Below are positions 1 through 64,000 of a stretch of 64,000 nt of DNA, piece by piece (the first letter of the stretch is position 1; each line of letters opens with the position of its first letter). Origin of the DNA: Pseudomonas alcaliphila JAB1 (GTDB lineage: Bacteria; Pseudomonadota; Gammaproteobacteria; Pseudomonadales; Pseudomonadaceae). The position numbers and the translations under genes were made by a program. The notes under the pieces are model-generated. The model was not told the origin of the DNA and made no database searches. It saw only the letters and a list, made by a program, of their open reading frames with translations. Location: the NCBI RefSeq assembly GCF_001941865.1, contig NZ_CP016162.1, positions 2,356,001 to 2,420,000 of the forward strand. The letters run 5' to 3'.

Positions 1-563
1 GCTATGTGGATGGCAAGGTTGATACCCGGTATGACTCCAATGACACCATCGCCCATCTCCTGCAGGACTACCTGCAACGACGTTTCGCTACGCGTGACGT
101 GCGCGAGTTGAAACTGCCGGTGTTCACCTTCGAGGGCGATACCCTGGAATTGCAGGTTGACGCGCAGATCGACGGGCGTAACGAGCGCTTGCCAATTCGT
201 TTGCACAAGCGCTCTGAGCAAGGCTGGATGGTGGAGGGCGATCGCTTCCCGGCATTGCCCTCCGTTGCGGCCAAGCAACCGACACAACAAATTGAAGCGA
301 CTGCCGTCGAGGAGCGCGTGAGTCGTCCAGTCGACCGTCGTCAGCGTTTCAGCCTGGCGCGTTTGCAGCGCAACCCGGAACAGTACCGCAACCTCAGCAT
401 GCGCCTGAGCCGCGCCAGTGGCGGCACGGTGGAGGGGCGTTTCGTCGGTGTTGATGACGATGGCAGTATTCGCCTCAGTCAACAGATGGGCAGTGGCGGC
501 GGCCAGGCCAGCTTCAGTTTCAAACCGGAAGAAATCGGTCGCCTGGAACTGCTGGAGCCGTAG
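1..563 (+). CDS. hypothetical protein, 5' end outside window
   Basis: The frame is open from base 3 to a TAG at 561-563. A GTG at 6 could start it, but the frame continues leftwards out of the window, so the N-terminus is probably missing. About 186 residues are visible. They are soluble and rich in charged residues, with no signal peptide or membrane segment. The C-terminal third (a run of short hydrophobic strands ending in EEIGRLELLEP) looks like a small beta-barrel, loosely like an RNA-binding or ribosome-maturation-type fold, but no motif is decisive. A gene of unknown function also lies next to htpG in other Pseudomonas (PA1595 region). I do not assign a function. Confidence 0.7.
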   Translation, partial: YVDGKVDTRYDSNDTIAHLLQDYLQRRFATRDVRELKLPVFTFEGDTLELQVDAQIDGRNERLPIRLHKRSEQGWMVEGDRFPALPSVAAKQPTQQIEATAVEERVSRPVDRRQRFSLARLQRNPEQYRNLSMRLSRASGGTVEGRFVGVDDDGSIRLSQQMGSGGGQASFSFKPEEIGRLELLEP

Positions 564-580
564 GGCGGGTGCAACCCGCC
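564..580. repeat. short GC-rich hairpin after the first gene
   Basis: A perfect 7-bp stem (GGCGGGT/ACCCGCC) with a 3-nt loop directly follows the stop codon. No T-run follows, so it is either a weak terminator or a member of a dispersed Pseudomonas hairpin repeat. The rest of the 564-720 gap holds the htpG promoter and leader. Confidence 0.45.
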
Positions 581-639
581 ATATTCGGCTCGCGGGTGGT
601 TTTTACCTGCCCGAGACGATGATGCGCCTGCTCCAAGCC

Positions 640-667
640 CTTGAAATTCATCCAGCAGGCCCCATCT
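640..667 (+). promoter_or_regulatory. sigma-32 (RpoH) type heat-shock promoter of htpG
   Basis: CTTGAAA at 640-646, a 13-nt spacer, then CCCCATCT at 660-667. This closely matches the known RpoH consensus (CTTGAAA, about 13-14 nt, CCCCATnT). Transcription would begin near 674, leaving a leader of about 47 nt. Hsp90/htpG is a classic RpoH target, so position and gene agree. Confidence 0.75.
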
Positions 668-720
668 GTAGGTCATCGCCGCAATAGCGGTTCCTGTCCT
701 ACAGATGGAGTTAGCAGACC

Positions 721-2619
721 ATGAGTGTGGAAACTCAAAAAGAAACCCTGGGCTTCCAGACCGAGGTGAAGCAACTGCTTCACCTGATGATCCATTCCCT
801 GTACTCGAACAAGGAAATCTTCCTGCGCGAGTTGATCTCCAACGCCTCCGACGCCGCTGACAAGCTGCGTTTCGAAGCGCTGGCCAAGCCGGAGCTGCTC
901 GAAGGTGGCGCCGAACTGAAGATCCGCCTGTCGTTCGACAAGGATGCCAAGACCGTCACCCTCGAAGACAACGGTATCGGTATGAGCCGCGAGGAAGTCA
1001 TCGCGCACCTGGGCACCATCGCCAAGTCCGGCACTGCCGACTTCCTGAAAAATCTCTCCGGTGACCAGAAGAAGGATTCGCACCTGATCGGCCAGTTCGG
1101 TGTGGGCTTCTATTCGGCCTTCATCGTCGCCGACGAGGTCGAGGTGTTCAGCCGCCGTGCCGGCAGCCCGGCCAGCGAAGGCGTGCATTGGTCATCCAAA
1201 GGTGAAGGCGAGTTCGAAGTCGCCACCGTCGAAAAGGCCGAGCGTGGTACCCGCATCGTTCTGCATCTGAAGAGCGGTGAAGAGGAGTTCGCCGATGGCT
1301 GGCGCCTGCGCAACATCGTCAAGAAGTACTCTGACCATATCGCGCTGCCCATCGAATTGCCGAAAGAGCATCACGGTGAAGACAAGCCGGCCGAAGTCGA
1401 GTGGGAAACCGTCAACCGCGCCAGCGCCCTGTGGACCCGTCCGCGTACCGAGATCAAGGATGAGGAGTACCAGGAGTTCTACAAGCACGTCGGCCATGAC
1501 TTCGAGAACCCGCTGAGCTGGAGCCACAACAAGGTAGAAGGCAAGCTGGAGTACACCTCGCTGCTCTACGTGCCGGGGCGTGCGCCGTTCGACCTGTACC
1601 ACCGCGAAGCGCCCAAGGGCCTCAAGCTCTACGTGCAGCGCGTATTCATCATGGATCAGGCCGATCAGTTCCTGCCGTTGTACCTGCGCTTCATCAAAGG
1701 TGTGGTCGACTCCAACGACCTGTCGCTGAACGTCTCCCGCGAGATCCTGCAGTCCGGCCCGGTCATCGACTCGATGAAATCGGCGCTGACCAAGCGCGTG
1801 CTGGACATGCTGGAGAAGCTGGCCAAGGACAAGCCGGACGACTACAAGACCTTCTGGAAGGCCTTTGGCCAGGTGCTCAAGGAAGGCCCCGCGGAAGACT
1901 TCGCCAACAAGGAAAAGATCGCCGGCCTGTTGCGTTTCGCCTCCACCGCTGGCGAAGGCGACGAGCAATCGGTTTCGCTGGCTGACTACCTGGGCCGCAT
2001 CAAGGAAGGTCAGGACAAGATCTACTTCCTCACTGGTGAAAGCTACGCGCAGATCAAGAACAGCCCGCACCTTGAAGTCTTCCGCAAGAAGGGCATCGAA
2101 GTGCTGCTGCTCACCGATCGTATCGATGAGTGGCTGATGAGCTACCTGACCGAGTTCGACGGCAAGCACTTCGTCGACGTGGCCCGTGGTGACCTGGATC
2201 TGGGTGAACTGGACTCGGAAGAGGACAAGAAGGCTCAGGAAGAAGTCGCCAAGGCCAAGGAGGGGTTGATCGAACGCCTCAAGGGTGCGCTGGGCGAGCA
2301 GGTCGCCGAGGTTCGCGTGTCTCATCGACTGACCGACTCGCCGGCGATTCTCGCCATCGGTGAGCAGGATCTCGGTTTGCAGATGCGCCAGATTCTCGAG
2401 GCCAGCGGGCAGAAGGTTCCGGATGCCAAGCCGATCTTCGAGTTCAACCCCGCGCATCCGCTGATCGAACGTTTGGATGCCGAGCCGGACGAGGACCGTT
2501 TCACCGATCTGTCGCACATTCTCTTCGATCAGGCCGCGTTGGCCGCTGGTGACAGCCTGAAAGATCCTGCCGCTTACGTGCAGCGTCTGAACAAGTTGTT
2601 GGTGGAACTTTCTGCCTGA
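721..2619 (+). CDS. htpG: molecular chaperone HtpG (bacterial Hsp90)
   Basis: A 632-residue protein, the usual HtpG length. It is a cytosolic ATP-driven chaperone that remodels client proteins together with DnaK. The N-terminal GHKL ATPase shows the Hsp90 signature ([18 protein letters not shown], about residues 28-45), then the ATP-binding DNGIGM loop near residue 81 and the [11 protein letters not shown] lid and glycine region near 126. The middle domain carries the conserved [10 protein letters not shown] (about 338-347), and the C-terminal dimerisation domain ends the protein. The start is ATG 721, with GGAG at 707-710 as ribosome binding site. It is transcribed alone, between an RpoH-type promoter and a strong terminator. 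Confidence 0.98.
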
Positions 2620-2637
2620 TAGATCAGGTATTGGAAC

Positions 2638-2659
2638 AAGCCCGCTTCGGCGGGCTTTT
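2638..2659 (+). terminator. rho-independent terminator of htpG
   Basis: An 8-bp stem (AAGCCCGC/GCGGGCTT) with a TTCG tetraloop, followed by T residues, begins 18 bp after the htpG stop. Confidence 0.9.
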
Positions 2660-2753
2660 CTGTACGCGCGATTGATCGGGTTTAATTGACAAGCGCGACC
2701 CCGTCGTTTCAGATGCTGGCAATTGGCTGGCTTTCTGCAGTGCCCGGGGTGGT

Positions 2754-5700
2754 ATGTCGATTTTCGAGCTGTTCTTCTTGATGGGCGCGGACCCGAGTGT
2801 CCTTGTGCTCAGTAGTTACGACACTTCCCTGGTGCTGCTGTCACTGGCTATTGCCGTATTCGCCGCCGGTATGGCGCTGCAGCTGGCTGGCGAAGCACGC
2901 GACAGTTCGCATCCGGTCGCCAGGCAAATCACCATTCTCACCGGTTCGCTCGCCCTTGGCGGCGGCATCTGGTCCATGCATTTTCTCGGCATGCTTGCCT
3001 TCGAGCTGTGTGCGGCGGTGCGATTCGATCTGGGCATTACGCTACTGTCGATGCTGCCGAGCCTGGCTGCTTCGTGGGTCGCGCTGAGCCTGCTGGCGCG
3101 GCGTGACTTGAGCCTGTTGCAGCTGTGTGTGGGGGGCGTACTGGTCGGAGCCGGCATCGGAGCCATGCACTACAGCGGTATGGCGGCGATGCAGATGGCG
3201 CCGCTGCTGCGCTATGACCCCTGGATGTTCGCCCTGTCCATCGTCGTTGCCGTCGCCCTGGCCATTCTGGCGTTGTGGGTACGCTTCGGTCTGGAGGGGC
3301 GTTTGCCGACACTCTGGGCGCTTCTGCTCAGCGCCCTGGTGATGGGCCTGGCGATCAGTGGCATGCACTATACCGGCATGGCCGCGGCGCGTTTCGTCGG
3401 TACGCCGGAGTCCGAGGCTCCGATGGCAGTGGTCGACAGTGGTTATATCGCCATTGCCATCACGCTGCTGACCGTCGCTCTGACAGTCTTCGTGGTGGCG
3501 GTCAATACGCTGCTGCGCTACCGCCGCATGAGTCTTCAACTCAAGGCCAGCGAGCAGCATTTGCGCTCGATCTTCGACACTGCTCTGGATGCCATCATCA
3601 CCGTCGATCACACCGGCACGTTGCGCTCGGCCAATCGCGCGGTCTCACGTCTGTTCGGCTGGATGCCGGAGGAGTTGGTGGGCATGCACATGCGCTCACT
3701 GATGCCTGCTCGCCATGTCGAGCAGGTGGATGTGCTGCTGGCGAACTACCTCAGAACGGGTCGCCTGACGATGCCGGCTGGTGAGCAGGAACTGGTGTGT
3801 CTGACCCGTGACGGCGAAGAGAAATTGGTGCGCATCAGCGTTGGCATCACCCATTCAGGCAGCCGTCCGCTGTTCGTGGTATTCGTCGCCGATATCAGCG
3901 AAAGACAAGCCATGGAGAAGGCCCTGCGTGACAGCGAGCAGCAGTACCGTTCGTTGATCAGCAACATTCCTGGTGTGTCGTTCCGCTGCACGCTGGATCA
4001 GGACTGGACCATGATATTTATCAGTGATGCGGTGCAGCCCCTCACCGGTTGGAGTGCGGAGGATTTCATCAGTCGCCGCTGTTCGATTGCCGATATGTAT
4101 CACCCGGACGACTATCAACGAGTCGCCGGCGAGGTGATGCAGGCTATCGAGCAAGGCCGCAACTACGTTGTCGAATACCGCTTGTTCGACCGCGATGGCG
4201 CGGAACACTGGATCTGGGAAAGTGGTAGCGCAGTTTGCGACGAGAACGGTGTGCCGCGCTGGATCGATGGCGTATTGCTCGACCAGACCGAAACCAAGCG
4301 GCGCAATGCCGAATACGAAGGCAAGGTTACCGCGATCAGCAAGGCGATGGCACTGATCGAGTTCGACCTCGACGGCAATATCCTCGACATCAACGACAAT
4401 GCACTGGCGTTGTTTGGTTATGACAAGGAGGAGGTGGCAGGGCACCACCACGGCATGTTCTGCGATCCTGAACTGGTGGCAAGCGATGCTTATCGCCAGG
4501 GTTGGGTGGATCTGCGTGCAGGTCATTTTCGAGCAGGTGAATACCAGCGCTTTGGTAAGGGCGGGCGGGAAGTCTGGATTCAGGCCAGCTACAACCCGAT
4601 CCTCGATACCGACGGCAAGCCGTTCAAGGTCGTCAAGTTGGCGACCGACCTGACCCCGCGCCGCGTCATGGAACAGGATCTGCGGGCTGCCCGTGATCGC
4701 GCCGAGGCCGCCGCTGCCGCGCGCAGCAGCTTCCTTGCCAACATGAGCCATGAAATTCGTACGCCGATGAATGCCATCATCGGGTTTACCGACCTGCTGC
4801 TGGAAACGCCGCTTTCCAGCGAGCAACGTCGCCATCTGAGCACCGTGCAGCATTCGTCGCGTTCGCTGTTGGGCTTGCTCAATGACATCCTCGACACGGC
4901 CAAGCTCGATCGTGGCGCCATCGAACTGGAACAACTGGATTTCTCCCTGCGCGAACTGTGCGAGCAGGTGCTCGCGACGCAGCGGCTGACGGCCGAGAGC
5001 AAAGGCCTGCAGCTGCATCTGGATTACCCGGCAACGACCCACGAGTTCTTCTGTGGTGACCCACTGCGTTTGCAACAGGTCCTGACCAACCTGCTCGGTA
5101 ATGCGGTCAAGTTCACCCTGCACGGCGAGGTTCGCCTGAAAGTGACGGGTGAGCCGGGCGCAATGCGCCTGGCGGTGAAGGACACCGGCATCGGTATCGC
5201 AGCCGACCGCCTGGAGAAGATCTTCGAGCCTTTCGCTCAGGCTGATGCCTCGATGAGCCGGCGCTTTGGCGGTACCGGCCTCGGCACCACCATTTCCCGG
5301 CAACTGGTCGAGTTGATGGGGGGGCGCTTGCGGGTCGAAAGCACCGAAGGGCAGGGCAGTTGCTTCAGCGTCGAGTTGCCGCTGCGTGCCGGCAAGCGTC
5401 TGGCCTCGCAGCAACGTGCCGTGCTGCCTGAGTTGGGGCAGTTGAACATCCTCGCGGCCGATGACGTGCCGCAGAACCTCGAGCTGCTGCAGCTGACCCT
5501 GGAGCATTTCGGCCATCGCGTACATTGCGTCGCCGATGGTGAAGGCGCACTGCAGGCGTTCACCCGGCAGCGCTTCGATCTGATCCTGATGGATGTGCAG
5601 ATGCCGGGTGTCGACGGCCTTGAAGCCTCGCGGCGGATTCGTCAGCTGGAAGCGGCCGAGGCACGAGAGCCGATTCCGATCATTGCCCTGACCGCCAGCG

Positions 5701-6446
5701 TGCTCGACCAGGATCGTCAGGCAGCGCTGGACTCGGGTATGAATGGCTTTGCTTCCAAACCACTGGATGTCAACGCGCTGCTCTGGGAAATCGCCCGACT
5801 GCGCGGGCTGACCGATGTACCCAGCGCAGTGGTCAGTGCCACCCGGGTTGCCGACGATGGCCTGTTCGACTGGGTCCGTGGCAGCAGCCTGTGGGGCGGG
5901 CCGCTGCGCATGGCGCAAGCGATCAATACCTTCATTGCCGAACAGCATGATCTGGCGGCGCGCCTCACCCAGCTGCTGGTGGCGCGTGACTGGCGCGAGG
6001 GTGAGGCGCTCGCGCATCGTCTACACGGCGCCGCCGGCAACCTGGCGATGAGCAGCCTCGCCAGCCTGGGGCAGTTGGTCGAGCGAGCGTTTCAGGCGCA
6101 GGACGAGCAAGCCTTGCCTACGCTGATCGCGGAACTTGAGCAGGCTCTTCTGACGGTCAAGGAGGTGGTGCCGCAGGTGCCGGAGGCCGTATCTTCGGCT
6201 GAAAGCTCGGCTGTCGACTTGCGCTCGCTGCGTGAACAGGCAAGTCAGCTGCGACTGGCGCTGCAGCGGGGCGGCCTGGATGATGAAACCCTTGCCGTCA
6301 TGGAGCAGGTCGCCAGGGGTACAGCGTATAGCGTCGCTCTGAACGATTTGCGCCAGGCGCTGGATGACTTCGATTTCGATCAGGCCCTGCTGGTGCTCGA
6401 TCAACTGTTGCTGCAACTGAAAGACGAGGAAACGACCCCATCATGA
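2754..6446 (+). CDS. MHYT-PAS hybrid sensor histidine kinase with receiver and HPt
   Basis: A 1230-residue inner-membrane hybrid kinase. An N-terminal MHYT sensor (about 20-255, several TM helices) shows three repeats of the motif: SMHFLGM near 74, AMHYSGM near 137 and GMHYTGM near 203. MHYT domains are thought to bind metal and sense diatomic gases. Three PAS domains follow (about 265-385, 395-515, 520-635), then HisKA with phospho-acceptor His666, HATPase_c (ND/G boxes near 783, 811 and 839-843), a receiver with Asp947, and an HPt with AHRLHG His1088. The protein holds a complete phosphorelay. It overlaps the next gene by 4 bp (ATGA), so the HD-GYP regulator is the likely output partner. 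An internal ATG at residue 10 is an alternative start. Confidence 0.92.
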   Translation: MSIFELFFLMGADPSVLVLSSYDTSLVLLSLAIAVFAAGMALQLAGEARDSSHPVARQITILTGSLALGGGIWSMHFLGMLAFELCAAVRFDLGITLLSMLPSLAASWVALSLLARRDLSLLQLCVGGVLVGAGIGAMHYSGMAAMQMAPLLRYDPWMFALSIVVAVALAILALWVRFGLEGRLPTLWALLLSALVMGLAISGMHYTGMAAARFVGTPESEAPMAVVDSGYIAIAITLLTVALTVFVVAVNTLLRYRRMSLQLKASEQHLRSIFDTALDAIITVDHTGTLRSANRAVSRLFGWMPEELVGMHMRSLMPARHVEQVDVLLANYLRTGRLTMPAGEQELVCLTRDGEEKLVRISVGITHSGSRPLFVVFVADISERQAMEKALRDSEQQYRSLISNIPGVSFRCTLDQDWTMIFISDAVQPLTGWSAEDFISRRCSIADMYHPDDYQRVAGEVMQAIEQGRNYVVEYRLFDRDGAEHWIWESGSAVCDENGVPRWIDGVLLDQTETKRRNAEYEGKVTAISKAMALIEFDLDGNILDINDNALALFGYDKEEVAGHHHGMFCDPELVASDAYRQGWVDLRAGHFRAGEYQRFGKGGREVWIQASYNPILDTDGKPFKVVKLATDLTPRRVMEQDLRAARDRAEAAAAARSSFLANMSHEIRTPMNAIIGFTDLLLETPLSSEQRRHLSTVQHSSRSLLGLLNDILDTAKLDRGAIELEQLDFSLRELCEQVLATQRLTAESKGLQLHLDYPATTHEFFCGDPLRLQQVLTNLLGNAVKFTLHGEVRLKVTGEPGAMRLAVKDTGIGIAADRLEKIFEPFAQADASMSRRFGGTGLGTTISRQLVELMGGRLRVESTEGQGSCFSVELPLRAGKRLASQQRAVLPELGQLNILAADDVPQNLELLQLTLEHFGHRVHCVADGEGALQAFTRQRFDLILMDVQMPGVDGLEASRRIRQLEAAEAREPIPIIALTASVLDQDRQAALDSGMNGFASKPLDVNALLWEIARLRGLTDVPSAVVSATRVADDGLFDWVRGSSLWGGPLRMAQAINTFIAEQHDLAARLTQLLVARDWREGEALAHRLHGAAGNLAMSSLASLGQLVERAFQAQDEQALPTLIAELEQALLTVKEVVPQVPEAVSSAESSAVDLRSLREQASQLRLALQRGGLDDETLAVMEQVARGTAYSVALNDLRQALDDFDFDQALLVLDQLLLQLKDEETTPS

Positions 6447-7447
6447 CCCTGGTTGCCGATACGCGTCCGCTGTTGCTGCTGGTCGATGACGAACCCACCA
6501 ACCTGCAGGTGCTACGCCATATCCTGCAAGACGACTATCGTCTGCTGTTCGCCAAAGAGGGCGCCCGCGCGCTGGAAATGGCCGAGCGTGAACGGCCCGA
6601 CCTGATTCTGCTCGATGTCATGATGCCGGGCATGACCGGCTATGAGGTATGCGAGCAGCTCAAGGGCAGTCCTCAGCTGAAGACTATTCCGGTGATCTTC
6701 GTGACCGCTCTGGGCGATGTCGAAGATGAGGCGCGCGGTTTCGAGGTTGGCGCGGTGGACTACATCACCAAGCCCATCAGCCCGCCCATCGTGCGTGCTC
6801 GGGTGCGCACTCATCTGTCGCTGGTACGTGTCGATGAACTCAGGCAGACCCGCCTGCAGATCGTCCAGCGGCTGGGCATGGCTGCCGAGTACAAGGACAA
6901 CGAGACCGGCCTGCACGTCATTCGCATGAGCCATTTCTCCAAGGTGCTGGCGCTGGCCGCCGGCTTCAGCGAAAGCGCGGCCGAGGAACTGCTCAACGCG
7001 GCGCCGATGCACGATGTCGGCAAGATCGGTATTCCCGACGCGGTGCTGCGCAAGCCGGGAAAGCTGGACGAGGAGGAATGGCAGGTAATGCGCCAGCACG
7101 TGGAAATTGGTGCGCGTATCATCGGCGAGCACAGCTCAGGGCTGCTGCGCACGGCGCAGCGCATTGCCCTGTCGCACCATGAGAAGTGGGATGGCAGTGG
7201 TTACCCCAATGGCTTGAGTGGCGAGGAGATTCCCCTGGAGGGCCGCATCGTCGCCATCGCTGACGTGTTCGATGCGCTGACCAGCGTGCGCCCCTACAAA
7301 CAGGCCTGGTCCGTGGACGATGCAGTCGGTTTCCTGCGTGAACAGAGTGGGCGCCACTTCGAGCCGCGTTTGGTCGAGCTGTTCATCGCTTGTTTGCCCG
7401 AGATTCTGCAGATCAAGGAACGCTGGGCCGAACAACCTGCCGCTTGA
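6443..7447 (+). CDS. HD-GYP response regulator (cyclic-di-GMP phosphodiesterase, RpfG type)
   Basis: 334 residues. The receiver domain (about 10-125) has Asp58 in DLILLDVMMPG as phospho-acceptor and Lys110 in YITKP. An HD-GYP domain fills about 145-330. The metal-binding HD pair is H190-D191 in MHDVGKIG, followed by HHEKWDGSGYP with the GYP at 253-255. Such proteins hydrolyse cyclic-di-GMP when the receiver is phosphorylated. The start overlaps the upstream hybrid kinase (ATGA), so the two are translationally coupled and probably form one signalling pathway controlling attachment or motility. The output is inferred. Confidence 0.93.
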   Translation: MTLVADTRPLLLLVDDEPTNLQVLRHILQDDYRLLFAKEGARALEMAERERPDLILLDVMMPGMTGYEVCEQLKGSPQLKTIPVIFVTALGDVEDEARGFEVGAVDYITKPISPPIVRARVRTHLSLVRVDELRQTRLQIVQRLGMAAEYKDNETGLHVIRMSHFSKVLALAAGFSESAAEELLNAAPMHDVGKIGIPDAVLRKPGKLDEEEWQVMRQHVEIGARIIGEHSSGLLRTAQRIALSHHEKWDGSGYPNGLSGEEIPLEGRIVAIADVFDALTSVRPYKQAWSVDDAVGFLREQSGRHFEPRLVELFIACLPEILQIKERWAEQPAA

Positions 7448-7542
7448 AATCTCCTGTCTAAAACCCGCCCCCTCTCGACTTGGTCATTGTCGAAGGTGAG
7501 GCTATTGTTAGGGGCTTACCGTTGCCAAGGGCAGGCCTCACC

Positions 7543-8331
7543 ATGCAGAAGAAGACACTGGTTCCCCTATTGTGCGCCGCATTCGCCGGTCTTGCCGATG
7601 CGGCGGTCGTGACCAAGACAGTTGCGTACGAAATCGATGGCGAAGCCTTCGAAGGCGTGCTGGTTTACGACGATTCGGTCACCACGCCGCGCCCTGGGCT
7701 GCTCGCCGTTCCCAACTGGATGGGGGTGAATGAAGACACCGTGGCCAAGGCCGCCCGCGCGGCAGGCGACAAATACGTGGTGTTCGTCGCCGACATGTAC
7801 GGCAAGGCCATTCGTCCCAGCAATGCCGAAGAAGCAGGGGCCGCGGCCACTGCCGTGCGTGCAGATCGCCCGCTGATGCGTAAGCGGGCGCAGGCTGCAG
7901 TCGAGGTACTCAAGGCGCAGAACGGAGAGGTGGCACTGGATCTGAGCAAGCTGGGTGCCATCGGCTTCTGCTTCGGTGGCGGCACGGTGCTGGAACTCGC
8001 GCGCTCTGGGGCGCCGCTGAAAGGCTTCGTATCCTTCCACGGCAATCTGGATACGCCCAATCCGGCCGATGCCCAGAACATCAAGGCGCCGGTATTGGTG
8101 CTGCATGGGGCTGATGATCCCGCTGTACCGCAGGCGCAGGTCGACGGCTTCATCGCCGAGATGAAGGCGGCCAAGACTGATTGGCAATTGGTGAGCTACG
8201 GCGGCGCCGTGCACTCGTTCACCAACCCCAAGGCCAACGTGCCGGGTCGCAACGAATACCATCCGGTGGTCGCCGCGCGAGCATTCAAGGCGATGAACGA
8301 TCTGTTCGATGAGGTATTCGCCGAGCAGTGA
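7543..8331 (+). CDS. secreted dienelactone hydrolase family protein
   Basis: 262 residues of alpha/beta-hydrolase fold. The start ATG 7543 is chosen because it opens a clear signal peptide (MQKKTLVPLLCAAFAGLADA); the frame is open further upstream without a signal. The nucleophile is Cys in GFCFGGG (about 147), as in dienelactone hydrolase. The other triad members are probably Asp in LHGADDPAVP and His in GGAVHSFTN. The family hydrolyses lactone or ester bonds, but a periplasmic form of this size has no proven substrate. A PA1597-like gene also lies close to htpG in P. aeruginosa. It converges on the DUF4394 gene through a shared terminator. Confidence 0.88.
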   Translation: MQKKTLVPLLCAAFAGLADAAVVTKTVAYEIDGEAFEGVLVYDDSVTTPRPGLLAVPNWMGVNEDTVAKAARAAGDKYVVFVADMYGKAIRPSNAEEAGAAATAVRADRPLMRKRAQAAVEVLKAQNGEVALDLSKLGAIGFCFGGGTVLELARSGAPLKGFVSFHGNLDTPNPADAQNIKAPVLVLHGADDPAVPQAQVDGFIAEMKAAKTDWQLVSYGGAVHSFTNPKANVPGRNEYHPVVAARAFKAMNDLFDEVFAEQ

Positions 8332-8356
8332 CGCCAGGTTTGCGATGCGTTGAACG

Positions 8357-8388
8357 AAAGGCTGCGCCCGATGGGCGCAGCCTTTTTT
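8357..8388. terminator. bidirectional rho-independent terminator
   Basis: A 13-bp stem (AAAGGCTGCGCCC/GGGCGCAGCCTTT) with a 3-nt loop. A T-run follows on the plus strand, and A/T residues frame it on the other side. It lies between two convergent genes and can serve both. Confidence 0.9.
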
Positions 8389-8392
8389 CATC

Positions 8393-9172
8393 TTACTTCG
8401 CGGGCAGCACGGCGATGTCGATGATGCCGTCCGGCAGATCGGCGACGTCGCCCAGGGTGGTGGGCTTGCCGCTGGTCAGATCCAGCTGGTGTAGGGTCTT
8501 GCCGGTCAATACGTAGGCGGTGTTGCCACCCTTGCCGTCGCTGGCGATATCCAGCGCAGCTGCCTTGAGGCCATCGGCGACCTTGCCGACCAGTTGCTGC
8601 ACGCCATCGTTTGGCGGGTTCTGCAGCATCAGGCTGCTGCTGGCCAGGTCGATGTTGTACAGCGCCGTGCTCTGCGTACCGGCATAGGAACTGGTGTAGG
8701 CGCCGGCGACCACCTTGGGTTGCTTGCCCGCGTAGGGGCCGTCGGTGGCGTAGGCGACCTTGCCGTCTACGGCCACTTCACCGGTATCGACGTTTACCCG
8801 CAGGCTGGTGCCGTCCGGGCCGAGCAGGCGCAGGCGGTCGGCCACCGGGTTGAAATCGACCACCGCCTGGCCGCTGCCGGACAGCGCAGTTTGCAGCTTG
8901 CTACCTGCAGTTGCTTTACCGCTTGTGGCGTCCAGGGTGTAGAGCTGATCGGTACCGCTGAGGGCGTAGAGCTGACCGCTGGCCGGACGCACATCCAGGC
9001 CGCGCAGGTCGCTGGCGCCACTGACCGCCATGCTGGCGGTGACCTTGAGGCTGGCGACATCGACCTTGAACAGCTTGCCATCGGCGCCCAGTGCGAGCAG
9101 TTCGGTGGCGCTGGCGGCACCTGCGCTCAGGGTCAGCAGGCTGGCGGTGCAAAGGGTAGTGATGCGTTTCAT
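8393..9172 (-). CDS. secreted DUF4394 domain protein
   Basis: 259 residues with a signal peptide (about 1-22, cleavage after ASA). The rest is a repetitive beta-propeller-like sequence of short strands with repeated LxALGxDGxLFxVD, DxRP and YALxGT patterns, which is the DUF4394 family. Biochemical function is unknown; it is probably periplasmic. The start is ATG 9172 with GAGGA 6 nt upstream. It lies next to an ECF sigma/anti-sigma pair, and its upstream region carries the same promoter-like element as the sigma gene. It is therefore probably a direct target of that sigma factor. Confidence 0.85.
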   Translation of the reverse strand: MKRITTLCTASLLTLSAGAASATELLALGADGKLFKVDVASLKVTASMAVSGASDLRGLDVRPASGQLYALSGTDQLYTLDATSGKATAGSKLQTALSGSGQAVVDFNPVADRLRLLGPDGTSLRVNVDTGEVAVDGKVAYATDGPYAGKQPKVVAGAYTSSYAGTQSTALYNIDLASSSLMLQNPPNDGVQQLVGKVADGLKAAALDIASDGKGGNTAYVLTGKTLHQLDLTSGKPTTLGDVADLPDGIIDIAVLPAK

Positions 9173-9204
9173 GGTTGTTCCTCATAAAGGTTTCAGCATC
9201 GAGA

Positions 9205-9226
9205 CGAAGCCGGCTGGCCGGCTTCG
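9205..9226. repeat. perfect inverted repeat in the DUF4394 leader
   Basis: A 10-bp perfect inverted repeat (CGAAGCCGGC, 2-nt gap, GCCGGCTTCG) lies between the candidate ECF promoter and the DUF4394 start. It could act as an operator, an mRNA-stabilising hairpin or a weak terminator. No T-run follows. Confidence 0.5.
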
Positions 9227-9254
9227 CAGGTGCCTCGACGAAACACCTGTGAGC

Positions 9255-9280
9255 TATACCCGCGAGGAACGGGCTTGGAT
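9255..9280 (-). promoter_or_regulatory. candidate ECF-sigma promoter of the DUF4394 gene
   Basis: On the minus strand this reads ATCCA, 14 nt, GGGTATA, then GCT. The identical arrangement (ATCCA-N14-GGGTATA, then AGCT) lies upstream of the adjacent ECF sigma gene. Shared -35/-10-like elements with the same spacing point to regulation by that sigma factor. It lies 83 bp before the start codon. Confidence 0.65.
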
Positions 9281-9315
9281 GTCGGTGGTGGAAAATATTT
9301 TTTCGCAGGGTAATC

Positions 9316-9358
9316 GGGGGGGGGGGGGAGGGGTTGCCGGCCATGCAGCCGGCAACCC
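9316..9358. repeat. G13 homopolymer plus 11-bp hairpin after the anti-sigma gene
   Basis: Bases 9316-9328 are thirteen G residues. Then 9331-9358 form an 11-bp perfect stem (GGGTTGCCGGC/GCCGGCAACCC) with a 6-nt loop, just past the anti-sigma stop codon. Read on the minus strand the hairpin is followed by a C-run, not a U-run, so it is not a classical terminator. The tract is likely to vary in length. Confidence 0.75.
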
Positions 9359-9360
9359 AC

Positions 9361-10074
9361 TCAGTTGGCGCTGGCCAGCACGGCGCGACCGATATACAGC
9401 ACCGGGCCGCTTGGGCGGTTGTAGGGCGAGCCGCCTTCAGGTTCGAGGGTCAGCTCGAAGAGTTGCCCCGCCTGCACCGCACCGATCTGCTCGGCAGGCA
9501 GGCGCAGCGGCTGGCCAGCCTCGACCAGGCCCAGCGAGCGTGGGCCTTCGGCCGGATCGATCAGCGTCCAGAATTGCAAGGCGCGGCCTTCGGGGACCTG
9601 ATCGGCGACCAGCGGATCGAGCGAGAGCGTGCCATCGCTGCTGACCTGGATCACCCAGCCGGGTTTGGCCGCTTCGCCTGGCTGCTGCAGCACCACGGTA
9701 TAGCGTTCGCCGGCGATATCCGGGGTGCGCAGCAGCGGCATCAGCACGGCGACCAGCAGCGCCATGGCCAGCGCGGCGGCAGTCAGACGCCAGGTCAGCA
9801 GGCTGTTCCACCAGTTGGCCAGCGGGCTCGAATGTGGCTCATCGTGCAGGCCCAGACTCTGCCGAATACGTGCCCAGAGTGCCGGGGAGGGCGCATGTGC
9901 CGGTAGCTGGTCGCTCAGTTCGAGAAAGTGTCGTTCCCATTCCAGGGCCATACGGGCGGCACTCTCATCCTCTTCGAGCAACTGGCGCACCTCGGCCGCT
10001 TCATGCTCATCGAGCAAGCCGAGCAGGTATTCGCCAATCAGGGCACGGCGTTCTTCGGGTTCGTGCGGAATCAT
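9361..10074 (-). CDS. anti-sigma factor, RskA-like
   Basis: 237 residues. The cytoplasmic N-terminal part (about 1-90) has the helical anti-sigma layout with LIGEYLLGLLDEHEAAEV. A single TM helix follows (about 105-125, LTAAALAMALLVAVLMPLL), then a periplasmic RskA-type beta domain (about 130-237, AKPGWVIQV and ELTLEPEGGSP). It should hold the ECF sigma factor at the membrane until a signal leads to proteolysis. The ATG at 10074 is preferred: it overlaps the sigma stop as ATGA and has AGGAG 11 nt upstream. A GTG at 10086 is an alternative. Confidence 0.88.
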   Translation of the reverse strand: MIPHEPEERRALIGEYLLGLLDEHEAAEVRQLLEEDESAARMALEWERHFLELSDQLPAHAPSPALWARIRQSLGLHDEPHSSPLANWWNSLLTWRLTAAALAMALLVAVLMPLLRTPDIAGERYTVVLQQPGEAAKPGWVIQVSSDGTLSLDPLVADQVPEGRALQFWTLIDPAEGPRSLGLVEAGQPLRLPAEQIGAVQAGQLFELTLEPEGGSPYNRPSGPVLYIGRAVLASAN

Positions 10075-10619
10075 GCTTGCAGACACTCCTGCAGCGCGCG
10101 CAGGCCGGCGCGGATACGGCCTTTGATGGTGCCCAGCGGTGTGCTCAGGTGGCTGGCGATCTGCTCGTGGGTCAGGCCACGGTAGAACGCCAGCAGGATC
10201 GGATGGCGGCGCGGCCTTTCCAGGCGCTGCAAACAGCGACGCAGCAGGCGCTGCTCGGATTGCTCCAGCGCTTGTGCTTCGGCCTGCGGGCTGTCGTCGA
10301 GCACACGTTCGATGAAGTCATCGTCCACTTCGGCATGCCGGTTGCCACTGCGCAACGCATTCAGCACGCGGTAGCGCAGGATGCTGTGCACCCAGGCGCG
10401 ACCGCTGCCCAGTTCGCGCCTATAGCGCGCGGCGTGCTGCCAGATACGCACGAAAGCGTCGTGCAGACAGTCCTCGGCAATGTCACGGCGGCCCAGCATG
10501 CTGATGGCCAGGCCGAGCAATTGACCGGCCTCTTGCCGGTAGAGCGTCTGGAAGGCACGTTCGTCGCCGCGTGCGCAGGCTTCCAGGGTGCTTTCGTAAT
10601 CGAACTCGCGATCTGCCAT
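10071..10619 (-). CDS. ECF-family RNA polymerase sigma factor (SigK/RskA group)
   Basis: 182 residues. Region 2 (about 20-80) contains DIAEDCLHDAFVRIWQHAARY for core binding and -10 recognition. Region 4 (about 125-180) contains LLAFYRGLTHEQIASHL and PLGTIKGRIRAGL, the -35-binding helix-turn-helix. It is coupled to the downstream anti-sigma gene. A promoter-like element matching that of the nearby DUF4394 gene lies 37 bp upstream, which suggests autoregulation. The inducing stress cannot be read from the sequence; related RskA-type pairs respond to oxidative or envelope stress. Confidence 0.93.
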   Translation of the reverse strand: MADREFDYESTLEACARGDERAFQTLYRQEAGQLLGLAISMLGRRDIAEDCLHDAFVRIWQHAARYRRELGSGRAWVHSILRYRVLNALRSGNRHAEVDDDFIERVLDDSPQAEAQALEQSEQRLLRRCLQRLERPRRHPILLAFYRGLTHEQIASHLSTPLGTIKGRIRAGLRALQECLQA

Positions 10620-10655
10620 GGGTCATCCGTTGGCCTGAGAAATCCGCATGCAGCT

Positions 10656-10681
10656 TATACCCGGCAACTGCGCTTCTGGAT
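10656..10681 (-). promoter_or_regulatory. candidate autoregulated ECF promoter of the sigma gene
   Basis: On the minus strand this reads ATCCA, 14 nt, GGGTATA, then AGCT, 37 bp before the sigma start codon. It matches the element upstream of the DUF4394 gene (9255-9280) in both boxes and in spacing. Confidence 0.65.
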
Positions 10682-10695
10682 CACGCACAGGTAAC

Positions 10696-10719
10696 AAAAA
10701 ACTGCGAAGGCGTTGCAGT
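10696..10719 (-). terminator. possible terminator of the FG-GAP-like gene
   Basis: On the minus strand a 5-bp stem (ACTGC/GCAGT) with a 9-nt loop runs into six T residues, about 20 bp past the stop of the gene ending at 10739. The stem is short, so this is tentative. Confidence 0.45.
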
Positions 10720-10738
10720 GCATTCAATGCGTGAGGCT

Positions 10739-11551
10739 TCAGGGCTGAGCCTGGGCGTAGGCCTCGTCGAGTGAAACCCAGCGCTCCAGCGAGCCCTTGC
10801 GCGAGGCGTAGCGAATCTGTAGCCAGCGTCCCTGCTGATCCAGGACTTCGCAGACGTCCCCTTCGATCAGGTAGGCCTTGGTCCGGCTGGTTTCTTCAGG
10901 GCGTGCGTGGAGATAAAGACGTGGGGCGGGCACAGTCCAGGTAATTGGCTGGTCACCGTCGTCGAACGCGCGGCTGGCGATGACCCGGCCTTGAGGGTCG
11001 AGTGTTTTCTCGAACACAGGAAAAAACACAGGTGCATCCGGATCGTAGTCGTGACGTACTTGCAGCGTCTTGTACAGCCAGGGGACACCAGATTCAGCGA
11101 AGCGATAGGCGTCGTAGTACCAGCGTGGTCCGCTGCGGCAGTGGCTGTAGAGCGCTCGTTCCTCACTGTTGGGCTGCAGCTCCGACAGCCATGCGCAATT
11201 GACGCGTTCCATCAGCGCTGGTGGTATCTGCAACTGCTCGAAACGGCGCAGGGCCGGGCGGTAGAGGTAGACGTGGTAGGCGGAGTTGACCATCCCGGCC
11301 GACACGCGAATCGCCAGATCCGGGTAGCCGTCGAAATCGTAGTCCTCGACGGCGAAGCTCGGCGGTTCTGCGTCGTTGCCTTCGGGGATGCTTAGTTCCA
11401 GATGGCTGCCGTCGGGTTGCTGCAGAAAATAGCCTTCGCCTTGCTGTTGTACCTGGGCATGCCGCCCGGGCTCAGGTTCGAAACGGGGTAGATCAGCCAG
11501 GGCCAATGTGGGCAACAACAGCAGGCCAGCGAGGGGGCGATACGAGGACAA
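10739..11551 (-). CDS. secreted FG-GAP/XAC2610-like protein with C-terminal SH3-like domain
   Basis: 270 residues. The start is a TTG at 11551 with AAAGGA 9 nt upstream. It gives a signal peptide (LAGLLLLPTLALA), and no ATG occurs before the mature domain. An acidic calcium-binding-like loop, EDYDFDGYPDLAIR (about 68-81), followed by YHVYLYRPALRRFEQL resembles FG-GAP/XAC2610-type propeller blades. The last 70 residues (LYLHARPEE to ERWVSL) look like a bacterial SH3 domain, which often binds peptidoglycan. It is probably periplasmic; the function is unknown. Confidence 0.75.
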   Translation of the reverse strand: MSSYRPLAGLLLLPTLALADLPRFEPEPGRHAQVQQQGEGYFLQQPDGSHLELSIPEGNDAEPPSFAVEDYDFDGYPDLAIRVSAGMVNSAYHVYLYRPALRRFEQLQIPPALMERVNCAWLSELQPNSEERALYSHCRSGPRWYYDAYRFAESGVPWLYKTLQVRHDYDPDAPVFFPVFEKTLDPQGRVIASRAFDDGDQPITWTVPAPRLYLHARPEETSRTKAYLIEGDVCEVLDQQGRWLQIRYASRKGSLERWVSLDEAYAQAQP

Positions 11552-11605
11552 GAGGGCAATCCTTTGCGAGCGACAGGCGCCGTTGCGCGCCTGCCCTGGA
11601 TGGAG

Positions 11606-12466
11606 TTAGCGCGGCAGTTCGATGCGCGTGGTTTCGCCTGGTACTTGCGGCCAGTCGCCCGCTGCCCAGCGCTGGCGCGCCTGATCGATCAGCTCCGGGG
11701 TGGTGGCGACGAAGTTCCAGTTGATTCGCCGTGGGCCAATGGGTTCACCGCCGATCAGGGCCAGGTGGCATTCGCCGCAGGCGCTGAGCACGGGCGTTTC
11801 GCCTGCCGGGATGACGGCCATGGTATGCCGGGGTAGGGGCTCGCCATCCAGCTTGGCTTCGCCATCGATCAGGTACAGGGCTCGTTCGCTGTGTTCGGTG
11901 GGTATCAGCAGGTTGGCACCGGCGGCCAGGCGCAGCTCGGCATACAGGGTCGGTGAGCGAACCGGTACTGGTGATTCGAGGCAGAAACCACTGCCGGCGA
12001 TCAGGGTGATCTGCACGCCCATGGCTTCGCTGCGGGGTAGCGAAGCGACGGGGTGATGGCTGTAAGCCGGTTCGCACTGTTCCTCGGCTTCTGGCAAGGC
12101 CAGCCATACCTGCAGGCCGTGGGCTCGCTTGTTCTGTCCGAGCTGCTCGGGCGGCGTACGTTCGACATGGGCGACGGCGCGCCCTGCGGTCATCCAGCTG
12201 ACATCACCGGGGCCCACCAGTTGGTCCGAACCCAGGCTGTCCTTGTGCTGCAGCTGGCCTTCGAACAGGTAGGTGAGGGTGGATAGGCCGATATGCGGAT
12301 GCTGGGCAATGTTCATGCCTTTGCCGGCCGGGTAGTCATGCTCCAGCATGTGATCGAAGAACACGAAGGGGCCGATGCTGCGAAAGCGTGCCGAGGGCAG
12401 GGGACGCAGAATCGGTTGGCCGGAAATGTCCTCGGCGCGCGGGCGGATCAGCTGTAACTCGCTCAT
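11606..12466 (-). CDS. pirin family protein (bicupin)
   Basis: 286 residues. The N-terminal cupin shows the pirin signature RPLPSARFRSIGPFVFFDHM and the metal-ligand region HPHIGLSTLTYLFEG, then LGSDQLVGPGDVSWMTAGRAVAHVE. The second half is the C-terminal pirin domain. Some bacterial pirins are quercetin dioxygenases and others bind enzymes; which applies here is open. The ATG at 12466 overlaps the OsmC stop (ATGA), with GGGAG upstream, so the two genes are coupled. Confidence 0.9.
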   Translation of the reverse strand: MSELQLIRPRAEDISGQPILRPLPSARFRSIGPFVFFDHMLEHDYPAGKGMNIAQHPHIGLSTLTYLFEGQLQHKDSLGSDQLVGPGDVSWMTAGRAVAHVERTPPEQLGQNKRAHGLQVWLALPEAEEQCEPAYSHHPVASLPRSEAMGVQITLIAGSGFCLESPVPVRSPTLYAELRLAAGANLLIPTEHSERALYLIDGEAKLDGEPLPRHTMAVIPAGETPVLSACGECHLALIGGEPIGPRRINWNFVATTPELIDQARQRWAAGDWPQVPGETTRIELPR

Positions 12467-12864
12467 GCCGGAGCTCCCGCCAGGCGGGTCTCGATCTGGA
12501 TGTCGGTGGTGGTCATCAGCTTGTGGATCGGACATTTGTCCGCCACGCGCAGCAGTTGCTGGCGCTGTGTCTCGTCCAGTGGCCCCTTGAGCGCCAGGTC
12601 GACGATTAGGCGGTAGTTGCCCTGGCGCTCCTCGCTGTCGTCACGCTCGACGTGCACGTCGATGCCTTCCAGCGGAAGGCCGCGTTGGCGCGCATAGAGC
12701 AGCAGGGTCATGGCCTTGCAGGTGCCGAGGGCTGCGTCGAACAGATCGTGCGGTTCCGGTCCGGCGCCATCCCCGCCCTGCTCGGGCGAGACGTCGCCGA
12801 TGAGCTGGTGCGAGCCGATTTCGATCTGCTGCTGCAGGCCCTTGTTGTTGTGAATGCGGATCAT
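12463..12864 (-). CDS. OsmC/Ohr family protein
   Basis: 133 residues. The family reduces organic hydroperoxides using two cysteines. Here one Cys lies in the central helix, DLFDAALGTCKAMTLLLYARQRG (about 52-74), and a second in ADKCPIHKLM (about 109-118), as expected. The start is ATG 12864 (MIRIHNNKG), preceded by AAGAGAAG; the frame extends upstream but without family similarity. Coupled to the pirin gene, it suggests a small redox or osmotic stress operon. Confidence 0.88.
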   Translation of the reverse strand: MIRIHNNKGLQQQIEIGSHQLIGDVSPEQGGDGAGPEPHDLFDAALGTCKAMTLLLYARQRGLPLEGIDVHVERDDSEERQGNYRLIVDLALKGPLDETQRQQLLRVADKCPIHKLMTTTDIQIETRLAGAPA

Positions 12865-12923
12865 GGCGCTTCTCTTGAGGTGTGACGAATCGACACTGGC
12901 CAGCCTAGCCCAGCCTGCACCGA

Positions 12924-14318
12924 TCACACCAGCGCCGAGAGCCTCACGTCCGCTCCCAGCACACGCAGCAGTTGCCCGCGCTCATCGACAATGGGGACTG
13001 AAACGGTAAAGCAGAAGTCGTCTGTGGCCGAGGAGCGGTAGACCTGGGTGATATGACTCTCCATTCGCTCAGCCACGGCGCGGAACCAGGGGCGTTGGCT
13101 CCAGTCGCGGCCGCGACAGCTGGCATCCTCACCGTGCGCCACATCGGCGGCGAAGACGTTCTCGGAAATCTGCACGCCGCGGCTGTCTACCAGGTAGAAC
13201 AGCTCGAAACGGCTGTCGCGCGTCAGCGTATCGGCAAGCAGTCGTTCGGCCGCTGTCACATCGCTGGCCAGCTCGGGGCGTTTGGCCAGTTGTTCGACGC
13301 TGGCGCGCACTGCTGCGTGAATTTCCAGGCGGAAGTCGCCGAGCCCGGCGAGCAGGCGATCACCGTCTTCGCGCACGGCCTTGCTGTGGTGCAGCACCTG
13401 ACCTGCCTTGCCAAGCAGCTCGCCAGCGACCTGGGCGATGTTTTGCACATCGCCGTTGATCGAGCGCACCGCCTGGCCGATCTGCTCGGTGCCGGCGGCG
13501 ATCTGGCCGACCTGAGCGTCTAGGCGGTCCATGGCCTGGCGCGTGCTGTCCAGTCCGCCGCTGACGGCGAGAATACCGGCGCGGCCGTCGGCCACCGCCA
13601 GGTTCATGTGCTGGCCGGCACTGCCGAGCTGCTGCATGCCTTCGCGGAAACGCTCGATGATGCCACTGACCTGGCCGGTGGCATCGGTGGTATGGCCAGC
13701 CAAACGCCGTACTTCCTCGGCGACCACGGCGAAGCCCCGACCATGTTCACCCGCGCGTGCGGCCTCGATGGCGGCGTTCAGGGCGAGCAGATTGGTCTGT
13801 TGGGAGATGCTGGCGATCACACCAATGACCTTGCTCACTTCATCGAGCTGTCCGGCCAGTTGCTGGATCACCTGAGCCAGTTGCGCCTCGCTGGCATCAA
13901 TCACTTCGACCTGCCGTAGTACCGCCTGGCCGCTTTGCTGGCATTGGTTGAGGGTGGCGGAAACCTCGGCGGACAAGCGCGCAACTTCGCCGGCACCGGG
14001 CACCAGTTCGGCGTCCAGTGTGGTGGTGACCTGCTCGCTGGCGCTGGCGATCAGCTCCGAGGATTGCGCCAGCGTCTGTCCGCTTTGTTGGTTGGCAGCG
14101 GCGATGCGCGCCAGTTGTGGCGCATGCGCGGCGATGCCGACAGCGGCGCCGAGGCTGGCGCGGATACGTTGCTGGAGGCCGGCGCTGAAATCATTCAGGC
14201 GCACCATCCACTGGTAGTCCTCCGGGAGGCGAGTCGTGAGGTCGTGCTGTTGGAACAAAGCGTCCAATGCGGCCTCGTCCTGGGCCTTGCGGGTTGGCTT
14301 GCGCAGCAACTGCAACAT
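12924..14318 (-). CDS. soluble methyl-accepting chemotaxis protein with C-terminal PDC/Cache-like sensor
   Basis: 464 residues with no transmembrane segment or signal peptide. The MCP signalling coiled coil comes first (about 60-330), with the conserved hairpin tip at [17 protein letters not shown] (174-190) and [17 protein letters not shown]-terminal domain (about 345-464) resembles the distal half of a Cache/PDC sensor: [40 protein letters not shown] and [11 protein letters not shown]. The usual order (sensor then signalling) is reversed, and the sensor should be cytoplasmic. The start is ATG 14318 with AGGGG upstream. Confidence 0.88.
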
Positions 14319-14547
14319 GGTGATTCCCCTGTCTGGTCTACCTCGGACACTGCAAGCGAGGTGCCATCATTGGCTGACGTACCCATGGCCGTTTCAGGCC
14401 GTTAGCCAGCTATTAATGTTCCGGCTTGGTGCGGCCTCTGGTTGCCTGCTTCTTTTGAGGGCGCTGATGCGAATGGCGTGGGGTGATCTCCGAACTTGCC
14501 GGGCCGCTCGGCGGTCTATGCTGCTCGTACCGTCAGGAGGACTCGCC
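14319..14547. other. divergent intergenic region
   Basis: 229 bp between the soluble chemoreceptor and the amidohydrolase. It must hold both promoters, but no convincing -10/-35 pair or operator stands out apart from the AGGAGG ribosome binding site at 14535-14540. Confidence 0.4.
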
Positions 14548-15591
14548 TTGCTCACATCTCGAACGATGCCATGGATACTCGCGCTCAGTGCCGCTATCGT
14601 CTGCAGCGCCCAGGCCCGCGAATACCGCTACAGCGACGCCCACCTGCACTACGTCGACTTCTTCCAGGAAAGCGCCGGCATGGACGAACTGCTGGAGAAA
14701 ATGGCGGAAAACAACGTCGATCATGTGATGTTCTCCGGTATTCCGGTGGCCAAGAAATGGGATGAGGACGAGCCCAAGCGCCCGCGTTATTACGCCGGTG
14801 ATGACGCCAATGCCTATTGGTACAGCGCTACCGACGTGTTCATCGCGGCCGCCTACAAGCGTCTGCCCGCCGAACAGCGCAAGCGCTTCCATCCGTTTCT
14901 TTCCGGCTTCAATCCCAACGACAAGAACGCCGATGCGCACATCCGCCGTATGCTGGAGCTGGACCCCGGCCTGTGGCAGGGCATCGGCGAGGTCTTCACC
15001 CGACATGACGATCTCACCGCGCTGATTCATGGCAGTGCGCCGCGTGCCAACAACGAAGCGCTGGCGCGGGTTTTTCATCTGGCCGCCGAGTACGACCTGC
15101 CGGTGATGCTGCATTCGAACATCACCTCCAAGCGTGAGCGCGAGCCGATCTATCTGCAGGAAATCGAGGCGCCGCTGCGCAACCATCCGCATGTGCGTTT
15201 CATCTGGGCGCATGCCGGCACCAGCGCCGAGATTCACCGTCATCAGGAGAAGCTCGACTTTCTGCTCGACACGGTCGAACGCATGCTCGGCCAGTACCCG
15301 AATCTTTATATCGACCTGTCCTGGACCATGTTGCGCCCCTATCTGCTGGACGAGAACGGTGCGCCTGATCCGAAATGGGTGCACCTGGTCAGCAGTTACC
15401 CGGAGCGCTTCATGCTGGGTTCGGACGTGGTCGGCCGCTTTGGCAGTCTGGGCGACTACATGAAGGGCTTCGACCCGTTCCTCGATGCCTTGCCCGAAGA
15501 CGTGGCGCACAAGGTGGCGCGCGACAACTTCCTTTCCGTGTTGCCACGCAAGGTGCAGGCCGAGCTGCCGCAAGGAAGTCGAACGTTTTGA
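14548..15591 (+). CDS. secreted TIM-barrel amidohydrolase family protein
   Basis: 347 residues. The start is TTG 14548, chosen because AGGAGG lies exactly 7 nt upstream and it opens a signal peptide ending in CSAQA; the ATG at 14566 has no ribosome binding site. The mature protein begins with the metal-binding DAHLHYVDFF motif. It continues with GIGEVFTRHD, PVMLHSNI (third metal His), FIWAHAGTS (fourth) and a late Asp in MLGSDVVGRFG, which is the amidohydrolase_2 layout. The substrate is unknown. The gene forms the left border of the defence island. Confidence 0.85.
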   Translation: MLTSRTMPWILALSAAIVCSAQAREYRYSDAHLHYVDFFQESAGMDELLEKMAENNVDHVMFSGIPVAKKWDEDEPKRPRYYAGDDANAYWYSATDVFIAAAYKRLPAEQRKRFHPFLSGFNPNDKNADAHIRRMLELDPGLWQGIGEVFTRHDDLTALIHGSAPRANNEALARVFHLAAEYDLPVMLHSNITSKREREPIYLQEIEAPLRNHPHVRFIWAHAGTSAEIHRHQEKLDFLLDTVERMLGQYPNLYIDLSWTMLRPYLLDENGAPDPKWVHLVSSYPERFMLGSDVVGRFGSLGDYMKGFDPFLDALPEDVAHKVARDNFLSVLPRKVQAELPQGSRTF

Positions 15592-15665
15592 GCGTTTGCA
15601 TGCATGACTGCATTGGCATGTGAGAGATCATGGCAACTGGTTGAGTAGCCCGCTGCCATGGTGGC

Positions 15666-18600
15666 TCACTTCAATACGAGGCTCAGCACCTCGTCCATGT
15701 AGCCCTCTTCGCCAATGAAGAATACATGGAGGTTGTTCAGGTCCGGCTTTGCAAGGCCTTGCTGGCGCCACAGATGCTCGATACGCATGCGATTCGTGCT
15801 GGGTGATAGGATGGCCGACTCCAGCCGCACCTCTGGATCATTCAATCGCGTTTCGAGATCCTTGATGTTTTGGGCGAGCTGAATCTTGTCGCTGCCAGCG
15901 CCTTCATGCTCCAGACCATGCGGGTCGATGAAGCAGATGCGCTGGCTACCGTCAGGCTTCAGGCACCACAGGATGAAGTCGGGATAGAAGTTACCCGCCT
16001 CGAAGAAGCCAACGCCTTTGCGAGCCAGGTTGCGCAGCAGGAAGATGCGCTCACCACGCTCCGCCAGGTTTGCCTCGTTGGCCAGCAGCCATTGGCGTAC
16101 GTCGATAACGAACTGCAACTCGGATTTGTTCAGCGCGACAGGCTGGATCTTCACTTTCTCGCTGCAAAGCAGCGGCTCATAGAGGTGAGCATCCAGCCGC
16201 AGGCCTTGGATATAGCCGCTGTCGCGCCAGCCAACCTGAGCGAGTTCGTCCTTCAGTTTGCGGATGTCGTCGATCAGGTACTGCTCCGTCGCTTCGACGA
16301 TCAACTGGTAGCTGGCGTCGTCCCCTGGCAGGTTTTCATGCTCACGGGTGAGCTGCACCAGCTCCATGCGCGGGTCGAGGTATTTGCGCTTCTGATGGTT
16401 GAAGCAACGTTCGAGCGCGCCACAGAGCAATTCCAGTGCAATGGACTGCCAGTGCCGCAGATTGGCCATCGAAGGGGCCCACCAATGTGCCGGCACCAGA
16501 ATGCGATACCAGTCCGGGATCTCCAGCAACGAGCGTAATGCCCCGGCTTTGATGATGACGTTGTCCAGATGCCGATGGCGACGGAAGTGCTCCAGGTCGA
16601 ACCACAGCCGATCCCAGTCCAGCATCGACAGCCTCAGGTTGTCGAAGTGGCGGGGCGGGTTGGCCAGAGCCTCCGGTGTCTGGCTGGTGACTTCAGTAGC
16701 CTGGAGCATCTGCAGGCGTGGAAAGCGATCGACCACCAACGGCATGGCGCCTTTGGTCATGCCTGGGGGGAGGGCATCGATACTGAGATCCACGATGGGG
16801 CCATGTTTGCGGAAGTCGTACTGCTCCTGCGTGTCCTTGCGGAACTTGGAGCGCAGGATCTTGAGCTTCTGGCCGAAGTCATGGGTGACGTTGAGCTTGA
16901 TTTCCTCGACATGCGGCGCATCGTTCGGAGGCAGGCCTTCGCTTTCCAGAAAGTCGCGGAAGGTCGCCATGAAGTCAGCCTGCACGCCGAACACATTCAG
17001 GGTTTCCAGGAAGTGAATATCCTTTGGTGGATTGACCGGCTGATAGCGGCTGGTGCGCATCAAGCTGATGTCCTTGCCTTGCAGGCGTACGCCACGACCG
17101 AAAAGCTGAATGATCTGTGCGCCCTCGCTCTGGCCCATACGCATCAAGCCAAGGCTGGACACGCGCCAGCAGTCCCAGCCCTCGATGAACTTCTTCGAGC
17201 CAACCAGCATATGAATGGGCGAAGTCGGCTTGTGTACGTCCGCGAATACCGGCTCGCCAAACTCGCTCGGGCGCACCTCGGCCAGGGAGTGTTTGTCTTC
17301 CAGCTCGCTCTGCACATGTTTGGCCAGCGCTGCGGCGTCACCAACGTTGATTACGCCAAAGGGTTGTTCGGCCTCGCCCACCTTGAGCAGTAATTCGCCG
17401 CTGTCGCCTTTCACCCGCTCGACCACCAGGTGACCGCCACCGGGGGCATGGAACAGGCATTGGCAGATGTCGGCGTAAAGCTGCGCCGCGCTGTGCTTCA
17501 AGCCTCTCAGGTAGGGGAAAGACTGCACGAAGATATCGCGGCCTTGGGCGTCGAGCAGGCCGGTCTGCTGGCTATTGCCGTTGAGCACGGTGTTGATGAG
17601 CGTGGTGAAAGCTTCACGATGGGCCAGAAAGCGCGCGAGGAAATCGAGAATCTGCGCGACGTCCGAGGGCGACACGCTTTCCTCGTCGACCTTGCGCCCG
17701 CTGACGCTGGCGCCAACGAAGACCCACAGCGGCTTTTCCAGGTTATAGCCGGCGTAACACTTGCCGGCCTCCGTGTACATGCGTAGTTGCTGGTAGAACG
17801 CCAGCAGGGCGGCGGTGAGGTAGGTGTCCTTGTGCGCCAGCTCATCCTTGGGCAGGTTGAAGATGCGGTAGTCCTTGCCGTAACCGTCTGCATAAAAGTA
17901 GCGGTAGCTGTAATCGAACAGCACGGCCTTTGCGTAACTTTCAGCCAATACGCGGTCATTTGCAGCCTTGACGGCCTGCTTGAAGGTGGCGGAGTACTCG
18001 AAGGTAAAGCCCTTGGCAGCCAGCTTGTCGCGCTTGCTCTTCCAGTCACTGCCGCTCATGCCGCGGTGGCCCTCGTCCACCAGCAGCAGGTTGGCATCGC
18101 CGAAACTGTCGACAGCCATCTGCTTGACCTTTTGTTCGTCCGCCAACTTGGTGATTTCAGTCAGCAACGGCACATCCAGGGCATTTTGCCCGCGTGAGAT
18201 CAGGTCGCTTTCCTGCCTAAGCGGCTCAGGGTAGAAGCCATTCTCACGAAGCTCACGCTCGTGTTGCTCGGATAAGCGCTCATTTGGCGAGAGCACGATT
18301 ACCCGGCTGTATTCATCGGCCTGGCCGGTTGCCCGCGCATGCTGGGCAAACTGCAGCAGGTTGACGTGCATCAGTAGCGTTTTACCGCTGCCAGTGGCGT
18401 TCTGCAGGCAGAGCTTGTTGAGGTCTTCGACAGCGTAAGCGCTGATCCCGGTTTCACGCCCCAACGTGAGGTGGTGCTGGTTGAAACGCTCGATAAAGGC
18501 ATTGAGTGCGACACAAAGCCCCTGGCGGTCGTTGAAATAGCGGTCGAGGTAGATCTCTACAAACAGCAGCGTGAGCCACTGGAAGTATTTCCAGACAATT

Positions 18601-18944
18601 TCACCTTTGTGCTTGCGACGAGCGTTGATAGTGCGCGTATGGGCCACCAGGTTGGCGTCGTAGCGTTCCAGCTCAGCTGGGCTCAACGCAGCATGGGGCG
18701 GCAAGTGCGAGAGCAGGGCGGTGAGAAAGTGGTGCTTGCCATTCTTGTCGATGCCCGCCGTGGCACCGCGCAGGCTTTTGGCGATGATCTCCAGCGGGCG
18801 AACGTTGTGCGTGCCGTCCTTGTGCGTAACCAGCGGGTCGATGCCAAATAGACTGATCAGGTACTGATTGAGCACCAACGCTTCTTGGAAATGGCTGGCG
18901 ACCAAGAGCGGCTGAGCTTTGCCTTTACGTGGAGCACGAGCCAT
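15666..18944 (-). CDS. type III-like restriction subunit Res: DEAH helicase with C-terminal nuclease domain
   Basis: 1092 residues. Helicase motif I is ATGSGKT (183-189), motif II is DEGH (290-293) and motif VI is QLFGRGVRLQG (about 640). The last 110 residues contain YPDFILW (987-993) and FIDPHG (1005-1010), placed like a PD-(D/E)xK endonuclease, but with His1009 where Lys is expected. The family moves along DNA after Mod recognises an unmethylated site, and cuts. It is slightly longer than classic EcoP15I Res. The start lies one base after the Mod stop (TGA-G-ATG), so translation should depend on ribosomes finishing Mod. Confidence 0.87.
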   Translation of the reverse strand: MARAPRKGKAQPLLVASHFQEALVLNQYLISLFGIDPLVTHKDGTHNVRPLEIIAKSLRGATAGIDKNGKHHFLTALLSHLPPHAALSPAELERYDANLVAHTRTINARRKHKGEIVWKYFQWLTLLFVEIYLDRYFNDRQGLCVALNAFIERFNQHHLTLGRETGISAYAVEDLNKLCLQNATGSGKTLLMHVNLLQFAQHARATGQADEYSRVIVLSPNERLSEQHERELRENGFYPEPLRQESDLISRGQNALDVPLLTEITKLADEQKVKQMAVDSFGDANLLLVDEGHRGMSGSDWKSKRDKLAAKGFTFEYSATFKQAVKAANDRVLAESYAKAVLFDYSYRYFYADGYGKDYRIFNLPKDELAHKDTYLTAALLAFYQQLRMYTEAGKCYAGYNLEKPLWVFVGASVSGRKVDEESVSPSDVAQILDFLARFLAHREAFTTLINTVLNGNSQQTGLLDAQGRDIFVQSFPYLRGLKHSAAQLYADICQCLFHAPGGGHLVVERVKGDSGELLLKVGEAEQPFGVINVGDAAALAKHVQSELEDKHSLAEVRPSEFGEPVFADVHKPTSPIHMLVGSKKFIEGWDCWRVSSLGLMRMGQSEGAQIIQLFGRGVRLQGKDISLMRTSRYQPVNPPKDIHFLETLNVFGVQADFMATFRDFLESEGLPPNDAPHVEEIKLNVTHDFGQKLKILRSKFRKDTQEQYDFRKHGPIVDLSIDALPPGMTKGAMPLVVDRFPRLQMLQATEVTSQTPEALANPPRHFDNLRLSMLDWDRLWFDLEHFRRHRHLDNVIIKAGALRSLLEIPDWYRILVPAHWWAPSMANLRHWQSIALELLCGALERCFNHQKRKYLDPRMELVQLTREHENLPGDDASYQLIVEATEQYLIDDIRKLKDELAQVGWRDSGYIQGLRLDAHLYEPLLCSEKVKIQPVALNKSELQFVIDVRQWLLANEANLAERGERIFLLRNLARKGVGFFEAGNFYPDFILWCLKPDGSQRICFIDPHGLEHEGAGSDKIQLAQNIKDLETRLNDPEVRLESAILSPSTNRMRIEHLWRQQGLAKPDLNNLHVFFIGEEGYMDEVLSLVLK

Positions 18945-18945
18945 C

Positions 18946-21900
18946 TCAGGCGTCCTCCCACATGCGCTGAGCGAAGGTTTGCTCGATCAAGCGCACGCGC
19001 AGGGCCGCCTCACCGTCGCTAGGCAGCGCATGGTTGCCATTGACGTAAATGGTGGCGAACTCGCTCTCCCGTGGGTTGATGCCACGTTTGCCCAACCAGG
19101 CTTCCAGAGCCGCCTGGTCGCGACCGGAGTGGCCGGTGAGCTTGCGCCAGATGACCAGCACGCGCTCGCGTGACAATTCATCGCCCGGCACACGGAGAAC
19201 ATGGCCCTCCACCGCGCGGAACCAGAACTCGCCGTCTTCACGCTCCTTGATCGCGGTGGCGCGCCAGCGCGTGTCCTGATCCTGCGGCAGCTCGGGGTCG
19301 GTTTCGCGCACCAGCTCGATGGCATAACGGCGCGGCTGATCGAGGTGGGCGACATGCAGGCCAATCAGCCAGTTGAAGGTTTCCACCAGGTCGATGGTTT
19401 TCTCCACCTGGGCATCGCTGCCTGGCTGTTTGACCTTGAGTTTGTAGGAGGTTGGGTCACTGAATTCGCGCACATTGAGCAGGCTCGGGCTGCCAGCCGT
19501 CTCGAACTCCAGCCAATATTTGAGCAAGTAGTCGCGGGCCATCTCACTGGAGTCGGTCGCGCTGACATTCAAACGAGGACTATCTGGTAGTTGCAGGTTG
19601 TTTAGGGTGTCCTCGAATGATTCCAGGCGGATGTACTTAACCAGGAGAGAGTTGCCGTCGGCAGTTTCTGGGTTGCCCTCGCGCCATTTGGATGAATAGC
19701 CGACTTTCTGAATGCGAGTCTTGAGTTTCGAGTCGAAATGCTCGCCGGCTTCAACCAATAGGAAGCGTCTATTGAAGCTTTCTTCTGCATTCAGCCTAAT
19801 CACAGCATCAGCAGTGGTGCCTGAGCCTGCAAAGTAATCTGCAATTATGTCTCCGTCAGCACTACTGATTCTGATAACACGCTTGATTAGCTCCAAAGGC
19901 TTTGCTGTCAGGAATGCGCCTTCGCGCCCAAAGTAGGACGCACTTTCTTTCATGCCATCTTGAGAGTGACCGACATCCTGGCAGGACCACCATGTCCAAG
20001 GAACCATTCCGTCCATGTCTTTGAGAAATCTTTTTACAGCCGGTCGCCCTTTGCCGTCGCGCCCAAAATACATGCGGTTATCCGCTAAATAGCTTCTATA
20101 TTTTTCTTCAACAACTCCCCAGCAACGACCTGGCGGTGGTGTCATTACTTCGCCTGCGGGATTTTTTATTTTATACATTTGGTTCGGTCGGTAGCCTTGT
20201 GCTGTGAAGTTGTCAGCTTTCCAAGGTCCGCGGGGGTCGTTATCAGGGTTGTCGAACTGCTTAGTTTGGGCGTCAGTTAGTGGTAACTTTCTTCTGGTCT
20301 CAGAAAATTTCAAATGATCCACTGCAAAACAGTGGATGTACTCATGTGCATCGCTGATTATTGTCCTTATATCCGGGGCATATCTCTTTTGCCACACGAT
20401 ATCGGCGATATGGTTTTCTGCGCCGAATATCTGCTCAAGATTGAATTTCAGACGATGCGATTCGTTGTCATCGATTGAGGCGAATAGAGAACCCTCGGGC
20501 TTTAGAAGAGAATGCCCCTGCTCAACTGCATTAGCCATCATTGAGAGCCAAGAGGACTCTTTGTAACCATCCCTGTAGAGAAATTCTCCTGCGCCGGTAT
20601 TGTAAGGTGGATCAATGTAGATAGTTTTTACTGACTTTTTATAGCGCGTGTTTAGCAAGGTTAATGCATGGAAGTTGTGGGCATTGACCAGTACGCCGTT
20701 GGCGCGCTCTTCCAGATCGCTAATGCCGGCGATGATGCGAGACTTGAGACTGTCACTTAGCTGTGCTGTATCAATTACCAGTGTGCTATTTTCGTCAAGA
20801 AAATTGGGGGTCAACTCAGTGGCTCTTATGTCAAGTAGCTCCCTCCATTGTTTTATTAGGCCATCCTCCGGTGCTGCATTTGCTTCAGCACAGATGTCGG
20901 AATACAGGCCTTCAGGGATGCGATCCAATGAGATCAGCCAATTGGTCTCGACAACGAATTTTTTCTTGAGCCAAAGCTTCTTCTGAAAATCTTCAAGCTG
21001 GGCGAGAAAGTCGATAATGCGGCGAGAAATTTTGCGCAGCACGCGTAGCTTCTTCAGATATTCATCCACGCGCGGAGCATCGGCAGCTTCGATATCGTCG
21101 AGGCGGATGATTTCGTTCTTGATATAAAAGTCCAGCTCGCGGCGCAGGAATCCACCCAGGTTTTTGTGGATGAAGTAATCCATGGTATTGCGTGCTGTGA
21201 ATTGACCTAGGTATTTTCCTAATAAAGTTCGATTAGGTTGCTTGTCAGTAGGCGCTGGTGAAAGTATAATGCTGAGTTGCTGAGTTGCTGAGTTGCTGAG
21301 TTGCTGAGTTGCTGAGTTGCTGAGTTGCTGAGTTGCTGAGTTGCTGAGTTGCTGAGTTGCTGAGTTGCTGAGTTGCTGAGTTGCTGAGTTGCTGAGTTGC
21401 TGAGTTGCTGAGTTGCTGAGTTGCTGAGCAATCACTTGCTCGGCTTCAGCCAGACGTTTCTGTTGCCAGGTGCCGGCCTGGCCGGACTTTTCGCTATCGG
21501 GGCGGTAGTCGAACTGTATTACGAGTTCCGGCAATCCTTTATCGTTGGTTTCCAGCTTCAGCGGTTCTGCTGCGTGGATGATAAAGAAACGCTCCTGGCC
21601 TTCCTTGACGTTATTGTGCTCACCCTCTGCGGCGGCAGCCAGGCGGAAATGCACCTTGAGCGGAGTGGCATCGGTCGGCTGGAAGTCGAAGCCGCCTTGC
21701 TGCCCCTGTTCCTTGGCTAATGCTGCACTGAGATCGACGGTGAAGTTGCTGAGTGCCTCGCTGGATTTGATGTAGTACTGGTCTTTGTTGGCCCAGTGCA
21801 GCATGACTTCGCGGCCATCGTAGGGCACGGCATAGGGCGCAGCGCGGCTATCGTTTTCGGCGACGAAGTAGCGCTTCGACATGAAGTCGCCTTTGTCGTA

Positions 21901-22296
21901 GTAGCGACTGAAGAAGCGGTATAGGTGTTCGTACACTTGGGCATCGTCAGCCAGCACACCGCCGCCATCGCGGGCATGATGCTGGGCCAGCTCGAATTCT
22001 TTGCCAACCTTGGTGCCGCGATATTCAGGTTTCAGTTCACCGGTGGGCAGGAAGGCGTCCTCTCCGAGAGCTTCAGCGACTTTTACGCGGGCAGCTTCTA
22101 ATGCGTCATGAGCGTTGCTTTGTGACTGCCCGGCAAAGTGGGCGTCGATTTCGCTGCTCAGTTCGGTGTCGATAAAGGCCTTTATCTGGGCGCTACGGGC
22201 GTGAAGGATGCGGTACAGGCCAAAGTCGAGCTCGGGTTGGTTGAGCTGGAACAGTTCGCCCAGCAGGGCGATGAATTGGTCTTTTTGCTTGCTCAT
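18946..22296 (-). CDS. phase-variable N6-adenine DNA methyltransferase, type III-like Mod (long form)
   Basis: 1116 residues, nearly twice a typical type III Mod. Motif IV DPPYNTG is at 562-568 and motif I DYFAGSGTT at 820-828, the beta-class order. The segment between them should hold the target-recognition domain and is visibly AT-richer than the ends. Residues about 290-342 are six copies of QQLSNSAT plus QQLS, encoded by 19 perfect 8-bp repeats. Any change not divisible by three shifts the frame into a stop within about 20 codons, before all catalytic motifs. The frame is intact (ON) here. It starts 19 bp after fic, and its stop abuts Res. Confidence 0.9.
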   Translation of the reverse strand: MSKQKDQFIALLGELFQLNQPELDFGLYRILHARSAQIKAFIDTELSSEIDAHFAGQSQSNAHDALEAARVKVAEALGEDAFLPTGELKPEYRGTKVGKEFELAQHHARDGGGVLADDAQVYEHLYRFFSRYYDKGDFMSKRYFVAENDSRAAPYAVPYDGREVMLHWANKDQYYIKSSEALSNFTVDLSAALAKEQGQQGGFDFQPTDATPLKVHFRLAAAAEGEHNNVKEGQERFFIIHAAEPLKLETNDKGLPELVIQFDYRPDSEKSGQAGTWQQKRLAEAEQVIAQQLSNSATQQLSNSATQQLSNSATQQLSNSATQQLSNSATQQLSNSATQQLSIILSPAPTDKQPNRTLLGKYLGQFTARNTMDYFIHKNLGGFLRRELDFYIKNEIIRLDDIEAADAPRVDEYLKKLRVLRKISRRIIDFLAQLEDFQKKLWLKKKFVVETNWLISLDRIPEGLYSDICAEANAAPEDGLIKQWRELLDIRATELTPNFLDENSTLVIDTAQLSDSLKSRIIAGISDLEERANGVLVNAHNFHALTLLNTRYKKSVKTIYIDPPYNTGAGEFLYRDGYKESSWLSMMANAVEQGHSLLKPEGSLFASIDDNESHRLKFNLEQIFGAENHIADIVWQKRYAPDIRTIISDAHEYIHCFAVDHLKFSETRRKLPLTDAQTKQFDNPDNDPRGPWKADNFTAQGYRPNQMYKIKNPAGEVMTPPPGRCWGVVEEKYRSYLADNRMYFGRDGKGRPAVKRFLKDMDGMVPWTWWSCQDVGHSQDGMKESASYFGREGAFLTAKPLELIKRVIRISSADGDIIADYFAGSGTTADAVIRLNAEESFNRRFLLVEAGEHFDSKLKTRIQKVGYSSKWREGNPETADGNSLLVKYIRLESFEDTLNNLQLPDSPRLNVSATDSSEMARDYLLKYWLEFETAGSPSLLNVREFSDPTSYKLKVKQPGSDAQVEKTIDLVETFNWLIGLHVAHLDQPRRYAIELVRETDPELPQDQDTRWRATAIKEREDGEFWFRAVEGHVLRVPGDELSRERVLVIWRKLTGHSGRDQAALEAWLGKRGINPRESEFATIYVNGNHALPSDGEAALRVRLIEQTFAQRMWEDA
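21269..21428 (-). repeat. 19 x 8-bp tandem repeat (CTCAGCAA on the coding strand) inside mod
   Basis: Positions 21277-21428 are 19 uninterrupted perfect copies of TTGCTGAG (plus strand); 21269-21276 is one further copy with a single mismatch. Because 8 is not a multiple of 3, the repeat reads as the same 8-residue peptide in all three frames with no internal stop. A gain or loss of one unit changes only the downstream frame. One off-frame stops at about 21219 and the other within about ten codons of the tract. Long pure octamers of this kind are classic slipped-strand phase-variation tracts. Confidence 0.97.
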
Positions 22297-22315
22297 ATGT
22301 ACGTCTCGATAAAGG

Positions 22316-23437
22316 TCAGGCGTAGGCCTGGAATTCGTTGCTGTCGCGCGTCAGGAGCTGCATCAGCTTGGGATGAATGAAGAGTTTTTCCTTGCCGACC
22401 TGCACTTCGCGCAGCACGTCGATGCCGACCAGCTCTTTCAGGTAGCGGGAGGCGGCCTGCCGCTGCGCGATCTGCTTGTCGACCAGGTTGCTGATACGGC
22501 AGTAGGGCTGTTCGAAAATCACGTCGACCAGCTCACGGGAATAGGTTTTCGGCAGGCGTTCGCGCACGAACTCGGTGGTGTGTTCCGAGAGGCTGCGGAT
22601 GGCGGCGATTTTGGCGGTGGTCCAGCGGGCAGTTTCTTCCACGGCGCTGAGCATGTACAGCAGCCAAGGTTCCCAGGCTTGTTCGCGGGTGACATCCAGC
22701 AGCAGGCGGTAGTAATCAGCGCGGTGGGCGATGATGTAACGGCTGAGGTAGAGAATCGGCAGGCTCAGCAGACCTTGCTGAATCAGGTACAGGGTGTTGA
22801 GCACGCGTCCGGTGCGGCCGTTGCCATCGGCGAATGGGTGGATGGCCTCGAACTGGTAATGCCCAACGGCCATGCGCACTAGCGGGTCTAGGTCGGTTTC
22901 GTTGTGCAGGAAGCGCTCCCAGTTGGCGAGCAGGTTGCGCAAATGCTCTTCACCTTCCGGTGGGGTGTAGATGATCTGGCCGGTGCGGTCGTTGGCCAAC
23001 TGGGTACCCGGCACCCGACGAATATCCATGTTCACGCCCTTGAGCGTGCGGCAGATCTCGACTGCCGTAACGGTCGAGAGTGGGCGCTCGCTCAGGGACT
23101 GATAGCCCTGGTGCAGGGCTTTGCGATAACGCAGGGCTTCCTTGGTGGCCGGGTCGGCGTGATTTTCGCCATCCTGGGCATGCTGGAAGAGCAAGTCCGT
23201 GGTAGTGACGATGCTTTCGATTTCCGAGCTGTCCTTGGCTTCCAGTAACGGGATGGTGTTGATCAATACCGTTTGGTTGGGAATCAGCTCGGCTGCTTGC
23301 TTCAATTCCGCCAGGGCTGTGCGGGCCTCGATGCAGCGCTTGAGCACTGCACGGGTCTCCAGCTCTGCCGTGGGCGGCAATGGCGGAAGTTGGTTATAAG
23401 GCTTGTCAGCCTGCCAGGGCAGGGGGGATGCAGTCAT
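22316..23437 (-). CDS. Fic family protein with N-terminal inhibitory helix and C-terminal winged helix
   Basis: 373 residues. The Fic core motif HPFADGNGRTGR (200-211) is complete, including the catalytic His200 and the phosphate-binding loop, so it should transfer AMP (or another nucleotide part) to a target hydroxyl. An inhibitory-helix-like SSEIES lies at 70-75 (S-x3-E, with Ser where Gly or Asn is usual), as in class II Fic proteins that restrain themselves. The last 80 residues (ISNLVDKQIAQRQAASRYLKEL onward) look like a winged helix-turn-helix. The start is ATG 23437 with AGGA upstream. Sitting inside the RM operon, it may regulate or guard the system; this is inference. Confidence 0.9.
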   Translation of the reverse strand: MTASPLPWQADKPYNQLPPLPPTAELETRAVLKRCIEARTALAELKQAAELIPNQTVLINTIPLLEAKDSSEIESIVTTTDLLFQHAQDGENHADPATKEALRYRKALHQGYQSLSERPLSTVTAVEICRTLKGVNMDIRRVPGTQLANDRTGQIIYTPPEGEEHLRNLLANWERFLHNETDLDPLVRMAVGHYQFEAIHPFADGNGRTGRVLNTLYLIQQGLLSLPILYLSRYIIAHRADYYRLLLDVTREQAWEPWLLYMLSAVEETARWTTAKIAAIRSLSEHTTEFVRERLPKTYSRELVDVIFEQPYCRISNLVDKQIAQRQAASRYLKELVGIDVLREVQVGKEKLFIHPKLMQLLTRDSNEFQAYA

Positions 23438-23473
23438 GGATGCGATCCTGATCCTTGGTATCCATCTAATGGC

Positions 23474-23499
23474 AAGGGCGCTCTGGTGAGCGCCCTTTT
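23474..23499 (+). terminator. terminator-shaped hairpin upstream of fic, plus orientation
   Basis: A 10-bp perfect stem (AAGGGCGCTC/GAGCGCCCTT) with a TGGT loop and a T-run on the plus strand. No plus-strand gene reads into it. On the transcribed minus strand it would be a hairpin in the fic leader without a U-run. It may be a remnant of the earlier locus or may block antisense transcription. Confidence 0.5.
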
Positions 23500-23530
23500 C
23501 GTGGTTGCAGTGTAAACATGTATGCATGAC

Positions 23531-23630
23531 GTGTCGCTATTTTTAGATTTCGGCGACACGTTTTGCGTTCATGTCGCTGGTGGCGACATGTGAGCCCCTC
23601 GTGTTCTCGAAATGCTCTTTCGGCGACGTG
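23531..23630. promoter_or_regulatory. cluster of (G/T)GTCGC / GCGAC(A/G) half-sites upstream of fic
   Basis: Five copies of one half-site lie in 100 bp: GTGTCGC at 23531, GCGACAC at 23553, CATGTCGC at 23570, GCGACATG at 23583 and GCGACGTG at 23623. Four form two inverted pairs. This looks like a multi-site operator in the 193-bp gap between the SNF2 helicase and fic genes. A plausible binder is the winged helix of the Fic protein. Confidence 0.6.
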
Positions 23631-26531
23631 TCAAATCACGGCCCAACGCATGGTGAAGAGTGTTTGGGTACGGCTGGCGCGATGCAGGCGTTTCTCCAGG
23701 GCTTCGATGAGCGCATCGCGGCGCGCCTCGATTTCGTCCTCCACGGAGAAGATTTCCTGGCGTTGACGCCGCTGTTCTCCCTCTACCTTGCGGATGTCAT
23801 CCTGCAGACGGCGGGCTTCGTCCATGCTTTGGGCAACGCGCGCCTGACGTTTCAGTCCTTTGAGCTTGAGCTTGGTGTCCTGTAGGGCTTGCTCGGCAGC
23901 GAGAATGCGGTCTTCGGCCCAAGCATCGAGCTTGTCGCGTTCTTGCTGGAAGAACTTGTCGTTTTGTTCCAATGCTTGGCTCAACGCGGCATCGATCTGG
24001 CGACGGGCATTGCCATGCAGATCATCCGGTGGGCTGATCTGCGTTGGCTCTACATGTGCGCAAAGCTGGAAGAGCTTCTCGCAGGCTTCTTGATCGAGTA
24101 GCTCGCCGCTATCGGTCATGGCGGTGAAAACCAAGTGCTCTTCGCGCTGAAAACTGTCGAGCTCCAGCAGGTTGAGTTGCAGCCAGCCCTGTTTACCCAG
24201 CAGTTGCTCGATCACGCTTATGCGTGGGTTACGAGCTTCAAGCCATTGCGCATAACTGAAGTGCAGCGTTGCGCTGGGCGTAGAGGCGCTGCGGCCTCGA
24301 TCGAGAACGTATTCACCAAGCGGGTGTGTAAGCCGATAGATGCGGGCGTTTTCAGGCTGGATCTGCTTGGCCTGTTCGCCTTTGCGGATGAGCTGATAAT
24401 GCCCTGTGGCCACCTGTGGAAGAGGTGGTAGCTTGAGATCAAACGCCAGGTTCTGGCTGTCGAATTTAGCGTGCTCAGCCAGGATGCACTGAGTCAGTTT
24501 CCAGAACAGGCGGGTTATTCGGTCTAGCTGGCTTTCAGCTCGCTCTTTGTGGGTCTTGAGCAGGCTGTGAATGTCTGCATCGAAGTTTTCCAGCAGGAGC
24601 TTTTCGGTTTCCAGCATTTTTGCCTGGATGTCGGCGTCCAGTTCGGCACGCAAGCTGGTGAACGCTGCGTCGATCTCTTGTGGGGTGCGGCAGCAGTTGT
24701 AGATCTCAGCAATGCGCTTCTCGAAATCAATGCCGGCTTCGATCCTGCCGAGCACTTGGTCAGACGCACCAAAAACGCCATCGAACAAATGAAACTTGTC
24801 CTGAAGGAGTTCCAGGACTCGTCGATCTGCGGCATTGCGCTGGTTGAGGAAGTTGATGACGACTACGTCAAACCGTTGGCCATAGCGGTGGCAACGCCCA
24901 ATGCGCTGTTCTACTCGTTGCGGGTTCCACGGCAGGTCATAGTTCACGACCAAAGAGCAGAACTGTAGGTTTACACCTTCGGCGGCAGCCTCGGTCGCAA
25001 TCAGAATTTCGGCCGTATCACGGAAGTGATCGATAAGCGCTGTGCGGCGATCGATAGCTGGCGAGCCGGTTACACGGTCACTACCGTGGTAGCGAGCCAG
25101 CCAGCGTTGATAGATGCCGGTAGCGGCCTCACCCTGGTTGCCGCCACTGAAGGTGACGACTTTGCCAAGGTGGCCGTGGGCTTCTAGAAAACGGGCCAGG
25201 TATTCTTGAGTCCGGCGTGACTCGGTGAAAATGACGGCCTTACGTGGGGCGCCCATGCCGGACATGCGTGCAAAGCCTTGTTCCAGCGCATTGAGCAAGG
25301 CGAATGATTTCTGGTCTTCGCGGATGCTGTGGGCAATCTCGATGTAGGTATCGAGCTCGGTGATTTCCTTGCTCAGCAGCTCGAAGTCGATTTTGCTGGC
25401 CGAGTCTTGGGCTTCGTAACCTGCTGCATCTTCTGCGGCTTCCAGTAGGTCTTCTTCTAGTTCGTTCTCTTCGATCAGATGCTCGAACCATTGCTCATCG
25501 ATGCTCTGGCGATCCAGTAGCTTCTGTAGGCGCGCCTTGATGGCTTCCAGGGTAGCCAGAACAGCTTCTGTCGAAGAGGCCAGGAGCTTGCGCAGGATGA
25601 GTGCGACGAGATGCTTTTGCCGTTGTGGAAAGCCGTAGCTGAAGTCGCGATGCAAGTAGGTGGAAATGAGATCGTAGAGGCGCTGTTCATCATCGCTGGG
25701 GGTGAACGGTGTAGTCAGTGCGTGACGCTGCGTATAGGGCACGTACTCAAGGACGTCTTTACGCAGTGTGCGCTTGATGAAGGCATGCAGGCGGCGACTT
25801 AGCGCAACTAGATCCGCGTCGATGTTGCTGTACTGGGCACGGAAGCTGCGCTCATCGCCGAAGATGTCTTCGTCTATCAAGGAGCTGAGACCATACAGCT
25901 CCATCAATGAGTTCTGCAGAGGGGTGGCGGTCAGCAGAAGCTTGCGCCGTCCAGCCAATGAACGCTTGAGCGACTGGCCGGTTTCATTGCTTTTGCGATG
26001 GGCGTTGCGCAGCTTGTGGGCTTCATCGATGGCGACCAAATCCCAGGGAATGTTGCCAAGCTGCTCCTCCATACGGGCTGCAAAGTTCAGCGACATGATG
26101 CTGATGACGTCGCGATCCAATGGATCGTAGATGCCTTGCTCGCGGAGCAATTTCCAGGTCCGAGCGTCCAGCACTTGCGTCGGTAGGTTGAATTTGTCGG
26201 AGAGCTCCTGTGCCCACTGTTTGCGCAGCGCTGCCGGGCAGATGACGAGCAAACGACGGCGGCGTTCTGCCCACATCTGGCACAGGACGAGCGCGGCTTC
26301 GATGGTTTTGCCGAGGCCTACCTCATCCGCCAGCATCACCCCTTTACTGAGTGGGTTGTGCAAGGCGAAAAGGGCTGCGTCTATCTGGTGTGGATTGAGA
26401 TCGACACTGGCATCGAATAGCGATTGGGAGAGCCGATCCTCTTCGCTGGCAGCGCGACGGCGCGTGAGCTCCCAGGCGAAATATTTGGCGTGATGCGGGG
26501 TAAGGCTGCTTGGGGGCGTGAGCGACGACAT
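23631..26531 (-). CDS. SNF2/RapA-like helicase of the defence locus
   Basis: 966 residues, superfamily 2. Motif I is DEVGLGKTIEA (69-79), motif II DEAH (169-172) and motif III TATPLQNS (about 200). The second RecA lobe has FTESRRTQEYL, ATEAAAEGVNLQ and motif VI QRIGRCHRYGQ, the Swi2/Snf2-HepA pattern. The C-terminal 250 residues are a long charged coiled coil. Such translocases accompany several phage-defence systems, where they move along DNA or displace proteins. Start ATG 26531 with GAGGGA upstream. It is first in the operon, separated from fic by a 193-bp regulatory gap. Confidence 0.9.
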   Translation of the reverse strand: MSSLTPPSSLTPHHAKYFAWELTRRRAASEEDRLSQSLFDASVDLNPHQIDAALFALHNPLSKGVMLADEVGLGKTIEAALVLCQMWAERRRRLLVICPAALRKQWAQELSDKFNLPTQVLDARTWKLLREQGIYDPLDRDVISIMSLNFAARMEEQLGNIPWDLVAIDEAHKLRNAHRKSNETGQSLKRSLAGRRKLLLTATPLQNSLMELYGLSSLIDEDIFGDERSFRAQYSNIDADLVALSRRLHAFIKRTLRKDVLEYVPYTQRHALTTPFTPSDDEQRLYDLISTYLHRDFSYGFPQRQKHLVALILRKLLASSTEAVLATLEAIKARLQKLLDRQSIDEQWFEHLIEENELEEDLLEAAEDAAGYEAQDSASKIDFELLSKEITELDTYIEIAHSIREDQKSFALLNALEQGFARMSGMGAPRKAVIFTESRRTQEYLARFLEAHGHLGKVVTFSGGNQGEAATGIYQRWLARYHGSDRVTGSPAIDRRTALIDHFRDTAEILIATEAAAEGVNLQFCSLVVNYDLPWNPQRVEQRIGRCHRYGQRFDVVVINFLNQRNAADRRVLELLQDKFHLFDGVFGASDQVLGRIEAGIDFEKRIAEIYNCCRTPQEIDAAFTSLRAELDADIQAKMLETEKLLLENFDADIHSLLKTHKERAESQLDRITRLFWKLTQCILAEHAKFDSQNLAFDLKLPPLPQVATGHYQLIRKGEQAKQIQPENARIYRLTHPLGEYVLDRGRSASTPSATLHFSYAQWLEARNPRISVIEQLLGKQGWLQLNLLELDSFQREEHLVFTAMTDSGELLDQEACEKLFQLCAHVEPTQISPPDDLHGNARRQIDAALSQALEQNDKFFQQERDKLDAWAEDRILAAEQALQDTKLKLKGLKRQARVAQSMDEARRLQDDIRKVEGEQRRQRQEIFSVEDEIEARRDALIEALEKRLHRASRTQTLFTMRWAVI

Positions 26532-26600
26532 CAGGTTCCCTCGGTAATGTCCTTTAAACCGTGCGGTGCAGTCTTACAAGCAAGGGCGGTAAGGGCAATA

Positions 26601-26633
26601 TGTCATCAACCTGTCATTCACACGTCATAGGCT
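26601..26633 (+). promoter_or_regulatory. candidate Pho box (three 11-bp direct repeats)
   Basis: TGTCAT at 26601, TGTCAT at 26612 and CGTCAT at 26623 are spaced exactly 11 bp apart, the known architecture of PhoB-binding sites (TGTCA every 11 bp). The array ends 27 bp before the DUF3859 start codon, so PhoB would activate that gene under phosphate limitation. Confidence 0.6.
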
Positions 26634-26660
26634 CGCGCTCATCTCAACGAGGAGCGCACC

Positions 26661-27125
26661 ATGCATTACACTCGAGTGGCCGTGATGGCCGGTCTATTCG
26701 CCTGGGCAGGTCTGAGCCAGGCTGACGTCCGTGTCGAAGGGGCGGTGGAATACGGCATCTTCAGCAGCCAGTATCAGGATTTTCAGCCCGGCGAGCGGGT
26801 ACTGACCCGCAGCAATCAGGACATCGAGCGCACCGAGCAGATTCCCGCCAAGCTCGGCACCAAGTTCGGCATGCGTTACAGCCTGGCCGGCAAGCGTGAG
26901 GGTGATATTCCACTGACGTTGTTGTACCTCACGCCAGGCGTTGTCACGCCGGATGGTCAGCGTCATGACAAGTTCGAAGTGCAGCAGAAGCTGGTGGTCG
27001 GTGCACCGCAGGACGTGATGGCCTTCGAATTCACCGAGCATCATGAAGTGGTGCCCGGCGAATGGCATTTCATCGTCTATCAGGGGGATCGCAAGCTGGC
27101 CGAACAGCGTTTCATGGTGCGCTGA
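26661..27125 (+). CDS. secreted DUF3859 domain protein
   Basis: 154 residues with a signal peptide (about 1-21, GLSQA then ADVRVEG). The mature part is a single beta-rich domain with KLGTKFGMRYSL, YLTPGVVTP and a closing EWHFIVYQGDRKLAEQRF, typical of DUF3859. It is probably periplasmic; the function is unknown. The start is ATG 26661 with GAGGAG upstream. It abuts dgkA tail to tail, with no bases between the stops. It sits behind a Pho-box-like array and forms the right border of the defence island. Confidence 0.85.
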   Translation: MHYTRVAVMAGLFAWAGLSQADVRVEGAVEYGIFSSQYQDFQPGERVLTRSNQDIERTEQIPAKLGTKFGMRYSLAGKREGDIPLTLLYLTPGVVTPDGQRHDKFEVQQKLVVGAPQDVMAFEFTEHHEVVPGEWHFIVYQGDRKLAEQRFMVR

Positions 27126-27512
27126 TCAGAGCAGGATGATCGCCCAGGTCAGGGCGATCATCAGCAGCGCGACCATTTGCGCCGCGCTGCCCATGTCCTT
27201 GGCCTGTTTGGAAAGCGGGTGCAGGTTCAGCGAGATGCGGTCGACCACCGCCTCGATGGCGGAATTGAGCAATTCCACCATCAGCGCCAGTAACGGCACC
27301 AGCATCAGCAACGCGCGCTCGGCGCGGCCGACATCGACCAGGCAGGCCAGCGGCAGCAGTAGCAGGTTCAACCACACCAACTGGCGGAACGCGGCTTCAC
27401 CCTGGTAGGCCGCGCGCAGCCCGGCCAGCGAATAACCGGTGGCGTCGGAGATGCGCGCCAGGCCTCGGCGGCCCTTGAAGGACAGGGCGTCCAGATCGGG
27501 GCTGTCGTTCAT
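27126..27512 (-). CDS. dgkA: diacylglycerol kinase
   Basis: 128 residues, a small trimeric inner-membrane kinase. Three hydrophobic helices are visible (about 45-60, 65-85, 105-128). The family signature ELLNSAIEAVVDRISL (about 80-95) is followed by KQAKDMGSAAQ. It phosphorylates diacylglycerol released when phospholipid head groups are transferred to periplasmic or outer-membrane acceptors. The ATG at 27512 overlaps the inaA stop (ATGA) and is preceded by GGGTGGG. Last gene of the colRS-linked cluster. The divergent LTA-synthase-like transferase could produce its substrate. Confidence 0.95.
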   Translation of the reverse strand: MNDSPDLDALSFKGRRGLARISDATGYSLAGLRAAYQGEAAFRQLVWLNLLLLPLACLVDVGRAERALLMLVPLLALMVELLNSAIEAVVDRISLNLHPLSKQAKDMGSAAQMVALLMIALTWAIILL

Positions 27513-28213
27513 GATTGCAGCCCACCCCATGGATCGTTCAGCGCACGCTGGTAAGCCTGGCGCAGATAGAGCATGTCAGCTTCGGGCATGCTGCCGCCGT
27601 GGCGTTGCAACTGGCCGAGATCACGCCGCGAAGCGCTGGCAATACGCCAATGCCGTCGGCTTTTCTCCAGATCCAGCAGGGCAATGTCGACATCACCGTC
27701 GCTACGCACTTTGACGAACAGATGCTTGGCGTAGCAGCAGCCATGCTGCCATCCACCCAGGTGCAGGCGCGCCAGGGTGACGGCCAGGCGTTGCAGCATG
27801 GCCTGGTTGAGCTTCGCTGCATGCGCCTCTTCGTACCACTGTTCCAGGCTGACGAAGTCCTGCAGCGCTTCGGTGACCAACAGTGCCTGCCACTGTCCCC
27901 TCTGCTTGCGTGCGGCGCAGTAGACGATGTTCGGCGTGCTAATGCCGAGGCGGGCGAGGGCGCGGTAGGCCTGCAGCTCGCGCAGGATGGTCGGCCGTCC
28001 CAACGGGTGGCGCAGCGAGCGGTAGAGATGTCCGCTCTGGCGTTTGCAGAACAGCAGGGGCCGGCTTTTGTTCCAGTGTTGCAGCAGGCGCACGCCACTT
28101 TCGCCGCCGCGTCGCTGATTGGCGGGCTCGACCCATTCCCCGGGGCTGTACCACCAGCGGTCGAATTCGGTGGAGGGCAGGGCGGCCAGTGCCTGTTCGC
28201 TGAGGACGCCCAT
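27509..28213 (-). CDS. inaA: lipopolysaccharide kinase InaA/WaaP-like protein
   Basis: 234 residues of the Kdo/InaA/RIO kinase-like fold. A beta-rich N-lobe contains PTILRELQAYRALARLG. Catalytic-loop residues lie in LHLGGWQHGCCYAKHLFV (about 150-167), and a metal-binding aspartate in DIALLDLEKSR. The family phosphorylates the LPS core or related glycolipids. The start is ATG 28213 (MGVLSEQAL), one base after the stop of the methyltransferase gene. In P. putida, P. fluorescens and P. aeruginosa a gene of this type follows colRS and a methyltransferase, which this cluster reproduces. Confidence 0.9.
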   Translation of the reverse strand: MGVLSEQALAALPSTEFDRWWYSPGEWVEPANQRRGGESGVRLLQHWNKSRPLLFCKRQSGHLYRSLRHPLGRPTILRELQAYRALARLGISTPNIVYCAARKQRGQWQALLVTEALQDFVSLEQWYEEAHAAKLNQAMLQRLAVTLARLHLGGWQHGCCYAKHLFVKVRSDGDVDIALLDLEKSRRHWRIASASRRDLGQLQRHGGSMPEADMLYLRQAYQRALNDPWGGLQS

Positions 28214-28214
28214 C

Positions 28215-28904
28215 TCAGGCCACCTTGCGCAGGACGTAGGTGCGCCACATGGCGTAGCCGGGCAGGAAGTCCAGGTGGCCGAGAATGTTGAAGCCGGCCT
28301 GACGGAATTCATCCTCCACCGTACTCCGGGCGACGACGAAGCGGTTCTGGTTTTCCGCGGCGCGGCCCTGAGCCGTTCTACGGGCTTCCAGACGGCGGCG
28401 TTTCCAGGCTTTGTAGTTGCCGTCGACCCATAGCGAGACGATCACCGTATCGCGGCTGACGCGATGAAACTCGCGAAGGATGGCCAGGCGGTGTTCGGCC
28501 GATTCGATGTGATGCAGCAGGCGGATGCAGAAGACGCAGTCCACCGCATTGGCGCCCAGGTCGATATCGAAGGCCGAGGTGCGGAAGCTGTTGATCCGCG
28601 CCACCACTTCAGGCGTTTGCGCCGCGCGGGCGGTGGCGATCATGTCGGCCGAGTTGTCGGCGGCGAAGATCACCCGGTTCGGCTGCTCGCAGAGCATCGG
28701 CCAAAAGCGCCCGGCGCCGCAGGGCAGGTCGAGTACCAGATTCGGCTCATCGGCCATCTGCAATGCACGGCGCGCCACCTGTACGTCGCGCCAGTGCGAC
28801 AGGCGTCGGGCCAGGCCATCCTGATGCTTGTGCAGGTATTGCTGCGAATGCTCGAAATCGTACTTGCGGGAAAAGTCCAGTTCGATGGGGCTAGGCTTGG
28901 GCAT
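28215..28904 (-). CDS. class I SAM-dependent methyltransferase of the colRS cluster
   Basis: 229 residues. Motif I is VLDLPCGAGRFWP (about 58-70), the acidic residue after strand 2 is in VIFAADNSADM, and motif IV is VDCVFCIRLLHHI. This is a Rossmann-fold small-molecule or lipid methyltransferase. In other pseudomonads the corresponding gene (called warA in P. putida) is ColR-controlled and affects LPS structure. The exact acceptor is unknown. ATG 28904 has AAGGGA 8 nt upstream. A ColR-box-like sequence lies 70 bp upstream. Confidence 0.9.
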   Translation of the reverse strand: MPKPSPIELDFSRKYDFEHSQQYLHKHQDGLARRLSHWRDVQVARRALQMADEPNLVLDLPCGAGRFWPMLCEQPNRVIFAADNSADMIATARAAQTPEVVARINSFRTSAFDIDLGANAVDCVFCIRLLHHIESAEHRLAILREFHRVSRDTVIVSLWVDGNYKAWKRRRLEARRTAQGRAAENQNRFVVARSTVEDEFRQAGFNILGHLDFLPGYAMWRTYVLRKVA

Positions 28905-28973
28905 GACGAACGTCCCTTGATGGATACGTTCGTCAGCCTAAAGAGCCAGGCATCAAGTTCACGTCAAAGGGGT

Positions 28974-28989
28974 GTGAAAATTTCGTCAA
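28974..28989 (-). promoter_or_regulatory. degenerate ColR box upstream of the methyltransferase
   Basis: On the minus strand this reads TTGACGAAATTTTCAC. From memory, the P. putida ColR consensus is YYNASNNYTTTTTCAC; this site matches all but two of the fixed positions. It overlaps the colS stop codon and lies 70 bp before the methyltransferase start. Confidence 0.6.
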
Positions 28990-30254
28990 GCGTCCTTGTT
29001 CAGGCTGACCCGGAAGCGGGTATGACCTGGCTCGCTCTGCAAACTGACGCTCCAGCCCTGTTTGGCGCAAATGCGTTTGACCAGCGATAGCCCCAGGCCC
29101 AGCCCCTCGCCACGGGCCTGCGAGCCGCGCACGAACGGCTGGAAGATGCGCTCGTGCTGCTCGGCAGGAATGCCGGCACCGCTGTCCTCGATACGAAACG
29201 CTCCCGCTTCGAGGATCAGGCGCACACTGCCGTTCTCGGTATAGTGCAGGGCGTTGCGCAACAGGTTGGCCATTACCGTACCGAGGAAAGTGGCGTTGTA
29301 GCGGCCGTCGTCCTGGCCTTCCTCGAGCAGTTGGAAGTCCAGGCCTTTCTCTTTCATCAGAACGCCCCAGCGACTGGCTTGCTCATGGGCGACGGCGGTC
29401 AAGGTACGGTCGCCGACGAACACGGCTTCGTTGCTCTTGTCGCGCGCCAGTTGCAGGAAGGTCTGCACCAGCTCGCGCATTTCCTCGCTGGCGCGGGCGA
29501 TGCGCGCCACCTGTTCCTTCTCGCGCGGGCCCAGGGGCGCCTCGGCAAGCAGCTCGCAGGAGGTGGCGATGACCATCAGCGGTGTGCGCAGTTCGTGGCT
29601 GACATCGCTGGTGAACAGCCGCTCGCGCTCCAGGGACTGACGCACCTGGCCCAGCGTGCTGTCGAAGGCAGCGGCCAACTGGCCGATTTCATCGTCGGGG
29701 TAATCTGGTGCCAATGGCGGCGCCAGTGGGTGCAGCTGGTCGCGATGGCGCACCTGCTGGGCGAGGCGGCTGACCGGCGCCATGACCTTGCGCGCCATCA
29801 TCAAGCCCAGGCCCCAGGCGGCGATCACCGTCAGCAGAAAGCCCGCCAGCACCACATTGAACAGCGCATTCTCGCGGGCTTCGAATTCCTGTTGCTCCTG
29901 CACCAGCATGTAGGTCTCGCCGTTGATCTTCTGCACGTAGACGTAAAACGCCTCGTTGCCGCTGACGACCTCGTTGAACCCTTCCCGCAGGCCCTCGTAT
30001 TCGGGCGGGATGGCATAGTCGGGATTATTGGACGAGAAGAAGCGGGTGCTGGAGTCCAGGCGCGGTGGGCGCCCCTGGCGGATGTCCTCGTTCAGTGTTT
30101 CACCCAGCTCGCGACTCATCTCCTGGGAAACCAGATGCTCCTCGATGAAATGCACCACACCGACGATGCTCAACGAGAACAGGCCGCTGACCATCACCGT
30201 CATCAGCACGAAGGCGATCAGAATCCGGCGCTGGAAGGGCTGCTTAGACAGCAT
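28986..30254 (-). CDS. colS: sensor histidine kinase ColS
   Basis: 422 residues. TM1 is at about 10-32 and TM2 at about 130-155. The periplasmic loop of about 95 residues is rich in acidic residues (PPEYEGLREGFNEV). In P. putida ColS this loop senses zinc and ferric iron through glutamates. HAMP follows, then HisKA with SDVSHELRTPL (His near 232) and HATPase (NLLRNALHY, DSGAGIP, GLGLGLSLV). The start is ATG 30254, overlapping the colR stop by 11 bp; the frame extends upstream but lacks family similarity. Identification rests on synteny with the methyltransferase and inaA plus the ColR boxes. Confidence 0.9.
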   Translation of the reverse strand: MLSKQPFQRRILIAFVLMTVMVSGLFSLSIVGVVHFIEEHLVSQEMSRELGETLNEDIRQGRPPRLDSSTRFFSSNNPDYAIPPEYEGLREGFNEVVSGNEAFYVYVQKINGETYMLVQEQQEFEARENALFNVVLAGFLLTVIAAWGLGLMMARKVMAPVSRLAQQVRHRDQLHPLAPPLAPDYPDDEIGQLAAAFDSTLGQVRQSLERERLFTSDVSHELRTPLMVIATSCELLAEAPLGPREKEQVARIARASEEMRELVQTFLQLARDKSNEAVFVGDRTLTAVAHEQASRWGVLMKEKGLDFQLLEEGQDDGRYNATFLGTVMANLLRNALHYTENGSVRLILEAGAFRIEDSGAGIPAEQHERIFQPFVRGSQARGEGLGLGLSLVKRICAKQGWSVSLQSEPGHTRFRVSLNKDA

Positions 30255-30927
30255 CGGGGTTCTCCGCCAGGCGATAGCCGACGCCGTGGATGGTGTGCAG
30301 CAGTGGTGTGGGAAAGGGCTTGTCGAGTACCTGGCGTAGTTGATGGACATGGCTGCGCAGGCTGTCACTGTCCGGGCAATCGTCGCCCCACAGGGCTTCT
30401 TCCAGCGCTTCACGGCGTACCACCGCCGGGCTGCGTTGCATGAGGATGGCCAGCAGCTTGAGGCCCAATGGGTTGAGCTTGAGCAGTTGGCCGGCGCGAC
30501 TGACCTGCAGGGTATCGAGGTCGTAGCTGAGATCGGCGACCTGCAGCTGGCGTTTGCGGCTGCCGCGGCTACGGCGCAGGATCGCTTCGATGCGCGCCAC
30601 CAGCTCGGACAGGGCGAAAGGCTTGATCAGATAGTCATCGGCGCCGGCATTGAGCCCCTTCAGGCGATCATCCAGCGCATCGCGCGCGGTGAGCATGAGG
30701 ATGGGGACTTCGCTGCGACCATCCTCGCGCAGGCGCTTGCACACCTGATAACCGTCGATGCCCGGCAGCATGATGTCCAGCACGATCAGGTCGTAGTGGC
30801 CGCTGCTGGCCAGGTGCAGGCCGCTCAGGCCGTCCTGCGCGCAGTCGACGGAAAAGCCCTTGAGCTGCAAATAGTCGAGCACGTTGGCGAGGATGTCTCG
30901 GTTGTCTTCGATGACCAGAATGCGCAT
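30244..30927 (-). CDS. colR: response regulator ColR (OmpR/PhoB type)
   Basis: 227 residues. The receiver (1-115) has acidic E8/D9, phospho-acceptor Asp51 in LIVLDIMLPGIDGY, T79 and K101. The OmpR-type winged helix (about 125-220) shows ALWGDDCPDSDSLRSHVHQLRQ and HTIHGVGYRL. ColRS maintains envelope integrity and metal and polymyxin tolerance in Pseudomonas. It is transcribed with colS, divergently from the LTA-synthase operon. A sequence matching the ColR consensus lies in the shared intergenic region, so it probably controls that operon. Confidence 0.92.
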   Translation of the reverse strand: MRILVIEDNRDILANVLDYLQLKGFSVDCAQDGLSGLHLASSGHYDLIVLDIMLPGIDGYQVCKRLREDGRSEVPILMLTARDALDDRLKGLNAGADDYLIKPFALSELVARIEAILRRSRGSRKRQLQVADLSYDLDTLQVSRAGQLLKLNPLGLKLLAILMQRSPAVVRREALEEALWGDDCPDSDSLRSHVHQLRQVLDKPFPTPLLHTIHGVGYRLAENPDAV

Positions 30928-30945
30928 CGCGGGTTATTCCTGGGT

Positions 30946-30961
30946 TTGACGATTTTTTCAC
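30946..30961 (+). promoter_or_regulatory. ColR box upstream of the LTA-synthase-like operon
   Basis: TTGACGATTTTTTCAC matches every fixed position of the ColR consensus as I recall it (YYNASNNYTTTTTCAC). It lies 70 bp before the start codon at 31031. The same distance separates the second box from the methyltransferase start, which supports a shared activator geometry. Confidence 0.7.
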
Positions 30962-31030
30962 ACGGCTTTGACGAGAGGCTCACAGCTCGCCTCGCAGACT
31001 GCGGCTCGTTCATCCTACAAGGATCATACG

Positions 31031-32989
31031 ATGCCACGTCTCCATTACGCGCAACTTCGTTATCTGTCGATCATTCTGCTGGCTTGGCTGGCGGTTTTCT
31101 TCCTCACTCGTAGCGTGCTGCTGATTGCGCATCTGGGCGATGCCGGTGTCACCCTGCCGAACCTGCTTGGCCTGTATGGCGTCGGTCTGATCTATGACCT
31201 GAGCTTCCTGGTCTACGCCGCCGCGCCGCTGGCGCTTTACCTGCTGCTGTGTCCTGCCTGGTTGTGGCAGCGCCGTTGGCACCAGCGTCTGTTGATCGCC
31301 CTGGCGGCCGTCAGCCTGTTCGCGATGTTCTTCACCGCGGTGGCCGAATGGCTGTTCTGGGACGAGTTCGGCGTGCGCTTCAACTTCATTGCCGTGGACT
31401 ACCTCGTGTACTCCAAAGAGGTCGTCGACAACATTCTCGAGTCCTACCCGATCTATCCGCTGCTGGCGCTGTTGGCGGTCTTGGCCATCGGCTTGACCGT
31501 AGCGCTGCGCCGGCCGCTGCGTGCGGCGTTGCAGGCGCCGCGTTTGCCACGGCTGCGTGCGGTCTATGCACTGGTAATGCTGGCATTGTTGGTCGGGCTG
31601 TGCAGCGGCCTGGTGGGGCAGGACGCGCCGCGTAGCCTGGGTGGCAATACCTACCAGCGTGAGCTGGCGAGCAATGGCCCGTACCAGTTCTTCGCTGCGT
31701 TTCGTAACAACGAGCTGGACTATCAGCAGTTCTACGCCACCTTGCCCGATGCTGCGGTGGCCGAGCAGTTGCGCACCGAAGTGGCCGAGCCCAATGCGCG
31801 CTTCATCGGCAGTGACCCGCAGGACATCCGCCGGGTGATCAACAACCCCGGCCAGGCGCGCAAGCTCAACGTGGTGCTGGTCACCATCGAGAGCCTGAGT
31901 GCCAAGTACCTGGGCAGCTTCGGCGATACCCGTGGGTTGACCCCGAACCTGGACGAGCTGCGCAAGCACAGCCTGGTGTTCACTAATTTCTACGCCACGG
32001 GTACGCGCACCGACCGTGGCCTGGAGGCCATCACCCTGTCCATACCGCCGACCCCGGGGCGCTCCATCGTCAAGCGCCTCGGCCGCGAATCCGGTTATGC
32101 CAGCCTGGGCCAGCAGTTGGGCGCGCAGGGCTACGACAGCGTCTTCGTCTATGGCGGGCGCGGCTACTTCGACAACATGAACGCCTTCTTCGGCGGCAAT
32201 GGCTATCGCATTGTCGATCAGAGCAGCGTCGATGAGTCCGAGATGAGCTTCCAGAACGCCTGGGGCATGGCCGACGAGGATCTCTACCATCAGGCGCTGA
32301 AGGTGGCCGATAGCGACCATGCGGCCGGCAAGCCGTTCTTCCTGCAACTGATGACCACCTCCAACCACCGGCCCTACACCTACCCGGACGGGCGCATCGA
32401 CATCGCCTCCGGCGGGGGACGTGAGGGTGCGGTGAAATACACCGACTACGCCATCGGCCAGTTCCTGGCGCAGGCGCGTAGCAAGCCCTGGTTCGACAAC
32501 ACGCTGTTCGTCTTCGTCGCCGACCACACTGCAGGCAGCGCCGGGCGTGAGGATCTGCCGGTGGCCAACTACCAGATCCCGCTGTTCATCTACTCGCCCA
32601 GGTATGTCAAACCGGCGCAGTACGCCGATGTGGCCAGTCAGATCGACGTAGCGCCGACACTGCTTGGGCTACTCAACCTGGACTATGTGTCGACCTTCTA
32701 CGGCCGCAATCTGCTGCGCGAGGACCGTGCGCCCGGGCGGGCCCTGCTCGGCAACTACCAACATCTGGGCCTGTTCGATGGGCAGAACCTGGCGATTCTC
32801 AGTCCGCGCCAGGGCATGCGTCGCCACGACGATGCTCTGGGCCTGAGTCATGAGTGGCGGGTGGATGATGCCGATCCGCTGTTGCGGCGCGACATCGCCT
32901 ATTACCAGGGCGCCAGCCATGCCTTCGGCAAGCGGCTGATCGCTTGGCAACCAGACGCTCAATCGAGCCAGCAGCTCAGCCAGCGCTAA
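31031..32989 (+). CDS. LTA synthase family sulfatase (phosphoglycerol/phosphoethanolamine transferase-like)
   Basis: 652 residues. Four or five N-terminal TM helices (about 1-200) precede a periplasmic alkaline-phosphatase-fold catalytic domain (about 265-620). NVVLVTIESLSAKYLG holds the metal-binding Glu, and a nucleophilic Thr lies in FYATGTRTDRGLEAI. Later metal ligands lie in MTTSNHRPYTYP and FVADHTAG. These enzymes move phosphoglycerol or similar groups from phospholipids to envelope acceptors and release diacylglycerol. The start is ATG 31031 with AAGGA upstream. It heads an operon with two phosphatases, divergent from colRS, and dgkA lies at the far end of that cluster. Confidence 0.9.
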   Translation: MPRLHYAQLRYLSIILLAWLAVFFLTRSVLLIAHLGDAGVTLPNLLGLYGVGLIYDLSFLVYAAAPLALYLLLCPAWLWQRRWHQRLLIALAAVSLFAMFFTAVAEWLFWDEFGVRFNFIAVDYLVYSKEVVDNILESYPIYPLLALLAVLAIGLTVALRRPLRAALQAPRLPRLRAVYALVMLALLVGLCSGLVGQDAPRSLGGNTYQRELASNGPYQFFAAFRNNELDYQQFYATLPDAAVAEQLRTEVAEPNARFIGSDPQDIRRVINNPGQARKLNVVLVTIESLSAKYLGSFGDTRGLTPNLDELRKHSLVFTNFYATGTRTDRGLEAITLSIPPTPGRSIVKRLGRESGYASLGQQLGAQGYDSVFVYGGRGYFDNMNAFFGGNGYRIVDQSSVDESEMSFQNAWGMADEDLYHQALKVADSDHAAGKPFFLQLMTTSNHRPYTYPDGRIDIASGGGREGAVKYTDYAIGQFLAQARSKPWFDNTLFVFVADHTAGSAGREDLPVANYQIPLFIYSPRYVKPAQYADVASQIDVAPTLLGLLNLDYVSTFYGRNLLREDRAPGRALLGNYQHLGLFDGQNLAILSPRQGMRRHDDALGLSHEWRVDDADPLLRRDIAYYQGASHAFGKRLIAWQPDAQSSQQLSQR

Positions 32990-32998
32990 GGAATGAAG

Positions 32999-33724
32999 AT
33001 GCCGTCTCGTTATTTCGATTTTCGCTTGGCGCTGGGTATTCCGCTGCTGCTGATGGCGCTGTTGCTGGTCGTCGATCCCAGCCCTGTGGACTTCGCCCTG
33101 GCCCGTCTGTTCTACGAACCTGGCCTGGGCTTCATCGGTCGTAGCAGTTTCTGGCTCGAAGACATCCTGCATGACCGTGCCAAGCAGGCGGTGATCATGC
33201 TCGGTGTGCTGGCCATCGCCGGCTTTCTGCTCAGCCTGATGCCGACACGGCTGCGTGCCTGGCGTCGACAGCTCGGTTATCTGGTGCTGGCGCTGGGTCT
33301 GTCGACTTCGGTGGTCACGCCGCTGAAGACGCTGACCGGTATGCATTGCCCCTGGAGCCTGAGCGAGTTTGGTGGCCAGGAGCAGTTCACCCCGCTGCTT
33401 AGCGAACGTGCACCCACCGCCAACCCCGGCCGATGCTGGCCGGGCGGGCATGCTTCGGCAGGATTCTCGCTGCTGGCACTGTTCTTCGTCTTGCGCGACC
33501 GTCGCCCGCGTGCCGCGCGAATCGCGCTGGTGGTGGCGTTGGGGCTGGGTTCGCTGTTTTCCCTGGGGCGGATGTTGCAGGGCGCGCACTTTCTCTCGCA
33601 CAACCTGTGGACGCTGCTGATCGACTGGGTGATCTGTGTGCTGACCTATCGCTGGCTGCTTTACCGAGCGCCTGTCGCACAAAGCGCAGGGAATCAGGTG
33701 GTCTGGGGAGAAACCTGCCGATGA
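32999..33724 (+). CDS. PAP2 family membrane phosphatase
   Basis: 241 residues, about five TM helices. The three PAP2 motifs are present: KTLTGMHCPW (about 108-117), CWPGGHASAGF (about 143-153) and SLGRMLQGAHFLSHN (about 184-198, catalytic His). The family removes phosphate from lipid substrates such as phosphatidylglycerol phosphate, undecaprenyl pyrophosphate or lipid A. ATG 32999 is chosen because AAGGA lies 6 nt upstream; ATG 32993 sits directly against it. It is coupled to the next gene by ATGA. Confidence 0.9.
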   Translation: MPSRYFDFRLALGIPLLLMALLLVVDPSPVDFALARLFYEPGLGFIGRSSFWLEDILHDRAKQAVIMLGVLAIAGFLLSLMPTRLRAWRRQLGYLVLALGLSTSVVTPLKTLTGMHCPWSLSEFGGQEQFTPLLSERAPTANPGRCWPGGHASAGFSLLALFFVLRDRRPRAARIALVVALGLGSLFSLGRMLQGAHFLSHNLWTLLIDWVICVLTYRWLLYRAPVAQSAGNQVVWGETCR

Positions 33725-34668
33725 ACAGACTCCAACAAGGCTTGCGCCTGGCGTTGGCCGCCGTGGTTTTCTTCAGTGCGCTGTTGGCGCTGCCCTTGAG
33801 CATGGCGTGGGGCGCGACGACATCGGCGGCGCCCCTGCAAGGCGTGCGCCCAGCCAGCTGGGCACAGCCACTGGACACCCGCATCAACCTGTATCGCATG
33901 ACGCCTGATCTGTACCGCAGCGCATTGCCAGCGGCGCGGGACTGGCCGCAGCTGCAGTCGCTCGGCATCGCCACGGTGATCAACTTCTATCAGCGCGGCG
34001 ACGAGCAATGGTTGGGTGATCCGCGCGTTCATCAGGTACACCTGCCGTTGCGCACTGATCGTATCGATGACACCGATGTCATCGAGGTACTGCGCAGCAT
34101 CCGCCAGGCGCAGAGTCGCGGCACGGTACTGATTCATTGCAAGCATGGGCAAAACCGTACCGGGCTGATCGCTGCGCTTTATCGCGTCATCTATCAGGAC
34201 TGGAGCAAGGAGCAGGCTCTGGCGGAAATGCGCAGTGGTGGTTTTGGCGGCGAGGAGCGTATGGGCGACGCCGAGCGTTACCTGCGCGACGCCGACATTC
34301 CGGCGTTGCGTTCAGCATTGGCCACAGGTGCCTGTAGTACCAGTGCTTGGGCGCTGTGTGCGCTAAAGGATCGGCTGCTCGGCGCGAGCGAGGGGGTATG
34401 GAGCCATGAAGGTTGCGCGTTTACTGATCTGTGGCCTCTCGCTGCTGGTATTGCTGGGGTGTCAGAGCCTGCGCGAGCAGATGCTGGCAGAGAACTATCC
34501 GCCGACCTTCGTCGACGGCTTCGAGGACGGTTGCAGCAGTGGGCGTTCGGCTGTTGGCCCGCTCGGTCAGTTCGACAAGGACGTGCCACGTTACATGGCC
34601 GAGCCGCTGTATGCCCGCGGCTGGGAGGATGGCTTCCGCCAATGCGAAGACGTGCAGCGCATCGATGA
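33721..34668 (+). CDS. dual-specificity phosphatase-like protein; C-terminus probably out of frame
   Basis: 315 residues as read. An N-terminal TM or signal anchor (about 10-32) precedes a DSP domain with the P-loop IHCKHGQNRTG (catalytic Cys140, Arg146). It should be periplasmic or membrane-tethered. Residues after about 228 read through the downstream lipoprotein gene in another frame (262-bp overlap) and show low-complexity Arg/Ala-rich sequence, which suggests the true stop was lost. A one-base shift would create a TGA overlapping the lipoprotein ATG. Either a recent frameshift or a sequence error is possible. Third gene of the LTA-synthase operon. Confidence 0.75.
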   Translation: MNRLQQGLRLALAAVVFFSALLALPLSMAWGATTSAAPLQGVRPASWAQPLDTRINLYRMTPDLYRSALPAARDWPQLQSLGIATVINFYQRGDEQWLGDPRVHQVHLPLRTDRIDDTDVIEVLRSIRQAQSRGTVLIHCKHGQNRTGLIAALYRVIYQDWSKEQALAEMRSGGFGGEERMGDAERYLRDADIPALRSALATGACSTSAWALCALKDRLLGASEGVWSHEGCAFTDLWPLAAGIAGVSEPARADAGRELSADLRRRLRGRLQQWAFGCWPARSVRQGRATLHGRAAVCPRLGGWLPPMRRRAAHR

Positions 34669-34756
34669 CTGGCAGGCGCGTCGGGAGGAGCAGTGGCGCG
34701 ATGACGAATGGCGACACCACGTCGACCAGGCGATGGCCAAGGCTCTGCGTCGTTAG
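34406..34756 (+). CDS. small lipoprotein
   Basis: 116 residues with a lipobox LLGC at about 16-19 after a hydrophobic h-region (LLICGLSLLVL), so the mature protein starts at Cys19. The mature part is acidic and Trp/Arg-rich with repeated GFEDGC and GWEDGFRQCED motifs, giving a two-fold pattern and conserved cysteines. Function unknown. Start ATG 34406 with GGAG upstream. Last gene of the phosphatase operon; the upstream phosphatase frame runs across it. Confidence 0.85.
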   Translation: MKVARLLICGLSLLVLLGCQSLREQMLAENYPPTFVDGFEDGCSSGRSAVGPLGQFDKDVPRYMAEPLYARGWEDGFRQCEDVQRIDDWQARREEQWRDDEWRHHVDQAMAKALRR

Positions 34757-34814
34757 AAATTTCTTTATGTCCTTATCAAGAGCGACTGAATCGCGTCGAT
34801 AAGAAAGAAGGGAT

Positions 34815-34868
34815 TAGGGTCTGTTGTCGTTTCGCGCACGGCTCGCGTCGAAACGGCAACAGACCCTA
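34815..34868. repeat. 20-bp inverted repeat, MITE- or REP-like
   Basis: The arms 34815-34834 and 34849-34868 match at 19 of 20 positions and flank a 14-nt loop. The arms start TAGGGTCTGTTG and contain CGTTTCG. The structure lies in the leader of the chemoreceptor gene. It resembles a short transposon-derived palindrome; a role as terminator for the upstream operon is also possible, though no T-run follows. Confidence 0.75.
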
Positions 34869-34943
34869 GTACAATCTCTGAAGGTCTTTTGCCAAGTGCG
34901 GCGAAGGATGTCTCGATTTCTGCGCGCAATGGGAGTTGCAAAA

Positions 34944-36569
34944 ATGTCGCTGCGTAATCTTTCTATCGCACCACGGGCTGCTTTGGGATTCGGTCTAGTA
35001 GCTTTGCTGGTGTTGCTGCTTGGGGCTTTTTCGCTGTTGCAGATGAGCGAGATGCGCAAGCAGTCCGAGGCAGTCGATCAGGATTGGCTGCCAAGTATGA
35101 TGGCGCTGGGGGAGGTCAGCCAGGACATCCTGCGTCTGCGTGCCGTGACGCTGCGGCTGATGCTCAGTCGTGAGCCTGATGAGCTTCAGAGGAACCTGCG
35201 CCTTGCCGATGAACTGCGTACTGAGTTGAGTGCGGCTGACTCTTCGTATCAAAAGCTTATCTCCGGTAGTGAGGAGCGTAGCCTTTACGAGGTTTTTCGC
35301 CGAGCCGAAGCGGCCTACTTGCAGGAACAGGGCAAGATCGTTGCCTTCATTCGCCAAGGTAACTTCGACGATGCCATTGCCGTGACCCGTGGCACGCTTA
35401 ATCAACATGCCGATGATATGGCGCGTGCTCTAACTGATCTTTCCGAGCTGAACCGCAAGGGCGCTATCGAGGCAGCTCGCAAGGCTGGGCAGGTGTTCGA
35501 TTCGGCGCGTACTTGGGTAGTGGTGATGATGGCACTGGCGGCGCTGGCTACCGTGGGCCTGGCACTGCTGCTGACCCGTAGCATCGTCGCGCCGCTGAAG
35601 GAGGCGGTACGTCTTGCCGAGGTAGTGGCGTCGGGTGATCTGACCCAGAGCATCCACGTCGAGGGCCGTGACGAGCCGGCACGGCTGCTAAACGCCCTGA
35701 AAAGCATGCAGCAGAGCCTGCGTAACACCATTCAGAGCATCGCCGACTCGTCCAATCAACTGGCGTCGGCATCCGAAGAATTGCATGCGGTGACCGAGGA
35801 TTCGACTCGCGGCCTGCATCAGCAGAATACCGAGATCGAACAGGCCGCTACGGCAGTCAACGAGATGACTGCCGCGGTCGAAGAGGTCGCGCGCAATGCT
35901 GTGAGCACCTCCGAGGCATCGCGCGAATCCAATGCTACGGCGCAGCAGGGGCGCGAGCAGGTGCGCCAGACCGTGAGCTCGATCAGTCAACTGGCCGATG
36001 ATGTAAACGGCACCGCGGGTGAGGTCGAGAAGTTGGCCGAGCGGGTCCGTGAGATCAGCAAGGTGCTTGACGTGATCCGCTCCATCGCCGAGCAGACCAA
36101 CCTGTTGGCGCTCAACGCTGCCATCGAGGCGGCGCGGGCCGGTGATGCGGGACGAGGCTTCGCTGTGGTGGCTGACGAGGTGCGTGCGCTGGCGCATCGC
36201 ACTCAGCAATCCACCCAGGAGATCGAGCAGATGATCGGTGCCATTCAAAGCGGCACCGATCAGGCGGTCGGTTCGATGCAGAGCAGCAACAGTCGCGCCC
36301 GTTCCACCCTTGAAGTGGCCCAGGCTGCGGGCACGGCGCTGGAGTTGATCACTCAGGCGATCTCCTCGATCAACGAGCGCAACCTGGTGATTGCCAGTGC
36401 GTCGGAAGAGCAGGCTCAGGTGGCGAGGGAAGTGGATCGCAATCTGGTCAATATTCGCGATCTGTCGCTGCAGAGTTCGGCGGGTGCCAACCAGACCAGT
36501 GCGGCTAGCCAGGAGCTGTCACGTCTGGCGATCGACCTGAACAACCTGGTAGCGCGCTTCAAGGTCTGA
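34944..36569 (+). CDS. methyl-accepting chemotaxis protein with 4-helix-bundle sensor
   Basis: 541 residues. TM1 is at about 12-33, the periplasmic 4HB_MCP-type helical domain at about 35-185, and TM2 at about 188-210. HAMP follows, then the signalling coiled coil with hairpin tip [19 protein letters not shown] and [18 protein letters not shown]. The periplasmic segment is about 150 residues, the usual 4HB length; the ligand is unknown. ATG 34944 has GGGAG 8 nt upstream; the frame extends further but without family similarity. The position next to fabB matches PA1608 of P. aeruginosa. Confidence 0.93.
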
Positions 36570-36619
36570 GGCAGGGCCATTTCCCCTCCCGCCAGCGGCA
36601 GGGGAAAGCAGCACGAACG

Positions 36620-36645
36620 AAAACGGCGCCCGAAGGCGCCGTTTT
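36620..36645. terminator. bidirectional terminator between the chemoreceptor and fabB
   Basis: An 11-bp perfect stem (AAAACGGCGCC/GGCGCCGTTTT) with a CGAA tetraloop. A-run and T-run on either side make it usable by both convergent genes. Confidence 0.93.
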
Positions 36646-36662
36646 CTTTACCGCGGCAGCAG

Positions 36663-37883
36663 TTACTTGCCGGCCCAGCGCTTGAGCACCAGGGTGGCGT
36701 TGGTGCCACCGAAGCCGAAGCTGTTGCTCATCACGGTATCGAGCTTGGCGTTCTCGACGGTGCTGAGCTGGATCGGCATGTCGGCCACGTCCGGGTCGAG
36801 CTCGTCGATGTTGGCCGACGCGGCGATGAAGTTGCCTTCCATCATCAGCATGCAGTAGATCGCTTCCTGCACGCCGGCAGCGCCGAGGCTGTGGCCGGAC
36901 AGGCTCTTGGTCGAGCTGATGGCCGGGGCCTTGTCGCCGAATACGGCGCGCACGCCTTTGATTTCCGCAACGTCGCCAACCGGAGTCGAGGTGCCGTGGG
37001 TGTTGAGGTAGTCGATCGGGGTGTCGACGGTGGCCAGCGCCTGCTGCATGCAGCGGATCGCACCTTCACCGCTCGGGGCGACCATGTCGTAGCCATCGCT
37101 GGTCGCGCCGTAACCGACGATTTCCGCGTAGATCTTGGCGCCGCGGGCCAGAGCGTGTTCCAGCTCCTCGACCACGACCATGCCGCCACCACCGGCGATG
37201 ACGAAACCGTCACGCTTGGCGTCGTAGGCACGCGAGGCCTTCTCCGGGGTTTCGTTGTACTGGGTGGAGAGGGCGCCCATGGCGTCGAACAGGCAGCTCT
37301 GGCTCCAGTGCTCTTCTTCGCCGCCACCGGCGAAGACCACGTCCTGTTTGCCCAGTTGGATCTGCTCCATGGCCTGGCCGATGCAATGCGCGCTGGTGGC
37401 GCAGGCCGAGGAGATGGAGAAGTTGACGCCCTTGATCTTGAACGGAGTCGCCAGGCACGCCGATACGGTGCTGCCCATGGTGCGGGTCACGCGGTATGGG
37501 CCGATGCGCTTGACGCCTTTTTCGCGCAGGGTATCAATGGCTTCCATCTGGTTGACGGTGGAAGCGCCACCGGAACCGGCGATCAGGCCGGTGCGCGGAT
37601 TGGAAATCTGCTCTTCGCTGAGGCCGGAGTCCTTGATCGCCTGTTCCATCGACAGATAGGCGTAAGCCGCAGCGTCGCCCATGAAGCGGAACAGTTTGCG
37701 GTCGATCAGCTCTTCCAGATTCAGGTTGACCGAACCGGAGACATGACTACGCAGGCCCATTTCGGCGTAGGAGGGGTTGAAACGGATGCCTGATTTGCCC
37801 GCGCGAAGGCTGCCGGCAACGGCTTCTTTGTCATTGCCCAGGCAGGAAACGATGCCCAGACCGGTGATCACTACACGACGCAT
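36663..37883 (-). CDS. fabB: beta-ketoacyl-ACP synthase I
   Basis: 406 residues of thiolase fold. The catalytic Cys161 lies in [10 protein letters not shown], the first His in [11 protein letters not shown] (about 299) and the second in [11 protein letters not shown] (about 334), a complete Cys-His-His triad. FabB elongates unsaturated acyl-ACP intermediates made by FabA and is needed for unsaturated fatty acids. ATG 37883 has AAGGA 7 nt upstream. It starts 11 bp after fabA, the standard Pseudomonas fabAB operon. Confidence 0.98.
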
Positions 37884-37894
37884 GTGCAAGTCCT

Positions 37895-38410
37895 TCAGAA
37901 ACTGTCGGTGGAGGTGAACAGGCCGACGCGCAGGCCTTCGGCGCTATAAATTTCGCGACCGTCGACGGCTACGGTGCCATCGGCGATGCCGAGGATCAGC
38001 GAGCGGCTGATGGTGCGCTTGATGTGAATGTTGTAGGTGACTTTCTTGGCGGTCGGCAGTACCTGACCGAAGAATTTCACTTCGCCGCTACCCAGGGCAC
38101 GGCCGCGGCCCGGGTTGCCTTGCCAGCCGAGGTAGAAGCCGACCAGTTGCCACATGGCGTCGAGACCGAGGCAGCCCGGCATGACCGGGTCGCCCTCGAA
38201 GTGGCAGCCGAAGAACCACAGGTCCGGATTGATATCGAGCTCAGCGACGATTTCGCCCTTGCCGTACTTGCCGCCGGTTTCGCTGATGTGAGCGATGCGA
38301 TCGATCATCAGCATGTTTGGGGCGGGCAGTTGCGCGTTCCCCGGGCCGAACAGTTCGCCGCGGCTGCAGGCGAGCAGATCTTCCCGGGTGTAGGCGTTTT
38401 GTCTTGTCAT
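37895..38410 (-). CDS. fabA: 3-hydroxydecanoyl-ACP dehydratase/isomerase
   Basis: 171 residues, hot-dog fold. Active-site His70 in [12 protein letters not shown] and Asp84 in LGLDAMWQL are in their known places. The enzyme dehydrates 3-hydroxydecanoyl-ACP and isomerises the trans-2 product to cis-3, the branch point to unsaturated fatty acids. ATG 38410. First gene of fabAB. A palindrome of the FabR/DesT kind lies 128 bp upstream of the start. Confidence 0.98.
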
Positions 38411-38537
38411 GCGAGCTCCTCAATTGTCCCCACGCTTCTAAGGCTGGGCGAATCGTCCTGGCCGGCGACGTCTGGATAGGCGTCTGCCGGCAGCCTAGTC
38501 ATAGACTGTTGCGTTGTGGTGAAAGTCACAGCGCAGT

Positions 38538-38553
38538 GAGTACAGTTGTACTC
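38538..38553. promoter_or_regulatory. palindromic operator candidate upstream of fabA
   Basis: GAGTACAGTTGTACTC is a 16-bp near-perfect palindrome of the form GTACA-N2-TGTAC. The TetR-family regulators FabR and DesT, which adjust unsaturated fatty acid synthesis, bind related palindromes. It is the only strong symmetric site in the 225 bp between fabA and the sensor gene; the rest shows nothing decisive. Confidence 0.55.
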
Positions 38554-38635
38554 TGCTGGTTCTGCATTGTCACATTAGGGCGCACGCCCTCGCAGTTTCC
38601 CCTTGTAACGCCATCTTGTCACGGGCGCCACTCGC

Positions 38636-40534
38636 CTATGGTCGGGCTGGCAGCCAGCGCAGCAGAATGCGTTGCAAATCTGCACGTTTGAATGGTTTTG
38701 CCAGGTAATCGTTCATTCCCGCTTCCAGGCAGGCTTCGCGGTCGCCCTGCAGGGCATTGGCGGTCAGGGCGATGATCGGTACCTGCTGGCATTGCTGGAG
38801 CTGGCGGATCTGCCGCGTCGCCTCGTAACCGTCCATCAGGGGCAGCCTGCAGTCCATCAGGATAGCGGCGTAATCGTGTCGGCTGCAGTTCTGTACGGCC
38901 TGCTGACCATCGCCGACCAGGCTGACCTGATAGCCCAGGCTGCGCAACATGGCCTCGATGACCGTCTGGTTGACCGGATTGTCCTCCACCAGCAACACCG
39001 ACTGACCCTCGCCGCTACCCAGGTTTTGAGTGTCACTGCTTTGTACGGGTTCGTTGCGGGCCAGAAAGGGCAGCGGTATTTCCAGGGTAAACACCGAGCC
39101 TGTGCCCAGTTGGCTTTCCGCGCGCAGGGTGCCGCCCATGCGCTCGGCCAGGGTGCGGGCGATCGGCAGGCCGAGGCCGGTGCCGCCGTAGCGGCGGGAA
39201 ATCGACGTGTCCGCCTGCTGGAAAGCATCGAACATATGCTCCAGGCGCTCGTCGTCGATGCCGATGCCGCTGTCGCGCACGGCGCAGGTGAACCACAGCA
39301 CCTGGTCGTCCAGCTTCTGCCAGCGGGTTTCCACGCGAATCTGGCCTTCTTCGGTGAACTTCAATGCGTTGCCGATCAGGTTGACCAGAATCTGTCGGAT
39401 GCGTGTGGGGTCGCCGCGTACCTCCAACTGGTCCAGACCTGGCTGGGTTTCCAGCAGCAGTTGCAGGCCGCGCTGCTGAGCGCTGTGCTGGAATACCTGC
39501 ACCGAGCCTTGCAGCAGCTCCAGCAGGCCGAAGGGGATGGCTTCGAGCTCCAGGGCGCCGCGCTCGATCCGCGAGAAGTCGAGAATGTCGTTGATCACCT
39601 TGAGCAGGTGCTCGGTGGACTCGGTGGCCAATGCGGCGTACTCGTTCTGCTCGTCGTTCAGGCTGGTGGTTTCCAGCAGTTGCAGCATGCCCAGCACGCC
39701 ATTCATGGGCGTGCGCAGTTCGTGGCTCATCATGGCCAGGAAGTCGGACTTGGCCCGGTTGGCCTGCTCGGATTCCTCGCGCGCCTGGATCAATTCGGCA
39801 ATCGCCTGTTGCTGCTCGCGACCGCTCTGCTCGAGGGCGCAGGCGAGGTTGTTGATATGCCGGGCGAGGTCGGTCAGTTCGTCATTGCCACGCTCGATCA
39901 GCGAGGGGCGATAATCGCCGTTCTGGATGCGTTCCAGGGCTTGGCCCATGGCGCTCAGCGGCAGCGCCAGACGCCTGGCCAGGCGTCTGGCGAGGAGGAA
40001 GGTCAGCAGTAGCGCCAGCAGCGACAGAATACCGGCCTTGAACAGTATTTCCTGCTGGCGCGTATTGAAGGTGTCGTTGGACATACCCACCACTACCCGG
40101 CCCAGGTAGCCGTCGCCGAGTGCCTTGCCCAAGGGTGGCAGCGCTTGCGTATGGGCAGGCTGGCCCTGCAGGCGAATCGGTGCCTGGAACACCTCGACCT
40201 GCGGCGTGCTATGGCCTTGTTCCTTGGGCCGTTCGACATACACCAGAATATTGTCGTCGCGGTCACGCACTTCAGCGAAACGCACGTCGGGGGTGCCGAG
40301 GGTGGCACGCAGCAGGCTTTCCAGCGTGTCGAGGTTGTCGTTGAGCACGCCGTACTCGGTGGCTGGCGCCAACTGGTTGGCGATCAACTGGCCGATATGA
40401 CCCTGCTCCAGGCGCAGGTCCTGCAGGCGGGTGAAGGTGAGAAAACCGGTCAGCAGGAGGGTCAGCAGCAGGGCAGGGCCGACACTGATCAGCTGAGTGC
40501 GGGTGTGAATGTTCCAGCCGCGACGCTGGTTCAT
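38636..40534 (-). CDS. hybrid sensor histidine kinase, PA1611-like
   Basis: 632 residues. TM1 is at about 15-37 and TM2 at about 165-187, enclosing a periplasmic domain of about 130 residues. Then HAMP, HisKA with AMMSHELRTPMNG (His near 271), HATPase (NLIGNALKF, DSGIGI, GTGLGLPIA) and a receiver with the Asp in AAILMDCRLPLMDG (about 559). There is no HPt domain. Location beside fabA and domain order match PA1611 of P. aeruginosa, which passes phosphate to HptB and interacts with RetS in the Gac/Rsm biofilm network. A role in that network here is inferred. ATG 40534. Confidence 0.9.
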   Translation of the reverse strand: MNQRRGWNIHTRTQLISVGPALLLTLLLTGFLTFTRLQDLRLEQGHIGQLIANQLAPATEYGVLNDNLDTLESLLRATLGTPDVRFAEVRDRDDNILVYVERPKEQGHSTPQVEVFQAPIRLQGQPAHTQALPPLGKALGDGYLGRVVVGMSNDTFNTRQQEILFKAGILSLLALLLTFLLARRLARRLALPLSAMGQALERIQNGDYRPSLIERGNDELTDLARHINNLACALEQSGREQQQAIAELIQAREESEQANRAKSDFLAMMSHELRTPMNGVLGMLQLLETTSLNDEQNEYAALATESTEHLLKVINDILDFSRIERGALELEAIPFGLLELLQGSVQVFQHSAQQRGLQLLLETQPGLDQLEVRGDPTRIRQILVNLIGNALKFTEEGQIRVETRWQKLDDQVLWFTCAVRDSGIGIDDERLEHMFDAFQQADTSISRRYGGTGLGLPIARTLAERMGGTLRAESQLGTGSVFTLEIPLPFLARNEPVQSSDTQNLGSGEGQSVLLVEDNPVNQTVIEAMLRSLGYQVSLVGDGQQAVQNCSRHDYAAILMDCRLPLMDGYEATRQIRQLQQCQQVPIIALTANALQGDREACLEAGMNDYLAKPFKRADLQRILLRWLPARP

Positions 40535-40815
40535 GGCTCTACCATCCCTGGAAAGCGGCGCTGCTGCCTGACGAGAGGCGCAGGGCGGGGGCAAGGGGCT
40601 GCCTGTGGGCACGAATCGTCCTTGGCAATTAACGTCGATCCAGCATGTTAACCGACCCGACGCGCTTTGCCAGCGCCAGGTGTCTGCGCTCTGCGGTAAT
40701 TCTCGTTTGCCCCCCTAACTGACGGCCAGCGCTGAACTTTTGCCCTGGCCGGGTACTCTCGGCTCCGTATAATGCACGCAGACCGCCATCACCAATGGCC
40801 TCATTCGGAAGACCT

Positions 40816-41838
40816 ATGACACAGCTCCAACCCATTGCCGTACTCGGCGGCGGCAGCTTCGGCACCGCCCTGGCCAACCTGCTGGCGGAGAACGGCCAGC
40901 GCGTCCTGCAGTGGATGCGTGACCCCGAGCAGGCCGAGCAGATGCGTCAGAGTGGCGAGAACCCGCGCTATCTGAAGGGCGTCAAGCTGCATTGCGGTAT
41001 CGAGCCGACCAGTGACCTGAGCGGCGTGCTGCAGCAGGCCGAGCTGGTGCTGGTCGCATTGCCTTCCAGCGCCCTGCGCGATGCCCTGCAACCGGTGGCA
41101 GCGCAGTTGGCGGGCAAGATGCTGATCAGCACCACCAAGGGCATCGAAGCCAAGACTTTCAAGCTGATGAGCCAGATTCTCGAAGAGATCGCCCCCGACG
41201 CGCGTATCGGTGTGCTGTCCGGGCCGAATCTCGCCAGGGAAGTGGCCGATCACGCCCTGACCGCCACGGTGATCGCCAGTGAAGATGAAGAACTGTGCCT
41301 GCGCGTGCAGCAGGCTCTGCATGGCAGAACCTTCCGCGTCTACGCCAGCGCCGATCGTTTCGGCGTCGAGCTCGGCGGCGCGTTGAAGAACGTCTACGCC
41401 ATCATGTCCGGCATGGCGGCGGCGCTGGGCATGGGTGAGAACACCAAAAGCATGCTGATCACCCGCGCCCTGGCGGAAATGACCCGTTTCGCGGTCAAGC
41501 TCGGCGCCAACCCGATGACCTTCCTCGGCCTGGCGGGTGTCGGCGATCTGATCGTCACCTGTTCGTCACCGAAAAGCCGCAACTATCAGGTGGGCTTTGC
41601 CCTGGGCGAAGGCCTCAGTCTGGAAGACGCGGTGCAGCGCCTTGGCGAAGTCGCCGAAGGGGTCAATACGCTCAAGGTACTCAAGGCCCGTGCCGAAGAA
41701 CTGGACGTGTACATGCCGCTGGTCGCTGGCCTGCATGCCATCCTCTTCGAGGGGCGTACGCTGGCTCAGGTCATCGAATTGCTGATGCTCGGTGAGCCCA
41801 AGACCGACGTCGATTTCATCCCCACTGCTGGTTTCTGA
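40816..41838 (+). CDS. gpsA: glycerol-3-phosphate dehydrogenase [NAD(P)+]
   Basis: 340 residues. Rossmann motif [12 protein letters not shown] (8-19), the catalytic Lys region in [10 protein letters not shown], and STTKGIE and [14 protein letters not shown] of the C-terminal domain. It reduces dihydroxyacetone phosphate to sn-glycerol 3-phosphate, the backbone of phospholipids. ATG 40816 with GGAAG upstream. A TATAAT lies at 40768-40773 in the 281-bp gap shared with the PA1611-like gene, without a clear -35. It heads a run gpsA-DUF4389-sixA. Confidence 0.97.
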
Positions 41839-41867
41839 ACCCGGCAGCCAATCAAGGAGCGTAAGTC

Positions 41868-42215
41868 ATGAGTGATGAAAAGCAGGAGTTGGAGCGCGAG
41901 TCGATTCTGCTGCGCATTCTGTGGATGGTGATTTTCCTCATCGTCTGGCAACTGGCCGAGCTGCTGCTCGGCGCCGTGGTGCTGCTGCAACTGGGTTACC
42001 GCCTGTTCTACGGCGCGCCGAACGCCAGCCTGCTGGGTTTTGGCGACAGCCTCAGCCAGTACCTGGCGCAGATCGGTCGTTTCGGCACCTTCAATACCGA
42101 TGAAAAACCCTGGCCGTTCGCCGACTGGCCGACGCCGCGGGCGCCGGAAGGCGAGACCGCGCACAGTATCCCGCCGGCGCCACACCCTGTGCGCGACGAG
42201 GAGCCCAAGCTGTGA
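41868..42215 (+). CDS. DUF4389 membrane protein
   Basis: 115 residues. Two hydrophobic helices (about 16-34 and 36-48) with the DUF4389 pattern RILWMVIFLIVWQLAELLLG and LQLGYRLFYGAPN, followed by a Pro-rich cytoplasmic tail. Small inner-membrane protein of unknown function. ATG 41868 with AAGGAG 8 nt upstream; its stop overlaps the sixA GTG start (GTGA). A gene of this kind follows gpsA in other pseudomonads as well. Confidence 0.87.
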   Translation: MSDEKQELERESILLRILWMVIFLIVWQLAELLLGAVVLLQLGYRLFYGAPNASLLGFGDSLSQYLAQIGRFGTFNTDEKPWPFADWPTPRAPEGETAHSIPPAPHPVRDEEPKL

Positions 42216-42670
42216 GGCTATGGCTGCTGCGCCATGGTGAGGCCGAGCCGCAGGCAGCCAGTGATGCTGCCCGCGAGCTGACCGCCCATGGTCGCAAGGA
42301 AGTGCAGCAGGCCGCCGCTCAGCTCGCCGGTCGGCCCCTGACCGCCATCGTCGCCAGCCCCTACGTGCGTGCCCAGCAGACGGCCGAGCTGGTACGCAGC
42401 GAGCTGGGGTTCACCGGCAAGATAAACACCGTGGCCTGGCTGACGCCGGACAGTGATCCACGTGATGCCCTGAAGTATCTCGATGAGCGTGAGCGTGCCG
42501 AGGTGCTGCTGGTCAGCCATCAACCGCTGATCGGCGCACTGGGCGGGCTGCTGGTGCACGGTCATCGCCAGGAGCCGCTGCCCATGCGCACCGCCAGTCT
42601 GGCTGAGCTGGAAGGCGATATCCCGGCCGCCGGGCTGATGGAGCTGCTGGCGCTGATCCACCCCCGTTGA
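42212..42670 (+). CDS. sixA: phosphohistidine phosphatase SixA
   Basis: 152 residues of the histidine-phosphatase fold. Catalytic RHG at 7-9 (WLLRHGEAEPQ), a second Arg in SPYVRAQQTAEL, and the second His in LLVSHQPLIG. SixA removes phosphate from His-phosphorylated proteins such as HPt domains or the nitrogen phosphotransferase system. GTG start at 42212 overlapping the DUF4389 stop, so translation is coupled. Confidence 0.92.
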   Translation: MRLWLLRHGEAEPQAASDAARELTAHGRKEVQQAAAQLAGRPLTAIVASPYVRAQQTAELVRSELGFTGKINTVAWLTPDSDPRDALKYLDERERAEVLLVSHQPLIGALGGLLVHGHRQEPLPMRTASLAELEGDIPAAGLMELLALIHPR

Positions 42671-42800
42671 CCTTTCGCCCTGTGGCGCCACTTGTGGCGT
42701 CGCAGGTGCCTCATGCCTGACTTGTCGCCCCTTGGGGGCAAATGTTCCAGGCGAGAAACATTTCTTAACTTGCGCCTCTTTTGTCTGCGTGGAATATTCA

Positions 42801-42818
42801 ACCAAGCAAGTGCTTGGT
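42801..42818. promoter_or_regulatory. 18-bp palindrome, TetR-type operator candidate
   Basis: ACCAAGCA-AG-TGCTTGGT is a perfect 8+8 inverted repeat with a 2-bp centre, 35 bp before the acyl-CoA ligase start. The size and symmetry fit a TetR-family fatty-acid regulator. The regulator itself is not in the window. The rest of the 182-bp gap shows nothing else striking. Confidence 0.6.
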
Positions 42819-42852
42819 CGATTCCTACAAAAACAACAAAGGAGGAAGCCCT

Positions 42853-44520
42853 GTGGCTGATGCAATCCGTTTGCCGCTCGAGCTGTTTTACGAACGTGAA
42901 GCAAGGCACCCGAACAAACGCTACATGGTGCAACCTCTGGGGGGCGGCCAGCTGCTGGAGCTGAGCTGGGCCGACGTGGGCGAGCAGGCGCGTCGCGCAG
43001 CCAGCTGGTTGCGTAGCCGCGAGCTGCCACAGGGCAGCCGCATCGCCATCATCTCCAAGAACTGCGCGCACTGGATCGTTGCCGATCTGGCGATCTGGAT
43101 GGCGGGCCACGTTTCGGTACCGCTGTATCCCAACCTCACCGCCGACTCCATGGGGCAGGTGCTGGAGCATTCCGAAGCAGCCCTGGCCTTTGTCGGCAAG
43201 CTCGATGACTGGGCCTCGATGGCACCGGGCCTGCCGCCGGGCTTGCCGACCGTCAGCCTGCCACTGCATCCGCAGGGCAGCTTCGACTACAGCTGGGATG
43301 ACCTGCAGCGCAGCGCGCCGATTCAGGACGACCCCAAGCCAGCAGCCAACCAGCTGGCCACCATCATCTACACCTCCGGCACCACCGGCACGCCCAAGGG
43401 TGTGATGCACAACTTCTCCAATTTCGGTTTCGCCGCCAGCAACGCCATCAAGCTGTTCGGTGTCGGTGAAGATGATCGACTGATCTCCTACCTGCCGCTG
43501 TGCCACGTGGCCGAGCGCATGTTCGTCGAGCTGGCGTCCATCTATGCCGGGCAGACGATCTTCTTTGCCGAGAGCCTGGATACCTTCCTGGAAGACCTCA
43601 AGCGCGCGCGGCCGACCGTGATGTTCGGCGTGCCGCGCATCTGGACCAAGTTCCAGATGGGTGTGTACAGCAAGATGCCGGCGCAGAAGCTCGACCGCCT
43701 GCTGCGGCTGCCGATCATCGGCCGCTTCATTGGTCGCAAGGTACTCGCCGGCCTCGGCCTGGACGCCATTCGCTATGCGCTGTCCGGCGCCGCGCCGGTG
43801 CCCGAGGCGCTGCTCAACTGGTATCGCCGCCTGGGCATGGAGATCCAGGAGGTCTATGGCATGACCGAGAACTGTGGTTATTCCCACGTGTGTCTGCCGG
43901 GCAAGTTCAAGCAGGGCTGGATCGGCCAGAACAACCCGGGCGTCGAGGTACGTATCGGCGAGGATGGCGAAGTCCTGGTGCGCAGCGGCGCGACCATGCA
44001 GGGTTACTACAAGGACCCGATCAAGACCGCCGAGACGCTGACTGACGATGGCTTCCTGCGCACCGGCGACAAGGGCGAGCAGGACGCCGAAGGCAACCTG
44101 CGCCTCACCGGCCGCATCAAGGAAATCTTCAAGACCAGCAAGGGCAAGTATGTCGCGCCTGCGCCGATCGAAAACCGCATTGGCGAGCACTCGCGTATCG
44201 AGCAGGTGTGCGTGGTCGGCGACGGCCTGCCGCAGCCCATAGCCCTGTGCGTGCTATCCGATGTAGGGCGTCAGGAAGCGGCCAATGACAGTCGCGATGA
44301 GCTGGAGAACAGCCTCAAGGCCTTGCTCGCCGAGGTCAATGGTCGTCTCGATCATCATGAGCGGCTGCAAGGCCTGGTACTGGTCAAGGAGGTCTGGGCA
44401 GTGGAGAACGGTTTCCTGACGCCGACCCTGAAAATCAAACGCGCGGTGATCGAGGGCACTTATGGCGAGCGTTTCGCCGAGTGGCAACAGCGCAGCGAAG
44501 CCGTGCTCTGGCACGATTGA
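42853..44520 (+). CDS. AMP-dependent acyl-CoA synthetase/ligase
   Basis: 555 residues of the ANL superfamily. The phosphate-binding loop is TIIYTSGTTGTPKGV (about 171-185), the adenine region YGMTENCGYS (about 335), the A8 hinge TGDKGEQDAEGNLRLTGR, and a catalytic Lys in PTLKIKR near the end. It activates a carboxylic acid, probably a fatty acid, to acyl-CoA via acyl-AMP. The start is GTG 42853, decided by AAAGGAGG 7 nt upstream. A thioesterase gene follows, as PA1618 follows PA1617 in P. aeruginosa. Confidence 0.92.
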   Translation: MADAIRLPLELFYEREARHPNKRYMVQPLGGGQLLELSWADVGEQARRAASWLRSRELPQGSRIAIISKNCAHWIVADLAIWMAGHVSVPLYPNLTADSMGQVLEHSEAALAFVGKLDDWASMAPGLPPGLPTVSLPLHPQGSFDYSWDDLQRSAPIQDDPKPAANQLATIIYTSGTTGTPKGVMHNFSNFGFAASNAIKLFGVGEDDRLISYLPLCHVAERMFVELASIYAGQTIFFAESLDTFLEDLKRARPTVMFGVPRIWTKFQMGVYSKMPAQKLDRLLRLPIIGRFIGRKVLAGLGLDAIRYALSGAAPVPEALLNWYRRLGMEIQEVYGMTENCGYSHVCLPGKFKQGWIGQNNPGVEVRIGEDGEVLVRSGATMQGYYKDPIKTAETLTDDGFLRTGDKGEQDAEGNLRLTGRIKEIFKTSKGKYVAPAPIENRIGEHSRIEQVCVVGDGLPQPIALCVLSDVGRQEAANDSRDELENSLKALLAEVNGRLDHHERLQGLVLVKEVWAVENGFLTPTLKIKRAVIEGTYGERFAEWQQRSEAVLWHD

Positions 44521-44528
44521 GCCTGAAT

Positions 44529-44547
44529 GGGCCGGGTTGACCGGCCC
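44529..44547 (+). terminator. hairpin between the ligase and thioesterase genes
   Basis: A 7-bp GC stem (GGGCCGG/CCGGCCC) with a 5-nt loop and a weak TGTGTT tail directly after the ligase stop. It may attenuate rather than end transcription into the thioesterase gene. Confidence 0.4.
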
Positions 44548-44574
44548 TGTGTTCAACGCACAAGGAACGCCTCC

Positions 44575-45018
44575 ATGGGACTGTGGCAACGAACGCCCGA
44601 TATCGATGCACTCAACGCGACCTTGAAAAACAGCATCGGTGAGGTGCTGGACATCCGTTTCGAAGCCTTCGACGACGAATCGCTCAGCGCCAGCATGGTG
44701 ATCGACTCGCGTACTCACCAGCCCTATGGCCTGCTGCACGGTGGCGCCTCGGTGGTGCTGGCGGAAACCCTAGGCTCCACTGCCAGCTACCTGTGCATCG
44801 ACAGCAGCCGCTTCTACTGCGTCGGCCTGGAAGTCAACGCCAACCATCTGCGCGGTTTACGCCGCGGGCGTGTGCATGCGGTGGCGCGGCCGGTGCATCT
44901 GGGCCGTACCACCCACGTCTGGGACATTCGCCTCAGTGGCGACGACGGCAAGGCCAGCTGTATCTCGCGGTTGACCATGGCCATCGTTCCCCTGGGTGAT
45001 CAGCCCCCGAAACTTTAA
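44575..45018 (+). CDS. PaaI/YdiI-type hot-dog thioesterase
   Basis: 147 residues. The conserved active-site stretch PYGLLHGGASVVLAETLGS (about 43-61) carries the HGG and catalytic Glu of this family. EVNANHLRGLRRGRV is the usual acyl-CoA-binding strand. It hydrolyses acyl- or aryl-CoA thioesters and could balance the ligase encoded just upstream. ATG 44575 with AAGGA 8 nt upstream. Confidence 0.92.
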   Translation: MGLWQRTPDIDALNATLKNSIGEVLDIRFEAFDDESLSASMVIDSRTHQPYGLLHGGASVVLAETLGSTASYLCIDSSRFYCVGLEVNANHLRGLRRGRVHAVARPVHLGRTTHVWDIRLSGDDGKASCISRLTMAIVPLGDQPPKL

Positions 45019-45076
45019 GTTTCTGCCTGCAATTTCATCCAAGATTTGCCCGGTCCGTGGCGCTACAGTACGCGCC

Positions 45077-45880
45077 ATGGACCAGATCACTCATATCCAA
45101 AGCAGCTTGCCCGGCGTGCGCCTGATCGATGCCGAGTACCGTCGCTTCGCCTTTCCCCGGCACTTTCACCTGGAATATCACGTCGGCCTGCTGATACAGG
45201 GACAGCATCGCTACGCCTATGGCGGTGAGCGCCGGCATGTCGGGACGGGGGACGTACTGCTGATGGCGCCGGAAGGGATTCATGACGGCGCCTGCCTGGA
45301 TGGCCAGAGTTACCGCATCCGGGTGATGGCCTTCGATCCCTCCTGGCTGGATGAAGCCAGTCGTACCCTGAGTGACGGTCGTCAGGGTGCGCCACGCTTG
45401 ACCACCAGCAGTCTGCGTCACCCGCTGCTGTCGCAGCACCTGCAGCGCTTTCATGCAGCGATGCTGGGCGGCTCGAGACTGGCTCAGGAGGAGGCGCTCT
45501 GGCAGGCGCTGGCCCACCTGCTGGAGATGGGGTCGACGTTGTGTGTCAGCGAGCCACAGCGCGTCTTCGATCAGCAGACCTGGCAGCGGCTGCGCGATTG
45601 GCTGGAGAGCCGCCTGGACGATCCACCCACGCTGGAGGAAATCGCTGCTTTCTGCGCCATGAGCCCGTGGCAGGCGCTGCGGCGTTTCCGCCAGCACACC
45701 GGTTTGCCGCCGCATCAGTGGCTGACTCAGCTGCGTCTGCAGCGGGCGTTGCCGCTGGTGCTGGCGGGTGAGCCTCTGAGCGAGATCGCCCTGCGGCTGG
45801 GCTTCTACGACCAGGCGCACTTCTCGCGGCTGTTCCGCCGCACTTACGGTCTGCCGCCGGCGCGCTTGCGTCAGGGTTGA
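45077..45880 (+). CDS. AraC family transcriptional regulator
   Basis: 267 residues. The N-terminal AraC-type cupin (about 15-160) has FPRHFHLEYHVGLLIQG and GTGDVLLMAPEGIHDG. Two helix-turn-helix motifs follow (about 175-265), ending in LRLGFYDQAHFSRLFRRTYGLPP. ATG 45077 without an obvious ribosome binding site. It lies upstream of a LysE-type exporter gene, a common pair in which the regulator controls efflux of an amino acid or analogue; that link is inferred. Confidence 0.92.
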   Translation: MDQITHIQSSLPGVRLIDAEYRRFAFPRHFHLEYHVGLLIQGQHRYAYGGERRHVGTGDVLLMAPEGIHDGACLDGQSYRIRVMAFDPSWLDEASRTLSDGRQGAPRLTTSSLRHPLLSQHLQRFHAAMLGGSRLAQEEALWQALAHLLEMGSTLCVSEPQRVFDQQTWQRLRDWLESRLDDPPTLEEIAAFCAMSPWQALRRFRQHTGLPPHQWLTQLRLQRALPLVLAGEPLSEIALRLGFYDQAHFSRLFRRTYGLPPARLRQG

Positions 45881-45924
45881 TTTATCCGCGCACCTTGATG
45901 GCTATCAGGCAAGGCTCTCAAAGC

Positions 45925-46009
45925 AGCCTTTCGCAGGAGCCCCGACCCGGGGCGAAGCTTTGCAATTCTGTGTCGTCCTGATTCGCGGCGAGGCGCCGCT
46001 CCCACAGGT
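45925..46009. repeat. inverted pair of Pseudomonas REP-like hairpins
   Basis: A GC-rich palindromic unit (CGCAGGAGCCCCGACCCGGGGCGAA) at about 45933-45957 and a second, oppositely oriented unit with GGCGAGGCGCC and CTCCCACAGG at about 45983-46008 form a REP pair. The CTCCCACAGG end is typical of dispersed Pseudomonas REPs. They fill most of the 189-bp gap before the LysE-type gene. Confidence 0.65.
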
Positions 46010-46069
46010 TTGGTGCATCGACGTTCAACTGAGCAGCAACCTCATCTTTTCAATTTCCTGGAGATCAAC

Positions 46070-46702
46070 ATGCAGGAGACGTCCGTCTTGCTGTCGCTGG
46101 CTGCTGTGTTCGCGGTGGCCCTTGTAAGCCCCGGCCCGGATGTAGCGCTGGTGGTGCGCACCGCCTTGCATCAGGGGCAGCGTGCCGGCTTGCTCAGTGC
46201 GTTGGGCCTGGCCTGTGGCATTCTTCTGCACGGCACCCTGGTGCTCAGCGGCGTGGCCTTGCTGCTCAGTCGTACCGAGTGGCTGTTCGAGCTGGTGCAG
46301 GTCGGCGGTGCACTCTATCTGGGCTGGCTGGGTATCGGCGCTGTGCGTGCCTGGTGGTGTGGCAGTGCTGGCCCGAGGCGGCTGGATGGCGAGCTGACGC
46401 CTTCGCTGTTCGGCCCCTGGTTACGCGGCGTGCTCACCAACCTGGGCAATCCCAAGGCGCTGGTGTTCTTCCTGGCACTGCTAAGCAGTCTGGTACCCGC
46501 CGATATGTCGTTGCCCGGCAAGGTGGCCTGTGCGGCGCTGCTGTTCGGCCTGAGCCTGTTCTGGTTCAGCCTGCTGGGGCTGACCCTGAGCCGCCCGCTG
46601 ATGCGTCAGCGGCTGCTGCAGGTGGCGCCGACCATCGACTTCATTTGCGGCCTGGTATTTCTGCTGGTGGCGGCCAGTATCGTCGGACGTCTGCTGCTAT
46701 AG
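46070..46702 (+). CDS. LysE family amino-acid exporter
   Basis: 210 residues, six hydrophobic segments. The family signature VSPGPDVALVVRTAL (about 20-34) is followed by HQGQRAGLLSALGLACG, and GVLTNLGNPKALVFFLALL (about 120-138) is the second conserved block. Exports amino acids or related compounds from the cytoplasm. ATG 46070 with GGAG upstream. Preceded by an AraC regulator that may control it. Confidence 0.92.
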   Translation: MQETSVLLSLAAVFAVALVSPGPDVALVVRTALHQGQRAGLLSALGLACGILLHGTLVLSGVALLLSRTEWLFELVQVGGALYLGWLGIGAVRAWWCGSAGPRRLDGELTPSLFGPWLRGVLTNLGNPKALVFFLALLSSLVPADMSLPGKVACAALLFGLSLFWFSLLGLTLSRPLMRQRLLQVAPTIDFICGLVFLLVAASIVGRLLL

Positions 46703-46801
46703 CCCTGACCATTGCGCCGCCATCAATGGCCGTTACGGTCATTGCCGTGCGTCGGTGGCTGCCGGAGAATCCGGGCATATTTGTTTTCTCGAGTTTGATG
46801 C

Positions 46802-47605
46802 ATGCCGCAGTCGATCTTCTTCGCTCATGCCAATGGCTTTCCGTCGGCCACCTACGGCAAGCTGTTCGCCGCGCTGGCGCCGGATTTTCAGGTGCAGCAC
46901 CTGGAACAGCATGGCCACGACCCGCGTTTTCCGGTCAATGACAACTGGTCGAATCTGGTCGATGAGCTGATCCATCACCTCGAGGGCGGCGCCGAGCCGG
47001 TCTGGGGCGTCGGCCATTCGCTCGGCGGCGTGCTGCATTATCACGCCGCCTTGCTTCGCCCGGAGTTGTATCGCGGCGTGGTGATGCTCGATTCGCCAGT
47101 GCTGACCCTGGCCGACCGCATGGTGATTCGCGCCGCCAAGCGCTTCGGTTTCATCGACCGCATCACCCCGGCCGGCCGTACTCTTGGGCGCCGTGAAGCC
47201 TTTGCCGATCTCGTCGAGGCGCGAGACTACTTCGCCGGCAAGAGCCTGTTTCGCCGTTTCGACCCCGAGTGCCTGGATGCCTATGTCAGCCATGGCCTGC
47301 AACCGGGTGAGCAGGGGCTGCGCCTGAAATTCGATCCGGCCACCGAGATCAGTATCTACCGCAGCGTGCCGCACACCTCTCCGGGGCTACCCCAGCAGCT
47401 GGCGGTGCCGCTGGCCATGGTGCGCGGTCGCCACAGTCGGGTGGTGTTGCCGCATCATGCGCATCTGTTGCGGCGCATGCCGCGCGCGGAATATCACAAT
47501 CTGCCTGGCGGCCATATGTTCCCGCTGGAGCGCCCGCAGGCTACCGCCGACCTGCTGCGTCAACTGTTCACCCGCTGGGCTGGTAGCCAGGAGCAACGTG
47601 CATGA
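46802..47605 (+). CDS. alpha/beta hydrolase (PA1621-like)
   Basis: 267 residues. The oxyanion region is FFAHANGFPSATY, the nucleophile elbow GVGHSLGGVL (Ser near 74) and the catalytic His in LPGGHMFPLERP. Substrate unknown. The next gene, another alpha/beta hydrolase, overlaps its stop (ATGA), and the same tandem pair occurs in P. aeruginosa (PA1621-PA1622). No signal peptide, so cytosolic. Confidence 0.9.
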   Translation: MPQSIFFAHANGFPSATYGKLFAALAPDFQVQHLEQHGHDPRFPVNDNWSNLVDELIHHLEGGAEPVWGVGHSLGGVLHYHAALLRPELYRGVVMLDSPVLTLADRMVIRAAKRFGFIDRITPAGRTLGRREAFADLVEARDYFAGKSLFRRFDPECLDAYVSHGLQPGEQGLRLKFDPATEISIYRSVPHTSPGLPQQLAVPLAMVRGRHSRVVLPHHAHLLRRMPRAEYHNLPGGHMFPLERPQATADLLRQLFTRWAGSQEQRA

Positions 47606-48471
47606 GCATGAGCATGGATTTCGAGGAAGTGCGCCTGAGCCTGCCGCATATCGAGTTGGCGGCTCATCTCTACGGTCCAGAGGATGGTGTGCCGGTTCTG
47701 GCGCTGCACGGCTGGTTGGATAACGCAGCGAGCTTTGCGCGGCTGGCGCCGAAACTCGAGGGGATGCGCATCGTCGCCCTTGATTTTGCCGGTCATGGGC
47801 ATTCCGAGCATCGTTCGGCAGGCGCCGGTTATGCGCTGTGGGACTATGCCTTTGACGTGCTGCAGGTCGCCGAGCAGTTTGGCTGGGCGCGTTTCTCCAT
47901 CCTCGGTCATTCCATGGGCGCGATCACCGCCGTGTTGCTGGCGGGAGCGATGCCGGAGCGGGTCGCGCGCCTGGCCCTGATCGACGGCCTGGTGCCTTAC
48001 ACCGGTGAAGCCGAGCAGGCGCCGCAGAAGCTGGGTGAAGCCTTGCGCGCCAGGCAGGCGCTGACTGACAAGCGCAAGCCGGTGTACGCGGAGATGGCGC
48101 GCGCGGTCGAGGCGCGGATGAAAGGCGTGGGCGCGGTCAGCCGTGAGGCGGCCGAATTGCTGGCCCAGCGTGGGCTGATGCCGGTGCCGGGCGGCTATAC
48201 CTGGCGTACCGACAGCCGCCTGACCCTGCCGTCGCCGCTGCGTCTGAGCTGGGCGCATGCCCAGGCGTTCGTTCGCGCGCTGCAATGCCCGGTCAGCCTG
48301 GTGTTGGCGGAGCAGGGCATGATGGGGGCGCAGGCGGCCGTGCGCGCCTTGCTGCAGGATCTGCCGTTCGAGGTACACCGTCTGCCCGGTGGGCATCACC
48401 TGCATCTGGATGATGAAGCCGGTGCGCAGCTCGTAGCGGATTGTTTCAATCCATTCCTGCGCTTGCCTTGA
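47602..48471 (+). CDS. alpha/beta hydrolase (PA1622-like)
   Basis: 289 residues. LALHGWLDNAASF carries the oxyanion HG, LDFAGHGHSEH follows, the nucleophile elbow is ILGHSMGAIT (Ser near 105), and the terminal His is in LPGGHHLHLDDE. The pattern is epoxide hydrolase or esterase-like; the substrate is unknown. The start codon at 47602 overlaps the upstream stop. In-frame ATGs at 47608 and 47614 are alternatives. Confidence 0.9.
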   Translation: MSMSMDFEEVRLSLPHIELAAHLYGPEDGVPVLALHGWLDNAASFARLAPKLEGMRIVALDFAGHGHSEHRSAGAGYALWDYAFDVLQVAEQFGWARFSILGHSMGAITAVLLAGAMPERVARLALIDGLVPYTGEAEQAPQKLGEALRARQALTDKRKPVYAEMARAVEARMKGVGAVSREAAELLAQRGLMPVPGGYTWRTDSRLTLPSPLRLSWAHAQAFVRALQCPVSLVLAEQGMMGAQAAVRALLQDLPFEVHRLPGGHHLHLDDEAGAQLVADCFNPFLRLP

Positions 48472-48598
48472 CTTGCCTGCGGCCGTGGGGAAAGGTGTGG
48501 CGGTCTGCCATGGAGGATCGCATGATCGACCCGTTAAAAGTCGCCACTCGCTGTACAGCAAGCTCACCCGTCGCGTTTTTTCAGTGGACTGCCACCTC

Positions 48599-49414
48599 AT
48601 GAAGGGGGCTGTGCAGTTTTTTTCTGCGGTGCTTGCCACGGTCTGCAGCGGTGCCGTACTGGCGGCCGATCTACCTGGCAGTCGCGACCTCGAGGTACTG
48701 CCGCGGTTTCCTGCCAGTCACATCGTCGCGTTCAAGGAAGCGCCCGATGTCGAGCGTATCTATCCGCAAGGCTCCATTCGCCGCATCAGCGGGCGGTTGC
48801 GCTATGAGCGGGAGATTCTCGTGCAGGGCAAGCACAGTGCGGTGACCTACGAGCTGCCACGCACCCACAGTGCCGATCAGGTGTTCACCGCGGCGCGCGA
48901 AGCGCTGCTGGAAAAGGACGCCGAGCTGCTCTACTGGTGCCAGGGCCGTGAGTGTGGTGCGAGTAGCCTGTGGGCCAACTCGGTATTCGGCAATGCCACG
49001 CTATATGGCTCTGACGACCAGCAGGCCTATGCCTTGTTACGCCTGGCCGAGCCGAATCACGAGAGCCTGCTGGCGCTATACAGCATCACTCGTGGGAATC
49101 GGCGTGCTTACCTGCATGCCGAGCAACTGGATGCCGAAGCCCCTCTGGGCGTATTGCTGCCGACGCCGGCGACCTTGCTGCGTCAGTTGCGCACCGATGG
49201 GCAACTGAAACTGCCCGATGAAGCCAAGGCCGACAGCGCCTGGGTCGAGGTGCTGGCGCGCAGCCTGGACCTCGATAGCACCTTGCGCGTCAGCCTCGCA
49301 GGCAGCCAGGCCGAGGCCTGGCGCGAGGCGTTGATCGAGCAGCGCGTGCGCGAAGCGCGCCTGGAGTTGGGTGAAGCTTCGGATGAAACACTGAGCGTGC
49401 GTTTGTTGCGTTAA
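48599..49414 (+). CDS. secreted DUF4892 protein
   Basis: 271 residues with a signal peptide (FFSAVLATVCSGAVLAAD, about 7-24). The mature protein shows DUF4892 features: GSRDLEVLPRFP near the start and a WCQGRECGASSLWANSVFG block (about 117-135) with two close cysteines. A C-terminal OmpA-like segment is possible but not evident. ATG 48599 is taken for its signal peptide although no strong ribosome binding site is seen. Function unknown; position matches PA1623. Confidence 0.85.
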   Translation: MKGAVQFFSAVLATVCSGAVLAADLPGSRDLEVLPRFPASHIVAFKEAPDVERIYPQGSIRRISGRLRYEREILVQGKHSAVTYELPRTHSADQVFTAAREALLEKDAELLYWCQGRECGASSLWANSVFGNATLYGSDDQQAYALLRLAEPNHESLLALYSITRGNRRAYLHAEQLDAEAPLGVLLPTPATLLRQLRTDGQLKLPDEAKADSAWVEVLARSLDLDSTLRVSLAGSQAEAWREALIEQRVREARLELGEASDETLSVRLLR

Positions 49415-49441
49415 GCTAGCACTCGCAATCGCCTATAACAG

Positions 49442-49462
49442 AGCGCCCGTAAGGGCGCTTTG
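49442..49462 (+). terminator. rho-independent terminator
   Basis: A 7-bp stem (AGCGCCC/GGGCGCT) with a GTAA loop followed by TTTGT, 27 bp after the DUF4892 stop. Confidence 0.8.
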
Positions 49463-49489
49463 TCGTTTCGTCGAAGGGAGTTTCGCTTG

Positions 49490-50569
49490 ATGGCCACTAA
49501 TGATCGTCTGCTGGTGCAGATTCTTCTGCTCGGCCTGCTGGCTGCCAGCCTATGGGTGCTGGCGCCATTCTGGTCGGCGCTGTTCTGGGCCGCCGTGTTG
49601 GCCTTTGCCAGTTGGCCGCTGATGCGCCTGCTGACGCAATTGCTCAATGGGCGCCTGTCGCTGGCGGCGGGCATCCTGACTGGGGTCTGGGTGATCATGG
49701 TGGCGGTGCCGTTGGTCTGGCTGGGCTTCAACTTGGCCGATCACATCAAGGATGCCAATGCCCTGATCAAGGATCTGCAGGTCGAAGGCCTGCCGCCACC
49801 GCCGAGCTGGCTGGCCAGTATTCCGCTGGTCGGTGATCGCCTGGTTGAGCTGTGGCGCACCATCGACCAGCAGGGCGCTGCCTTCTTCGACACGCTGCGG
49901 CCCTATCTGGGGCAGGTCGGCAACTGGCTAATGGCACGTAGTGCGAAGATCGGTGCGGGCATGGTCGAACTGGCCCTGAGCCTGGTGCTGGTGTTCTTCT
50001 TCTACCGTGACGGGCCGCGCCTGGCGGTGTTCGTGCACAGCCTGCTGGAGCGGCTGATTGGCGAGCGTGCCGATCATTATCTGGAACTGGTCGCCGGCAC
50101 CGTGCAGCGTGTGGTCAACGGCGTGATCGGTACCGCCGCAGCGCAGGCCGTGCTGGCCTACATCGGTTTCGTCATCGCCGGGGTGCCGGGCGCCCTGGTG
50201 CTGGGCCTGCTGACCTTTGCCTTCAGTTTCATCATGATTCCGCCGCTGATCTGGGGCCCCGCCGTGGCCTGGCTGGTATGGCAGGGGGAAATCGGCATGG
50301 CGATTTTCCTGGGTATCTGGGGCTTCTTCATCATCAGTGGGGTGGACAACATCCTCAAGCCCTACCTGATCAGCCGTGGCGGCAACCTGCCGCTGGTGGT
50401 GGTGCTGCTCGGCGTGTTCGGCGGCATCCTCGCCTTCGGCTTCATGGGCCTGTTCCTCGGCCCGACCCTGCTGGCGGTGGCCTACAGCCTGCTCAGCGAT
50501 TGGGTGGCGCAGAAGACACCGGACAACCAGGCGGCCCTCGACCAACTGCCGCCGGACAAACCGGCATGA
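49490..50569 (+). CDS. AI-2E family (PerM/YdiK-like) membrane transporter
   Basis: 359 residues with about seven TM helices. The N-terminal hairpin (FWSALFWAAVLAFASWPLM), the middle ARSAKIGAGMVELALSLVLVFFFYRDGPR, and the family block PPLIWGPAVAWLVWQG plus the closing GGILAFGFMGLFLGPTLLAV are present. The family includes the AI-2 exporter TqsA and Na+/H+ antiporters; the substrate cannot be told from the sequence. ATG 49490 with AAGGGAG upstream. Confidence 0.9.
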   Translation: MATNDRLLVQILLLGLLAASLWVLAPFWSALFWAAVLAFASWPLMRLLTQLLNGRLSLAAGILTGVWVIMVAVPLVWLGFNLADHIKDANALIKDLQVEGLPPPPSWLASIPLVGDRLVELWRTIDQQGAAFFDTLRPYLGQVGNWLMARSAKIGAGMVELALSLVLVFFFYRDGPRLAVFVHSLLERLIGERADHYLELVAGTVQRVVNGVIGTAAAQAVLAYIGFVIAGVPGALVLGLLTFAFSFIMIPPLIWGPAVAWLVWQGEIGMAIFLGIWGFFIISGVDNILKPYLISRGGNLPLVVVLLGVFGGILAFGFMGLFLGPTLLAVAYSLLSDWVAQKTPDNQAALDQLPPDKPA

Positions 50570-50687
50570 GACGTATAAACCGTTGAAACTAAGAACCTCT
50601 ATCAAGAGACCAATGGCGGACGCACCGCGTTGTGGTCGGGAGGAGGCTGACCTAGGCTGAGGTTGTTGTGTCAATAAAGAGTCACTT

Positions 50688-51833
50688 ATGCGCAGCCTGT
50701 CGATTTCCCTCATTGTTTTCGCCGGTTTATTGGCGGTTTTATGGTGGTGGCAGCGGCCCCAACCGATGCCCGTGCAACTGATCGCGGTGGAGCGCGGCCC
50801 GGTGGAAACCCTGGTCGCCAATACTCGCGCCGGCACCCTGAAATCCTGTCGCCGTTCGCGGCTGTCGTTCAATGTCGGCGGCCAGGTCAGCGAGCTGCTG
50901 GTCGACGAAGGCCAGCAGGTCGAGGTCGGCCAGGTGCTCATGCGCCTGCGCCAGGACGACCGCCTGGCGCGGGTCGAGGAGGCCAGCGCGCGTCTCGAGA
51001 TACGCCGCAGCGAGCGCGAGCAGCTGTGCCGCAAGGCCGAGCTGTACCAGCGCGATCACCGCCGTCTGCAGCACCTGGGCGAACGCAAGCTGACCTCGCT
51101 CGAGCGCCTCGACCAGGCCGAGACCAAGGCGCGCCTGGCGCAACTGGCCTGCACCGCGCAGCAGGTGCAGATCCGCGAGGCCGAGGCCAACTTGACGCTG
51201 CAGCGCTCGCTGCTCGACCAGGCCGTGCTGCGTGCGCCCTTCGCCGGGGTGGTGGCGCAGATCAACGGCGAGCTGGGCGAATTCGTCACTCCCTCACCGC
51301 CGGGCATTCCGACGCCGCCGGCGGTGGACCTGATCGACGACAGCTGCCTCTACGTCGATGCACCGATCGACGAGGTGGACGCCGGTCGGGTGCGCATCGG
51401 CATGCCGGTACGGATCAGCCTGGACGCCTTCCGCGGCCGCCACTTCCACGGCCAGGTCAGCCGCATCGCGCCCTTCGTGCGTGAGCTGGAGAAGCAGGCG
51501 CGCACCGTCGACGTCGAGGTGCGTTTCGCCCAGTTGCCGGTGGACGTGACCCTGCTGGCCGGCTATAGCGCCGACGTGGAAATCCTCCTGGAACAGAGCG
51601 CCGGCAGCCTGCGTATCCCCACCGAGACCCTGCTGGAGGGGCGCCGGGTGCTGCGCTACGACCCGGCCACCGGCGTGTTGCGCGAGGTGGAACTCAACAC
51701 CGGGCTGGCCAACTGGCGCTGGACCGAGGTGCTCGACGGCCTGCACGAGGGCGAGCGGATTCTCGCCAGCCTCCACCAGGAGGGACTCAAGGACGGTATC
51801 GCGGTGATCTCGCGCAGCGCGGAAGCACAGTGA
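50688..51833 (+). CDS. periplasmic adaptor of a MacAB-like exporter (HlyD/MacA type)
   Basis: 381 residues. An N-terminal membrane anchor or signal (about 5-20), lipoyl half-motifs around a long coiled coil (about 85-165), a beta-barrel domain with GRVRIGMPVRISLDAFRGRHF, and a membrane-proximal domain. It should link the inner-membrane ABC exporter to an outer-membrane TolC-like channel. ATG 50688 with AAAGAG upstream. Its stop overlaps the ATPase start. First of four genes with very high GC content. Confidence 0.9.
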   Translation: MRSLSISLIVFAGLLAVLWWWQRPQPMPVQLIAVERGPVETLVANTRAGTLKSCRRSRLSFNVGGQVSELLVDEGQQVEVGQVLMRLRQDDRLARVEEASARLEIRRSEREQLCRKAELYQRDHRRLQHLGERKLTSLERLDQAETKARLAQLACTAQQVQIREAEANLTLQRSLLDQAVLRAPFAGVVAQINGELGEFVTPSPPGIPTPPAVDLIDDSCLYVDAPIDEVDAGRVRIGMPVRISLDAFRGRHFHGQVSRIAPFVRELEKQARTVDVEVRFAQLPVDVTLLAGYSADVEILLEQSAGSLRIPTETLLEGRRVLRYDPATGVLREVELNTGLANWRWTEVLDGLHEGERILASLHQEGLKDGIAVISRSAEAQ

Positions 51834-52511
51834 TGATCCGCCTGCAGGGGGTGACGCGCGGCTTCGTCAGTGGCGAGCAGCGGGTCGTCGGCCTGGCGGC
51901 GCTGGATCTGCAGATCGCCGCCGGTGACTACCTGGCGGTGGTCGGCCCGTCCGGCTCGGGCAAGTCGACCCTGCTCAATATCCTCGGCCTGCTCGACGTG
52001 CCGGATGCCGGCGAATACTGGCTCAACAATGAGGCCACCGCGGCGCTAGATGAGCGTCGCCGCGCCGAGCTGCGCCGCCGCCATATCGGTTTCGTGTTCC
52101 AGGCCTACCACTTGATCCCACGGCTGAACGTGCTGGAAAACATTGAGCTGCCGATGCTCCTGGCCGGCATCGACCCCGCCGAGCGCCGCCGCCGCAGCCG
52201 CGAGCTGGCCGAGCGCCTCGGCCTCGGCCAGCGCCTGGGTCATCGCCCGGCCGAGCTGTCCGGCGGTCAGCGCCAGCGGGTGGCCATCGCCCGCGCCATG
52301 GTCATGCGCCCGGCACTGCTGCTGGCCGACGAGGCCACCGGCAACCTCGACAGCCAGGCCGGCGGCGAGGTGTTCGCCCTGCTCGAAGCGCTCAACGCCG
52401 AGGGCCAGACCCTGGTGGTGGTGACCCACGACCTGCAGCACGCGGCGCGCGCGGCGCCAGTTGTGGCTGCACGACGGCCAGGCGCGGCCGCCGCAACTGC
52501 GGGTGGCCTGA
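51833..52511 (+). CDS. ABC transporter ATPase (MacB/LolD type), frameshift near C-terminus
   Basis: Walker A GPSGSGKST (about 38-46), Q-loop FVFQAYHLIP, signature LSGGQRQRVAIARAM and Walker B LLLADEATGNLD are all intact. Near base 52450 the frame leaves the expected path. A +1 shift restores a normal tail (QLWLHDGQARP) and a TGA at 52509-52511 that overlaps the permease ATG. As written, the frame instead runs straight into the permease, giving a fused open frame from 51830 to 53890. Either a real one-base insertion in the GC-alternating run or a sequence error. Confidence 0.85.
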
Positions 52512-53712
52512 TGCGTGCCGCCGACCTCTGCGCCCTGTGGCTCGGCGGGCTGCGCGGGCACCGTTCGCGCAGCGCCATGCTGTTGCTGGCCATCGCCATT
52601 GGCGTGTTCGCCGTGGTGCTGCTCAGCGGCCTGGGCGAGGGCGCCCGGCGTTTCGTCATCGGCGAGTTCGACCAGCTCGGCCGCCACCTGCTGATCGTCG
52701 TGCCGGGGCGTAACCAGACCACCGGCGGCATGCCGCCGGTCACCGGCCTGGCGCCGCGCGAGCTGACCCTCGGCGATGCCCTGGCCATCGCCCGCCTGCC
52801 GCAGGTGCGCCGGGTGGCGCCGCAGCAGTCGGGGCGCGCCGAGGTACGCGCCGGCAATCGCCACCGCGAGACGCTGATCGTCGGCACCGACCACCACTTC
52901 TTCGTCATGCGCGGCCTGCAGCTGGCCCAGGGCCAGCCGCTGCCGGCACTGGCCGCCGGCCAGGGCGAGGCGGTGGGCGTGATCGGCGCACGGCTGCGCC
53001 GCGAGCTGTTCGGCGACGGGCCGGCGCTGGGCCAGTGGCTGCGCGCCGGCGACCGGCGGCTGCGGGTGATCGGCGTGCTGGCCGAGCGCGGCGAGTCGCT
53101 GGGCATGGATTTCTCCGACAGCCTGCTGATACCCCTGGCCAATGCCCAGGCGCTGTTCGACCGCGAGGGCCTGCTGCGTATCTTCGTCGAGCTGCGCGGC
53201 GCCAGTTACCTCGCCAGCGCGCAGCGGGAGATTCGTGCCAGCCTGAGCCGGCGTCACCAGGGCAAGGAGGATTTCACCCTGGTCGGCCAGGACGCCCTGC
53301 GCGGCACCTTCGAGCAGATTCTCGCGCGCCTGACCCAGGCGCTCGGCGGCATCGCCGCGATCAGCCTGCTGGTGGCCGGCATCCTGGTGATGAACGTGAC
53401 CTGGATTTCGGTCAACCAGCGCACCGCCGAGATCGGCCTGCTCAAGGCCCTCGGCGCCAGCGCCGGGCAGGTGCGCCTGGTGTTTCTCGGCGAGGCGCTG
53501 CTGCTGGCCCTGGTCGGTGCGCTGGCTGGCCTGCTGCTGGCCGAGCTGCTGCTGTGGGGCGCGCGCCTGGCCACCGCGCTGCCGCTGCATGCGCCCTGGT
53601 CAGCCTGGGCCTGGCGTTGGCCTGCGCCGCACTGTTCGCCTGGCTGCCGGCCAACCGCGCCGCCAGCATGGCGCCGGTGCAGGCGCTGCACGGCGCGGCG
53701 GGGGCCGGCTGA
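52511..53712 (+). pseudogene. MacB/FtsX-type permease 1, C-terminal frameshift
   Basis: Expected length about 400 residues. TM1 (SRSAMLLLAIAIGVFAVVLL), a MacB-type periplasmic core domain, TM2 (ITQALGGIAAISLLVAGILV area) and TM3 (LFLGEALLLALVGALAGLLLAELLL) read normally from ATG 52511. Near 53585-53600 one base appears to be missing. The in-frame tail becomes Pro/Arg-rich, while another frame supplies the expected last TM (LGLALACAALFAWLPANRAA) and a TGA at 53710-53712 overlapping the next ATG. The last helix is lost as written, so function is doubtful unless the base is a sequencing error. Confidence 0.7.
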
Positions 53713-54908
53713 TGCAACTGCGCGACGGTCTGCGCCTGAGCGGCTCGGCGCTGCTCAGCCGGCCCCTGCGCAGCCTGCTGACCCTGCTCGGGGTGGCCAT
53801 CGGCATCGCCGCCATGGCCCTGCTCACCGCCATCGGCGACGGCCTGCGCGGCTACGTGCAGGACAACTTCGCCCAGTTCGGCACGCGTAACCTGACCATC
53901 CGCCCGGGCATGACCCGCACCGGCGGCCTCGGCGGCGTGCTCAGCAACGTGCGCCCGCTGACCATCGCCGACGCCGATGCGTTGCGCCGCCTGGCCCACG
54001 TCGAGGCGGCGGTGCCGATCATCCAGGGCAACGGCGACATCCAGTTCGCCGGCCTGACCCGTTACACCGGGGTGCTCGGCTGCGGCCATCAGATGGCCAC
54101 GGCCTGGCGCCTGCCGCTGGCCCTCGGCCAGTTCCTCCCCGAGCCACGCGACGGCCGCTCGCCGCCCTACGTGGTGCTCGGCCACACCCTGCGCCAGGAG
54201 CTGTTCGGCGCGGCCAACCCGCTGGGGCAGACGGTGCGGGTCGGCGGCACGCGCTTCCGGGTGATCGGGGTGATGGCGCGCCAGGGGCAGTTGCTCGGCT
54301 TCGATATCGACGACATCGCCTACGTGCCGGTGGACTGGGCTGAAAGCCTGTTCAACCGCGACGGCCTGGCCAAGATCAACCTGGTGTTCAGCGCCGGCAG
54401 CGGCGCGGCGCAGATGAGCGAACGGGTGCGCCGGCTGCTGATCGAGCGCCACGGCGAGGAGGATTTCAACCTGACCACCCAGGACGACATGCTGCGCAGC
54501 CTGGATCGCATCCTCGCCATGTTCAGCGTCGCGGTGGCGGCGCTGGGCGGTATCTCGCTGCTGGTGGGGGCGGTGGGCATCCTCACCATCATGACCACCG
54601 CGGTGGCCGAGCGCGCGGCGGAAATCGGCCTGCTGCGCGCGGTCGGCGCCACCTCGCGGCAGGTGCTGGCGCTGTTTCTCGGCGAGGCGCTGCTGCTGTC
54701 GCTGCTCGGCGGGCTGGCCGGGCTGCTGCTGATGGGCGCGCTGCTCGGCGCTCTGCAACTGGCGCTACCGGGGCTGCCGCTTGCCGTGCAGCCGGGGGGG
54801 CTGCTGCTGGCACTGCTGCTGGCGGCGCTGGTCGGGGTGCTCTCGGGCATCGCCCCGGCGCGGCGGGCGGCGCGCCTGCAGCCGGTCGAGGCGCTGCACA
54901 GCGAGTGA
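53712..54908 (+). CDS. MacB/FtsX-type ABC permease 2
   Basis: 398 residues. TM1 (PLRSLLTLLGVAIGIAAMALL), a periplasmic MacB core domain (about 45-265), then TM2-TM4 with the FtsX-type TAVAERAAEIGLLRAVGATSRQV and the closing [17 protein letters not shown]. Intact, unlike permease 1. Start ATG 53712 overlaps the expected permease-1 stop (TGATG). The two permeases, one ATPase and one adaptor form a heteromeric exporter of the MacAB type; the substrate is unknown. Confidence 0.88.
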   Translation: MQLRDGLRLSGSALLSRPLRSLLTLLGVAIGIAAMALLTAIGDGLRGYVQDNFAQFGTRNLTIRPGMTRTGGLGGVLSNVRPLTIADADALRRLAHVEAAVPIIQGNGDIQFAGLTRYTGVLGCGHQMATAWRLPLALGQFLPEPRDGRSPPYVVLGHTLRQELFGAANPLGQTVRVGGTRFRVIGVMARQGQLLGFDIDDIAYVPVDWAESLFNRDGLAKINLVFSAGSGAAQMSERVRRLLIERHGEEDFNLTTQDDMLRSLDRILAMFSVAVAALGGISLLVGAVGILTIMTTAVAERAAEIGLLRAVGATSRQVLALFLGEALLLSLLGGLAGLLLMGALLGALQLALPGLPLAVQPGGLLLALLLAALVGVLSGIAPARRAARLQPVEALHSE

Positions 54909-55916
54909 TCAACGCTCGCGCTCGTAGCGCTCAAGGGTGTCGCGGGCGATCTGGCGGCCGAGCATGATCAGCTCCGGCGCCTTGTAGAACTCGAAGAAAC
55001 GGCACACGCGCTTGGGCACGTTGATCAGGATGTCCGGCGGGTAGCCGGCGATCTTGTATTGCGCCAGCGAGGTCTGCATCACCTCGAAGCTCTGGTTGAC
55101 CAGCTCCAGCAGCGAGGCCGGGCCGCTGAACTCGGCTACCCGTGAGCCGCTGGCGGATTTCGGTGCTGGTTCATCATCCTCTTTGCGGCTAGGCGCCGCG
55201 GCCGGGCTGATGTCATCGGCGAGCCGCTGCTGCTCGGCGAGCAACAGGGTTTCATCCTCACTCTTGCGGCGAAAACTGGGCAGGCGCGAGCCGAGTGACG
55301 TCATCAACTGGTCGATGCGCCCCTTGAGGGCCGCGGGGCGCTCGATTACCGGCAACTGGTAGTGATTCTGGTTGGTGGCGTTGAGGTTGACCGCGATGAT
55401 CAGGTCGCAGTGGCTGGAGACCACCGGCACGATCGGCAGCGGGTTGAGCAAGCCGCCGTCGACCAGCATGCGCTTGCCCTGGATGACCGGGGTGAACAGG
55501 CTGGGAATCGCCGCCGAGGCGCGCATGGCCTGGTGCAGGCAGCCTTCCTGGAACCAGATTTCCTGCTGGTTGGTGAGGTCGGTGGCGACCGCGGTGAAGG
55601 GGATCGCCAGCTCTTCGATGTTGATCTCGCCGACTATGTCGTGGATGCGCCCGAACACCCGCTCGCCACGAATGGCACCGAGGCGGAAGCTGACATCGAG
55701 CAAGCGCAGTACATCGAGATAGTCCAGGCTTTCCGTCCATTCACGGTATTCGCGCAACTTGCCTGCGGCGAAAATACCGCCGACCACCGCGCCCATCGAG
55801 CAGCCGGCGATGCAGCCGATTTCGTAACCGCGCTCCTGCAACTCCTCGATCACACCGATGTGCGCATAGCCGCGCGCACCTCCCGAGCCCAATACCAGCG
55901 CCACTTTCTTGCTCAT
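54909..55916 (-). CDS. patatin-like phospholipase (RssA type)
   Basis: 335 residues. Oxyanion loop [12 protein letters not shown] (11-22), nucleophile elbow GCSMG (Ser near 40) and the catalytic Asp in [10 protein letters not shown] (about 152) form a complete Ser-Asp dyad. A Ser/Pro/Glu-rich linker (about 230-260) precedes a C-terminal helical region. A lipid acyl hydrolase is expected; RssA-type members have no well-established substrate. ATG 55916. It ends next to the permease gene and is divergent from selD. Confidence 0.9.
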
Positions 55917-56020
55917 TGACCGATTCCCCCAGTGAAGCTTCGACCTTACTCGCGCAATTGGGCTTAGCCAAGGCAGTCTTTGCTAGAATCCGCCGCCAGT
56001 CGTCGATGCAAGAGAGAGAC

Positions 56021-57055
56021 ATGAGCGAGCCAATCCGTTTGACCCAGTACAGCCACGGCGCCGGTTGCGGCTGCAAGATTTCCCCCAAGGTGCTGGAGGT
56101 GATTCTCGCCGGCAGCGGCGCGCAGAATCTCGACCCGCGCCTATGGGTAGGCAACGCCTCGCGCGACGATGCCGCGGTCTATGCCATCGACGAGGAACGC
56201 GGGGTGGTCTCGACCACCGATTTCTTCATGCCCATCGTCGACGATCCCTACGATTTCGGCCGTATCGCCGCGACCAATGCAATCAGCGACATCTACGCCA
56301 TGGGCGGCGATCCGCTGATGGCCATCGCCATCCTTGGCTGGCCGGTCAACGTGCTGGCCCCGGAAGTGGCACGCGAAGTGATCCGCGGTGGCCGCGCCGT
56401 GTGCGATGAAGCCGGCATTCCGCTGGCGGGCGGTCACTCGATCGATGCGCCGGAACCGATTTTCGGCCTGGCCGTGACCGGCCTGGTGAGCAAGGCCAAC
56501 ATGAAGCGCAACGATACCGCCACGGCTGGTTGCAAGCTGTATCTGACCAAGCCGCTGGGCATCGGCATCCTCACCACGGCGGAGAAGAAGGCCAAGCTGC
56601 GCGATGCGGACGTTGGCCTGGCGCGTGACTGGATGTGCACCCTGAACAAGCCCGGCAGCCGCTTTGGCAAGCTCGCCGGCGTGCGCGCGATGACCGACGT
56701 CACCGGCTTCGGCCTGCTTGGCCACCTGGTGGAAATGGCCGATGGCAGCGGTCTGAGTGCCCGTGTCGAGTTCGCCCGAGTGCCGCGTCTGGAGAGTGTC
56801 GAGCACTATCTGGAGCAGGGCTGCATACCCGGTGGCACCTTGCGCAATTTCGACAGTTACGGCGACAAGATCGCGCCGCTGCCCGAGCTGGCCAAGCTAC
56901 TGCTGTGTGACCCGCAGACCAGCGGTGGCCTGCTGATTGCCGTGGCGCCGGAGGGCGAGGCCGAGTTCCTCGCCGTGGCCGCCGAGCTGGGGCTGGATCT
57001 GGCGCCCATCGGTGAGATGGTCGAGCGACAGCGTTACGCGGTCGAGGTGTTCTGA
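56021..57055 (+). CDS. selD: selenide, water dikinase
   Basis: 344 residues. The N-terminal loop [10 protein letters not shown] carries Cys16 (equivalent to the catalytic Cys17 of E. coli), Cys18 and Lys19. ATP- and metal-binding aspartates lie in [16 protein letters not shown]. It makes monoselenophosphate from selenide and ATP. ATG 56021 is the family start; the frame is open upstream. The next gene starts within its stop (TGATG). With mnmH adjacent and no selA/selB in the window, the product is at least used for tRNA modification. Confidence 0.97.
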
Positions 57056-58155
57056 TGCGCGACAACTGCACCGACTACCGCGATCTGTTCCTGCATGACC
57101 GGGCGATGATGGATACCCGTGCACCGGTCGAATTCCACAAAGGCGCCTTCCCCGGCGTGATCAATCTGCCGCTGATGACCGACATCGAACGGCAGAAGGT
57201 TGGCACCTGCTACAAGCAGCAAGGCCAGCAGGCGGCCATCGAGTTGGGCCATCAGCTGGTCAGCGGGCATACCAAGGCCGAGCGCATCGAGGCTTGGGCC
57301 GCCTTTGCCAAGGCCAACCCTGACGGTTACCTGTACTGCTTTCGCGGTGGCCTGCGCTCGCAGATCGTCCAGCAATGGCTGAAAAGCGAGGCGGGTATCG
57401 ACTATCCGCGCGTGGTCGGTGGTTACAAGGCCATGCGCACCTTCCTTCTGCAGACCACCGACGAGGCGGTACAGGCGTGCGATTTCGTGCTGGTGGGCGG
57501 GATGACCGGCACCGGCAAGACCGAGGTGATCAGCCAACTGAGCAACAGCCTGGACCTGGAGGCGCACGCCAATCACCGAGGCTCCAGCTTCGGCAAGCGC
57601 GCCACTGGCCAGCCCGAGCAGATCGATTTCGAGAATGCTCTGGCCATCAATCTGCTCAAGCGCCGTGCCGCGGGACAGCAGCAGTTCGTGCTGGAAGATG
57701 AGGCGCGTCTGATCGGCCGCTGCTCCTTGCCATTACCGCTGTATCAGGCGATGCAGAATCATCCCCTGGTGTGGCTGGAGGACAGTGTGGCCAACCGTGT
57801 GGAGCGGATTCTGCAGGCCTACGTGGTCGAGCTGTGTGCTGAGTTCGTTGCAGCCCAGGGTGCCGAGGCAGGCTTCACCGCGTTCGCCGCGCGCCTGCGC
57901 GAGAGCCTGGCCAATATCACCCGTCGCCTGGGCGGCGAGCGGTACCAGCGCCTGGCCGCGATCATGGAGCAAGCGCTGCAGGAGCAGCAGGTCGATGGCC
58001 AGGTAGATACGCACCGCGGCTGGATCGAGGCTTTGCTGGTCGAGTACTACGATCCCATGTACGTGTTCCAGCGCGAGAGCAAATCCGGTCGGATTGAATT
58101 CGCCGGGGAGCAGCAGGCTGTGGTGGAATACCTGCGTAAGCGAAACGGCGGGTGA
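57055..58155 (+). CDS. mnmH: tRNA 2-selenouridine synthase
   Basis: 366 residues (also called SelU/YbbB). A rhodanese domain (about 1-135) has catalytic Cys95 in [12 protein letters not shown]-loop domain follows with GMTGTGKTE (149-157). It geranylates and then selenates 2-thiouridine at the wobble position of tRNAs for Lys, Glu and Gln, using selenophosphate from SelD. The start overlaps the selD stop by one base. Confidence 0.97.
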
Positions 58156-58196
58156 GGTGGGCACTTTCCTTCTGCCGTAGCGTCATAGACTGGGCC

Positions 58197-58424
58197 TAGC
58201 AGGCCGTTGAAAACTACCTGCGTTGCCATTGCTGCGTTAAAAACAGGCTCACAGTCGCAGACTGAACGCGCTTTAGCGCGGCCCCGAAGGGGTGAGCGAA
58301 GCGAATCAAGTGCTCATTTACAGCACGTAAAGTCGGGCGCGACCCCGGTCGTTTTTCGCCTGTTTTGCGGGGCCGCCATCGGTATTGCACTGGCTGCCTC
58401 GCCTACGTTTTCAACAGCCTGCTA
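58197..58424. mobile_element. MITE-like non-autonomous element, about 224 bp
   Basis: Terminal inverted repeats TAGCAGGC(C)GTTGAAAAC at 58197-58214 and GTTTTCAAC(A)GCCTGCTA at 58407-58424 match at 17 of 18 positions and include a TA on each outer side, consistent with TA target duplication (element 58199-58422). The interior has no coding potential and contains a GCGCGCTTTAGCGCGG-like hairpin. GTTGAAAA-type ends occur on several insertion sequences, so an IS elsewhere in the genome may mobilise it. It fills the gap between mnmH and the lipoprotein gene. Confidence 0.8.
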
Positions 58425-58457
58425 TACGTAGTCATATCCGTTCGAGGAGTGTGGTCG

Positions 58458-58736
58458 ATGAAACACTGGATCTGTTTACCGCTGCTTGCGCTGGTGCTCA
58501 CCGGCTGCGCCGGCAAGACCGTCTACCGTGAGACTTGTGCCAATCAACTGGATGCCGCCTGGAAAGAGCTGAGCATCGCCGAGGCCGAGGGCTTCGCCGG
58601 TACGGTGAGCTATTCCAAGGCGCTTTCGCTGCTTACCGCTGCCAAGACCCAGCAGCAGTTCGAAGCCTACGAAGGCTGCACCAGCAAGGCCGAGCGTGCG
58701 CGCTTTTACATCCGCGAATCGCGAGCGGGGCGTTGA
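58458..58736 (+). CDS. small lipoprotein
   Basis: 92 residues. A short charged start, a hydrophobic segment (LPLLALVLTGC) and a lipobox LTGC place the lipidated Cys near 17. The mature part is helical with Ser/Ala-rich AWKELSIAEAEGF and KALSLLTAAKTQQQFE and two more Cys residues. Function unknown; a similar small lipoprotein lies near selD/mnmH in P. aeruginosa. ATG 58458 with GAGGAG upstream; its stop overlaps the flavin reductase start. Confidence 0.87.
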   Translation: MKHWICLPLLALVLTGCAGKTVYRETCANQLDAAWKELSIAEAEGFAGTVSYSKALSLLTAAKTQQQFEAYEGCTSKAERARFYIRESRAGR

Positions 58737-59341
58737 TGCAGCTCGATTTCTCCGATCTGAGCCCGCTCGAGGCTTATCGCTGGCTAGCTTCCACTGTCAC
58801 GCCGCGGCCTATCGCCTGGGTCTCCACCCGTTCGGCCGAGGGCGTGACCAATCTGGCGCCGTTCAGCTTCTTTCAGGTGATCAGTGACAACCCGCCGACC
58901 TTGCTGGTCAACGTCAACACCCGCGACGATGGCAGCCTCAAGGACAGTCTGCGTAATGCCCAGGCCAGCGGCGAGCTGGCGATTCAATTGGTCAGCTTCG
59001 CTCAGGCCGAGGCGATGAATGCCTGTGCCGCGATCCTGCCGCATGAGGTCAGCGAATTTGCCCACTGCGCCATTGCCAGCCAGCCGTGCGCGCGCATCGA
59101 CGTGCCGCGCGTCGTCGGCGCCCCGGTGACCTTCGAATGCCGTGTGACGCAAATCCAGCCCTATCCGGCGCAGCAACCCAATTGTCATCTGATCTTCGCC
59201 GAAGTGTTGCTGGCGCATATCGATGACGCAGTGCTCAACGAGCAGGGACGTATCGACCCGCTCAAGCTCGATCTGGTCGGTCGCCTGGGGGGCAGCGCCT
59301 ACTGCCGCACACGTGACCTTTTCCAGATGCAGCGGCCCTGA
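58736..59341 (+). CDS. flavin reductase family (FMN-binding split barrel) protein
   Basis: 201 residues. YRWLASTVTPRPIAWVSTRS (about 15-34), NLAPFSFFQVISDNPPTLLV and a late HLIFAEVL block match the flavin-reductase-like split barrel. It binds FMN and may use NAD(P)H, but the partner oxygenase is not visible. ATG 58736 overlaps the lipoprotein stop (TGATG), so the two are translationally coupled. Confidence 0.9.
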   Translation: MQLDFSDLSPLEAYRWLASTVTPRPIAWVSTRSAEGVTNLAPFSFFQVISDNPPTLLVNVNTRDDGSLKDSLRNAQASGELAIQLVSFAQAEAMNACAAILPHEVSEFAHCAIASQPCARIDVPRVVGAPVTFECRVTQIQPYPAQQPNCHLIFAEVLLAHIDDAVLNEQGRIDPLKLDLVGRLGGSAYCRTRDLFQMQRP

Positions 59342-59467
59342 ACCCGTTCTGAAAACGACGTCCAGTTAACTCTCCCGGCCATCTTGGCGTCTGCTGGCTT
59401 GTCGCCAGTAGCGCTGCGCTCCTATGTTCCAGAATTCGGGGCTAGCTGCAGTAGGCAGGGGGATGTC

Positions 59468-61435
59468 ATGGGTGGCTCATTGTGCAAGCGGCTGGCCAGT
59501 CTGAGCACGGCCAGCAAGTTGATGCTGGGTTTTGCTCTGGTATTGATTCTGACCGCTCTGGTGGCTGTTACCGGTTTGCTGGCGTTGCGTGAAGTCAGTG
59601 CTGGCGCTGAGCTGCAGCAGCGCATGAGCGCGCTGGGTGAGCAGGTGCTGCGCATGCGTCAGAGCGAGCAGGCGTTCGCGCTGAGTGGCGATAGTCAGCA
59701 CGCCGCGCGTCTGGCCGAACAGGCCGAGGCGATTCTGCAGGCCGGGCAGGCACTGCAAGGTGAGCTCGATAGCGACACGGCCGCGATTCTGGCGCAGGTC
59801 GAGCCTGCACTGGCCGACTACCGCAGCGCTTTTGCCCGCTACGTTGAACTCACCGACAACATGCAGCTGTCCTTGCAAGCCGCCGACTGGCTGGTGGTCA
59901 GCGCGGCCAACAGCCTGGATCTGCTGCAGGAAGGGCTGACCGAAGACGGCGTCGACCTGCTCAAGAGCTCCCAAGGCGAGCAGGGCGGTGATTCGGTCCT
60001 GCAGGCCGGCAAGGTCGGCAAGATTCATCAACTACTGCTGCAGGCGTTGGATCAGGCACGCCAGCGCCTGGAGGCCAGCCGGCGCAGCGATAGCAGTGAG
60101 CAGGCGGAAATTGCCCAGGCAGGCGAGGCGCAAGCCCTGGCTGCCGAGTTGCGCGATGCGCTGGACGATCCCGGCTATGCCGCGGTGCTCGGCGAGGTGG
60201 TGGTCAACGTCGACTCCTTCAATGAGCGCCTGAAGGAATACGCCACCCAGTTGCAGCAACAAAAACAGGTATACGGGCAACTGGTCGCTCAGGTCGAGCA
60301 GTTGCTGCAGCGGGTCGAGCTGGCCCTGGACACGCAACGCCAGGCCATGCATGCCGAGCGTCAGGCCAGCAGCGGTCTGATCATCCTGGCAGCGGCCCTG
60401 GCGCTGCTTTTCGGTCTTGGCGCGGCGATCATGATCAGCCTGGCCATCGTGCGTCCGCTCAAGCGCGTGATCGGCCTCGCCGAATCCATTGCCAGTGGCG
60501 ACCTCAGCGTACGTATCGAACAGGATCGGCGCGATGAAATCGGGCAGCTGCTGGCTGCCATGCAAGGGATGTCCGCCAACCTGCGCGATATGGTCGGCCG
60601 CCTGCAGGGTGGTGTGACGCAGATTTCCAGCTCCGCCCAGACCCTCTCGACAACTGCCGAGCAGACGCGCCAAGGCGTCAATGGTCAGAAGCTGGAGACC
60701 GATCAGGTCGCCACCGCCATGAGCCAGATGACGGCCACGGTGCACGAGGTGGCACGCAATGCCGAGGCCGCAGCGGCTTCCACTGAACAGGCTGACCAGC
60801 GTGTCGGTACCGGTAGCCAGGTGGTGCGCCAGACCCTGCAGCGCATCGAGCAATTGGCTCGCGCCATGGACGCCACTACCGAGAGCATTCAGCGCCTGAG
60901 CCAGGACACTCAGCGTATCGATGCCGTACTCGACGTGATCAAGAGCGTGGCCGAGCAGACCAACCTGCTGGCGCTCAACGCGGCCATCGAAGCGGCGCGC
61001 GCCGGAGAACAGGGGCGTGGTTTCGCGGTGGTCGCCGATGAGGTGCGGGCGTTGGCAAAACGCACTCAGCAATCCACGGCGGAAATCGAGTCGCTGATCG
61101 CAGCCTTGCGCGAGGGTAGCCGCCGCGCCGTGACGGACATGGAGCAGAGCGCCAGCCTGGTGAATCTCACGGTTGGCGACGCCAACCAGACCGAAGGCGC
61201 CCTGGCGGCCATTGCCGAGGCGGTGAGCCTGATCTCGGAGATGAATCAGCAGATCGCTGCCGCGGCCGAGCAGCAGACTGCCGTGGCCGAGGAAATCAAC
61301 CGCAGCGTCACCTCGATCCGCGATATTGCCGATCAGTCAGCCACGGCCATGGACGAAACCGCCGCGTCGAGCATCCAGTTGGCTGAGCTGGGGCGTGAAC
61401 TGCAGGGCATGGCGGGGCACTTTCGCCTGACATAG
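59468..61435 (+). CDS. methyl-accepting chemotaxis protein with large helical (HBM-sized) sensor
   Basis: 655 residues. TM1 is at about 17-40, the periplasmic all-helical region at 41-301 (260 residues), and TM2 at 302-328. HAMP and the signalling coiled coil follow, with [21 protein letters not shown] and [19 protein letters not shown] periplasmic region of this size fits a helical bimodular (HBM) sensor like McpS, which binds TCA-cycle acids, but the ligand is a guess. ATG 59468 follows AGGGGGA closely. Synteny with selD/mnmH points to a PA1646-like receptor. Confidence 0.92.
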
Positions 61436-61530
61436 CGTCTGCCCTCACAGTTTCGTGAGCAAACTTTGCATAGAGCTATGCCACGCCTCGGCGCCCCAGT
61501 AGCATCGGTGTTCTGCATAAGGAGCCAACG

Positions 61531-62448
61531 ATGCGAACCAAACTCGATACCTGTCTCGACTCGGTCAATCAGGTATTGCTAGGCAAAGAGGCGCAGGTGC
61601 GCCTGGCACTGACCTGCCTGCTGGCGCGTGGTCACCTGCTGATCGAAGACCTGCCGGGCATGGGCAAGACGACCCTCAGCCATGCCCTGGCACGGGTGCT
61701 GGGGCTGAGCTTTCAGCGTATCCAGTTCACCTCTGACCTGCTGCCGGGCGACATTCTTGGTACCTCGGTATTCGACAAGGACAGCGGGCAGTTCGTCTTT
61801 CATCCCGGGCCGATCTTTGCTGAGCTGGTATTGGCGGACGAGATCAACCGCGCCACGCCGAAGAGCCAGAGCGCGCTGCTCGAAGCCATGGAAGAAGGGC
61901 AGGTGACCATCGAGGGCGCTACTCGGCCGCTGCCCGAGCCGTTCTTCGTCATCGCCACGCAGAACCCGGTCAGCAGCGGCGGCACCTTCGCCTTACCCGA
62001 ATCCCAACTCGATCGTTTTCTCATGCGTCTGTCGCTGGGTTACCCGGCGCAGGCTGCGGAACGGGCGTTGCTGCTGGGTGATGCCCGGCGCGATCTGTTG
62101 CCGCGCATGGAATCCATTCTCGACCACGCTGAATTGGCCCGTCTGCAGGCGCAAGTGCCCAAGGTGCGTGCCAGTGATGCGCTGATCGACTATGTGCTGC
62201 GCCTGGTCGAGGCGACGCGCAGTCAGCCGCAGTTCGCCTGGGGTTTGTCACCGCGTGCCAGTCTGGCGTTGTTGGCTGCAGCGCGGGCCTGGGCGCTGCT
62301 GGCCGAACGTGATTACGTGATTCCCGAAGACGTGCAAGCGGTACTGCCGTCGGTAGTGGGGCACCGTCTGCGCGAGCGCGCCGACCCTACCGGTCATGGT
62401 GGCGGCACTCTGGTGCAATGGTTGCTGCGCGAAGTGCCGGCGCTCTGA
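61531..62448 (+). CDS. MoxR family AAA+ ATPase
   Basis: 305 residues. Walker A is DLPGMGKTTLS (about 39-49), Walker B LVLADEINRATPKSQSALLEAMEE (about 103-126), sensor 1 ATQNP and a sensor 2 region SPRASLALL. MoxR ATPases act as chaperones, often for proteins with von Willebrand domains. Here it starts an operon with DUF58 and a transglutaminase-like gene, a widely conserved trio. ATG 61531 with AAGGAG 6 nt upstream. Its stop overlaps the DUF58 start (TGATG). Confidence 0.93.
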   Translation: MRTKLDTCLDSVNQVLLGKEAQVRLALTCLLARGHLLIEDLPGMGKTTLSHALARVLGLSFQRIQFTSDLLPGDILGTSVFDKDSGQFVFHPGPIFAELVLADEINRATPKSQSALLEAMEEGQVTIEGATRPLPEPFFVIATQNPVSSGGTFALPESQLDRFLMRLSLGYPAQAAERALLLGDARRDLLPRMESILDHAELARLQAQVPKVRASDALIDYVLRLVEATRSQPQFAWGLSPRASLALLAAARAWALLAERDYVIPEDVQAVLPSVVGHRLRERADPTGHGGGTLVQWLLREVPAL

Positions 62449-63404
62449 TGCGTGCAGCGCTGAAGCCGCTCTGGCGGCGCTGGTTGGCCAGGCGTATTCC
62501 GCCAGCGGCCAGCGTGCGCCTGAATCAGCGGCGCATTTTCATTCTGCCCAGCCGGGTGGGGGCGGTTTTTGCCGTGGCCCTGCTGCTGATGCTGCTGGTG
62601 GGCATCAATTACCAGAACAGCCTGGCCTATGGCCTGACCTTCCTGCTGGTGTCGGTGTTTGTCGTCACCATCCTGCATACCTACCGCAACCTGGCCGGGT
62701 TGGTACTCAAGGCCGGTGGCGGTGGTGCGGTGTTCGCCGGCGAGCATGCGCGCTTTCGCGTACGCCTGGAGAGCCCTGAGCGTGAACGCCAGGCCGTGGC
62801 GCTGGGTTGGCCACCGTCTGATCTGGTGGTGCGCGACGTACCGCGCCAGGGGCAGACCGAAGTGGATCTGAGTCAGCCAGCCGTGCGACGTGGCTGGCTG
62901 CGGCCCGAGCGTCTACGGGTGGAAAGCCGTTTTCCGCTGGGCTTGCTGGTGGCCTGGAGCTGGGTCGATCTGGATCAGGCGGTGCTGGTCTACCCGCGGC
63001 CGCTGGAGGGGGAGCTGCCGTTGTCGGCAGGTCTGGGCGACGAGGAGGAGGAAGAGGGCATGCGTGCCCGCGGCCAGGGCGCCGATGATTTCCAGGGCCT
63101 GCGCGAGTATCAACCAGGCGACTCGAAACGGCGCCTGGACTGGAAGGCCTATTCACGTGGCCAGGGCCTGCTGGTCAAGGATTTCGCCATGCTCAGCGGC
63201 CGCGATCTATGGCTGGACTTCGACAGCCTGGGTGGCGACAGCGAAATGCGTCTGTCGCTGCTCTGCCACTGGGTACTGCAATTTACCGAGCGGCAACAGG
63301 CGTTCGGCCTGCAACTGCCTGGGCAGGTAATCGCCCCGGATTATGGTGAGGGTCATCGCGATGCCTGCCTGCGCGCCCTGGCGTTGTTCGGAGCACGCGC
63401 ATGA
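62448..63404 (+). CDS. DUF58 domain protein
   Basis: 318 residues. Two N-terminal TM helices (about 35-75) precede the soluble DUF58 domain with the signature DFQGLREYQPGDSKRRLDWKAYS (residues about 204-226) near a degenerate vWA-like fold (LWLDFDSLGG). Function unknown; it works with MoxR in related operons. It overlaps its neighbours on both sides (TGATG upstream, ATGA downstream). Confidence 0.92.
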   Translation: MRAALKPLWRRWLARRIPPAASVRLNQRRIFILPSRVGAVFAVALLLMLLVGINYQNSLAYGLTFLLVSVFVVTILHTYRNLAGLVLKAGGGGAVFAGEHARFRVRLESPERERQAVALGWPPSDLVVRDVPRQGQTEVDLSQPAVRRGWLRPERLRVESRFPLGLLVAWSWVDLDQAVLVYPRPLEGELPLSAGLGDEEEEEGMRARGQGADDFQGLREYQPGDSKRRLDWKAYSRGQGLLVKDFAMLSGRDLWLDFDSLGGDSEMRLSLLCHWVLQFTERQQAFGLQLPGQVIAPDYGEGHRDACLRALALFGARA

Positions 63405-64000
63405 GCAGCCTGCCGGGTATCCCGAGGATCGCCCTGACCTGGTTGCTGGTCGCCCAGGTGCTGGTGATCGTGCCGCACCTGGTGCATCTGCCGCTGTGGA
63501 TGATCGCGCTATGGCTGGGCGCTGCCGGTTGGCGCGTACAGATCTTCCGCATGCGGGCGCGCTATCCCAATGGCTGGGCCAAGGGCGGCCTGGTGCTGCT
63601 GGTATTGGCTGGCATCCTGCTTTCGCGCGGCACACTGGTGGGGCTGGATGCCGCGTCGGTGCTGCTGATCGCCACCTTCACCCTCAAGCTGCTGGAGATG
63701 CGCACGCGGCGTGATGCGCTGGTGCTGATTTTCCTCGGTTTCTTCTGCGTGGTGACCGCCTATCTGTTCGAAGACGGCATTCTTGCCGCGCTCTACAGCC
63801 TGCTGCCGGTCACGGCGCTGCTGACCGCCCTGGTCGGCCTGCAGCACAGTGGTTTTGCCGAACGCCCCTGGCCGCCCCTGCGCCTGGCGGGTGGCCTGGT
63901 CCTGCAAGCGATACCGCTGATGCTGTTGCTGTTCGTGTTCTTTCCGCGCTTGGGGCCGTTGTGGTCACTGCCAATGCCCAGCGACAAGGGCGTCACTGGC
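63401..64000 (+). CDS. tgpA: transglutaminase-like membrane protein TgpA, 3' end outside window
   Basis: The frame opens at ATG 63401, overlapping the DUF58 stop, and runs to the window edge without a stop, so about 200 residues are visible. They contain about six TM segments of the DUF3488 N-terminal part (for example VLIFLGFFCVVTAYLFEDG and PLMLLLFVFFPRLGPLWSLPMP). The periplasmic transglutaminase domain should follow outside the window. TgpA (PA2873) is essential in P. aeruginosa and sits in the same moxR-DUF58 operon. Identification rests on operon order and the membrane part. Confidence 0.85.
   Translation, partial: MSSLPGIPRIALTWLLVAQVLVIVPHLVHLPLWMIALWLGAAGWRVQIFRMRARYPNGWAKGGLVLLVLAGILLSRGTLVGLDAASVLLIATFTLKLLEMRTRRDALVLIFLGFFCVVTAYLFEDGILAALYSLLPVTALLTALVGLQHSGFAERPWPPLRLAGGLVLQAIPLMLLLFVFFPRLGPLWSLPMPSDKGVTG

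Follow-up and report, generated by a model that had tools for sequence, protein, structure and literature searches.

The window, by which we mean the whole 64,000-nucleotide stretch of Pseudomonas alcaliphila JAB1 that was analysed, contains an operon with the gene order SNF2 helicase-SoFic-Mod-Res, all four genes lying on one strand:

23631..26531, minus strand: SNF2-family helicase of 966 aa, nearest to the DrmD models in a profile search
22316..23527, minus strand: Fic protein adenylyltransferase of the SoFic family, with HPFADGNGR at residue 230
18946..22296, minus strand: mod, type III beta-class DNA methyltransferase of 1116 aa, with DPPYNTG at residue 562 and FAGSGTT at residue 822
15666..18944, minus strand: res, type III restriction subunit of 1092 aa (REase_III, 4.3e-164), with TGSGKT at residue 184 and DEGH at residue 290

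The Mod protein matches the PADLOC profile MTase_III (PDLC03646, 8.5e-172) and the Pfam family PF01555 (N6_N4_Mtase), and its relatives in PDB, 6k0w (4.5e-46) and the EcoP15I Mod (4zcf, 1.6e-23), both align with the catalytic part. The DPPY motif precedes the FxGxG motif, as in beta-class enzymes; the sequence-only reading of this DNA had placed DPPYNTG correctly and FAGSGTT one residue too early, at 821. The adjoining Res protein has the superfamily 2 helicase motifs TGSGKT, DEGH, SAT and QLFGRG. Since the res ATG, with GGAGG ahead of it, begins one base past the mod stop, translation of the two genes is probably coupled. The candidate PD-(D/E)XK nuclease motif of Res reads PDFILW...IDPHG. 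The ending DPHG is common to the window protein and four close orthologues, L105 has EPHG, and three distant homologues have DPKG (two further loci gave no match). Histidine may stand in for the usual nuclease lysine in the window protein, and with DPH where three of the eight homologues compared have DPK, its ability to cut DNA is uncertain.

The Fic protein scores 660.6 bits against NF046030, above the cut-off of 550. The SNF2 protein is nearest to models of the DISARM component DrmD, at 626.5 and 636.2 bits in two profile searches, and falls below the curated DrmD cut-offs (NF038318, 636.2 versus 950; NF038317, 274.1 versus 610). The operon also differs from DISARM in what follows the SNF2 gene, here fic and the genes of a type III Mod-Res pair. 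An SNF2 gene adjoins or lies near mod in five relatives (L081, L080, L079, L073, and L082), among them an E. coli plasmid (L081), Conchiformibius (L080) and a viral contig (L082, where the SNF2 motifs were judged by eye); in Hymenobacter (L079) other genes stand in between. At L105, Mod and Res are present and an SNF2 match is absent within the 12 kb examined. Both Ectopseudomonas oleovorans genomes carry, in the gap between SNF2 and fic, a small element with inverted ends (CAGGCCGTTGAAAAAC), at 12065-12220 in L084 and at 12622-12864 in L085 (the latter including an N run), which looks like a MITE; the window is free of it at the corresponding site, 23466-23469. Copies of this end sequence number 23 in the genome of the window, and at four places two of them form a pair 124 bp apart.

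Within mod, the following features bear on its expression:

21270..21428, minus strand: octamer array of 19.875 copies (coding strand CTCAGCAA), a predicted slippage switch encoding a putative QLSNSATQ-repeat linker
21245..21247, minus strand: TGA, the first stop in one OFF frame
21219..21221, minus strand: TAG, the first stop in the other OFF frame
19597..20946, minus strand: central swapped cassette, about aa 451-900, with 17-64% identity to L034, L016, and L017

The array is a perfect run of 159 bp built of the unit TGCTGAGT, and it occupies nucleotides 869-1027 of the open reading frame, that is, codons 290-343. The sequence-only reading had counted 19 copies of the unit; 19 whole copies are indeed present, with seven bases in addition. 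Tandem Repeats Finder (TRF) reported a period of 8, 19.9 copies, 100% match and no indel, in agreement with the claim of a perfect run inside the Mod gene. Frame translation likewise confirmed that every frame of the coding strand is free of stops and yields one peptide, (TQQLSNSA)n, whereas each frame of the opposite strand contains TGA. The longest other period-8 runs in the rest of the window measure 15-16 bp, and those in 20 first-order Markov simulations of the window 15-18 bp, which excludes a chance origin of the array. In the 5.34-Mb single-contig genome, at least three perfect units are found at one site only.

The length of the product was followed through simulated changes in the number of units. 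Loss or gain of a single unit leaves 347 or 361 aa, respectively, and loss or gain of two units leaves 353 or 355 aa, all four fragments being devoid of catalytic motifs; three units fewer or more give proteins of 1108 or 1124 aa, compared with 1116 aa for the unchanged gene. In both off-frames a stop follows at most 17 codons past the array. The earlier prediction that the gene is ON at 19 copies and OFF at 17, 18, 20, and 21, with fragments of about 350 residues and off-frame stops near the array, is thus borne out. As expected of a phase-variable mod gene, the tract lies inside the open reading frame, its unit is not divisible by three, and the off-frame stops come early. Because an in-frame ATG follows the array (M372, the sole methionine codon of the ON frame in residues 344-560), re-initiation may produce a truncated Mod that keeps the catalytic motifs, and the OFF state is perhaps not entirely silent.

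Scanning 84,980 species genomes (genome_contigs) for four perfect units returned 40 stretches, two of which lie in this mod gene by tblastn; the other Mod matches among them covered the repeat only. The two genomes, Pseudomonas indoloxydans JCM 14246 (L034) and P. oleovorans DSM 1045 (L036), both bear the name Ectopseudomonas oleovorans in the NCBI taxonomy, and both carry the array in the mod gene, at a chromosomal position that corresponds to that in the window. The JCM 14246 copy has an array of 191 bp in an open frame of 1157 codons. The DSM 1045 copy has an array of 127 bp, a length that may reflect assembly collapse, and its frame is broken into pieces of 373 and 829 codons. These two copies are identical over the 300 bp ahead of the array and agree at 291 of the 300 positions after it. 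Two further close copies of the operon have no array: L017 (genome G201), at the chromosomal site shared with the window, L084, and L085, and L016 (genome G075), whose match to the window is limited to the operon. The array is therefore present in three of the five close copies.

At the E-values set, and with the window's own genome included, the Mod protein search found matches in 3 of 249 genus genomes, 3 of 198 genomes of the family sample, and 7 of 369 of the class sample. When the first 868 bp of mod served as a DNA query against 293 relatives, 13 genomes gave a match, three of them over a long stretch (own genome, G075, and G1038) and the other ten over 23-80 bp. The pattern of three units occurred in two of 398 genus genomes (own and JCM 14246), and its reversed control in one. 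Mod matches also include seven plasmid, four E. coli, and seven phage records, from which two plasmid records and one E. coli record were examined in detail. In all 11 more distant homologues compared, the site of the array is filled by unrelated ordinary sequence of variable length (L019 and L078, matching in the catalytic part only, were left out of this comparison, and L083 was dropped for its short match). No octamer array was detected by TRF in the more distant Mod homologues scanned; some of their mod genes contain short imperfect repeats with units of 12 bp (L018), 15 bp (L079), and 7 bp (L074). The last of these, at 4516-4547 in the C-terminal part, consists of 4.6 copies with 88% matches.

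Nothing marks the octamer as special: arrays of it occur in many phyla. The 40 stretches of at least four units are spread widely, with arrays of about 4-14 units at, for example, L022, L045, L058, L046, and L054, and one more stretch (L072) was found in viral_contigs. In 23 of the 40 there is no frame through the array with at least 200 codons outside it, some loci ending near the array; at L020 and L028 it stands at the locus end, and one side only is visible. Three Bacteroidales MAGs, RGIG4154, RGIG313, and RGIG7428, account for 14 of the 40 stretches (L026, L030, L032, L035, L037-L040, L042, L048-L050, L052, and L053), and at L035, L040, L042, and L053 the array is located 29-30 codons before the end of the open frame. 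Treponema vincentii has three octamer arrays. The arrays of Erwinia (L046) and Enterobacter (L054) seem to share one location, with a 244-aa ORF before and a 398-aa convergent ORF after.

The broken frame of the DSM 1045 copy suggests a natural OFF allele, and its deposited length calls for caution. The genome of this strain, isolated from industrial cutting fluid, was sequenced with a 600-cycle MiSeq kit and assembled with SPAdes 3.8.0, the k value being absent from the genome paper (PMC5552989). Five longer arrays were tried, of 135, 143, 159, 191, and 247 bp, and in a k=127 graph the shortest path through each of them has exactly 127 bp. For such reads 127 is the usual top value of k. DSM 1045 is therefore not taken as a natural OFF strain: its deposited array has exactly the k=127 collapse length in a SPAdes assembly. 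An artefact of assembly, with a true array that is longer, is the somewhat more probable explanation of the broken frame and is compatible with a switch; against it, 600-cycle reads could span 127 bp, and a genuine array of 127 bp would look identical. The 191 bp of JCM 14246 are also uncertain because its sequence has an N run within the mod operon, from masking or from a gap in the assembly. The window gene is in an ON frame, and so, given this caution about length, is that of JCM 14246; with DSM 1045 possibly collapsed, there is no secure OFF allele. More generally, what looks like an OFF allele at a repeat tract may be a product of draft assembly.

The one copy broken as deposited could also be taken to mean that mod is decaying in part of the lineage and that the array is a lesion and not a switch. 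This seems to us very improbable, since the DSM 1045 copy has one open frame on each side of the array and mod is uninterrupted in the window and JCM 14246. Moreover, by the NG86 method the window and DSM 1045 genes differ by dN 0.028 and dS 0.655 before the array (289 codons) and by dN 0.041 and dS 0.514 after it (770 codons). The resulting dN/dS is low on both sides of the array, about 0.08 after it, so the stretch missing from OFF products is being kept up at the amino-acid level.

Over the 300-bp flanks, 513 of 578 aligned positions (88.8%) are the same in the window and JCM 14246, whereas the array shows zero differences over 159 bp (P of about 6e-9 for a static sequence); compared with DSM 1045, it shows zero differences over 127 bp (P of 5.5e-7). 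With an invariant array between diverged flanks, the simplest reading, and one that does not hinge on the precise array lengths, is that the array is homogenised by slippage and undergoes continual expansion and contraction. The array could also have been transferred recently or have grown independently in each lineage, which would involve slippage as well, or the assembler may have cleaned the draft copies; the last could not account for the perfect array of the window, provided that the window genome was well read.

The Mod protein is a mosaic. In blocks of 50 residues, L034, L016, and L017 have 80-100% identity with the window protein throughout positions 1-450 and 901-1116, the array block excepted. 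The central cassette between them, the boundaries of which are approximate at this resolution, is of the window's type in DSM 1045 (76-98% identical) and holds the two catalytic motifs and presumably also the domain for target recognition. Conserved ends with an exchanged centre are again a feature of phase-variable mod genes. A structure prediction made from five aligned sequences had a mean pLDDT of 35.3 and was set aside as worthless. The array, ahead of the cassette, is predicted from sequence comparison to encode a linker, and if it does, ON forms with different numbers of units should all work. The position in a variable linker, the open frames of the window and JCM 14246, and the two close copies lacking the array would also fit a gene that is effectively always ON, in which slippage gave rise to a length-tolerant linker and frame errors are purged. 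We consider this unlikely, as such a linker would not need perfection at the DNA level: silent changes would be expected at the rate of the flanks and there are none in 159 bp, and a unit of 8 bp puts two of the three length classes out of frame.

The window gene is thus probably a phase-variable type III mod with an ON/OFF switch operated by slippage, a prediction well supported by the frame logic and by the comparison of the array with its flanks. Replication slippage would add or remove octamer units. Cells with 19 ± 3n units would make the full-length Mod and hence the Mod-Res complex, and cells with other unit numbers a fragment of about 350 aa without a catalytic motif. The OFF cells would lose methylation and, for restriction, target recognition together, while the SNF2 and Fic genes, being upstream of the array, would remain expressed.

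This organisation resembles that of the modA and modS genes as described in excerpts from PMC3311624 and PMC8125046: a repeat tract within the ORF followed by a central recognition domain that is exchanged between alleles, conservation of the gene at its 5' and 3' sides, a prediction of ON and OFF states from the frame, and a neighbouring res gene. It differs in the unit (an octamer versus a tetranucleotide in modA and GAGCA in modS), in the position of the tract (codons 290-343 of a 1116-aa Mod versus near the gene start in modS), in the extent of the swapped part, which here includes both catalytic motifs, and in the additional SNF2 and Fic genes. For modS, the ON/OFF protein and the regulon have been demonstrated; the switch of the window mod is a prediction from sequence. 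Similarly, EcoP15I shares with the window system a Mod that matches in the catalytic part and an adjacent Res with helicase motifs, but the window Mod is longer (1116 versus 644 aa), and the DPH motif of its Res and the SNF2 and Fic genes of its operon set it apart from EcoP15I-type systems. Three features are less usual: the octamer unit, the linker position after about 290 residues, and the operon with SNF2 and Fic genes.

According to excerpts from PMC7394358, the best-studied phase-variable type III Mods come from host-adapted pathogens, but commensal and environmental organisms have also been reported to carry repeats in type III genes, and 17.4% of the REBASE type III mod genes contain such repeats (a figure quoted there). 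Mod genes with a repeat are thus not in themselves rare. Among the open-access matches listed, as judged by titles and the starts of abstracts, none dealt with phase variation of a type III mod gene in this Pseudomonas group, a weak negative, and among the papers found on SNF2 or Fic proteins with type III systems there was nothing that we recognised as the window operon.

More tentatively, the locus might constitute a true phasevarion, in which Mod switching alters the expression of other genes, in a free-living relative of Pseudomonas. Octamer slippage would then remove modification and restriction while the helicase and the AMPylating enzyme stay on, a clone would always keep a minority of cells that admit foreign DNA and whose transcriptome differs, and the swapped cassette would change the marked sequence between strains; we regard this as possible, though doubtful. 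Whether phage defence alone maintains such switches is called unclear in an excerpt from PMC11868660. If the prediction is true, a switch in relatives of E. oleovorans would permit a test of phage defence as the sole maintaining force.
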